This document shows positions 1 to 47,106 of a stretch of 47,106 nt of DNA, one piece after another. Under the pieces are notes generated by a model. That model was not told the origin of the DNA, ran no database searches, and was given only the letters and a program-made list of their open reading frames with translations. Position numbers and translations under genes: made by a program. Positions within the stretch are counted from its first letter, which is position 1, and each line of letters opens with the position of its first letter. Origin of the DNA: Spirogloea muscicola (taxonomy: Eukaryota; Streptophyta; Zygnematophyceae; Spirogloeales; Spirogloeaceae); contig WELB01000068.1 of the NCBI GenBank assembly GCA_009602725.1, positions 548,574 to 595,679 of the forward strand, in the 5' to 3' direction.

Positions 1-3000
1 CTCCCGGCACCATCGCCCCCACCTGCGCCCCCCCCATCTCTCCCGCTGCCGTCTTCCCCGCCTGTGGCATCCGCGCGCGTGCCGTGCCCAACTTGTCCGC
101 GGGATTTTGCTACTCCCCGCGGTATCTCCTCGCACCGGAGACACTGCAAGGGGTATCCCAGCCCCGCTGGCTCGACGCCCGATGCGGCCGCCGCAGCCTG
201 CACCCCCAATGCCACTGTCTTGGCAGCCGCACTTCAGGAACAGATCCCGGAGGAGCATATCTCGCCTCCCGCCCCAGGGTCGCCGTCACCACCGCCGTCG
301 CCGCCGCCGTCGCCATCTCCGCCGCCGCCGTCGCCGCCGCCGCCGCCACAGAGTCCACCTTCGCCGTGCCAGCCAGCCTATGCGGCCGTCGCGGCTGGCG
401 GCCCCATCGCCACGGTCCTGGCAGCCTCACCTCAGGAGCAGACCATCGAGGAGCATGTATCGCCTCCCGCCCGTGAGAAGCAACGGGCACCTGCTTTATC
501 GACTCAGCCCTCGAGATGTGAAGGGCCCCCCGAGGTGAACCCGGTCTCTCCGCAGGGTGCCTTGTCCCCTGGGCGTGATGCTGCCCCTGATATCCCCGTG
601 AGTGTGCCTTCCGTGGCAGCAGGGCCGCCGTCCCCACCGCCGTCGCTGCCGCATCTGCCGCCGTCTCCACCGTCGCCGACGTCGCCACCACCTCCACCCC
701 AGCGTCCACCTCCGCTGAGCCAGCCACCTGCCTCGTCCTCGCCGCCGCTTCCCGGGTCTGCGCTTCTGTCTTCCCAGCCACCCACCATCCCGCCTCTCAA
801 GCCGCCCTGCCCCCCGCCGTTGCCGCCCCCGACGCCGCCCTCGCCACCGCCGCCTCCGCCTCCACCGCACGCACCAACTCCACCTCCCTCGCCCCCACCT
901 CGCTCGCTCGATCCCCTGCTGTGCCAGCACTGCCAGACGACCTTCACCGGGCGGTCAGGCCGGGCCAACCACGAGCGCGCCTGCGCGCTCAACAACAACC
1001 GTGCGGCACAGGCGCGCAGCGCAGCGGCTGCGGGCGGCCGCCGGGGCAGACCAGGCAGGCCTGTCCCTCCCGCGCCAACCCCTCCCACGCCTCAACACTG
1101 GCAGTGGCTGGCCGGCCTCGACCTCGCTGCCATCGACCGCCAGGCGGCCCTCCCGCTCCTCCGCCATGTGCCCCGCGGGGTGCGCCCGCACATTCGCCGC
1201 GCGCTCCGCCCGGCGATGCAGCGGATTGCCAGGGACCACCGGGAAGAGGCGGCTTGGAAGCAATTTCTCCTCTTCCCCCGGCTACTGCTCGGCCGGGCCC
1301 CCCACGACAGCCGCTGGCAGGGCCAGCAGCCCCTTCTGGAGCGCGTCCGATTGTTTGAGAGCGGCCATTGGGAGGAGCTTCTCGCACGCCAATGACGCAG
1401 CGGTGGCGGCCTTGGCGGCGAACCGAGGTGATGCGCGGGCCGCACCAGACAGGGCCGCCAATGCTCGCCGGGCTCTGCGTTTCGGTCACGCGGGCGAGTT
1501 GTCAAGGGCGGTCCAGGCCCTGGACGACGCGGTGCTGGCGCCCACCAATGCTGCCACAAGAGCGGCCCTGGAGTCCCTGCACCCTGCGGCTCGCCACCCC
1601 CTGCCCCCGTGGCTGGCCACCTTCGCACCGCCGGAGGAGGTGGTCCTCGAAGCCGACGCCCTGCGGAGGGCCCTGCAGAGCAGCCGCCGCGCGGCCACGG
1701 GAGGTCCTTCCCACATGCTCGCCGAGCATCTCCGGGAGATCTTCGTGGAGGGCGACCCGGCCGACTTCCAGGCGCTCCACCAGGTGTGCCAGCTCCTCGC
1801 TCGCGACCAGGTCCCGGCCAGCGTTCGCGGCGTCCTGTGCACCAGTACACTGCTGGCGCTCAGCAACGCCGGTGGGGGGGTCAGGCCCATCGCCATCGGT
1901 GAGGTGCTCTACCGCCTGGTGGGGCGTGCGCTCTGGCAACAGCACGCAGGGCAGGCCCAGGCACACCTGGCGCCCCAACAGTTTGGTGCGGGGCTGCGGA
2001 GCGGCGGTGAGACGGTCGTGCACGGCGTACGGGCCGCCCTGGACTTGCATCCCGCATGGGTGGCCATGGCGGTCGACGTCCGCAACGCCTTCAACAGCGT
2101 TGATCGTGGTGTCATCGCGGAGGGGCTGAGAGAGGCCTTCCCCAGCCTTCTACCCTTCTTCAGGCTGGGGTACGGTCAGCCATGCGAGCTGCAGTGGCGG
2201 GCGGGGGTTGATGCGCTGGAGACCCTCCACTCCACCAGGGGCGCGCGCCAAGGGGATCCACTGGCGGGGTTCTACTATGCGCTGGCACATCACCGTGCGC
2301 TCCAGGCAACGGTCGCGGTTCACCCCGGCGTCCTCGTGCCGACATACGCTGATGACACCACGCTGGGGGGGAAGCCAGAGGATGTCGCAGCTGCCTTTGA
2401 CACCCTCCAAGTGCAGCTGAACGCGATCGGCCTGGATATTGGGGCGGACAAGTGTAGCGCCTGGTCCCCTCAGGGCCTGCCAGCCCACCTGCGCCTGCCC
2501 GAGGGTTGCCAGACACCAGCCGGGGGCCTCACCCTCCTCGGCGTCCTCTAGGCGCACCTGCCTTCGTGACCGAGCAGCTGCAGGCGCGGCTGCAGGAACA
2601 CCTTCGGCCAGCGGACCGTCTCCACGCGCTGCAACACATGCAGCTGGCGACCGCGATGCTGACACGGTGCATTGCGCAGCGGCCTCAATATCTGGCCCGC
2701 ACCATCCCCCCCTCGTCGGCGGTGAAGGCTGCGTATGCGGCCTTTGACTCCGGCATCCTGGCGTCCGCGGCCACCCTGGTGCAGCACCCCGCGTTCCTCA
2801 CCACACCAGCTGCGCTGCTGCAGGCTAGCCTGCCGACCAGCCGTGGCGGCTTGGGATGCCGCTCAGTTGCCCGCGCCTGTGATGCGGCCTACATGGGTAG
2901 CTGGGCTCAGGTGGCAGCCCCAATGTGCCAGAGGTTCCTCGTGCACGGCCAGCGCGCCCTGGAGCGGGCGGCAGCTGAGGTGGAGATCGGTCAGCTGCCT

Positions 3001-3768
3001 TTTCAGGTTGCCCTCCGCTCTGCCCGCGACGGGCTCCTGGCGGTCCACCCCCACATGTCGGAACAGACTGTTCCTTTCATCCACCTCGCCCACTCCCCAG
3101 ACCAGCGTGCCCAGGCACGCTTCTCGACGCTGGTTGAACAAGCGGCCTCCGACCAGGTGGTGGAGCTTCTCCCTCCGGCTGACCTTCGAGGGCACGCCCG
3201 GCTGCTTTCAGCCTCCTCCCCTGGGGCGGCGGCGTGGCTATCAGCGCTCCCACTCCACGCGGCGCTCACTATGCCCGACGAGGTCTTCCGGACGGCGGTC
3301 CACCGGCTCTTGGGCCTCCTCCCTCCCTGCCTCGTGGGCGTCACTCAATGCGAGTGCGGTGCCCGTCACATTGATCCTGCGGAGCTGGCCGCCCACATGC
3401 TCCGTTGCGCACACGGGGGCGAGCGGACCGCTTTCCACGACCTCCTGCGCGATGGAATGCAGGGGGTGTTTTCGGAGGCTGGCTTCAAGGTCGCGGTGGA
3501 GAACTCCTCCATCATGCCCATCCAGCTGAGCGGGGACGGCCAGCCCCATACAGACGCGCCGACCTGGTCGCCATCCCGCCCGGCGGCGGTCCCCGCATCA
3601 TCCATGATGTGGTGACAACTGACTGCATCGACTCCGCCAATCCCACCAGATCGGCGTCGTTTGCAGGGCACGCGGTCAGCCAGGCGGCCCCGGGCAAGGA
3701 GCGAAAATATGCTGATCACCCGGTGGAGGATAAATTCGCGGCCCTGGGGATGGATGTACACGGGGCTA
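1..3768 (+). mobile_element. LINE copy 1 (RLE-type non-LTR retrotransposon), degenerate, 3' truncated
   Basis: The longest LINE copy, already open at base 1 and so cut by the window edge. The N-terminal part (to 1395) has two C-x2-C-x12-H-x3-C zinc fingers (about 88-150 and 922-985) around a long Pro/Ser-rich linker. Reverse transcriptase follows: motif A (VDVRNAFNSVDR, about 2074-2110), motif B (ARQGDPLAG, about 2245) and motif C (YADD, 2345-2356). The C-terminus has a C-x-C-x12-H-x3-C knuckle (about 3350-3400) and a PD-(D/E)XK-like stretch (about 3555-3620), typical of R2/NeSL-like restriction-like endonuclease LINEs. Compared with copy 2, an extra A near 1391, a lost base near 2548 and a shift near 3550 break the frame. 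The last 80 or so codons are missing and the element ends at an inverted junction with copy 2. It is a pseudogene; the clade assignment is inferred from domain order only. Confidence 0.9.
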
Positions 3769-6743
3769 GCTCCGCAGGATCAACGTATCGGGCACCGCAC
3801 TCGCATTGAGTGACGCCCACGAGGCAGGGGGGGAGGAGGCCCAAGAGCCGGTGGACCACCATCCGGAAGACCTCGTCGGGCATAGTGAGCGCCGCGTGGA
3901 GTGGAAGCGCTGATAGCCACGCCGCCGCCCCAGGGGAGGAGGCTGAGAGCAGCCGGGCGCGCCCTCGAAGGTCAGCCGGAGGGAGAAGCTCCACCACCTG
4001 GTCGGAGGCCGCTTGTTCAACCAGCGCCGAGAAGCGTGCCTGGGCACGCTGGTCTGGGGAGTGGGCGAGGTGGATGAAAGGAACGGTCTGTTCCGACATG
4101 TGGGGGTGGACCGCCAGGAGCCCGTCGCGGGCAGAGCGGAGGGCAACCTGAAAAGGCAGCTGACCGATCTCCACCTCAGCTGCCACCCGCTCCAGGACGC
4201 GCTGGCCGTGCACGAGGAACCTCTGGCACATTGGGGCTGCCACCTGAGCCCAGCTACCCATGTAGGCCGCCTCGCAGCCGCGGGCAACTGAGCGGCATCC
4301 CAAGCCGCCACGGCTGATCGGCAGGCTGGCCTGCAGCAGCGCAGCTGGTGTGGTGAGGAACGCGGGGTGCTGTACCAGGGTGGCCGCGGACGCCAGGATG
4401 CCGGAGTCAAAGGCCGCATACGCTGCCTTCACCGCCGACGAGGGGGGGATGGTGCGGGCCAGATATTGTGGCCGCTGCGCAATGCACCGAGTCAGCATCG
4501 CAGACGCAAGCTGCATGTCGTGCAGCGTGTGGAGACGGTCCGCTGGCCGGAGGTGTTCCTGCAGCCGCGCCTGCAGCTGCTCCGTCACGAAGGCAGGTGC
4601 GCCTAGGGGGACGCCGAGGAGGGTGAGGCCCCCGGCTGGTGTCTGGCAACCCTCGGGCAGGCGCAGGTGGGCTGGCAGGCCCTGAGGGGACCAGGCGCTG
4701 CACTTGTCCGCCCGGATATCCAGGCCGATCGCGTTCAGCTGCACTTGGAGGGTGTCGAAGGCAGCTGTGACATCCTCTGGCTTCCCCACCAGCGTGGTGT
4801 CATCAGCGTAAGTCGGCACGAGGACGCCGGGGTGAACCGCGACCGTTGCCTGGAGCGCACGGTGGTGTGCCAACGCATAGTAGAACCCCGCCAGTGGATC
4901 CCCTTGGCGCGCGCCCCTGGTGGAGTGGAGGGTCACCAGCCCATCACCCCCCGCCCGCCACTGCAGCTCGCAGGGCTGACCGTACCCCAGCCTGAAGAAG
5001 GGTAGAAGGCTGGGGAAGGCCTCTCTCAGCTCCTCCGCGATGACACCACGATCAACGCTGTTGAAGGCGTTGCGGACGTCAACCGCCATGGCCACCCACT
5101 CGGGATGCAGGTCCAGGGCGGCCCGTACGCCGTGCACGATTGTCTCACCGCCGCTCCGCAGCCCCGCACCAAACTGTTGGGGCGCCAGGTGTGCCTGGGC
5201 CTGCCCTGCGTGCTGTTGCCAAAGCGCGCGCCCCACCAGGCGGTAGAGCACCTCACCGATGGCGATGGGCCTGACCCCCCCGCCGGCCTTGCTGAGCGCC
5301 AGCAATGTACTGGTGCACAGGACGCCGCGAACGCTGGCCGGGACCTGGTCGCGAGCGAGAAGCTGGCACACCTGGTGGAGCGCCTGGAAGTCGGCCGGGT
5401 CGCCCTCCAGGAAGATCTCCCGGAGATGCTCGGTGAGCATGTGGGAAGGACCTCCCGCGGCCGCGCGGCGGCTGCTCTGCAGGGCCCTCCGCAGGGCGTC
5501 GGCTTCGAGGACCACCTCCTCCGGCGGTGCGAAGGTGGCCAGCCACGGGGGCAGGGGGTGGCGCGCCGCAGGGTGCAGGGACTCCAGGGCCGCCCTTGTG
5601 GCAGCATTGGTGGGCGCCAGCACCGCGTCGTCCAGGGCCTGGACCGCCCTTGACAACTCGCCCGCGTGACCGAAACGCAGAGCCCGGCGAGCATTGGCGG
5701 CCCTGTCTGGTGCGGCCCGCGCATCACCTCGGTTCGCCGCCAAGGCCGCCACCGCTGCGTCATGGCGTGCGAGAAGCTCCTCCCAATGGCCGCTCTCAAA
5801 CAATCGGACGCGCTCCAGAAGGGGCTGCTGGCCCTGCCAGCGGCTGTCGTGGGGGGCCCGGCCGAGCAGTAGCCGGGGGAAGAGGAGAAATTGCTTCCAA
5901 GCCGCCTCGTCCCGGTGGTCCCTGGCAATCCGCTGCATCGCCGGGCGGAGCGCGCGGCGAATGTGCGGGCGCACCCCGCGGGGCACATGGCGGAGGAGCG
6001 GGAGGGCCGCCTGGCGGTGGATGGCAGCGAGGTCGAGGCCGACCAGCCACTGCCAGTGTTGAGGCGTTGGAGGGGTTGGCGCGGGAGGGACAGGCCTGCC
6101 TGGTCTGCCCCGGCGGCCGCCCGCAGCCGCTGCACTCTGCGCCTGTGCCGCACGATTGTTGTTGAGCGCGCAGGCGCGCTCGTGGTTGGCCTGGCCTGAC
6201 CCCGTGGTGAAGGTCGTCTGGCAGTGCTGGCACAGCAGGGGGTCGAGCGAGCGAGGTGGGGGCGAGGGCGGTGGAGTTGGTGCGCGCGGTGGAGGCGGAG
6301 GCGGCGGTGGCGAGGGCGGCGTCGAGGGGCGGCAACAGCGGGGGGCAGGGTGGCTCGAGAGGCGGGATGATGGGTGGCTGGGAAGGCAGAAGCGCAGACC
6401 CGGGAAGCGGCGGCGAGGACGAGGCAGGTGGCTGGCTCAGCGGAGGTGGACGCTGGGGTGGCGGTGGTGGCGACGTCGGCGACGGTGGTGACGGCGGCAG
6501 ATGCGGCAGCGACGGCGGTGGGGACGGCGGCCCTGCTGCCACGGAAGGCACACTCACGGGGATATCAGGGGCAGCATCACGCCCAGGGGACAAGGCACCC
6601 TGCGGAGAGACCGCGTTCACCTCGGGGGGCCCTTCACATCTCGAGGGCTGAGTTGATAAAGCAGGTGCCCGTTGCTTCTCACGGGCGAGAGGCGACACAT
6701 GCTCCTCTATGGTCTGCTCCTGAGGTGAGGCTGCCAGGACCAT
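3769..6743 (-). mobile_element. LINE copy 2, inverted near-twin of copy 1
   Basis: Same family and nearly identical to copy 1 but in opposite orientation, joined tail to tail with no spacer. One open frame of about 756 codons (5986-3716) runs from the linker end through RT (motif A about 5060-5100, YADD about 4801-4812) into the CCHC knuckle. It stops after the DPAELA segment, so the nuclease core is lost. The 5' part (6743 to about 6320) matches the proline-rich linker of copy 1, but the frame shifts near 6320 before the second zinc finger. The 5' boundary is near 6742, inside the linker. Neither copy keeps its 3' end at the shared junction, so this is not two simple insertions. A fold-back rearrangement or an assembly join are the alternatives. 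Confidence 0.88.
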
Positions 6744-7512
6744 GGCAAATGACGGAGGAGCCTACAAGCGCTATGTCAGAACGGGTGTAGGATGGACCAC
6801 TCAGTAGCTACGAGTGAGGAGCCTCAAATATGACAGACTAGCTGCCGGAAAGCAATCCCCCTGACGAAAGCCAGAGGCTGCAGCGAGAGCACGGCCAGCG
6901 CACAGATGCAAGGCGTGGACCATGGACCGCTGGAGAGACATAGAATGACGCATGCGATAAACCTGGGCCCACGAGCCAGCGGCGGATAAGTCAGCCGGCT
7001 CACCTCGCCTGCGGGACACAGCGTGACGCGCAAACCTGGCTAGCAGGTCGAGCAACTGGGATTCAAGAGCCCCGTGCACATCCACGGCCAGGGGTACGAA
7101 CTTGTCTCCAGCCAGGTGGCCAGCGTGTTTGGCCGCCTTGCTGCGAGCGACCTTCGCCGCAGCATGGCCAGCCCGCGAGGCAGAGAGCTTCGGATTGGAT
7201 CGATCAACCACATCAGTGGTGACCACGTCTGCAACGATGCACGCGCCGCCTCCTGGCGTCGAGGCCACCAAGTCGACCCGGCGCGTGTGCAGTCCGTCGG
7301 CCTTCTGGAGGATTGGCATGATGGAAGTGTTCTCCATCGCCACCGTGTAGCCGGCTTCCACAAATATGCCAAACATGGCATCCCTGAGGAGGTCGTGGGC
7401 TGCCGTGCATTCACCTCCGGTGGCGCAGCGGAGGACATGCGCTGCCAGCTCCGCCGGGTCTGCCGACCGTTCCCCGCACTCGCACTGCAATACGCCCAGC
7501 AGACAACCGAAG
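6744..7512 (-). mobile_element. LINE 3' fragment (nuclease domain plus 3' UTR)
   Basis: A 5'-truncated copy keeping the CCHC knuckle (QCECGERSADPAELAAHVL), the PD-(D/E)XK-like segment (HTRRVDLVA ... DVVTTD) and the family C-terminus ending LLTRSY-stop at about 6801. The 3' UTR (6744-6800) contains CTACTGAGTGGTCCATCC in antisense and matches the UTR of the fragment at 29.99-30.08 kb, defining one subfamily. The 5' boundary is near 7512, where the frame runs on into the next fragment. That makes the 258-residue open frame a chance fusion of two element pieces. Confidence 0.8.
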
Positions 7513-8040
7513 GCCTCGTCTACGTACGCAAGTGCCGCGAACTCATCCCCAACCGGGTGACTTGCGCTCCTTGTCACGAGCCGCCGTGCCGACCGCGTGC
7601 CCTGCTCTCGACGCCGATTTGGTGGGGTTGGCGGAGTCGACGCAGTCGGCAGTCACCACACCCGCAATGATGCGGGGACCTCCTCCGGGCGGGATGGCGA
7701 CCAGGTCAGCGCGCCGAGTATGGAGCTGACCGTCCGTGCCCAGCTGGATGGGCAAGACTGATGTGTTTTCCACCGCCACCGTGTAGCCCGCCTCCAGGAA
7801 CACGTCAGGCATGGCGTCCGGCAGGAGCTCCTCTCGCCCCCGGGCGCACAACGGAGCAAGTGTGCAGCCAGCTTCACAGCGTCGGCGTGGCGCGCTCCGC
7901 ATTCACATTGCACCACACCCACGAGGCAGGGAGGAAGGAGGCCCAGGAGCCGGTGGAACGCCGTCCGAAAGACTGATTCGGGCATGGTTTGCGCAGCGTA
8001 AATCGGGAGCACTCTTAACCACGTCGCCGCCCCGAGGGAA
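7513..8040 (-). mobile_element. LINE internal fragment, both ends truncated
   Basis: Minus-strand piece with the pre-knuckle region (ending PPCLVGVVQCECGARHADAV), the nuclease segment (HTRRADLVAIPPGGGPRI) and a truncated HPVGDEFAAL segment. At least one frameshift lies near 7830. It lacks the conserved C-terminus and 3' UTR and directly abuts the 3' fragment at 6744-7512, as in nested insertion or deletion. Confidence 0.75.
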
Positions 8041-8147
8041 GAAATTTCGTGTATTTGAAACAAACGAAGGCCAAATGGCCAAGTACAAAGGCAAGCACAT
8101 CTGAAGACCTACATAACCTACAGTAGATTGACCCGCTCAGAAACCAC
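8041..8147 (-). repeat. LINE subfamily C 3' UTR remnant
   Basis: Antisense copy of a 3' UTR also found at about 12270-12345 (+) and 17571-17740 (-). Shared marks are the GAGCGGGTCA segment after the terminal codons and a downstream stretch with GATGTGCTTGCCTTTGTAC-type sequence followed by GGCCA. Only the UTR remains here. Confidence 0.65.
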
Positions 8148-8159
8148 GGGTCAAAACAT

Positions 8160-9163
8160 AAACCTTTCCAGGCAGCCCTCCGCTCTGCCCTCGATGCGCT
8201 GCGACAGCCCACCCCGACTTGACGCAGCGGGCAGTCCCATTTGAGCACCTCGCCCACACCCTGACCTGCGTGCTCAGGCACGCTACATGGCGTTGGTGGA
8301 GAAGGCAGCCTTTGATCAGGTGGTGGCGCTCCTTCCCCAGGACGACCGCCATGGGCGCGCCCGGCTATGGTCAGCCTCCTCCTCAGGGGCGGCGGCGTGG
8401 TTGACAGCGCTCCCCATCTACGCTGCGCTGACCATGCTGGACTCTGTCTTCCGTACGGCTGTCCACTGGCTCCTGGGCCTCCTCCCGCCCTGCCTCGTCG
8501 GTGTGATGCAGTGTGAGTGCAGAGCACGCGATGCCGTCGCTGCGAAGTTGGCTGCGCACATGCTCCGCTGTGCACACGGGGGAGAGCGGACGGGGTCCCA
8601 CGACCTCCTGCGGGACGGCATGATGGCGTGTTCCAGGAGGCCGGCTACACAGTAGCCGTGGAGAACACGTCTGTCATGCCCATCCAGCTCCTGCAGGACG
8701 GTCGTCTTCATACACGGCGCGCTGGCCTGGTCGCCATCCCGCCTGGAGTAGGTCTCGCATCATCGCGGGTGTCGCGGCTATCGACTCAGTGGACTCCGCC
8801 AACCCCACCGAATTGGTATCGAAAGCAGGGCACGTGCTTGGCGTGGCGGCCAGTGGCAAGGATCGGAAATTTGCTGCTCACCCAGCTGGCGATGAGTTCG
8901 TGGCGCTGGCGATAGACATACACAACATATTTGGCAGTCATTGGCTGGACCTTCTGCAGCAGCTTGCCCGGCAGGCCATTGATCGTCAGTAGGGTCAGCA
9001 AAGGGAGCTGCCCGGCTTCAACGCTGCCGGGTCACTTGCCCAGGTGTTCTGAATGCTGCTGTCTGTCTCTTTCCAACGCTCCCTGGCTCACACAGTGCAC
9101 TTGCGGGGCAGGCCGCGCCATAGCTGCTGCTTCTGGGTCTCGTCGGGGTGCCTCTTTCCCACA
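8160..9163 (+). mobile_element. LINE copy, 5' truncated, decayed
   Basis: Starts within the segment between RT and nuclease (cctttccaggcagccctcc, the same motif as 2998-3020 of copy 1). It continues through the knuckle (VGVMQCECRARDAVAAKLAA), the nuclease segment (8700-8760) and the HPAGDEFVALAIDIHN segment, with frameshifts near 8630 and 8760 and stop codons near 8990 and 9050. It ends near 9163, where sequence of the next, oppositely oriented copy begins. The last codons and UTR are therefore missing, as in the 3769 junction. Confidence 0.8.
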
Positions 9164-10136
9164 CAGCTATGCACGAGATCACCGCAGATGGGAGCTTAGT
9201 AGCCACGAGAAAGCAGCAGCAAGTCAGAGTAAGTCGCAGCTGGGAAAGAAGCACCCCAACGAGACCTAGAAGTCAGCAGCCATGGCGTTCCTGTCCGCAA
9301 AGTGGACTGTGTGAGCCAGGGAGCGTTGGAAGGAGACAGACAGCCGCATTTGGAAGACCTGGGCAAGCGACCCGGCAGCGTTGAAGCCGGGCAGCTCTCC
9401 TTGCTGACCCGGCCGACGATTGATGGCCTGCTGGGCAAGCCGCTGCAGGAGGTCCAGCCAGCTACTGCAGAAAGCCCCTTGCATGTCGATCGCAAGTGCC
9501 GCGAACTCATCGCCAGCAGGGTGATCGGCATACTTGCGCTCCTTGCCACGGGGCGCCAGGCCGACCGCGTGCCCTGCTGTCGCAGCCGATTATGTGGGGT
9601 TGGCAGAGTCGATGGAGTTGGAGGTCACGACATTCGCAACGATATGGGGACCTCCTCCAGGCGGGATGGCGAACAGGTCAGCGCGCCGTGTATGGAGCTG
9701 ACTGGTTGCGCCCAGCGGGATGGGCATGATGGAAGTGTTCTCCACGGCCACCATGTAGCCCGCCTCCAGGAACACTCCATGCATGCCGTCCCTCAGGAGG
9801 TCGTGGGATCTGGTCCTCTCGCCCCTGTGCGCACAGCGGAGCATGTGTGCAGCCAGATCCACAGCGTCGGCGTGGCGGGCTCCGCACTCACAGTGCCTTA
9901 CACCGACGAGGCAGGAAGGGAGGAGGCCCAGGAGCCGATGAACGGCCGTCCGGAAGACCGCGTCGGGCATGGTTAGCGCCGCTTAAAGGGGGAGCGCAGT
10001 TAACCACGCCGCCGCCTCCACGGAGGAGGCCGACAAGAGCCGGGCATGCCCTTCAAAGTCGTGCTGAGGAAGGAGCTCCACCGTCTTGTCGAAGGCCACC
10101 TTCTCCACCAGCGCCATGGAGCGTGCCTGAAAAGCC
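9164..10136 (-). mobile_element. LINE copy, inverted partner of the 8.2-9.2 kb copy
   Basis: Minus-strand copy with knuckle (RHCECGARHADAVDLAAHML), nuclease segment (HTRRADLFAIPPGGGPHIV) and an intact terminal motif (TYSDLLLLSRGY-stop, about 9196). A UTR runs to about 9164 (GCTCCCATCTGCGGTGATC in sense). The frame breaks near 9590. The same UTR occurs in sense at 10170-10232. It is the second tail-to-tail pair in this window. Confidence 0.8.
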
Positions 10137-10232
10137 TTGCCTGCAGGTTAGTCCGACTTGCTGCTGCTAACTCGCGATTTCTAAGCTCCCATCCGCTGTA
10201 GTCTCTTGCATAGCTGTGTGGTGTAGGCGCCT
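10137..10232 (+). mobile_element. Very short LINE 3' end
   Basis: Only the last codons (SDLLLL then TRDF-stop in sense, about 10150-10182) and the start of the 3' UTR (GCTCCCATCCGCTGTAGTC) survive. The UTR matches that of the 9164-10136 copy. Extreme 5' truncation is usual for target-primed reverse transcription. Confidence 0.65.
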
Positions 10233-11454
10233 TTCAGCCCTTTGGACCTTGTCCAAGTGGCCTCCACCAAATCCAGTCGCTCCACCCTGAGGGGCCAGGC
10301 TGCACCCGCCACAGCGGGAGTTGCGACAGGGAACCTGCCTTTCCAGCTTTCTTTCACCGCAGCACTACGTGACCTCTTGCGCTGCATACCAACACCTGCA
10401 GAGGGTTATGCAGATTTTGTGGCATGGGCACGCTGTTCCGACAGGAAAGCGCGCCCATAACACTCACGCTGCGGACGTGCAGGCCGCCTCTGAACTGAAG
10501 GGACTGCTCAAGGATGATGGACGTGGCCTCACCCGGCTCCTTTCCATGAGCTCCCCGGGCGCGTCCAAGTTGTTAAATGCTCTGCTGCTATACGAGTCCC
10601 TTTGGCTCTCAGACAACCTGTTTCGTACAGGGCTTCATCACCACCTGGGCCACCCCCCCCTTGCTTGGCTGGCCTCCGTCAGTGTGAGTGTGGCCATGTA
10701 ATTGCTGATGACAAGCTCGCTCTAGCTGCGCACTTGCTGACGTGTGTTGAGGGGGGTGAGCACATTGCCTCCCACGACTTACTCAGAGATACTATGTTTG
10801 GCACTGTGCGCGAGGCGGGGTATCATCCGGCGATGGAGGTGTCTGGCATCATGCCGATCTCCACAAGGCGCGGCAAGCCATATGTGCGGCGTCTGGACGT
10901 GGTCGCCACCCCCCGGTGCGGTAGGCCTCGTCTACTCCTGGACGTCATACTGACCGACGCGTACAAGGCTGGCGCACCCACGTCAACTGTGTCTGGCTGG
11001 GCAACGTTTAGCGCGGAGCGCAAGAAGGAGTGGCACTACCAGGACCATCCCCGAGGAGACCATTTTTACCCGTGCGCCTTGGATATCTACGGAGGCCACG
11101 GCATGAAATCGTTCTTCCTCTTCCAGCATCTGGTCCGACTGGTTGACGCGCGTCGTCGCAGTCGGGGGGGCAGCTTGGGCCACACTAGCATTCCCCAGGC
11201 ATTAGTTGCATGTTATAGAATGCGGCTTTCGCTTACTTTGCAGAGCTCGCAAGCTCTGGCTATTCATCAGCGTGCAGGGCGCGCTCTAGGTCAGGCCTCC
11301 GGCTTTCGTGGCGGCGCTCCAGCTCCCCAAGTTAGCTTGTCGGATTCACATATGCTCACCCGTAAGTACTTATGTCACCCTGTTACCTTAGACACCTTAG
11401 TATAGGGCTCCGTTTCATGTAGCCTTGATTATTTTGAACTAGATTCCGCCTGAA
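10233..11454 (+). mobile_element. LINE subfamily B copy, 5' truncated
   Basis: A more diverged subfamily. From about 10320 it aligns with the segment before the nuclease (GNLPFQL...). After a frameshift near 10640 there is a clear run (10602-11405 frame) with knuckle CECGHVIADDKLALAAHLL, RRLDVVATPRCGRPRLLLDV as the PD-(D/E)XK-like part, and a C-terminus with SLSDSHMLTRKY in place of LTRGY-stop. The usual stop is lost and the frame reads on to 11405. Subfamily B is also seen at 16.3-17.3 kb and 31.3-31.7 kb. Confidence 0.78.
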
Positions 11455-11560
11455 CAATGTATTGGCTTGAATTGGCCTCCCTTTCATTTCATGCGCTCCG
11501 CGCGCCTTCTCTCCTTCTGGGCTGGCTTTCACAGCCCCTGCCTTGTACTGAAAGAGCTGT
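11455..11560 (+). repeat. Subfamily B 3' UTR block plus GGGCTGGC hairpin
   Basis: Contains GAATTGGCCTCCCTTTCAT, CATGCGCTCCGCGCGCCTTC and then GGGCTGGCTTTCACAGCCCC (11519-11538), a stem-loop. The same UTR block recurs at about 16365-16435 (-), 18625-18720 (-), 31690-31745 (+) and 44485-44545 (+). Confidence 0.75.
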
Positions 11561-11594
11561 TATGTGTATTGCTGACTCTGTTGCTGACATGCTG

Positions 11595-12350
11595 CATTCA
11601 ACATCAGCCCCGAGGCATATCGGACGCTTCTCCAATTGTTGCGAGGCCTGCCCCCGACCTGAGGCCCTGAGGTTGTGGGCGTCCATGATCTCAAAGGGAC
11701 GCCCTGGCGGACCTCATGCGCGACGCCGGCTACCGCGCCATTGTGGAAGTGAGCAATATAATGCCCATCACCAGGATTTCCCAGGGACGCCATCATCGGC
11801 CCACCCTGGAAATTGTGGGTGTACAACCGGGCGGAGGCCCACAAGCCTTGGTTGATGCGGTGGTGACGGAGGCATACAAGAGTTCAGCATCGACGCACAT
11901 TGCTGGCCACGCAGTGGGAGGTGCTGAGCAGAGAAAGCTCCGACACTACTCTGACTACCCCCGCAGCGATCACCTCCTACCGGCGGCAATTGACACTTTC
12001 GGCTGCATGGGCCCTCGCTTCCATACCCTGCTGGAGAATATTGCAAGTTTGGGATATGCTCAACGTGATGTCTTCCAGCTTCAGATGGGCATGCCGGCAG
12101 CCTACTTGTCATTCTTGCGACGTCGAGTGTCAGCTTGTCCGCAGGCGCTCAGGCTCATGCGTTGCATCAGAAAGCTGGTCGAGCCTTAGCTGGTAGCTCA
12201 AGAGCTTGTCGATTGCCGTCCGGTGTTCGGGCACCACTTAGCGACCTCTTATGTGCTGACTCGTGCTTACTGAGCGGGTCAGCTTAGCAACAGGTGACGT
12301 ACATTTGCCGATGTGCTTGCCTTTGTACGTGGCCACACAGGCCCTCCATC
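11595..12350 (+). mobile_element. LINE subfamily C 3' fragment
   Basis: The frame 11716-12189 encodes the nuclease C-terminal region (DAGYRAIVEVSNIMPITRI, then DYPRSDHLLPAAIDTFG). After a frameshift near 12185 the reading ends YVLTRAY-stop at about 12272, the family terminus. The following UTR (12273-12350) is shared with 8041-8147 and 17571-17740. The ancestor lay upstream: the knuckle is already missing. Confidence 0.75.
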
Positions 12351-12565
12351 TCCTAATGCACACTCATCTTCCCTGACACGGGGGTTCTAGGTGCGCCCTG
12401 TTGGCCCAGCCTGAGGCTGCTCTCTGTATGCACCTGGCTGGCTTTCACAGTCGCTCGTTTGAATCATCGGCAGCCGCGTCCCTTCCGCACTCCGTCTGCA
12501 TGCTCTCGGCTGGCCCGCACAGCCCGCGCAGCCGCCCGTGGACCTCCGCCAGCGGCCGGCCAGCC
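12351..12565 (+). other. Spacer upstream of SENP8-like gene, with degenerate hairpin module
   Basis: No gene seen. Carries CTGGCTGGCTTTCACAG (about 12430-12447), a decayed copy of the LINE 3' hairpin. GC content rises sharply towards the gene start at 12566. Confidence 0.5.
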
Positions 12566-13791
12566 ATGCGCGACGACGGCGTGGTGGCCAGCGCGGGCGA
12601 CGCCGCCGTGCGCGCGCGANCGTGGCTCAACGACGCCCTGCTCGCCCTCTTCCTCCAGCGCCTCCAGCTGCGCGCCGCCGCCCCCGCCGCGCTCCTCGTC
12701 GCGCCCGCCGTCGCCGCCTGGCTGCGCCTTTGCCGCGACGCCTCCGACCTCCGCGCCGCTGCCTCCGAGCTCCACCTCCCGCGCCGCGACGTGCGCGCCC
12801 GACGCCCCACCCAGCCCGCGCCCGGGTCTCGCCATCAGCCTGTTGTGCCTTGCTCAGCGCCGCCTGCCCGAGCATGTCCTGAGCTTCCGTTCTGTGCACG
12901 CTGAAGGAAGCTCACCGCATCCGCAGCTGGTGCTCTTCCCTGTGAACGACAACGATGCACCGGATGTTCCTGAAGGAGGCACGCACTGGAGCTTGCTCAT
13001 GTACTACAGGTGAGCAGGTGTGCATTACTGTACGGCCTTTATTGCAACAAAATCAATGGTTGCCCACAGAAAGGGCAGTAGCAGAGCGCCTGCGTAGCTT
13101 GGCAGGGTTGCTGTGGCACACCGTTAAGTCAGTCCTTGCACCATGTCTGCATGTTTGCATGCTGCACTCGAGCACTTGCAGGCTCCGCTTTGCTCACTCG
13201 CGTGCAGCATATTGTTGTCCTGAGCAGACTAGACGGGGCTTTCACGCACTTGGATAGCCTTGACAATGCCAATCGACTGCCTGCGCAAGCCCTGGTCGAC
13301 GTCATCGCACCGTTTCTGGGTGAGGTGTTGGTGGGCTACAAGCACATGGCAAGGTGCCTTAGTCTGTGAGCAACACTCTCCTCGTGTGCTGGACATCAAG
13401 TTATGGATCAGCACTTGTGGCAAGGCCTCCCCAAGTAGTGGATCAGCACTTGTGGCAAGGCCTCCCCTCGACTCATGTTGCAAACCTAGTCCCTTTTTAT
13501 GCAGCCCCACAAAACTCACGAATCTACCCTTTGACCCTGCTCCCGGCAGGTGTTCCACAGACCAAGAGGTTGTGTGTCCCTGACTTCACTCCGCAGCAAT
13601 GCAATGGGTACGAATGTGGAGACTTTGTGCTTGCGATGGCTGAGGCGATTGTGACAGCTCACAGTAGCGGTCAACATCCACTGTCCACATTGAAGACCAG
13701 TAATTTCAGAGGCCGTGTTAGCAACCTTAGAGAGGACTTCTACCAGCTCGTGCAGGAGCTTCATGAAGAGAGAGCGAAACGTGTTGAATAG
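12566..13791 (+). CDS. SENP8: NEDD8-specific cysteine protease (Ulp1/C48 family), SENP8/DEN1-like
   Basis: Predicted to cleave NEDD8 precursors and NEDD8-cullin conjugates. Four exons with closing phases: 12566-12790, 12927-13009, 13228-13319, 13550-13791, giving 213 residues, close to the usual length of about 212. Exon 1 has the WLND substrate-entry motif. Exon 2 has NDND and GGTHWSLLMYY with the catalytic His. Exon 3 has FTHLDSLDN with the catalytic Asp. Exon 4 has the oxyanion Gln and catalytic Cys in QQCNGYECGDF. One N (12620) falls in the codon just before WLND. The start is the only upstream Met in a GC-rich first exon and is less certain than the rest. LINE families such as NeSL also carry Ulp1 domains, but this gene has spliced exons and no RT in frame, so it is a host gene. 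Confidence 0.9.
13404..13467 (+). repeat. 29-bp direct repeat in SENP8-like intron 3
   Basis: The unit starting tggatcagcacttgtgg is present at 13404-13432 and again at 13439-13467, period 35. It is a simple local tandem duplication inside the intron with no coding effect seen. Confidence 0.85.
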
Positions 13792-14139
13792 CCTGGCACA
13801 AACGTTAGTTGCCAGGTGCAGGCAAAGGGCGTGCCAAGCAGGAGAGCTGCACCTCATTTTTGGAGGTACAATGTACATATTTATGAGGTATATTATCCTG
13901 AGCTGCACTCCAATGCAGGCAAGTATCTGGTCCTGACTCTGCTGATCAGAAAGGTCCAGCAATCTATGCTGGTATACCTTCCTCAATGACAGAACAAGCC
14001 CTGCGCGTGTGACAGAGGCAATTGGCAAGTGGCGGTACTTTATATAAGAATTAACCACCAGTTGCCAATGATGAAAGAGGACTCCACCCGGTCTGCATGA
14101 CGAGGCTGCGCGAGTGTTTGACCAGAAAGGGGACCTGTC
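13792..14139. other. Convergent 3' intergenic region
   Basis: Between the SENP8-like stop (13791, +) and the CBP20 stop (14140, -). No coding signal. It must hold both 3' UTRs and poly(A) sites, which I could not place. Confidence 0.6.
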
Positions 14140-16063
14140 TCAGGAGTTGCCGCCCGCCTCGTCGTCTGACTCATTGTCTCGTTCCCGGAATCGTGGATTC
14201 TTCTCCTGCACATGCATCAGATGCCTGCCTGAAGAAGCAAGCATGACAGGCATGTACTGCAGATGCAACAATTTGGGGGACACGTAATCCACGCCAGGGG
14301 ACACAAACGCCCTGTTTGACTGACAAGAGACTCATGCATTGTCTCACTGGTGCTGCCCCAGTGTCAACAGGCTTCTGCAGAGCAGCTTCTCGTTGCACAT
14401 CGTCCTCACGATGCCTTCGTTGTCGTTTGGGACCTGTTGACATGGAAGTAACCCCAGAAGTCTTAGCATGCTACTACATTGCTTTCGCAGTGCCAAGCAG
14501 CAATAGTGCCAAGCAGCAAATGTGGATGATTGGCTTGACCTCTTTGACCCGGGTGACCACTGTAGCCACCTGTGCCTTGTCTCCCACTATCTACACACCC
14601 AGTTGCATCACCGATCATGAGAATACCGGTACGGCAGCCACATGCTAGCCAGCAGTGCAAAGACTTCCTTAAGAGCACAGGAGGTGCTGCCTAGAAGGTT
14701 GTGACAAGGAGCTAGTGGTCAATCACTCTCATACTGCAGAAGCCTCAGTAGGTACTTGCGAATACGAATCGAGGGTAGTGGAGCAAGATGAAAGAGACAT
14801 GTACGTCAAGACAGTGATGCTTACAAGGAATCTGCTGAGGGAAAGAGGCATAAGGAGCCATCAATGCATTCTGCAAAGGGTCAAACGGGTACAGTGGCTG
14901 AACTGCCAGCTCTTTCTGTACCAACTTGCCGTAACCTCCCCTGCGTGTCCATCTTGCCAAGTCAAGGAGATAAGAGATATTGCACACAGATGAGGAGACA
15001 GGCGGGAAATCCAGCAAGTGAAGGTGGGACAATGCAGCTCCCTTCAGTTGACAAAGTAGGCTGAAGTCAATCTGAACAACACAAAGAGGATGAAAAGCAG
15101 CACAGTGGAGAGGATATCTGGGTCGTAGTCAGTCCTGTACTCATCGCGGACCTGGCCGTTGCCCAGCAAATCAAACAACAAGCCGCCAAGCAGCTTAGCT
15201 CAGGCTCCCCCTGACGCTGCCTTACGGGCACACCAGCCTGGAGGATGCGCCTGCTCCTTTGAGAGAGGGCAAGGTGCAGACCCTGTACATCTGAAGCATT
15301 TGAAGCAGTCCTGACCCTGGATAGGTCAAACTTGGGCATTTGCGCATTTGCTAAGGAGCTCAAGTAGCTCAGAAGCAGATCCAACATCCATGAAAATCCG
15401 GCTGGGACGGGCTTGGTGACTGCAGCAGGGCGTACCTGCCCTCCATGGCGACCCCTGCCCCATTGTCGGCCATCCTCGAAGCCCCAGTCGAAGTCCACGC
15501 GGATGGGGCGGTCATCCAGAATCGTGCCGCTGATGTACTTGACTGCGTCCTCAGTGTCCTCTCGAGAGTAGTACCTGGCGAGGCACCGAACGGCGGCTCG
15601 GCCCATAAGCAAGAGGGCTGAGCTTGACAGGTGCTGATCCCCTCGCACGGTCGTGGGTAGCGGCAGAGTGCATTGCCTCTGGCAGGGGCCGGGGAGGCCC
15701 AGTGGCTCACCGGACGAAGCAGAAGCCGCAGGGCGTCATGGAGTTCTTGTCCAGGCCCATGATGATGCGCCGGATCTCCCCAGTGCGCGAGAACACCTCG
15801 TACACCTGCTCCTCCGTGGTGTAGAAGGACAGGTTCCCGACGTACACCGTCGTGGACGCGCGCAGCGCCGCCTCGAACGCCGCCTGGTCGCCGTGGAAGT
15901 GGCGGTCCTTGTACGCAGAGATGGGCTCCCGCGCCTGCCCGCCCCGGCTGGCCTGCCGCACTCAGCACGCCGCCGTCGAGCAGGGCTAGGCGGTGGCCCG
16001 CACTCTCCCGGTGCGCAGCGAAATCAGGATGCAGGTGGCGGGGACCTTGAAGAGGCGCGCCAT
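14140..16063 (-). CDS. CBP20: Nuclear cap-binding protein subunit 2 (CBP20)
   Basis: Small subunit of the nuclear cap-binding complex, which binds the m7G cap of nascent RNA polymerase II transcripts. Seven exons with closing phases: 16063-16046, 15934-15711, 15574-15436, 15151-15118, 14944-14825, 14433-14348, 14205-14140, total 228 residues. It starts MARLFK as in plants. The RRM shows [19 protein letters not shown] (RNP2) and CGFCFVRYYS (RNP1), followed by the cap-pocket segment [18 protein letters not shown] and [12 protein letters not shown]. The C-terminus is basic then acidic ([11 protein letters not shown] ... [14 protein letters not shown]), as in plant CBP20 tails. Intron 4 (14945-15117) has AT-AC ends, the others GT-AG. 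Exons 5-7 are less conserved, but phase and charge pattern support them. Confidence 0.93.
14945..15117 (-). other. AT-AC (U12-type) intron 4 of CBP20
   Basis: The 173-bp intron begins ATATCCTC, close to the U12 5' splice-site consensus. It contains TCCTTGAC, a match to the U12 branch-point consensus, about 17 nt from its end, and finishes ...GGACAC. Splicing there gives ...DYDP-G-RGGYGK, exactly the conserved CBP20 reading. No GT-AG pair in the region gives that reading. It was read directly from sequence; use of the minor spliceosome is inferred. Confidence 0.88.
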
Positions 16064-16319
16064 GGCGGCCCGTCGGCGACGACGGCGGGCACACGGCGGT
16101 GGCGGCGGCGGCGGCGGCGAAGGCGGCGGTGGAGGCGGCGGCCCNGGCGACGGCGCTGCGGAGGCGGAGACAGCGGCGGCGGCAGTGCGGCGCGGAGGCG
16201 AGCGCCAGTGGGGCGTTGTGGGCAGATGGTTGCGCCGCACGGCGAGCCTTCCCAAGCCTTTCCACACTACGCCCCTCTCGCTCGCCGCCAATGGGCTGGC
16301 CATCATTAAGGCCCCCGTC
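16064..16319. promoter_or_regulatory. GC-rich 5' region of CBP20
   Basis: Strongly GC-rich with (GCG)n-like repeats and one N (16145). Frames here are low-complexity shadows. It probably holds the CBP20 5' UTR and promoter; no defined motif could be assigned. Confidence 0.5.
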
Positions 16320-17290
16320 GGCACGCCAGCTCACGTAGAGAGAGGGTCTGTGATGAACACCTTTGTCCTCCTGGGGGAAGGCGCGCGGTGCGCATGAAAT
16401 TTCAAGGGAGGCCAATTCTGGCCTTACAAATGTCCCTTTAACTGGGTAATGAGCTAGCTAAGGGGGACACTAATAACCCCGAGTGAGCACATGCATATCA
16501 GACAAGCTATACTGAGGCGCCAAACCACCACCACGGAAGCCATTAGCCTTGGCTAATGCACGACCAGCACGCTGGTGTATCGCGAGTGCCTGGGAGCGCC
16601 GCAGACTCAATGATAGCCGCATTCTATAGCATGCAACGATGGCTTGCGGGACGCTAGAATGCCCTAAGCTACCCGCCCGACTACGTCGACGGGCATCGAC
16701 ATGCAGTGCCAGGCAATGGAGGAGGGAAGACCACTTCGTTCCGTAGCCGCCATACATGTCCATGGCGCATGGGAAGAAGTGGTCGACCCGGGGGTGGTCA
16801 TTATAGTGCCTCTCCTTCTTCCTCTCCGCATGATGTGTCGCCCAACCTGGCACAGTCGGTGTGGGTGCCCCTGGTTGGAATGCGTCGATGAGAACGACGA
16901 CGAGGAGAAGACGAGGCCCACCACTCCGCCACCACATCCAGACGCCTGACGTAAGGCCTGCCACGCTTCTGGAGTACCGGCATGATGCCCGGCACCTCCA
17001 TGGCCGCATGATAACCTGCCTCGCGCACCAAGCCATACATAGCGTCTCTGAGAAAGTTGTGGGAGGCATTACGTTCACTTCCCTCAAAACATCGAAGCAT
17101 ATGAGCTGCCAGAGAGATCTAATCCGCCGAACGATGGCCACATTCACACTGTCGAATTCCAGCCAAACAAAGTGGAGGGAGGCCGAGATGGTGGTGGACA
17201 GCCGTCCGGAAGAGGTCGTCGGCGAGCCGGAGGTATTTGTTAATCGGCAAAGCGTTGAGCCACTCTGACGCCCACGGAGAGCTGATGGAG
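16320..17290 (-). mobile_element. LINE subfamily B copy with 3' UTR
   Basis: Minus-strand frame 17321-16470 (several upstream frameshifts) ends in SLSDMHVLTRGY-stop. It contains DHFFPCAMDMYGGYGTKWSS and SVPQAIVACYRMRLSLSL, shared with the copies at 10.2 and 31.3 kb. The 3' UTR (about 16470-16365) has GCTCATTACCCAGTTAA, GGACATTTGTAAGGC, GGCCTCCCTTGAAATTTCAT and GCGCACCGCGCGCCTTC in order. The UTR end sits about 300 bp upstream of the CBP20 start codon. Confidence 0.82.
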
Positions 17291-17570
17291 TGGAGACGAG
17301 AGAGCCCAATCCTTTGTTCATTCTTTTCTGGGCTGGCTTTTTCCAGCCCCTATCCTCAATGGGCGAGCCCTTCTCTCAATCCTCCTCCCTTCCTCCCCTT
17401 TCCCCTTGGGACTGCGCAGCTTGGGCTGGCGATCCCTCACCCGCTCTCTCTTTCTCACCCGCTACGTCGGCCAACGGGCAGGCTACTTGCAGCTCCAGTG
17501 GACATGGTGGCGAGCTGTACAAGAAAGAAGAGCTTCTCTAAAGGATGAGGTGTGCATTGAGTGATGGAGG
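17291..17570 (+). repeat. LINE 3' hairpin module and pyrimidine-rich tail
   Basis: GGGCTGGCTTTTTCCAGCCCC (17330-17350) followed by TATCCTCAATGGGCGAGCCC and a pyrimidine-rich stretch. Detached copy of the module found across this window. No coding capacity seen. Confidence 0.7.
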
Positions 17571-17740
17571 GCCTAAGTGGCCAATTACCAAGGCAAAGCA
17601 CATCGACAGATGGTTCATCACCTGCTGCTAAGCTGACCCGCTCAGTAACCACGAGTCAGCACGTAGAGGTCGCTAACTGGTGCCCAACTTCGGGACGGCA
17701 GTTGACAAGCGCTATTGCACCAGCTATAGCTCGATCAGCT
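17571..17740 (-). repeat. LINE subfamily C terminal codons and 3' UTR
   Basis: Antisense match to 12230-12350, including the terminal ACTCGTGGTTACTGAGCGGG segment and the downstream GATGTGCTTTGCCTTGGTA-type stretch. The rest of the element is gone. Confidence 0.7.
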
Positions 17741-19283
17741 TCTTAAGAGGGGGCCAGCCAACAAAGGTTGGACAAGTCAAGATATTGGACACCTCCCTCC
17801 TGCAAACTCTGGCTTCCATGTCATACCAACCGTCAATACTCTCACCTTAATCGTTCTGCAGGCATCCCTTCCCATATGCATAGGCAGCAATAATTGTCGT
17901 TCATTGGAGCAAACACTGCAGCCTTCCTGGGCTGCTGGCACAAGGTGGCCTCCCTGCTGCCCACGCGCTTCCCTTTCCTCTCTGGCCCCATAGCGGACGT
18001 TGTGAAAGGCTCCCTACTGATTAAGCGCAACTGCACATTCACAACTCGACAGAATGCTCCTTCACCCCTTTGACCTCTCCTCACCCCTTTCTCCTCCCTT
18101 GCCCAAGCGTCTGACGAAGGGGCACAGGCGTCAACTGCAGCTCGTGGCTGCAATTGCTGACGCTTGCCGCAGGACGTCGAGGAGGATGACGAAGATAGAG
18201 AACAGTCCAAGGATTGCTTTGGCAAGACTCTCCCTCGCCACTCCTGGCGCTGCTGATTGGGGCACTACGCGCGTTGTTCCCAATGCCTTCAGTATTGGCC
18301 CCGAGCCTTATGGACTCTCCTTGTAAATGGGGCCTTCGGGTGGCAATGACTGGACCTTCTTTCAGCGCACTCTTGCTCAGCATGGCAAAAACTGCTGCCA
18401 TGAGAAGCATGAGGAGCACCAATGCTTTCGTTCACCGAGCTCCTTGCTTAGTTCGTCAAAAGCTTGTCGTCACCTTTGCACTGATATTTAGTCTCGAGGA
18501 AACGTCAGTCTTTGCCTGTGCAATCTGCACGCTGGCCAAGGCTCTCATTATGATACCTGCTTCTGCAAGTATATCAATGTCTGCCGTCAGCCTGTCCACC
18601 CCTTGGCTGCTGACCAAGGGCTAGACGAAAGGCGCATGGTAGGCATGAAATGGAAGGAAGGCTAAACTGAGCCTTACAAAGTCCTGCGAACGGGGCAAAG
18701 GCTACTGATTATCTGCATATGATGGTCATCTTTTGCCAATGAGCCCCTTGACTGGTGCTGCCTGCCCGGTTCTGAATGTTCTTTCTCGAGAGTGGACTCT
18801 CTTAGCCACTGTCCTGGCCCTCCCTGGCGGACATTCCTTGTGTCATCCGGTGATCCTCATATCGGACTGGACACCTCAGCCAATGGCCTTGCCCTCCTTG
18901 GCCGACCTCCCTAATATTACCTGGCGATCCTCGTAAGCAAAGTAGGCTTTGTCGTCTCTTAGCTGTTGTCAGCTTGCTTGATTGTGCCAAGAGCCCGTCT
19001 GGAGCCACCCGCCCCCTACTCCTGCAATCAGGCTCCTGCAGATCAACCTTGACTGATTTTGATTCGTGTGTGAACACCGGGTGCATCTCCCAACCAACCA
19101 ATCACGCCTGAGCAACTAACCAGCCACACTGCTGCCCGCTCCCGTTCTGTCGCTTGGCAGACGCAATTCGCATGCAAGCAAGTCTGCAATTGCTCGTCGC
19201 ATGCACGCTTCATCAAGGCGCATGCAAAGCTCTCGTCCTTGGCAGATGCACCACAACGACTGAGAGCAAGCACAAGCTCCCCC
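17741..19283. other. Unassigned region with two possible exons and a LINE UTR scrap
   Basis: No gene recognised. On the minus strand a coding-like segment at about 18625-18474 reads LTADIDILAEAGIIMRALAS and ends at a plausible donor. A hydrophobic stretch follows (VLLMLLMAAVFAML, about 18420-18375), so a membrane-anchored protein is possible. On the plus strand an acidic segment (DVEEDDEDREQSKD, from about 18176 after a good acceptor) competes for the same DNA. 18625-18720 holds a decayed subfamily B UTR (-). I could not build a consistent gene. Confidence 0.3.
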
Positions 19284-21638
19284 TCAGTATTCGAACCATT
19301 TGGCCGTGCTCAAGTGCACACCCAAAGCCAGGCCCTGCAACACAGTGCCATTGCAGAGGGCATCAGCCGGGCAGATTGCTTGCATCGACACAAACACCTC
19401 AGCTTAACAAGAGCCTCGGGCAACCAGAGAAAGGCACCATGACATGCTCAAGTTGCAACTGTGACAATGATGCAATTGCTGCCCTAGCACAGGAGCTCCA
19501 AAGGCTGATGTCTCTCACTTTGGCTGCCAAGCTGGACTTCTTCGGCCTGCCCGTGAGGCGTTGATGGGTGATGGCCATCCAGTCCTCCACTATTTCTGCC
19601 TTGGTCAGCGGCACGACAAGAGGCCTCAGAGCCACAGCAGGCTCGTCCTCGTGCTCTCCTGCTGTCAATGCTCTAGCATTTCTTGCTGCCACTCTCTTGG
19701 ACCTGACCACCATCAATGACAAGCCTGGAGTTCCACTGCCACCTCGACCCCGGCGCCTTCTCCTGCAAGCACTCAAACTCAAATGCAATGCCTTAAGAGA
19801 TGCCCTGGCATGCTAGGGTTGCCTAGGAGGTTGCCTGCGAGCATCGAACAGCTGCACAGCTTCAGCACAAATTGTTCACAAGTGCAGTCAGTAAATGCAT
19901 GAGCTGTTGCTAGTTGGGATGCGGGAGAATATTTGCAAGAAAGGTTTGCAACATGTTTGCTCTCTGCTCTCGGGTGCTTGTCAGTTGCTCCCCACCTTGT
20001 AAACGGCTTCTCATCATCATCATCGACAGCTTCTCCGACTCGCTCAGGACCTAGCTTGCCAGACCGGCCCCTTCCGAGGTAAGGTCTCTTTGGAGCCGGC
20101 ACGTGCTGATTGTGGGGCGACCTCTGGTGCCTCATACCTCGAACAGGCTGCTCAGACACACAAGGACAACTCATATTGGATGACGTTCACTACGCATTGG
20201 TAAGCCCAAAGGTTCGAGGAACATCACTCAAACGTCTCATAATGAATAGCCCTGTTTGGTCCAGGCACCTGTTCCCGCCTCGACTTGGCTTCTTCGTCCT
20301 CCGTATGCCGTTTGCTGACCTGCCGCTTGCCCCGGGATCCCAGCTTCTGGATGCCGCTTTTGCCTCGTTTGCTGTCGCTGCTACAGACAAGTGATAGACT
20401 CAAGACATCACAAATTGGCATCCAAGACTGACTTGCGGGGCCACAAGCTCCGGTCATGTCCCTACAACCTGCCATGAGCACTTGGCAGAGCATAGACCCC
20501 TGCCAGTAAGACTCAAGAAGCTGTCATTGAATATGAGCAGAGGCAGCACCTGGAAGCCTCTTGCTCTCGATCCCCGAGCGCCCACTCTCCAACCAGGAAG
20601 TCCGCGTGCTTCTGCGGGAAGTTGAGCCTTCTTGCCCGCCCTGCCGTCTTCACTCTCTCCGCTAAGCGGCTTCCAAGGGCCCCTTCGTAAGTCCCCTCTC
20701 CCTTGGTGCTCCGCCTTGTCCGTTGTGCGAGCTCGGCACCATGGAGATCTGGCTCTCTCCTCGCTCTGCCCTGGACCTCGAGGAAGCCGTTGGCACAACT
20801 CGGTGCCTCAGCCCCATTCCCGTCTGCAGTGAAGTCACGGAGACTGTGGTCTGGCCCTGCTTGCTGCGAAGCACTCGGCCTCCCATCCGTGAGGTCCGTG
20901 GCTTTCCTCTTGGCATCCACGTACTTCATCTTCTTGACGCAGCCGTCCTGCAGGTGCGCACTCTTGGGGGCTGCCCCGTTGCGCGGTAGGGGCACTGGGC
21001 TCCCGCTCTCCCCAGGAGAGCCTCTGCGAGCGCGCGGCAGGCAGAGGGTGAGGGAAGAGAGACTGGCAGGCGTGCGGGAGCCGAGTGACGAGCTGCACGA
21101 CCACCCGGCAGTGCACACTCGTCGTGCGTGCGCAGCGCCAGCAGCGGGCTTCTCGGGAGGCGAGAGCCGCTGCCTCACCCAGGCTGCGACCCTCCGTCGG
21201 CTTCCCGGCTGCCCCGCCTGCCACGGGCCATGTCCGCCCCCTTGAGCCCCTCCAGAATGCTGATCGCATCGGCCCTCCGGCCGTGGGTGACCCGGTTGCT
21301 GCTCGCGCAGGGCAGAGATGGCGGAGCTGGTGTCAGCAGAGGAGGTGGAAGCGAGCACGCCGTGCCTCATTGTCACCCGAGTGCGCTTGTCGTCACACCA
21401 GGGTCGTTCGCCGCGCTCGGCAGCAGCCGCGCTGCGGGGCTCACCTCAGAAGCTCCTGCTGCCACTCGTCGAACTTCTCCGTGCGCGTCGCCCTCCGCTT
21501 CCGCGTGTTGGGACGCTGCCACCAGGCGAGAGAGAGAGAGAGTGGGACCTCGGGCTCCCGAGGGGCAGGCGGCGGGGGGCGCGTCGGCGGCGCGCGACGC
21601 GGCAGGGGCCGGGCGCGGCGATCACCTCGGCGCAGGCG
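19284..21638 (-). CDS. DUF1639-domain protein A (partial, N-terminus in gap)
   Basis: Unknown function; DUF1639 is best known from plants. Exons read with consistent phase: 21515-21445, 21298-21179 (likely), 20947-20550, 20377-20269, 20147-19996, 19762-19519, 19334-19284. The signature is in the sixth: PLTKAEIVEDWMAITHQR then GRPKKSSLAAK, and the last exon ends GLALGVHLSTAKWFEY-stop. The middle is highly charged and probably disordered (for example KRHTEDEEAKSRREQ and VDDDDEKPFTR). The first exon seen carries TEKFDEWQQELL. The link between the second and third exons is unresolved, and further 5' exon sequence must lie in or beyond the gap at 21639. The basic, low-complexity make-up suggests a nuclear protein, but that is inference. 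It is divergent from paralogue B. Confidence 0.75.
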
Positions 21639-22076
21639 NNNNNNNNNNNNNNNNNNNNNNNNNNNNNNNNNNNNNNNNNNNNNNNNNNNNNNNNNNNNNN
21701 NNNNNNNNNNNNNNNNNNNNNNNNNNNNNNNNNNNNNNNNNNNNNNNNNNNNNNNNNNNNNNNNNNNNNNNNNNNNNNNNNNNNNNNNNNNNNNNNNNNN
21801 NNNNNNNNNNNNNNNNNNNNNNNNNNNNNNNNNNNNNNNNNNNNNNNNNNNNNNNNNNNNNNNNNNNNNNNNNNNNNNNNNNNNNNNNNNNNNNNNNNNN
21901 NNNNNNNNNNNNNNNNNNNNNNNNNNNNNNNNNNNNNNNNNNNNNNNNNNNNNNNNNNNNNNNNNNNNNNNNNNNNNNNNNNNNNNNNNNNNNNNNNNNN
22001 NNNNNNNNNNNNNNNNNNNNNNNNNNNNNNNNNNNNNNNNNNNNNNNNNNNNNNNNNNNNNNNNNNNNNNNNNNNN
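21639..22076. other. Assembly gap (438 N)
   Basis: Run of N between the two divergent DUF1639 genes. It is flanked by extremely GC-rich DNA and a (CCG)n run on the right. Open frames crossing it are artefacts. Confidence 0.99.
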
Positions 22077-22077
22077 C

Positions 22078-22109
<32 letters not shown>

Positions 22110-22115
22110 CCACGC
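22077..22115 (+). repeat. (CCG)n microsatellite at gap edge
   Basis: About 35 bases of nearly pure CCG/GCC units directly after the gap. In the frame of paralogue B they encode poly-alanine. They probably caused the gap. Confidence 0.85.
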
Positions 22116-23804
22116 CCGGCCCGCGGCGCGCCGTGGTGCGCAGCGAGCGCTTCGCGGAGTGGCACAGGGGGATCCACAGGTGCCGCTGCCGCCCCGCCGC
22201 CATTCCCGCTGCACTCCAACCAGGGCACCGCGGCAGGCCCCGCCGCAGCTCGCGCTCCTCCCGGCGGCCTCGCGCGCGCGCTGGCGCTCCCGGGCCGTTG
22301 AGAGGGGCCGCGCCGGCCGCCTGGCGCTGCACCGGCACTGACCCGGCCGAGCCCGTGGGCCCTGTGGCCGCAGCCCGTCCCCCCACGGAGGCAGGAGGGC
22401 GTCGGGTGGCGGCACCGGGCTGCTGCCCGGCAAGCGCAAGACGCCGTCGCGAAAGTGAGTGCCGCCGCAGCCCGGCTTCCTCGGCGGCGTCGTCACTCGC
22501 GCCGGCCGCCGGGAATGCGGCGCGCGATCGGGCACGCCCCTGCCCGTCCCATTGCCGGGCTCTGGCAGCAGGCCCCCGGACGGCACTGCCTCTGGGCTCT
22601 CGACGCGCTACGGCGGCGTGCTGGGAAGCGCGACGCCGGCCGACCGACGCCGGGCGTGTCTGCGACGGGCTTGGAGCAGGCATGCGGAGAACGGCGATGG
22701 CAGGCGAGGGGCGCCGCACGGGGAGGACGAGCAAGATGGGGGAGGCGAGCACGAGGCGGCGGGAGCTTCTCGTGGCCACCGGCAGGCGCGGGCTCCTGCC
22801 AGGCTCGCCAAAGGCAAGGCCGGCGAGGATGCGGACGATGTCGAGGCCCCCACCCCGCGAACACGAGGAGCCGCTCGTCGGCTGCAGAGCCGGATGAGCA
22901 GCAGGTCGAGCAGGCCAGGGGCGGACGAGTCCGGCTGCGGCCCCGGGGGCCGGCACAGGCGGCAGGCGCCACCTTCTGTGAGAGCCCCCTTCTACTTCTC
23001 CTACCCAAGATGTGACACCACGCTGTGCTCGAGGTCTGCGCCGACGAGCATCTGAGCCGCTCCTCACGCGCCGTGTCCACGCGATATCCGTCTTGTCATG
23101 GGCCTCACAGCCCGACAGGAAACAACGTGTGCGAGCGTCGTCGAGGCGCCAGTCGACCAGCACACACCAAGTGCGTGGGGACCAAAGACGAGCGAGGGAC
23201 CTTGCCCGCGAACGAGAAGACGGGGACGAGGAGATGGAGGGAGGCGGGGAGGAGGGACGAGGCCGACCGAACACGGGAAGGTCAGCCTCGAGTCAGCTGT
23301 TCCCAGCCAGCCCATCTCCCGCAGTGTTGGCTGCGGTCTCAGTGGACTGACGCTCCTGCTCGTGCTTCGAGGGAAGCAGGCACAGGACCGAGGATGGAAG
23401 CACCATGACAGGACGTGCCAGCAAGCGAGCCAAGAGAGGGCCTCCCAGGCGGACGGGACTGGAGGAGGAGGTGCGGGCAGCGCCTCTGAAGCTCCCCAGG
23501 TTGCACCTGCTTCTCTCCAGGAAGGAAGTGCAGGAGGACTGGATCGAGATGACGGGCCATCGCTATGTCGGCAAGCCCAAGAGATCCACTCTCGTGCAGC
23601 GGGTGGGTTACTCCTTCCGGGCTGCCCACGGCGAGGTCGCTTGACTTTGTGCAGACTTGCTGCGCTGATTGCAAAGGCCCCAGTGAGATCGTGGTCGTCG
23701 TTCTGACCGAGCACGGGCCTCTGCAGGGGCTGGGACTGTGCACGGCTCTCACCTGTCCATCCTCCCTCCGGTACCTCGTAGACCCCGAGTCTCAATGTGA
23801 GTAG
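22077..23804 (+). CDS. DUF1639-domain protein B (partial, N-terminus in gap)
   Basis: Paralogue of protein A in opposite orientation. Supported exons: up to 22179 (SERFAEWHRGIH, matching TEKFDEWQQEL of A, both ending in phase 2), 22395-22454 (GLLPGKRKTPSRK), one starting near 22677 (HAENGDGRRG..., end uncertain), 23153-23280 (RARDLAREREDGDEEMEGG), 23386-23602 and 23727-23804. The signature is LLLSRKEVQEDWIEMTGHR then GKPKRSTLVQR, and the last exon starts GLGLCTALT. Intron positions and phases at the first block, before and after the signature exon, are the same as in A. The exon between about 22.9 and 23.1 kb was not found. Function unknown. Confidence 0.7.
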
Positions 23805-24400
23805 GCCAGCCCGTGCCTTTCAGCCTAGCAGCTTGTGCCGGCACGCGCTGTTGCACACAGAGTTCTAGCTGCTGCCCTGCATCTGCATCCTCCCATGATA
23901 CTCAATTTGCGTGTAGCGACATGTTGGTAGAGCTGCCCGTGATGACAGGGACTTGTTGTCCTGTGTGTGGTTGGTCAATACCCTGGCAGTAGGTAGTCCG
24001 GGATGACATGTGTGACAACTGCTTGCCGTCATTGTCTGTGCAGAGATGCTTCAGACGCGACCGCGGCTCAATTCTTGAGCTTAGCAGCGGCCGCACCCAG
24101 TCTGAAGGCTTGGGGACAAGCTCCCACCTTCAAACAGCCTTTCTTGCACTCAGCCACAACATCTCTAACCATGCTATCCAAAGTGTCGTGGTGGGTGCCT
24201 TGACTGCTGCAGGCATCGGTTGCCTGGACCTTGCACTTAGCTTGCTTATCTAAGATGTACTGCTTGGCCTGGGTCGCAAGCCCGGCGGACAAGCCATAGA
24301 AGACGGCAACTGAGGTTGCTGCCCAGTGGTTGCTGATTGATGACTAAAGACTGAGCTGACCCACTGAGCTGAGCTATCTGCTCTGGCCACGACTAGTGAC
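23805..24400. other. Unassigned region with one coding-like segment
   Basis: On the minus strand about 24270-24127 reads AKQYILDKQAKCKVQ ... DSMVRDVVAECKKGCLK and ends at a good GT donor, with an AG acceptor before it. I recognise no family and found no partner exon with certainty. Nothing else is seen in this stretch. Confidence 0.3.
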
Positions 24401-26853
24401 CTATAAAAGCAGCGGGACCAAGCTCTCCCCTTGACAATGACATGGCCATTTCTCGGGTTGGATCGTGACTCGCCCGGGGAGTAGCATAACGCCTTTGGCT
24501 TTGGCTTCTCGCAGCAGTAGGCCATAGACTGCGTCCAGCTCATCGCATGGCCTGAGACCCAGACCAGAAGGGGTGTGGTCAGTCTAGCACGTACGAGCGG
24601 ATAGGGCAGAACAACAGTGACAGTCACGCGCCTCCATCAAGCAGGATTGAGAGGGGCCCGAAAGCACTATTCTTTCAAGAGCAGCTAGGCTGACGTACAC
24701 GAGAACGGGCATTGCCAGACAAAGTGCGGGCTACTTGATGCACCCTTGACATACCCGAAGGCTGCACAGTCCCCTCTCTGTATCAGAAAGATAACAGCAG
24801 CCATGTGACCAGCTTCCACCACCTGAACATCAGCTCGCAGTCGCATCTCAGCAGTGACCCATCTGAAGCGCATACTGCGCTGATTGGGATCAATTCCTGG
24901 TAGGGATGTCATCGCGATACGATGATATGCAGGTGCTCCATGTCCACTGTACAGAGACTCAGTCAGTTCACATGAGGACTCCGGGGCCACAAAGGAATCT
25001 GTGTTGGGGAGAAGAGCTTCGCGACACTTATGCACGGGTGGGAGGCAGCCGGCTTACCTCAATGAGCTCCAGCACATGCCTCTGGGCCCGCAAGGAGACT
25101 GTGTCGGGAAAGAGAGCAACGCGACTATCATGCATGGCTGGAAGGTAGCTGGCTTCATGAGCTGCAGCAGCAGAGCACGTGAGCAGATCAAGCATGTCTC
25201 AGTGCTCCTGCTCCGAGGATGTCAGGCAAAATGCTGGAAACCAACACGATGGCAATCTTAGCCGCACTTGGGGGCTGACAAGATGTTCATGGCATTCTGG
25301 GCTCTTGGGCAGGTGTAGAAGATGAAGAGGTGCGTGGATCGTCTATTACCGAGGACCAATGAAGACCCAGTACTGTCTGGGCGGGAGCTTTGTCTTATGA
25401 TTGTTGGAGCACCTCCCTTCTTTGACAAAACAGCCCCAAGTGTGACGCTTTTGACCTTAACAGCACAACGACAGTGACTCGCTGTGTCAATCTTGGTACA
25501 AGCAGTGTGTCAAGAAGTAATTCGCAGATCCCATTGGATCAGATAGGCACTAGGTGGACACTACACAATTCGGCCTGGCACGGTACGACCTCAAGAGGAC
25601 CACAGCATGTTGGAGCATCATACAATATCATGTGAACCAGCGGTGATTCCAGAACTGTAGTCCAGCTCTTGCTTCTGACCAGGTTCAACATCGCCCTCAA
25701 TTGTTGCTCCCCTTGCATATCACCAAGAGCACCTTGACCAGTGGTATCTCTCAAACCAACTGCCTTTTCCCTTCTCTTCTCTGGGCAAGCAAGAAAGGTT
25801 GACTGGAAGTGCTCTGACCTCAATGTACACCTTCCGACCGCAGGGTTTGACCAACAGAAAGTCCAGTCGGCTCTTCTTCACCCCAAGCTTGGCCTCGGGC
25901 TTGATCGTCTATTGCCAGGAAGGAGCAACGAGGGCAGTCATCCCAGTAAGCGGGGAATTCCTGCATTTCTGGCTTCACTGTGCACCCGCTCGACTTGCTT
26001 CCTTGGTGCTGATGAATGTGTGGTGTGTACCTACATATGTCGAGCCAAACTCGGAGAATAGGCCTCGCCCTGAGCATGTCGTGGACCACTGCATTCGCAC
26101 TTGCGCTGTGTATGCCAATCTGCAGACGAAGAGGCACTGACATTGGAGTTCAGCGAGTGAGCTCAGAGGGTCGTCAGCTTCGCGGTGCCTTTGCAGTCAC
26201 GTGAGGCTTGCAATTTAAGGTACCGGCAAGTGCACATCAGCACCAGGTGTGGCCATGCAACAGGACAGCTGCGTACCCACACTCCGTCCACGCAGATCAG
26301 CTCGAGCGTGTACGCGTACTTGCGCCGCGGGTTGGCGGAGGACGACAGCATCACGGGCTGCAGGGGCACGTCCAGCAGGCCGACCATGGGGCCTGCGGGG
26401 CCGCCGCCGCAGCTGCCGGCTGGAGCTCCTGCTCATCCCAGCGGGGCGCTTGTCTGTTTGTGGCAGGCCCGCCGAGCCCGGAGAAGCCGCCGTCAGGGGC
26501 CCTGACCGGTGTTGGGGCAGTGCACGGTGATGACGTCGCCTCCAAGGAGCTCGACGTCCGCCAGGAAGCGCTTGTACCGCCTGACGAGCCTCCCTCCCGT
26601 GAGGGCCCGGCTGCCACAGTCGGGGACTGAGGCAGCCACGGCAACAACGCTCAGCCACGGCCGGGCTCTCCAGCGGGCGGCGCTGGAGGAGTGCTCAGTC
26701 GAGCTGCGCCGTCGTCGGGAGTCACCTGGCAGAGCAGCTGCCGCCAGGGTGGCGCGTGAGGGGCTCCGCGCGCCAGCTGCAGCAGCAGGCGCGGGGGCCT
26801 GCGCCCAGGGAGGCCGCTGGCGCGCGCGAGGGGGCGGCGCTGCTGANGGCCAT
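24401..26853 (-). CDS. SfsA-like protein with N-terminal transit-peptide-like extension
   Basis: Homologue of bacterial SfsA (sugar fermentation stimulation protein), a putative nucleic-acid-binding/nuclease-fold protein. Nine exons with closing phases: 26853-26726, 26610-26507, 26392-26277, 26119-26051, 25908-25819, 25455-25413, 25161-25058, 24822-24755, 24551-24401, giving 290 residues. Family blocks in order are [112 protein letters not shown] and [19 protein letters not shown]. Bacterial proteins are about 235 residues. The extra 50 N-terminal residues (Ala/Ser/Arg-rich, almost no acidic residues) look like a plastid transit peptide, suggesting an organelle-derived gene. The donor after exon 4 (CGA then GTTTGG) is weak and an extra exon is possible there. 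An N (26847) hits codon 3. Confidence 0.85.
24958..25035 (-). repeat. Decayed duplicate of SfsA-like exon 7 in the adjacent intron
   Basis: Reads [19 protein letters not shown] in antisense, aligned position by position with [19 protein letters not shown] of exon 7 (25161-25058), at roughly 60-65% nucleotide identity by eye. It lies just after exon 7 in the direction of transcription and is not used in the phased model. It is most likely a relic of a tandem exon duplication. Confidence 0.5.
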
Positions 26854-27255
26854 GGCGCCCACGCCCGGAGGCCGCCTTAAAGAACGGAAACGGTTTGCCC
26901 ATTTGAGCATAGGGTCGGGAAAAGCCAGCCCAAAAAAGAAATGCGGCTGCTGCTATTAGAAGAGCGGCTGTGAAAGCCAGCCAGATGCGTACAGGCGTTC
27001 TTGGCGGAGCCACAGGCTGGGCAGACAGGGCCAAACTACGAGCTATGCAGCGACTTCGGCTTGGAGAAGTAGAAGACGTGGCTCTCCCAATGGGGGCAAG
27101 GGCTGTGAGAGGGGCAAGCGCGGCCAGATTAACTGGTGGCTGGGAGAGGCCAGCCCAAAAGAATGGACAAGGTCTGAAGGAGGCGGAGTGCTAAGGACTG
27201 AGACAGCAGTAAGCGAACTCTCAGTAACCTCTCGTGAGTTGATGCAAATCTGAGG
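26854..27255 (-). repeat. Cluster of LINE 3' hairpin modules
   Basis: Antisense modules at about 26911-26931, 26964-26983 and 27138-27156. The last keeps an upstream UTR (GTTACTGAGAGTTCGCTTAC in sense, to about 27245) identical in layout to the one at 27797-27900 (+). No gene is seen. The first module lies about 60 bp upstream of the SfsA-like start codon. Confidence 0.75.
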
Positions 27256-27905
27256 AGAACTCCAGCATCATGCCTCCGACTGCTGGGGCGGACGGCCGCC
27301 TCCACACCCGGCGCGCCGATCCTCTCGTCGCTAGCGCGCTCGGCGGGGGGCCTCGGCTCATTGCCGACGTCGTCACAACGGACTCCTTGAATTCCAGGAG
27401 CGCAACACGCTCGGCGGAGGAGGCGGGCTACGCCGTCCGCCAAGCGGCCGCCGCAAAGGAGCGCAAGTACTCGGATCACCCGGTAGGCGACGAGTTTATC
27501 CCACTCGCCGTCGACGTACACGACGCCTTTGGCGCCAAATGGCTGGACCTCCTTCACCAACTTGCGAGTCGAGCAGCGGCCCGCCGCCACGGGCAGCAGG
27601 GCGAGCAGCCTGGCTTCCATGTCGCCGGGTCCCTCGCCCAAGTTTTCCGGATGCGCCTGGCCGTCTCTTTGCAGCGGTCCCTAGCTTTTGCGGTCCACTT
27701 GCGCGCAGGCCGCGCTCTGGCGGCGGCCTCCGGCTTCCGTCAGGGCGACGTCTTTCCGCCTGCTAGCTACTCAGATTTGCATCTACTGACGAGAGGTTAC
27801 TGAGAGTTCGCTTACTGCTGTCTCAGTCCTTAGCACTCCGACTCCTGCAGACCTTGTCCATTCATTTGGGCTGGCCTCTCCCAGCCACCAGCTAATCTGG
27901 CCGCG
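27256..27905 (+). mobile_element. LINE 3' fragment with UTR and hairpin
   Basis: A clean frame 27270-27803 covers nuclease to terminus: HTRRADPLVASALGGGPRLI, DVVTTD, HPVGDEFIPLAVDVHDAFG, ending SYSDLHLLTRGY-stop. The UTR has the hairpin GGGCTGGCCTCTCCCAGCC (27868-27886). It is one of the best preserved 3' ends and forms an inverted repeat with 27906-28330. Confidence 0.85.
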
Positions 27906-29928
27906 CTTGCTCAATCTGAGTAGCTAGCAGGCGGAAAGACGTCGCCCTGACGGAAGCCGGAGGCTGCCGCCAGAGCGCGGCCTGCGCGCACGTGGACCGC
28001 AAAAGCTAGGGACCGCTGCAAAGAGACGGCCAGGCGCATCCGGAAAACTTGGGCGAGGGACCCGGCGACATGGAAGCCAGGCTGCTCGCCCTGCTGCCCG
28101 TGGCGGCGGGCCGCTGCTCGCTGCGCAAGGCGGTGAAGTAGGTCAAGCCATTTGGCGCCAAAGGCGCCGTGTACGTCGACGGCGAGTGGGATAAACTCGT
28201 CGCCTACTGGGTGATCCGAGTACTTGCGCTCCTTTGCGGCGGCCGCTTGGCGGACGGCGTAGCCCGCCTCCTCCGCCGAGCGTGTAGCGCTCCTGGAATC
28301 CAAGGATTTCCGTTGTGACGACGTCGGCAATGAGCCGAGGCCCCCCGCCGAGCGCGCTAGCGATCTCGCGTCGGGTGTGGAGGCGGCCGTCCGCCCCAGC
28401 AGTCAGAGGCATGATGCTGGAGTTCTCCAGCGCCACAGTGTAACCGGCTTCGACAAATATGCCGAACATCGCGTTCCGGAGCAGGTCGTGTGTGCCGGTC
28501 CGCTCCCCTCCCCGTGCGCCTCGGAGCATATGAGCCGCCAGTGACGCCGCGTCCGGGCTGCGCTCGCCGCACTCGCATTGTTGTACTCCACCTAGGCATG
28601 GTGGGTGGAGGCCGAGTAGGCGGTGCACAGCCGTTCGGAATGCGTCGTCCGGCATCCGAAGCGCGTAGTGGATCGGCAGAGCCGACAGCCAAACAGCCGC
28701 CCCTGGTGAGGACGCCGAGAGCAGTCGCGCGCGCCCCCGGAGGTCGGCTGGAGGCAAAAGCCCCAGCGCCGTGGAGAAAGACGCCGCATCTACCTCCGCC
28801 ATGCAGCGAGCCTTGGGCCCGCAGGTCGGCCGTGCGCGCGAGGAGAGCGAACGGGACGGCCCGTGGCACCAGGGCGGGGTGATCCGCAAGCAGCTCATCC
28901 CGGGCTGAGCGGAGAGCCGTCTGGAAAGGCAACGTGCCAGTCTCCACGTCCGCGGCCGCCTGCTCCAGGAGGCGACCCCCTTGCCGGATGAAACGCTGGG
29001 CCACCGAAGCCGCAGCCTGCGCCCAACTCCTCAGGTGTGCTGCCCGGCAGGCACGAGCCAGCGGACGGCAGCCTAGACCCCCTCGGCTCACAGGCAGGGA
29101 GGCCTGGTGCACTGCAGCCGGCGTCTCCAGGAAGGCCGAGTGTTGGACCAGGGCCGCTGTGCTGGCCAGGATACCTGCATCGAAAGTTGCATAGGCGGCC
29201 TGCGTCGCCGGGGAGGGGGGGGGGGAGGGGGGGAGGGCTCGAGCCAGGTACAGGGGACGGTGGGCTATGCTGCGCGTCAGCATGGCAAGCCCCAGCTGCA
29301 TATCGTGCAGCTCAGGTAGGCGGGCCGCCGGCTTGAGGTGCTCCTGCAGCTTGCTGCGCAGCTGCTCGTCCACGAAGGCAGGTGAGCCCAATGGAACCCC
29401 GAGGAGTGTGAGGCCCCCGGCAGGTCTGACAGCCGAAGGGAAGGCGGAGGAGGGCTGGCAACCCTTGTGGGGACCAGGCGCTGCACTTCGACGCTCGGAT
29501 GTCCAGGCCGATCTCCTTCAGCTGCTCCTCGAGCGTGGCGAAGGCAGCCAAGACCTCGTCTGGTTGCCCGACCAGGGAGGTGTCGTCGGCATACGTGGGC
29601 ATGAGGACGCCCGGGTGAGCAGTTGCCGTGGCCTTCAAGGCACGGTCGTGGGCCAGCGCGTAGAAAAACCCCGCCAGCGGGTCCCCATGACGCGTGCCCG
29701 TGGAAGACTGAAGGACCTCCCACCCTCCGGCTCCATGCCGCCATAGGAGATCACTGGGCTGGCCGTAGCCCAGCCGAAAGCACGGCAGCAGGGTGGGAAA
29801 GGCCGCCTCCTCGGCAACTGTGGCGCGGTCGACGCAGTTAAAGGCATTGCGGACGTCCACCGCCAGCACGACCCACTCGGGGTGCAAGTCGAGGGAAGCC
29901 CGCACCCCATGGACAACCATGGCTGTGA
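27906..29928 (-). mobile_element. LINE copy, starts in RT, frameshifted
   Basis: Minus-strand copy beginning just before RT motif A (LAVDVRNAFNCVDR, about 29870-29830), with RHGDPLAGFFYALAHD (motif B) and YADD (about 29594-29583). It then runs through the linker to the knuckle (QQCECGERSPDAASLAAHML) and terminal region. Frame breaks occur near 29390, 28790 and 28330. A G-rich run lies at 29214-29234. The 3' end is cut inside the SYSD codons at about 27911, where it meets the plus copy. Its 5' end abuts another element's hairpin (29929). Identity to copies 1 and 2 is clearly lower than between those two. Confidence 0.85.
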
Positions 29929-30420
29929 GAAGCCAGCCCGAAAAGAATTGACAAGGTTCGAAGGGGCCAAACTACAAGCTAAGCAGCGACTGCGGGGCCT
30001 GAAGAGGCTATGGCAGAACGGGGGAGGATGGACCACTCAGTAGTTACGGACCCTCAAATCCGACAGACTAGCTGCCAGAAAACTATCCCCCTGACGAAAG
30101 CCGGAGGCCGCAGCGAGAGCATGGCCAGCACGCAGATGCAAGGCGTGGGCCATGGACCGCTGAAGGGAGACGGACAATTGCATACGGTAGACCTGAGCCC
30201 ACGAGCCAGCGGCGTTGAAGTCAGCCGGGTCACCGCGCCTGTGGGACACAGTGCGCCGCGCAAGCCTGGCCAGCAGGTCGAGCCACTGGGACCCGAGAGC
30301 CACGTGCACGTCCACAGCCGGGGGGACGAACTCATCTGCAGCCGGGTGGTCGGCGTATTCGGCCGCCTTGCTGCGAGCGGCCTTCACCGCAGCGTGGCCA
30401 GCCCGAGAGGCAGAACGAGA
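29929..30420 (-). mobile_element. Hairpin scrap plus LINE 3' fragment
   Basis: 29929-29960 is an antisense hairpin module. 29990-30420 is a minus-strand LINE 3' fragment (RAGHAAVKAARSKAAEYADH ... FVPPAVDVHVALGS) ending SLSDLRV-R-NY-stop at about 30037. The UTR runs to about 29990 with CTACTGAGTGGTCCATCC, the same subfamily as 6744-7512. Its 5' end joins directly to the pyrimidine-rich end of the next module. Confidence 0.8.
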
Positions 30421-30790
30421 GAAGTGCGCGCCCATAGAGAAGAGGGGCTGGCAAAGCCAGCCCAAAAAATAATGGACAGTGTCCAAAGCCAAAGAAAGAG
30501 GAGCCGGAAAAAGGACTACACTACAAAACACTGCAGAACACAGAGACGATGCAGAGGGAAGCTCAGTTCCCACGAGTGAGCAACATCAGGTCTGAGTAGC
30601 TCGCTGCAGGGAAAGAGGCAGCCCGGGGCAGAAAGAGAGAAAAGCGCGCCCATAGAAAAGAGGGGCTGGCCAAGCCAGCCCAAAAAAGAATGGACTATGT
30701 CCAAAGCTAAAGCAAGAGGAGCCGGAGAAAGGACTACACTACAACATACTGCAGAACACAGAAACGATGCAGAGGAAAGCTCAGTACCCA
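30421..30790 (-). repeat. Two tandem LINE 3' UTR modules
   Basis: Two consecutive units in the same orientation, with hairpins at 30444-30463 and 30662-30681. Each has (in sense) GAGCTTCCCTCTGCATCG, GTAGTGTAGTCC, CCGGCTCCTC, a small TGGACA/TGTCCA palindrome, GGGCTGGC...GCCAGCCCC and CTATGGGCG. Between them only about 40 bp of terminal LINE codons survive (about 30600-30640). It is a head-to-tail array made by very short insertions. Confidence 0.85.
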
Positions 30791-31299
30791 CGAGTGAGCA
30801 ACATCAGGTCTGAGTAGCTCGCTGCAGGAAAAGAGGCGCTCCGCCGAGACCCAGAGGCGGCGGCCAAAGCACGGCCTGCGCGCGTATGGACGGCGTGGGC
30901 AAGGGAGCGTTGAAGCGATACGGCCAGGCGCATGCGGAAGACTTGTGCGAGCGACCCTGCGGCGTTGAAGCCGGGCATCGCCCCTGGCAGACCCGGCCGC
31001 CGGTCAGTGGCCTGGCGAGCAAGCCGCTGAATGAGATCCAGCCAGCGGGGCAGAAAGCCCCGGGTTGGAGCGGTCGACCACATCAGTGGTGACCACTTCA
31101 GCAATGATGCGCCCACCGCCGCCCGGAGTGGACGCCACCAGGTCGACGCGGCGCGTGTGGAGTCCGTCGGCCCTCTGGAGGAAGAGCAACCCCGCTGCGC
31201 AAGCCAGAGGCTGCTGCAAGAAGAGAAAGTGCTCGCCCATAGAGAAGAGGGGCTGGCAAAGAAGAAGTGCTCGCCGAGAGGAAGAAGGGCGGGGCGCAC
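30784..31299 (-). mobile_element. Chain of LINE 3' fragments
   Basis: 30784-31060 encodes in antisense the terminal region (AGSLAQVFRMRLAVSLQRSL ... SYSDLMLLTRGY-stop). 31060-31215 is a nuclease piece (HTRRVDLVASTPGGGGRI, EVVTTDVVDRSNPG). 31236-31260 is half a hairpin module. The pieces are fused in frame by chance. Confidence 0.78.
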
Positions 31300-31345
31300 G
31301 GGAAGAAGTGGTCGCACCCGGGGCGACCACTTCTTCCCATGCGCC
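31293..31345. repeat. Fold-back palindrome between two LINE pieces
   Basis: Perfect 16-bp arms (31300-31315 and 31323-31338) around a 7-base loop, extended to 23 bp with one mismatch (31293-31299 with 31339-31345). Both arms are the same subfamily B sequence (GGGAAGAAGTGG and its complement), marking an inversion at the junction. Confidence 0.9.
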
Positions 31346-31745
31346 ATGGACATCTACGGCGGCTACAGAACAAAGTGGTCTTCCCTCCTTCATCGCCTGG
31401 CACTGCATGTCGATGCCCGCCGACATAGTCGGGCGGGTAGCTTGGGGCATTCTAGCGTCCCGCAAGCCATCGTTGCATGCTATAGAATGCGGCTATCATT
31501 GAGTCTACAGCGCTCCCAGGCACTCGCAGTACACCAGCGTGCTGGTCGTGCATTAGCCCAAGCTAATGGCTTCCGTGGTGGCGGGTTGGCGCCTCAGTAT
31601 AGCTTGTCAGATATGCATGTGCTCACTCGGGGATATGGGGATAAGGGGTGTCCCCCTTAGCCAGCTCATTACCCAGTTAACAGGACATTTGTAAGGCTAA
31701 GATTGACCTCCCTTTCAATTTCATGCGCACCGCGCGCCTTCTCCG
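31323..31745 (+). mobile_element. LINE subfamily B 3' fragment with UTR
   Basis: Reads GDHFFPCAMDIYGGYRTKWS ... SVPQAIVACYRMRLSLSL ... SLSDMHVLTRGY. The stop codon is changed, so the frame runs on to about 31660. The UTR has GCTCATTACCCAGTTAACAG, TTTGTAAGGC and CCTCCCTTTCAATTTCATGC. It closely matches 16360-16900 in antisense. Confidence 0.82.
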
Positions 31746-32035
31746 CTCGCCCATATAGCCATGGCAAAGCCAGCCCAAAAGAGAATGGACAATGTCCAAA
31801 GCCAAAGAAAGAGGTGCAAAGCAAGCGCTTGGGAGCGCTGGAGGGGTTGACATTGACAATCGCATTGGTAGCAGGACACAAGACCCGAAGGCACGGAGCC
31901 TCCAGGAAGTGCTGCACCCTGTTCCCGGCGCCGCTGGTCAGCTTGAGATGCCAGCAGCAAAAGTAACGAGGACCACCGACCCCGTAACACCTGAGTGGAT
32001 ATCCATGGCCAGGGGGTAAAAGAAGAAAGGGCTTG
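31746..32035 (-). mobile_element. Diverged LINE B-like fragment with hairpin half
   Basis: In antisense reads RWSSLLLLLASQADQRRREQ and SVPSGLVSCYQCDCQCQPLQ, recognisable against WSSLLHCLALHVDARRRSR and SVPQAIVACYRMRLSL of subfamily B. At 31762-31805 is a half hairpin and the GGACATTGTCCATT palindrome in sense orientation of the minus strand. Confidence 0.6.
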
Positions 32036-32900
32036 CCCATTGAGGATAGGGGCTGGAAACGCCAGCCCAAAAAAGGAACAAAGTACGAGAAACGGGCCAG
32101 GGGAAGCGATTTGAAAATCAAGCACAACAAGAAAAAAAGCAGCTACGTATTACTCGGTAACCCCTGCTACGCAGCCTCAGGTCAGAGAAGCTAGGCTCCT
32201 GGAAGTGGGTCCCCTGGCCAGAGCCAGAGGCAGCAGCGAGGGCTCTGCCGGCATGCAGGTGCAGCGCGCGGGCCATAGACCTCTGCAGCAGATGGCCAAG
32301 CGCATCCGGTACACCTGCGCTAGTGACTCGGCTGCAGGAAAGTCCACTGGCTCCCCATGGAAGCGGCGGACGGTGGCGTGGCGGGCGAGCTGGTTGAGCA
32401 GCTCGAGCTACCGAGCGCCCAACGCCCCATGCGTGTCGATAGCCAGCGGGAAGAACTCGTCTTCCCGCGGATGATCAGCATATTTGAGCTCTTTAGCTCG
32501 AGCGGCGCAGGCGACCGCATACCCAGCCTTGATGGCACATTGAGCTGGGTGTGAGCGGTCGTATGCGTCTGTGGTCACCACGTCCAGGATAAGACGTGGC
32601 CCGCCGGCTTGTGGGGTGGCCACAAGGTCTGCGCCACGTGCGTGGAGACCGTCGGCCCTTTGCTGGAGCGGCATGACGGCGGAGTTCTCCGCTGCCACCA
32701 AGAAGCCAGCCTCCACCAGGATGCCATGCAACGCATCTCGGAGGCGGTCGTGGGCCGCTGTCCGCTCTCCGCCATGGGAACAGCGCAGAACATGAGCGGC
32801 CAGCTCCCTTGGCGCGGCCCCTGGCTCGCCACATTCGCACTGACGCACACCCGCAAAATGCATAAAACCACTCTCCATGAGTTTTGCGAGGACAAGCTCG
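32036..32900 (-). mobile_element. LINE 3' copy of another subfamily
   Basis: Minus frame 33091-32408 contains VRQCECGEPGAAPRELAAHV, DRLRDALHGILVEAGF, ADLVATPQAGGPRLILDVVT and HPREDEFFPLAIDTHGALGA. After a shift near 32405 the terminus reads SFSDLRLRSRGY (about 32190-32155). A hairpin (32049-32068) lies beyond the terminus. A separate subfamily by sequence. Confidence 0.78.
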
Positions 32901-33365
32901 ACAACTCTAGTCAGGAAGAAAGTGGCTCTCCCAAAGGGGGCAAGGGGGCTGTGAACAGCCAGTCCGACAAGTTGACAACCTCGTGTCTGCAAGTGCAAGA
33001 AAGCGGCTATTCCAAAGGGGGCGAGGGCTGAGAAAAGCCAGCCCAGAAAAGACGTGACAAGGTCCAAAGGGCCGAAAGGCGCTACCCACAATCACACGGC
33101 CATGCAAGCGGCTACAGCAAATAGGATGCAAACCAGATAAGGGGCGAGCGTGACGCATGAGAAGAGAAGGCTGTCGAGGGCAAGCAGAGCCAACACAGAT
33201 TATGCCAAATACAATGAATGAGGGGAAACAATGGGCCTACACAAAGCTAAGCTCTAACTTGTCTAGGAGGAAAGAAGCTCTTCTAGAGGGGCGGAGGCTG
33301 TGGCGGCCAGCCCCGAAGTCTAGTGAGGAGGGGCTATCAAAGCGGGGGCGAAAATAATGGGCTGG
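32901..33365 (-). repeat. Serial hairpin-module remnants
   Basis: Antisense remnants at about 32946-32964, 33025-33044 and 33294-33316, each next to a GGGGGCAAGGG- or GGGGGCGAGGG-type box. Two carry a pyrimidine tract in the sense direction, one ending TTTCTTGCACTTGCAG. No coding sequence is seen. Confidence 0.65.
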
Positions 33366-34418
33366 AGGTGGGCTCCGAGTCCTCAAGTGAGCATACTAGT
33401 CGAATTAAGCTGATCTGGGGAGCCAAAGCACTGTCATGGAAGCCTTGTCAATGGCGCCGCCCAGCACGCTAATGAAGCGCCTGCGAGCAGTGCAAGCTCA
33501 GCAAGAGCCAAATTTCACAGGGCCTGCGATTCACCGGTATGCCCAAAGATGGCCCCTAGACAGCGGCCCCACCACCCGGCCCTATCCCGTCCTCATAATT
33601 AGGCGTCCTAACCTGCCTGTACATGCATGAGGGCGCACATGCAGTGCCTATGTGGCCCCAGCTCCTCCACACCGCGTCCGCGCTGCTGCGCACGCGGCAG
33701 TCTGCCGGGCTAGCTCCTCCTATGCCCACGTCAAGCTGCAGCAGATCTCGCCAGGGCTGCGCCGGAGCTGCCAGAAGGTGCCCGCTGCTTCCGCAACGAG
33801 TACATGAAGAACGACATAATGATCTCGTCCTCGTCCACCACCTGCCAAGGCAAGGCCACAGTGCAGGTCAGCGGTGAGCTGGGGCCACAATAGAGGGTGT
33901 TGCGGACTTGCATCGTTGCATCTGACTACACGTGCAACTCATATCATCCACTGGACGAGTCATGAAGCTCATGTATATGTTTGACTGGCAGAACACGCAT
34001 GCAGCTTCACATGTCATCTTTTGGTGAGCTCCAGGGCAATTCACGGCGGTGCTCAGGTGACATACTGCCTGACCTGCTCAGCAAAGTGACTGGCCACTGC
34101 AATGGCAAGCTCTTCCTGCAAGCAGGATGCAGCACAATGCCAGGTGGCAATCAGCTGCAGCCTCTATTGCCCTTGAGACTTATCATTACTCTCACACAGC
34201 AAACTCCACATGACTCAGTCTTGAGCTGCTATCGCACAGTCAAGTTCAAACCTTGCAAGTTGTGGTCACATCCTCCAGGTTGTAGACCTGTTTGTACCTC
34301 TCCAATGATGACACCTGCAACGCACAGGGCAGTCAAAACTAATTCCTACATTAAGGCATGGCCTCCAGGTCACACATATGAGGTGCTAGCTCATTGCATA
34401 GACCAATATTAAGCGATG
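33366..34418. other. Unassigned region with one possible BAH-like exon
   Basis: On the plus strand 33742-33866 is an open, well-bounded segment (acceptor CTGCAG, donor CAG-GTCAGC) reading ELPEGARCFRNEYMKNDIMI ... QGKATVQ. It loosely resembles the FxxxEYxKND...GKxxV part of BAH domains. I found no convincing flanking exons, and the assignment is weak. The rest shows nothing I can name. Confidence 0.3.
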
Positions 34419-36307
34419 CTATCGGAACCAGGCGAGGCAGGCATGCCAGACCTCAAGCTTCTTCATATCAACTCTTGGAGGTCGTTTCATCCTTCTTCTC
34501 GGTGACTCCACCATCCGTCTGACCTCGACCTTCCAACCACAGCAGCAAGGTGAGAGCAGACCAGGGGACAAAGGCACAGGGTGCCCGTTCAGTACATGCA
34601 CGAAAGCTTTATAAATAGTTTCAGCACAACTCATCTGTACGATCCTGACTCGCATTCAAGAGTGTCACTTGCCAGCAATAGCATGACTGTTTATCAGCAC
34701 AGGATAAGATGATAAATATGCTCAGCTGGGCAGACCTTCGGCTTTGTCTCAGATCCTTTCCCCTCCAGCTTTGTGAGCTTTTTGACCTCAGCTTCCTCCT
34801 GCTGCTAAGTGTCAAGGCGGGCCCAAGTCACAGAGGGCTTGGTGTTATGGCCAAGTATCTACTATCCAGACCAAATCACAATATTGCGGTGCAAAGGCCG
34901 GGACTTGCCGTAGCAAACGCCCAGCAAGTAAGGCTTGAGCGTCTGCGAGGACAACAAAGGGGCCTCTGCTACCAGCTGATGACAAGCATGCGAAGCACAC
35001 TGTTGGCAGCTGCTACTGACCACTGTCATCGATGCACTGCTTTCGTCCGACATTCTCTCTGCTGCGATGGTGTGACGGCTCCCTTTTTTGCGATCCCCCA
35101 TCTCGGTCTTATTCTGGAGGCCATAGATGCCCTAGTAGCCCCAGTGTGAAAAGCCCGTCCAAGCCTGTGTGTGATTTTACAAGATCACAAGAGCAGCAGA
35201 ATGAAGACTGTTGGCGACCGGGCCTTTGCTTCAGCGAGCTAACCTCTCGGCAATGAGGACAGAGGTATAACTTGGTCGGATCAACTCGAAAGCCTGTGGC
35301 TGATTCGCAATCGACATGCACCCATCGTCTGCAGTTGCGATTGTCACAGCCCATCCACTGCCAAGCCAAGGGAGCCAACACAGAGCTTTGCGGCAGCATG
35401 TCAGAGAAGTGTGGCAGGCCACAAGGTTGTGGCGGCTGACTGTTGTCGCCAGCACGACTGCTCGTTCTTTTCAGAGAAGGAACTGCATTTCCCCTGCCTG
35501 CATGCGAGCCTTCTCAGCATGACCGCTCGCGGCAGGAGCTGGGCAAGTGGGTCTGCAGCAGTGAAGCAGCCGCCTTGGCTAGGAGGTAAGGCAGGACGAG
35601 AAGACCCTCTAGATAGGAGCCAGCGCTCACCACTTTGCCATCGAAGCTGTCTGGATCTTTCTCGCGGTAGATCTGTATACAAAAGGGGCAGTACTTCCCC
35701 TGCATGCGATGCAGAAGCAGGCAGGCAAGACCAAGCCGTCACAGTTCGACGACGAGCCGTCAGCGCCGCAACTGGCTGAGCAGGTCAGCAGCACAGCCCG
35801 TCACAGCAGGCTTGGCAGCCTGAAGGCAGCAGACAGGGCGGAGGTTGAGCTGATCTTGCAGTGGTGCATGCCTGATCGAAGTTGATCTTGCAAGCATTGC
35901 AGAGAGTCACGTTGTCCGGCTGCTGCTCAGTCCCGCAGTTGCGGATGTGCCAGCGGCACGTCCTGACACGCCCGAGACAAGATGCAGTCGGGTTCAGAGC
36001 TCAGGCTCCTGCATGCGGAGCCCTGGTACAACAGCTGCGGCACAGGAGGGTGGCCTCCGCACTGCGGCAGCCGGGACGGCCTGGATCAGCCCCATCGGCG
36101 GCTTGATAGCAACATGTGAGTACGGAGCCCCTGCAGTCCGGCCGGCAAAGCCCGCCGTCAAGCTGGAAGCTTGATCGCTGCCCGTGAGCCTTGGCCTGAC
36201 GACGCGATCTGCACGAGCACGTCAGTCCCGGTCGTGGGGGCCGGGACTCACGGGCCGTCGCCGGGGGACGTGCGCCTGCAGTGCGGGTTGGAGCAGAGCT
36301 GCGTCAT
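34419..36307 (-). CDS. PHD-finger protein with N-terminal GATA-like cysteine modules
   Basis: Possible chromatin reader. Firm exons are 35699-35631, 35357-35244, 34798-34736 and 34529-34419, all in phase 0. Together they give a PHD finger, KYCPFCIQIYREKD...DGKV then WMGCDNRNCRRWVHVDCE and KLYLCPHCRE, then a lysine-rich linker and a basic C-terminus (SPRRRMKRPPR). The DG-x-W-x-x-CD-x3-C-x2-WVH pattern is closest to PHD fingers of plant trithorax-like ATX3/4/5 proteins, but no SET domain follows. Upstream, 36307-36252 (start, CSNPHCRRTSPGDGP), about 36208-36020 (LCRPDCRG, ATLLCRSCC) and about 35960-35870 (IRNCGTEQQPDNVTLCNACK) look like GATA-type half-fingers. The joins among these upstream exons are not resolved. 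Intermediate exons between 35244 and 34798 are possible. Confidence 0.65.
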
Positions 36308-36494
36308 GAGCCGGGCCAGCGCAGGCGTGCCCCCCGGGCGGGGCGGCGGGGCCTGGGGGCGGCCCCGCCGGGCCGCATAGCATGCCGCGCGGNCTGGCCC
36401 GGGGCTCGTCGCGCCCGGCTTCAAGCTCCGCGCGGCTCCCGCCCAAGAAGGAGCCGTTGGGGCTCCGCGGCGGGCCGGGTCTCCCCCTCCCCTC
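36308..36494. promoter_or_regulatory. GC-rich 5' region of PHD gene
   Basis: Very GC-rich with one N (36393), directly upstream of the PHD gene start on the minus strand. No motif identified. It ends abruptly at the LINE boundary near 36495. Confidence 0.45.
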
Positions 36495-36810
36495 CGCATG
36501 CGCCTGGCCGTATCGCTTCAACGCTCCCTTGCCCACGCCGTCCACACGCGAGCAGGCCGTGCTATGGCCGCCGCCTCTGGGTCTCGGCGGAGTGCCTCTT
36601 TCTTTCCCTGCAGCGAGCTACTCAGACCTGATGTTGCTCACTCGTGGGTACTGAGCTTCCCTCTGCATCGTCTCTGTATTCTTTCTGCAGTGCTTTGTAG
36701 TGTAGTCCTTTTTCCGGCTCCTCTTTCTTTGGCTTTGAACACCGTTTTTGGGCTGGCTTTGCCAGCCCCTCTTCTCTAAGGGCGCGCGCGCACTTCTTCT
36801 TCTGCAGTGG
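36495..36810 (+). mobile_element. LINE 3' end with complete hairpin module
   Basis: Begins at MRLAVSLQRSLAHAVHTRAG (36498) and runs to SYSDLMLLTRGY-stop (about 36654). The UTR has GAGCTTCCCTCTGCATCG, GTAGTGTAGTCC, CCGGCTCCTCTTTC, GGGCTGGCTTTGCCAGCCCC (36750-36769) and a pyrimidine tract ending TTCTTCTTCTGCAG at about 36808. This is the best model for the full 3' module. Confidence 0.85.
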
Positions 36811-37681
36811 ACTCTCTCGTCGCTCGAAAAGAACGGTGCTTTCTCCTCTCCTCTGCCTGCAGCCGCACTCTCCTCTGCTTGTGCCCACTCCTCTTCCTGG
36901 GCTGGCCGATCACAGCCGTCGCCCTCTACCCGGACGAGTCTTGCTCTCGGCCTCGCCCCACCACCGTCGTCGCGGCCGGAGCGGACGCCCCCGCCTCTTG
37001 CGCGCGCGCCCCTCTGCCCTCTTGCACGTCACGTCCTTCCAAAAGCGACCGTCCTTTGTGTTACTCGCCTGGCTGTGTGTTTCGGCACTTGCCGGCCCCT
37101 AGCCGACCTTTTCCACTCCTTCGGGCTGGCTTTTCTGTCTTTGGCTTTGCAAATTGTCCATTCTTTTGAGCTAGCTTTGCCAGCCCCTCTTCTCTATGGG
37201 CGAGCACTTTCTTCTTTTTCACAGCTCTCGCCCCCTTTGGATGAGCTTACAATTGCTACCTTTTGCAAGGGCACCCATGACGCCAGTTGCACAGCAGTGG
37301 CCTGAGCTCGGCGGACCCCACCCCTCCCACCCCTGCCTGACCAGCTTGTCCGAGCTCCGGCTTATCCAATCGGGCCTATCCAACGTCCAGTCCGCCCAGC
37401 GGCAAGGGCTGCAACTGCGTGGATTGACGGGGTTGTCAAATACTGGCCTGCTGCTTTGGCCTCCTCTGCTCGCGCCCTCCCAACCACCAGTCGCTTGAAA
37501 AGATCACCACTCCCTGGCTGCCCAGTGACTGCCACCCTTATGAGAAAGCAGGCATGCTTGACGGGAGCCACTCTCACCCATTCTGGCCTACAGGGGTCCC
37601 GAGCTGCGGCCCATCATCACCGCGACCCTTGCCCATATCTCACCACCTGTGCCAGCTGCTAGAGCTCAAAGCTCATCGTCG
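36811..37681 (+). repeat. LINE module remnants and 3' flank of HYOU1
   Basis: Hairpin remnants at 36899-36916, 37124-37135 and 37169-37187. The last has the preceding AAATTGTCCATTC and following CTTCTCTATGGGCGAGCAC boxes. From about 37230 to 37681 I see no gene; it should include the HYOU1 3' UTR (minus strand). Confidence 0.6.
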
Positions 37682-40600
37682 TCACAACTCATCGTGCCCG
37701 GCCTCAGCCCCACTGCCCAATGCCGCCTCCTGCTCGCCTTGCCCTCCCGTGGCTCCTGTCCCTGCCGCGGCTGCCTCCTCACCAGTCGCCGTGGCATTCA
37801 TCCCCTCCGCTCCACCCAGCGTGGCATTGGTGGAGTTGGCGACCACTGTGGAGTTGACATCCAGCTTCGGGCTCAGCTTGGGCTTTGGCTTGGGTATTCT
37901 GCTCAGCTTCGCAGTCTGTGCGCAGCCACACAACGCATAATTTGCATGGCCTGTCAGAATAAAGCCTGTCGCTTCACTGGCTCAAGGACCCACTCCTCTT
38001 TAAGTCCTTGCTTTGTAATCAGTTCTCTGACATCTTCTTGGCAAGCTCAAAGTCCTCAGCTCACCTTCTCCATGAGCATGCCCATCTTCCTCAATACTTC
38101 AGCGGATGTAAAAACTGGCGGCTTGTCCAGAGGGGTTCTGCATTTGAGAAGGTGGACTTGAATACCTCAACTAGTGCCCATGCTCTTTCTGGGCAGGCTC
38201 AAAGCTACTGCTAGAAGAGTCACCACCAGTGACAACCACAATCAGTCCAGATACTCAAGATGCCCTACCAAGCAGCTATCAAGAAGCCCGATCATTTGCC
38301 TGGTGCTTTGCACAGATATCCAAAGCCTGACAGGCGGAAAGGTGCGCACACCTTTCTTGTTCCCGGACCTTCTCAGTCAGCCAAGACTCTGCCGCCTCCA
38401 CTTCCTCAAGGACCTGCAACAGCAGCATCACTCAAGGAGCTCATGCAAGCGAGATGCCCCCCAATGAAAACTCGACAAATAGTTTAACTTGCCAATCGAG
38501 TGATTTGTCAGCTGGACACACCTTGGCTTTGTCGGTGTCATTAATCCAGGGCTTCGCGTTGGCCATCTCATCAATTTTCTGAAATGTCAAGCTCCATGAG
38601 GAAAACGATAGTGCAAATGAGCTCATCCTCCAGACCAAACGTCTCCATGGACAGGATTGCTTGAATTGGGTCGGAAGGAGTGAAGCAATGGCAAGCTCAC
38701 CTGGCGAACTTCTGCAGCAGCCCCCTTAAAGGCTTCAACACCAGCAGGTCTTGCTGTGAGCTCTTCCACCCTGGTGAGAGCTCGCCAGTAGAATCAGATC
38801 AAACGTAATGAAGAGCGAACAACAAGCAGAGCTACTGAGGCTTTCAAGCTGGGAAAGAAAGCAGAGCACATGAAATCTCCTTCTAGTCGTTAGTCGGTAA
38901 CGACTAGAAGGACAGCTGAAGCTGTTCGGCCTGGTCCAGTAAAGGTGACAGCCATGACGGCCAAGCAGTAGGAGAGCTCTACGGACTTCTCTTCGTCTTG
39001 TGTAGTACACACACACAATGGAAGCCTCACTGCAGAACAGATAGAAAGCACAAGCCAAAGTGGTTCTAGACACCAACCAGTAGAATATCTGATCACCAAC
39101 ACCCTTCAGGCTTGCCAAGCGGGCCCTGAACTCTGTGGCATTGACGTTATCTCCTTCTGCATAAAGCCAATCCTCAACCTGCAACCACAAATCACGCACT
39201 GGTTACTGAAAGAGCATCTGCACGTACTCGATGACCTGATATCCTGAACCTCAGACATCTTGGAAATCAGTTACACTACATCCTTTTGCTAGTGCTTGCC
39301 CAGCACTGCAATGCACACAAAGTGACCCTGCACCTCGCTCATCTTTGCTCGGAACTCATTTCGCTGGTCCTCTGTGGACACCTTGTTGACTCCGTTCTCA
39401 TTCCCAGCTTCCAGCTGAAGCAAGTAAATTGGTGTCAGCATCATGATTGCTCCGCTGTCTGAGCTGCCTAGAAGCAGTCTATGTATATAGTGCCATCTCG
39501 GGACAAGCTAGTGAAGGAGTCAAAAGGCAACTTGCTTACAACACGGTGAGGCATGCACATGCATTTCTGGCAACCTTATCTAGAGTCGCAAAAATGTAGG
39601 ACTCCAGACTGTTCTTGGCCTCCTCAGTCTCCCGCTTGCTGGTAGCCTTCATTCTTAGAATTTCCAAACGTTCTCTGCCTCTTTGAATTGCCTCGACAGA
39701 AAGACCCCTCACTTCACTCGAAGATACATCCTTGATCTGGGTATACAGGTCAAGCAGTATAAGGATGAGCAGCAAGCACATGAACCATTGTCAAGGTCTG
39801 CAGATCAGATCACTTGCTTGGTCCTCACCATCAGTGGAATGCGGAGGTCCTCACCATGAGCGGAATGCGGATGGTTCGTTTCCTGAGCTTTTTCTTCATC
39901 TCCACAGTAGGAGCCTCGGTGGTTTCATTCTCGGAAGCAGTCATATTCATGGGCTGCAGTAAGTCTTCTGCTGTCTCTCCAGCACCTTCTTCGTCTTTGG
40001 AATCTTCCTGTAATTGGGACTCAACCTAATGTCAAGCCAGATAAGACCTTCACATGCAACCCAGTTGCATTGCATCTGTGCAAGTCACTGCTGAATGTGA
40101 ACTCTGGACCTGCATAGATACAGACCTCGTCCAAAGCAGTTGCACTGCCAGTATCGGTAATATTTGAGCTGCCATCCTCTGTAGCAGTTGCCACTATTGT
40201 TGCATTGACTGGCTGGCTCTCATTCTTGATTAAGACAGGGACCTCAATCCACTCCTGTATCTCCACCACAGCTTCCACTTTATCCAGTGATGCAAGGCCG
40301 CTGCGTGTCAGCGCCAAGTGCATATTCAGCTTGATGGGTTGCGAGAGATTGAACGAGCTGTACTTGGCCGTTGCATTGGCAACACCAGTAATGGAATATG
40401 TCGCAATCTCCTCGGTTGCAATTCCAGGAGGAAGTGCGTCATTGCTGTCGTATTGCAGCCGCACTACAAAATCCTCAGACTGGCCTTTCAGCGGTTTAAT
40501 GATCTGTAGAGTGATATGAGGACATCACTATGAGTCAAAGAACATGACTGCCACGACAAGCAGGCTACAGTATGCTGTGGTGAAGACATGTATATCAGAC

Positions 40601-43346
40601 AAGACCCAGGATGGAATGCTTCGCTTTCACGGACAAGGGAGGTCAATTGCCAATGCTTAAGAACAAGGATGTTTCTCAAACATTCTCACCTTTGTGGGCA
40701 ATCTTTTGAGCCGTGGAAACAAAAGCTGTGGTTCACCTCCACCCACTGTGATTGCCTCGTCGGTAGCATTCTCAAGTTGCAAGTGTACTGCATAAGGCAA
40801 GCCATCTACCATGCCAATCTTCCGATTAAGCTTGAAACCGTCACTCAAATTAGCAGCTACCAGTGAGGCGCCCAAAGCCATGGCCTCATCAGCGTCCATG
40901 TGGCGAGCTAGGCCCTTGTCCCCTACAAACTGGGACAGCACCTGCTGAAGCTTGGGTACGCGGGTAGCTCCTCCTATAAGCTCGATCGAGTGAATGTCCT
41001 GCATGGTGAGGTTTGCATCGGCAACTACGTCTTTCACAGGTGCCAGCGCCCTGGGCCACAGATCCGCACACAGCTCCTCAAACTTCTGCCTCGAGATTGT
41101 GGTCCTAACAACCAAAGAGAGGATGAGGTTGAGGTGATCCATGTGCAAAGTTAGTCAATAAACAGGTCTGCATTCTGCCAAATTTGTCTAATCCTGCCAG
41201 ATCCGAGCTGGACAACAAGTGGCTCAACTTCAATCTACCTGCACATACCTGAAGTCTCTGTCCTCAAAGAGACCTTCAACAGACAACGGAGCATCAACAT
41301 TGGCGCTGAGAATCTCCTTCGTCCTCTTCACCTCCTTTTTCAGCTTGGCCATGGCTTTTGGAGATGACCTCACGTCAGCACCAGAGCCAAGCTTTTCATT
41401 GAACTCGGTTGCAAAGTGTTCGACAAGTCTTGCCTCCATTGTCTGACCACCAAGTGTGGCGTCCCACCTTATCGCTTTGACCTGCTCAGGCCAGCAGTCA
41501 TTCCAAGCCAGTGCGTCCTCACAGAGAGCAACCATAACAAGGAAAGGACAATATAATGTCTCGATAATGCACAAGGACGAAAATCCAGAAGGGGAGCCTA
41601 AAGCAGCCTGGGTAAGAGAGTGTCAATAGCCTGCATGCGTTGCCTACAGAGATTGCAAGTTGGGGAGCACAATTGGAGAACTAGTAGAGTGATGACCTGG
41701 AATTGATTGAACGTAACAGGCTTTCCACGCTCTTTGACAGTATAAGCTGAGAAGTGAAGGACGGCAGCGTAGGCGCTATTTGCTCCCACATCATACACGA
41801 CAATGTCACGAGAGGCATTGCTGAAGTCTGCAGAGGTCGAATACACGCCCTTGATGTTAGGCTGTGTCGTGATGAGAAGCCATGATCAGCATCATTGCTG
41901 TCTTAGTGCACCGTGCTTGCACATGGTTTCCTTGACAGCTTACAAGGGAGGAATCAGCCCCACCTTTGTCTATGCCATATTGAAGTGCAACTCCAGCATG
42001 CTCGTTCACCAAGGACATCACGTTGATGTCAGCAATCTGGGCTGCATCAAGGATTGCTTGCCTTTGGCTCTGCCCAAAGTATGCTGGCACAGTAATGACT
42101 GCAACGATGTGAAGTGCAGATTTGTCAGCTCCAGCAGGCAGCCACCGTCTCAGACCTTTGCGTGTGTCGAGGTTGTACGTAACCATCTGTCGAGAGGCTC
42201 AGACACGTAACAGTGCCGTGCACACCAACCTCCGTGCAAACGCTAGCTCCCAATAAACTTCAGACGCATCACCAATGACGGCCTACACTAGCGCTACTGC
42301 ACCCGTCCTTTCACTGAGGCCTGTTGACTGTAAGGAGGGGAACCTCACCTACATTCTTAATGATGGACTTCGAGTGTGACTCGGCAAGAGTGCGGACGTA
42401 GTTGAAGAGCATTGCCATCAACTCCTCAGGATGTAGGACTTCTCCATCGTGCGTCTATACCAAAAGCGCGACAGGCTGTGGTGTTCAGGTGCAAAGGTGC
42501 AGCAGACCATATGCTGAAGTCCTCAGAAAGTGCAGGTCCTTCTGCTATCGAGGACTTACTTTTATTTTACAGGTCCCCCGTTCTTCGTCACGCACGAGCT
42601 CGTACGGAAGGTAGCTTCCATTGAGCAAAGCCTGCCATTCATCGAGGCAGATGAGGCGTCAGGGGGGGTGTGGAGGTAACTACGGCCACAGCGAAGCTGC
42701 AGCTGTACAAGAGCTCAAGGCCCAGAGGCAAGAGGCAGTCGGGTCCGCGCGCGCAATGCCTCAGTGAGTGCGTATGAAGAGATCGAGTCGGACTCGGATC
42801 GCAGACGGTGTCGCTTGCACCAGTGAATGCTCCTATCTCTACAAGCAGCACTGCCCCAACTCCGTGCTGCTCAATTCGCGGGAGTCCTGGTGGATCGGGG
42901 CAGGCTCGTGAAGTGCAACGCCTCGGCCGTCAGAGGCACCGAGCCTCGGAGCAGCTGCCTCGGCGGTCGCTCACCTGCGCCGCCGGCATTGGCTTGCCGA
43001 CGAGGTCGCGCAGGCGCGCGTAGACGCGGTCGGGGTAGCGCACGAGCATGCCGGCGGCCTCCTCGGACGCGAGCGCCTCGCCGCGGACGTAGGCGACGAG
43101 CGCAGGGGACTTGCGCTTGGAGATCTCGTTGATGGCGATGGTGATGGGGCTCTGGCCGGGCCGCGGGTTGACCACCGCCACCTTGAGCCACTCGGAGCCA
43201 TAGTCCACGCTCGCCACGGCGGCCCGCGCGGGCGCAACCAGCGCGACAAGCAGCGCCAGAAGCAGCAGCGGCAGCGGCGCCGCCGCCGCTGCCGGCGGCG
43301 GCCGCGCATGCGGCGGTGTTCGCCACGCTGGCGCGCCGGCCGCCAC
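37682..43346 (-). CDS. HYOU1: ER-lumenal Hsp70-family chaperone HYOU1/GRP170 (plant Hsp70-17 type)
   Basis: Large Hsp70 relative that assists folding and nucleotide exchange in the ER. Seventeen exons with closing phases: 43346-42975, 42631-42560, 42454-42349, 42098-41964, 41827-41697, 41481-41249, 41104-40690, 40503-40126, 40025-39855, 39736-39575, 39414-39334, 39178-39078, 38770-38701, 38578-38522, 38413-38352, 38137-38065, 37915-37682; 950 residues. The signal peptide has a Leu-rich core (residues about 24-36) ending ...APARA before [16 protein letters not shown]. The ATPase domain shows [32 protein letters not shown] and [17 protein letters not shown]. Asn-rich glycosylation-like sites follow ([29 protein letters not shown]). 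A helical C-terminus ends in HDEL. GPs of this family replace the canonical DLGTT loop, as here. It is divergent from GNA1. The donor of exon 9 is duplicated. Confidence 0.96.
38879..38911. repeat. Perfect 13-bp inverted repeat in HYOU1 intron 12
   Basis: CCTTCTAGTCGTT (38879-38891) and its exact complement AACGACTAGAAGG (38899-38911) around AGTCGGT. Strong hairpin inside the intron between exons 12 and 13. No other copy was seen in the window. Confidence 0.9.
39820..39871 (-). repeat. 26-bp tandem duplication of the exon 9 splice donor of HYOU1
   Basis: Units 39820-39845 and 39846-39871 differ at two bases. Each carries, on the minus strand, the codons before the junction and a donor (ATG then GTGAGGACC). 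Use of the first donor met (ending 39855) keeps frame with exon 10; the second adds 26 nt and shifts frame into a stop. Confidence 0.9.
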
Positions 43347-43391
43347 GTCGGCTGGTCTGCGAGGAAGGCCGTCTCGCGGCCCCCCTGGGCT
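43347..43391. promoter_or_regulatory. 45-bp head-to-head interval of HYOU1 and GNA1
   Basis: Only 45 bases separate the start codon of HYOU1 (minus, 43346) from that of GNA1 (plus, 43392). Both starts are the only sensible ones: the signal peptide for HYOU1, and the family start for GNA1. A shared promoter with overlapping 5' UTRs is implied. No TATA-like box is visible in this GC-rich stretch. Confidence 0.75.
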
Positions 43392-44665
43392 ATGGCCGGC
43401 GGCGGCCTCGTCCTGCGCCCGCTGCAGCGCGCCGACTACGACCGCGGTCGCGCCTCCCGCCCCCGCCGCGGCCTGGCGGCTGCTGCCCGCCTCTGAGCCA
43501 GCCCGTGACGCGCGGGCGTGGCCTGTGCCGGCGGCTGCAGGCTACCTGGACCTCCTGGCGCAGCTCACGGTCGTCGGCTCCGTCTCGCGCGAAGCCTTCG
43601 AACGTGCGCCCGCCACGCCCCCTCCCCGCCGCCCGCCGGTGATGCGGTCTGGCGAGCCTTGCCACCTCGCGGCTTGGCCCTGCGTGCTGGCTCACGCGGC
43701 GGAGAGGGCTGGAGCGCATGGCCGGAGCCGCAGAGAGGCTCGGCGAAGTGGAGAAGCGCGGCGAGGACCACCGCATTCTCGTCATCGAAGGTGCAGAGCA
43801 GCATGCCGGCTCTCTGCGCCCTCGTGCACGCAGTCTCGCTCCATCCTGCAGTCTCCTCGTGCGCGCCATCCTCTGCTCACGCCCCGCTGCCGGCCTTCGT
43901 CCGGCCGCGGACAGACACGGCCCTGGACCGCATCGTCGCAACGGGCACGGTCCTCATCGAGTACAAGATTCTGCGGCAGTGTGGGAAGGTACTCCCCAGT
44001 GCCGCTTTGTCCAGACTGACACAGCGGCAAAGGCCGTGGAGTGTGGTAGGCAAGACCCCTGCAGCGCCCCGCCCTCCTGCAGTCCCCGATCTAGCTTGCA
44101 CCTGCCCTGCCAGGTCGGCCACGTCGAAGACGTCGTCGTAGCGGAGGACATGCGTGGCAGGCACCTGGGCCAGAGGTGAGCTCCTTCCTGCCACACGCTG
44201 CTCGGAGACAGCGTGCTTGCCCACTGATGGCCCCTGCATCTGAAAACGGGCCACTGCACTCCCATCCAATATCAGCTCACCGCTGTCGCCTGTCTGCTTC
44301 GCAGAATCCTTGCGGCGCTTGATGAGTATGCAAAGGATGCTGGCTGCTACAAGGTGAATCTCACATGCTTCAATGCTGGTCTGCATACATAGCCCGACAA
44401 GCCCGCAGTATTGTGGAGGTAAAGCATGGCACAGGTTTCCAGCTGCAGACTTGGATGGTGGTAGCAGACGTGCTTCTGTAAGGCTAGAATTGGCCTCCCT
44501 TTCGATTTCATGCGCACTGCGCGCCTTCTCTCGCTTCTGCTGGACTGACGGAGCAGCTTGGGGCTTAACATATAGGTCATACTGGATTGCAACGAGGCAA
44601 ATGTACCATTCTACGACAAGTGCGGATACAAGCGAAAGGAGTTCCAGATGGCCAAGTACTTCTGA
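43392..44665 (+). CDS. GNA1: Glucosamine 6-phosphate N-acetyltransferase
   Basis: Transfers acetyl from acetyl-CoA to glucosamine 6-phosphate, a step of UDP-GlcNAc synthesis used for N-glycans, GPI anchors and chitin-like polymers. Seven exons with closing phases: 43392-43446, 43541-43603, 43707-43790, 43915-43988, 44114-44175, 44305-44353, 44576-44665; 158 residues, the usual family size. Blocks: VLRPLQRADYDRG, YLDLLAQLTVVGSVSREAFE, ATGTVLIEYKILRQCGK, GHVEDVVVAEDMRGRHLGQR (acetyl-CoA loop), ILAALDEYAKDAGCYK and LDCNEANVPFYDKCGYKRKE. The last intron (44354-44575) carries a LINE 3' UTR remnant. The first exons are very GC-rich, the last ones not. Confidence 0.95.
44485..44545 (+). repeat. LINE subfamily B 3' UTR remnant inside GNA1 intron 6
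   Basis: TGTAAGGCTAGAATTGGCC, CCTCCCTTTCGATTTCATGC and GCACTGCGCGCCTTCTC match the UTR at 31690-31745 and 16365-16435. It lies wholly within the intron in sense orientation. Confidence 0.8.
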
Positions 44666-44971
44666 GCTTTTCTTGATTCATTCTCCTGCCTGGTCTGAAA
44701 TGTCACATCTGCTGAGATCGGACACAATGAGAGACTGTCCCTTCTCCCTGGCAGCTGTGTGCTCGTGCTCCTGTTGCTTCAGCTCTGCTTTTAGCACCGA
44801 GAGTCGTGATTTGCCCAGTCCAGCTGCTAGGAAAGGGCATGCAATACAGATGTGTTGACCCAATCACTTATTGAGCTGGCCTGCGCGAGCTGCTGCTCTT
44901 GACCAGCCAATGCCCTGACTGTTGGGCAACATGTGGCCGATAATCAAGGGAATAAAGACCAGAGTCAGTGA
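44666..44971 (-). other. Possible small minus-strand exon downstream of GNA1
   Basis: On the minus strand about 44822-44678 is open and helix-like (KSRLSVLKAELKQQEHEHTA, AREKGQSLIVSDL). It could be the last exon of an alternative form of the neighbouring SR-rich gene or a separate gene. No family recognised. Otherwise the stretch holds the GNA1 3' UTR. Confidence 0.3.
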
Positions 44972-46167
44972 TCAGTTTTGTATTGAGCAAGTCTGCAATG
45001 TCTTCAGATTTTTCGGGTCATACGACTGCAGGTCCATGCTGCCAGTGCTGGCATGTGCTTGTCCTCTTATCGAGCCAAAGGTGGTTCAAGTCAAGCCCGG
45101 AATCGGCACCAGTCCTACCAAGCCTGCCAAACTAAGCGGGCGCACATGCAGAGAACATTGCAGCAGCAGACACAAAAGGAGAGCGTGCACAAAGGAAAGT
45201 GCATTACAAGGAGCTAGTTGGGGATTCGAATACAACACCTTGGCATGCTGCCCCCGCAGCGACTACCTGCCAAACCAGCTGAATGGGGACCCATGTGAGC
45301 TTGGGTTGTCGTCCTCCCACTTACTACTGCGGCTGGTCGATCTGAATGTTGTACCACCTACATGGTAGGACAGAGGAACAATGGCAGGAGCTTGGGATTA
45401 GTCTGCACTGAGCATGCACATGACCTTGAGCAACCTAGCGCCAGGTGGCCAGACTTGATGACGGATGGTCATTGTCAGTCCTTCATACTTCAGGAATGAC
45501 AATGAGGACAAGGCGAGCAAACGCCCTCGCAAGTGGGACAGAAGTGCTCACGTGACGGAGAGGAGGGAGAGCTGGGCTGAGAGCGAGGGGAGCTCGAGCC
45601 TCGCTGTAACCTCCGTGCCTTCTCCATGGCCTCCTTCTCAGCTTTCTCTCTCACGCGGTTGCGGTCCCCCCTGCGAGGGGATCGGCTGCCCCTGGGGCTG
45701 CCATAACCTCTGCTGCTGCTGCTGCGAGGCGACTCACCACCACTGGCGTAGCCGCTCGACCCTGCTCCTCCATACGACGTGCTACCATACTCCTGGTCCA
45801 GCCCCCCCGACCTCTGCCAGCGCGACTCAGTATCAAACTCTGCTGCGCCTGTGCGGATGCCTCGGGGAGGGGTCTGAGGAAGCTCGGCAACAGTGTTTTC
45901 CCAGTGGAACGGCCCCCTTGCCTGCGGGCGGGGAGTTGTGTCGGGAGCGAAGATGGCATTGCCCCTTCGCAAGTCCCTGTGACTGCCTCTGGAGCGGGGA
46001 GATCGACGTCCAGAACCAGGCGAGCTCGGTCCACCCTGGGGCTCATCGAAGAACATGTCTGGGCCTCTCCTCCGCTGCGGCGAGGGCGGCTGAGTGCTCC
46101 GTGGGGGCGCTCTCCGGCCAGCGGGGGAGCTCCCAGGCCCCAGCCTGTCAGCGTCCGGACGTCCCAT
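44972..46167 (-). CDS. Serine/arginine/glycine-rich protein, unrecognised
   Basis: Three exons joined in phase: 46167-45552, 45357-45267, 45047-44972; about 260 residues if the Met at 46167 is the start. The first exon is a long low-complexity region rich in Ser, Arg, Pro and Gly (SPRSSSSRGYGSPRGSRSPR) with islands such as DMFFDEP, RGNAIFAPDTT and FHWENTVAELPQTPPRGI, plus a basic helix RVREKAEKEAMEKARRLQRG. The second has SSKWEDDNPSSHGSPFSWFG. SR-type composition would fit RNA processing or a cytoskeletal linker, but there is no RRM or other named domain. Upstream exons cannot be excluded; a stop lies just upstream in frame. The C-terminus is the weakest part. Confidence 0.55.
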
Positions 46168-46215
46168 CGCAATGGATGGTCCATGGTGGTCACTGGCGAG
46201 CCACGGCGCATCTGG

Positions 46216-47096
46216 CTACGGCGCATACAGCAACTGCCAGAAGCCCCCGGCAGGGCGGGCCAAGTCAAAGTGGCAGCGGGAGCCGGGGAACTTGCCCAGG
46301 AAGAGCTCCATCTTGAGCGCCTGCTGCCCCTGCTTCTCGCTGCGGGCCACCAGGTCCCGTGTCACGAAGACCGGGGGAGCTCGGCCGATGAGGAAGCCGC
46401 TGAGGTCCACAATCGGCATCACCCCCAGCCTGCACACAGAGGAGCCAGAAAACGCTCAGCGAAGTGGCAAGGCCTCCCAGCCACTTCTCATGACCCTGCT
46501 AGGGTCACAGCAACAACCAGCGGGCAGACCTTTAGCCATCGATATGCACTGGCCGAGATGCCTCGTTGTGCGAGGACCGGAGAGAAGCACAGCTTCGCTG
46601 CAGGCTAGCTCCCAGCACATGCTTCACCACGCAGGGTCTAGCTAGTTGTCTGTGCTGCAATGCAGGGGTTGAATGTTCAGGCCGCTCCAGGAAGGTGGAG
46701 CCTGGCAGCGGTACCCTTCACAGAACCAGCAGGGGTCGCCGCGCGAGCCCGCCTGGCTGGCTCGGCGGCTGCGGCTGCGGCTGGCGGTGGCCAGCAGGCC
46801 GCAGCCCTTGCAGCGGGGGCATCGGGACCGCTCGCCGTCCACGCGCTCGAAGACGCCGCCTGCATTCCGCAGCAGGAGCTGCCGTCCCAGGGACGGCGGC
46901 CATGTCAGGCATGAGCTCCAGACAGCCACGCCGCCGGCCGCTCGAGCGCAGCAGGCTCGAGGGTCGAGCGTGCGCCAGCGGCCGCAAGGCCGGTGCTCGC
47001 CTGCGCGGCGCCGCCGAGCTGGCCAGCGCCGTGGCGCAGCGAGGCCAGCGCCCGAGCGGGGAGGCCGCAGCACGCCTCGAGGCTCCGCGCCAGCAT
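46216..47096 (-). CDS. DnaJ-type zinc-finger protein with presequence-like N-terminus
   Basis: A zinc-binding CxxCxG-type protein. The middle exon (46859-46715) has RCPRCKGCGLL and, 26 residues on, DPCWFCEG. The last exon (46429-46216) joins in phase and gives LGVMPIVDLSGFLIGRAPPV ... KMELFLGKFPGSRCHFD. Two CxxC pairs rather than four repeats recalls the small plastid/mitochondrial DnaJ-zinc-finger proteins related to BSD2. An upstream open stretch (47096 to about 46940) starts MLARSLEACCGLPARALASL, basic and Ala-rich like an organelle presequence. Its junction with the middle exon is not resolved in phase, so the start is tentative and may lie beyond the window. Confidence 0.6.
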
Positions 47097-47106
47097 TTCG
47101 GCGGTG

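Follow-up and report, generated by a model that had tools for sequence, protein, structure and literature searches.

The window, i.e., the whole stretch of 47,106 nucleotides from Spirogloea muscicola analysed here, carries on its minus strand a gene for CBP20, the features of which are the following:

16046 to 16063, minus strand: CBP20 exon 1 (coding), 18 nt from the ATG at 16063, encoding MARLFK
15711 to 15934, minus strand: CBP20 exon 2, 224 nt, after GCAG, with an RRM match
15436 to 15574, minus strand: CBP20 exon 3, 139 nt
15118 to 15151, minus strand: CBP20 exon 4, 34 nt
14945 to 15117, minus strand: putative U12-type AT-AC intron of CBP20, 173 nt, phase 1
15109 to 15117, minus strand: 5' splice site ATATCCTCT of this intron, identical in the copy on contig C314 and ATATCTTCT in that on contig C300
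14961 to 14968, minus strand: branch-site element TCCTTGAC, identical in all three copies from the element through the AC end
14825 to 14944, minus strand: CBP20 exon 5, the 3' limit being inferred from GTAAGC

A search of the genome (153 Mb in 471 contigs) yielded three copies of CBP20, namely the one in the window and those on C300 and C314, and exons 1 to 4 measure 18, 224, 139 and 34 nt in each of them. S. muscicola is described in passages of PMC7994812 as a streptophyte alga whose genome has been triplicated, and 126 RRM matches are listed in its genome, many of which, by eye, turn up on two or three contigs with almost the same score. The donor of CBP20 intron 1, GTCCCC (16045-16040, minus strand), is unusual and is retained in all three copies.

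Elsewhere in the window, a long open reading frame at 3716-6436 (minus strand) matches a reverse transcriptase (RVT_1), and another long one at 719-2551 (plus strand) looks similar to it by eye; both are probably non-LTR retroelements. The region 40657-43541 (minus strand), with an HSP70 match at 40657-41151 and open reading frames up to 43541, suggests by eye a gene like that of the ER protein HYOU1, while the fragments 40021-40521 and 42930-43538 gave no Pfam match.

Signals and reading frame of the fourth CBP20 intron

The intron between exons 4 and 5 starts with ATATCCTCTC and finishes with ..TCTCCTTGACTTGGCAAGATGGACAC. The branch element is followed by sixteen nucleotides that end in AC, and the branch A (context TCTCCTTGAC) is 17 nt from the 3' end of the intron in all three gene copies. 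The 5' splice sites of U12-type introns have an RTATCCTT-like consensus, and the CBP20 sites, ATATCCTCT in two copies and ATATCTTCT in one, conform to it; they depart from ATATCCTTT at one and two positions, respectively, that is, at +8 and, in the C300 copy, also at +6. All three branch elements likewise agree, close to the 3' end, with the U12 consensus TTCCTTRAY given in the relevant part of PMC5932401. Across the copies the intron measures 173-180 nt with an A+T content of 50-53%, and its last 26 nt, comprising the branch element and the AC, are identical despite many differences in the intron and its flanks.

Joining exon 4 to exon 5 (15118 to 14944) yields DYDPGRGGYGK, as in human CBP20, and the protein restored by the AT-AC ends aligns with human CBP20 (PDB 1h2t) with an E-value of 2e-62 and gap-free at the junction; the unspliced frame runs into a stop. 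We scanned the alternatives with the donor anywhere from the first base of exon 4 onwards and the acceptor between 60 nt upstream and 20 nt downstream of the AC. Dinucleotide-legal, stop-free and frame-keeping splice choices number 18 in the window copy and 33 and 16 in the remaining copies. Of the 18, the AT-AC pair alone gives DYDPGRGGYGK. The first-pass annotation, which had proposed a U12-type AT-AC intron at this place and had stated that no other splicing restores the conserved reading, is borne out in ends, branch element, branch distance and frame, the latter statement holding among the choices scanned. Assuming equal base frequencies, and with the junction position fixed by protein homology, we estimate the chance of encountering ATATCC exactly at the junction at ~1/4000, that of a terminal AC at 1/16 and that of TCCTTRAC within ~14 positions at ~1/2300, the product being ~1e-8. 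Judged from these signals, the CBP20 AT-AC intron is in all likelihood real.

Minor-spliceosome genes and further minor introns

Small nuclear RNAs were sought with Rfam models at their gathering cut-offs, and 14 genomes, prokaryotic as far as named, served as controls. Three contigs matched U12 at 80.1-81.1 bits against a cut-off of 53, with the branch-binding GAGUAAGGAAAA intact; U11 matched on four contigs (45.8-59.6 bits; cut-off 39), its AUAAAGGG being unchanged; and U6atac gave three matches over its cut-off of 33 (83.2-85.5 bits), with a fourth below it at 21.4 bits. None of the 14 control genomes gave an over-cut-off match for U11, U12 or U6atac, and no relatives of U6atac were found in the viral or the prokaryote contigs (0 and 0). 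Nine of the ten U11, U12 and U6atac loci (L001-L006, L008-L010) contain TATCCCA ~70-80 nt upstream, which we take to resemble the upstream element of plant snRNA genes and which is apparently a common promoter element of these genes. The fourth U11 locus (L007; C439:1913-2051) is devoid of it and is probably a pseudogene. Between copies of the same RNA the identity is 92-100% (95-100% when L007 is left out), and the downstream flanks are 35-54% identical, with the exception of one U11 pair at 82%.

Over-cut-off matches to CENATAC/CCDC84 were found on two contigs, C7 and C4 (E-values 2.5e-26 and 6.3e-26). According to passages of PMC8280824, CENATAC promotes the splicing of AT-AN introns in human cells, and in plants a minor intron takes part in its regulation; by motif, no U12-like intron was recognised in the two algal loci. 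The Rfam model of U4atac gave no match at E<=1 among 48 of 1771 candidates scored, a search that is weak at this genome size and does not show absence. A pattern complementary to U6atac matched at seven places (two in the control), none with a third copy; a candidate on C240 matched neither U4 nor U4atac, and the remaining matches were judged from their letters alone. For the U11-48K CHHC zinc finger (zf-U11-48K), a six-frame search with a 25-position model gave a best hit of 18.3 bits (cut-off 21.1); the model exceeded its cut-off in one of the 14 control genomes. This search, too, is weak at the present genome size and does not show absence. Of the minor spliceosome that the genome had been expected to need, the U11, U12 and U6atac genes and CENATAC are hence at hand, while U4atac and U11-48K were not found in these weak searches.

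Besides CBP20, an NHX5/6-like gene contains a secure AT-AC minor intron, which is present in all three copies of that gene (C58, C90, C155). The reading GVSVALxCAL (x being S or L) is followed by an intron that begins with ATATCCTTT and contains TCCTTGAC ten nucleotides (N10) before its end, and continues with LFKYAGLSVYK. The exons on C58, joined by hand, match the Na+/H+ exchanger family (Pfam E-value 8.4e-14) and best match NHE6 (E-value 7e-21), in an alignment that is gap-free at the junction; a gap of two residues occurs some ten residues further downstream, close to where the next exon is joined. Passages of PMC4892727 name NHX5 and NHX6 as U12-intron genes of Arabidopsis.

Pattern searches of the whole genome added little that is secure. 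The pattern TATC..TTTCCTTAAC, which covered short introns only and has a branch form absent from the secure introns, was not enriched (12 matches vs 38 in the reversed control). TATCCTT..TCCTTRAC gave 30 matches vs 11 in the control, with TCCTTGAC in 29 of them and the preceding letter being A in 14, G in 7, C in 7 and T in 2. When five homeologous sets comprising 12 loci were aligned, set B (the NHX5/6-like gene) was the sole intron with these sites, so that the enrichment by itself proves little; in sets A, C and E the supposed branch site looks coding by eye, and set D begins with TTATCC. The pattern ATATC..TCCTTGAC gave 260 matches vs 67 in a control that differs from it in word composition. 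Within the first part of these matches, we examined 86 places in addition to those already covered by the preceding pattern, leaving out some that were mostly apparent repeats or coding pairs, and judged the spliced readings by eye; among these places, none further was convincing beyond two tentative cases. One is a candidate AT-AC intron at C44:575661 (ATATCCTTTCTT..TCCTTGAC..GCAC), which would join ..TTASLRE to FLVQKVLQM in a protein with no significant Pfam match and no PDB match. The other is a homeologous candidate at C26:301641-301750 (L071/L102) and C48:560016-560123 (L083), with 5' site ATATCCGCAG and branch element TCCTTGAC, for which GT-AG alternatives exist that would insert 10 or 11 residues. 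The protein gave no Pfam, NCBIfam or PDB match, and its single bacterial match (L143) concerns an unrelated stretch; the gene looks SDR/epimerase-like, and the protein family is not known to have an insertion at that site. A suspected excess of ATATCTGC among the matches yielded no convincing intron.

The altered 5'-site element of U6atac

The three U6atac genes, whose altered sequence had not been foreseen by the first-pass annotation, are located as follows:

C40:67983-68101: U6atac gene L008, GCC at nucleotides 12-14
C294:115190-115309: U6atac gene L009, GCC at nucleotides 12-14
C69:305419-305538: U6atac gene L010, GCC at nucleotides 12-14

The Rfam consensus has AAG at nucleotides 12-14. 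The 5'-site element thus reads AGCCGA in place of the canonical AAAGGA in all three genes, GAGAGAAGGUUAGC is preceded by GAGCC where the consensus has GAAAG, and the altered letters GAGCCGAGAG stand against GAAAGGAGAG in the canonical form. Allowing up to one mismatch, the pattern GANNNGAGAGAAGGTTAGC occurs at four places in the genome vs two in the control, comprising the three U6atac genes as exact matches and a place on C52 with one mismatch (GATCGGAGAGAAGGTTGGC); no canonical U6atac copy emerged from this genome-wide search of an assembly that may be incomplete.

In passages of PMC4980772, U6atac GG14/15 is described as pairing with CC5/6 of the 5' splice site, from which it follows that nucleotides 12-14 face +8, +7 and +6. 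Three of the six nucleotides that pair with the 5' site are therefore affected, and in-register pairing drops from 5/6 to 4/6 for CBP20 and from 6/6 to 4/6 for NHX. Prediction of the free duplex was of no help, since other registers are preferred for several 5' sites. Given that U11 is unchanged and nucleotides 12-14 of U6atac are changed, the secure 5' sites follow U11, and the contact of U6atac with +6 and +7 should be weaker here than usual. It is tempting to speculate, and we offer this as a possible though rather doubtful reading, that the lineage rewrote the 5'-site-checking nucleotides 12-14 of U6atac (AAG to GCC) while keeping U11, U12 and its minor introns. The U6atac helix would then rest on +4, +5, +8 and +9, leaving +6 and +7 to be read only by U11, and a shift of some 5' sites towards the new U6atac would have begun. 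The C at +8 of CBP20 fits the new G12, and pairing at both +7 and +8 would be possible for the ATATCCGC candidate (C26, C48), for which GT-AG alternatives exist; with so few introns, both fits may be due to chance. We regard the combination of a changed U6atac with U11-compatible 5' sites in the secure introns as unexpected and as the most interesting part of the present findings. The altered U6atac would make testable in nature the assumption that pairing of U6atac with +6 and +7 is indispensable.

Probable origin and removal of the intron, and known systems

The group of algae to which S. muscicola belongs is the sister group of land plants. For Arabidopsis and rice, CBP20 exon lengths are printed in PMC5932401 as '18t, 224, 139, and 34 nt', where we read '18t' as counted from the ATG. 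The sections of that paper on ten land plants give CBP20 exons 1-4 as equal in length, except in Selaginella, whose exon 2 is 3 nt shorter, and place a U12 AT-AC intron at the exon 4/5 boundary in all ten. In each of the three algal copies the intron falls after coding nucleotide 415 (18+224+139+34), with the phase found in land plants. Because the exon lengths equal the published ones, we identify the algal intron with land-plant CBP20 intron 4, an orthologue of a known intron; the comparison of positions supports the earlier suggestion that it occupies the land-plant site. Since the alga is a streptophyte, the intron would date back at least to the common ancestor of alga and land plants, and its near-invariance in plants would then predate plants.

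Very probably, streptophyte CBP20 ancestrally had this U12-type AT-AC intron as its fourth, and the alga has kept it at the codon and in the phase that it has in land plants; the minor spliceosome would remove it. The sequence signals, the orthologous position and the conservation in three copies argue for the intron itself, and the snRNA genes with their upstream element and the CENATAC-like genes for the machinery. U11 would pair with the 5' site ATATCCTCT and U12, through GAGUAAGGAAAA, with the branch element UCUCCUUGAC; U6atac, together with U12, U5 and U4atac, would carry out the removal, and CENATAC would support the AT-AC class. For this process we infer transcription and splicing, as well as U4atac and the U11/U12 proteins.

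Other explanations have to be weighed against removal by the minor spliceosome. The major spliceosome could instead remove a GT-AG intron with GTACAG in exon 4 as its donor and, as its acceptor, the CGCAG that lies four bases into exon 5, yielding a CBP20 without YRTDYDPGR. This frame-keeping pair is present in all three copies (with donor GTATAG in C300), but its use would remove residues conserved with human CBP20 and would leave the identical stretch from branch site to AC unexplained, and the letters of the GTACAG donor follow from Glu-Tyr codons; we regard the explanation as very improbable, while GTACAG-to-CGCAG splicing might possibly occur as a minor product. We regard it as equally improbable that the sites are right and the intron is of the U2-type AT-AC class, removed by the major spliceosome. 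Such introns exist, as part of PMC8280824 records, yet TCCTTGAC with its branch A at 17 nt, followed by only 16 nt of mixed sequence, speaks against this, as does the U12-type class of the land-plant intron at this site in the portion of PMC5932401 concerned.

Finally, the minor spliceosome might be decaying, so that U11 and U12 still recognise the intron, U6atac pairs poorly and most CBP20 mRNA retains the intron, perhaps as a regulatory switch. The GCC at 12-14 of U6atac, the lack of enrichment of TATC..TTTCCTTAAC among short introns, and the outcome of the weak searches for U4atac and 48K are in line with decay; nonetheless, we consider it unlikely, since U11, U12 and U6atac are each conserved in three copies with a common upstream element, the CBP20 and NHX signals are conserved in three copies each, and the retained CBP20 reading contains a stop.

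On the whole, the earlier interpretation is partly supported. Its surprise at minor introns in an alga was overstated, since a paper had already described such introns in Chara and Klebsormidium, which are streptophyte algae like Spirogloea; its main text contains no word beginning with spirogloea, zygnem or mesotaenium. Neither this CBP20 intron in algae nor a change in the U6atac element is reported in the passages searched in the open-licence literature. When compared with land-plant CBP20 intron 4 as characterized in sections of PMC5932401, the algal intron has the gene, exon lengths, AT-AC ends and U12 branch element in common, and with 173-180 nt it falls in the land-plant short class (76-284 nt). 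It differs in the purine upstream in the branch element, which is G in the alga (TCCTTGAC) and A in almost all plants covered there, in its A+T content (~65% in land plants), and in being present in three CBP20 copies.

The algal U6atac matches the whole consensus model (Rfam RF00619, 1-126) and is identical to it at nucleotides 15-29; apart from 12-14, it also differs at 6-8, ahead of the element. As described in passages of PMC4980772, a CC5/6GG mutant of the 5' site is defective in transfected cells; U6atac GG14/15CC rescues it in part, and almost fully once U11 GG6/7CC is added. On the doubtful reading given above, the altered algal U6atac would be a natural counterpart of this U6atac suppressor. 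In the alga, the change lies on the U6atac side, and the secure introns are without a matching one.
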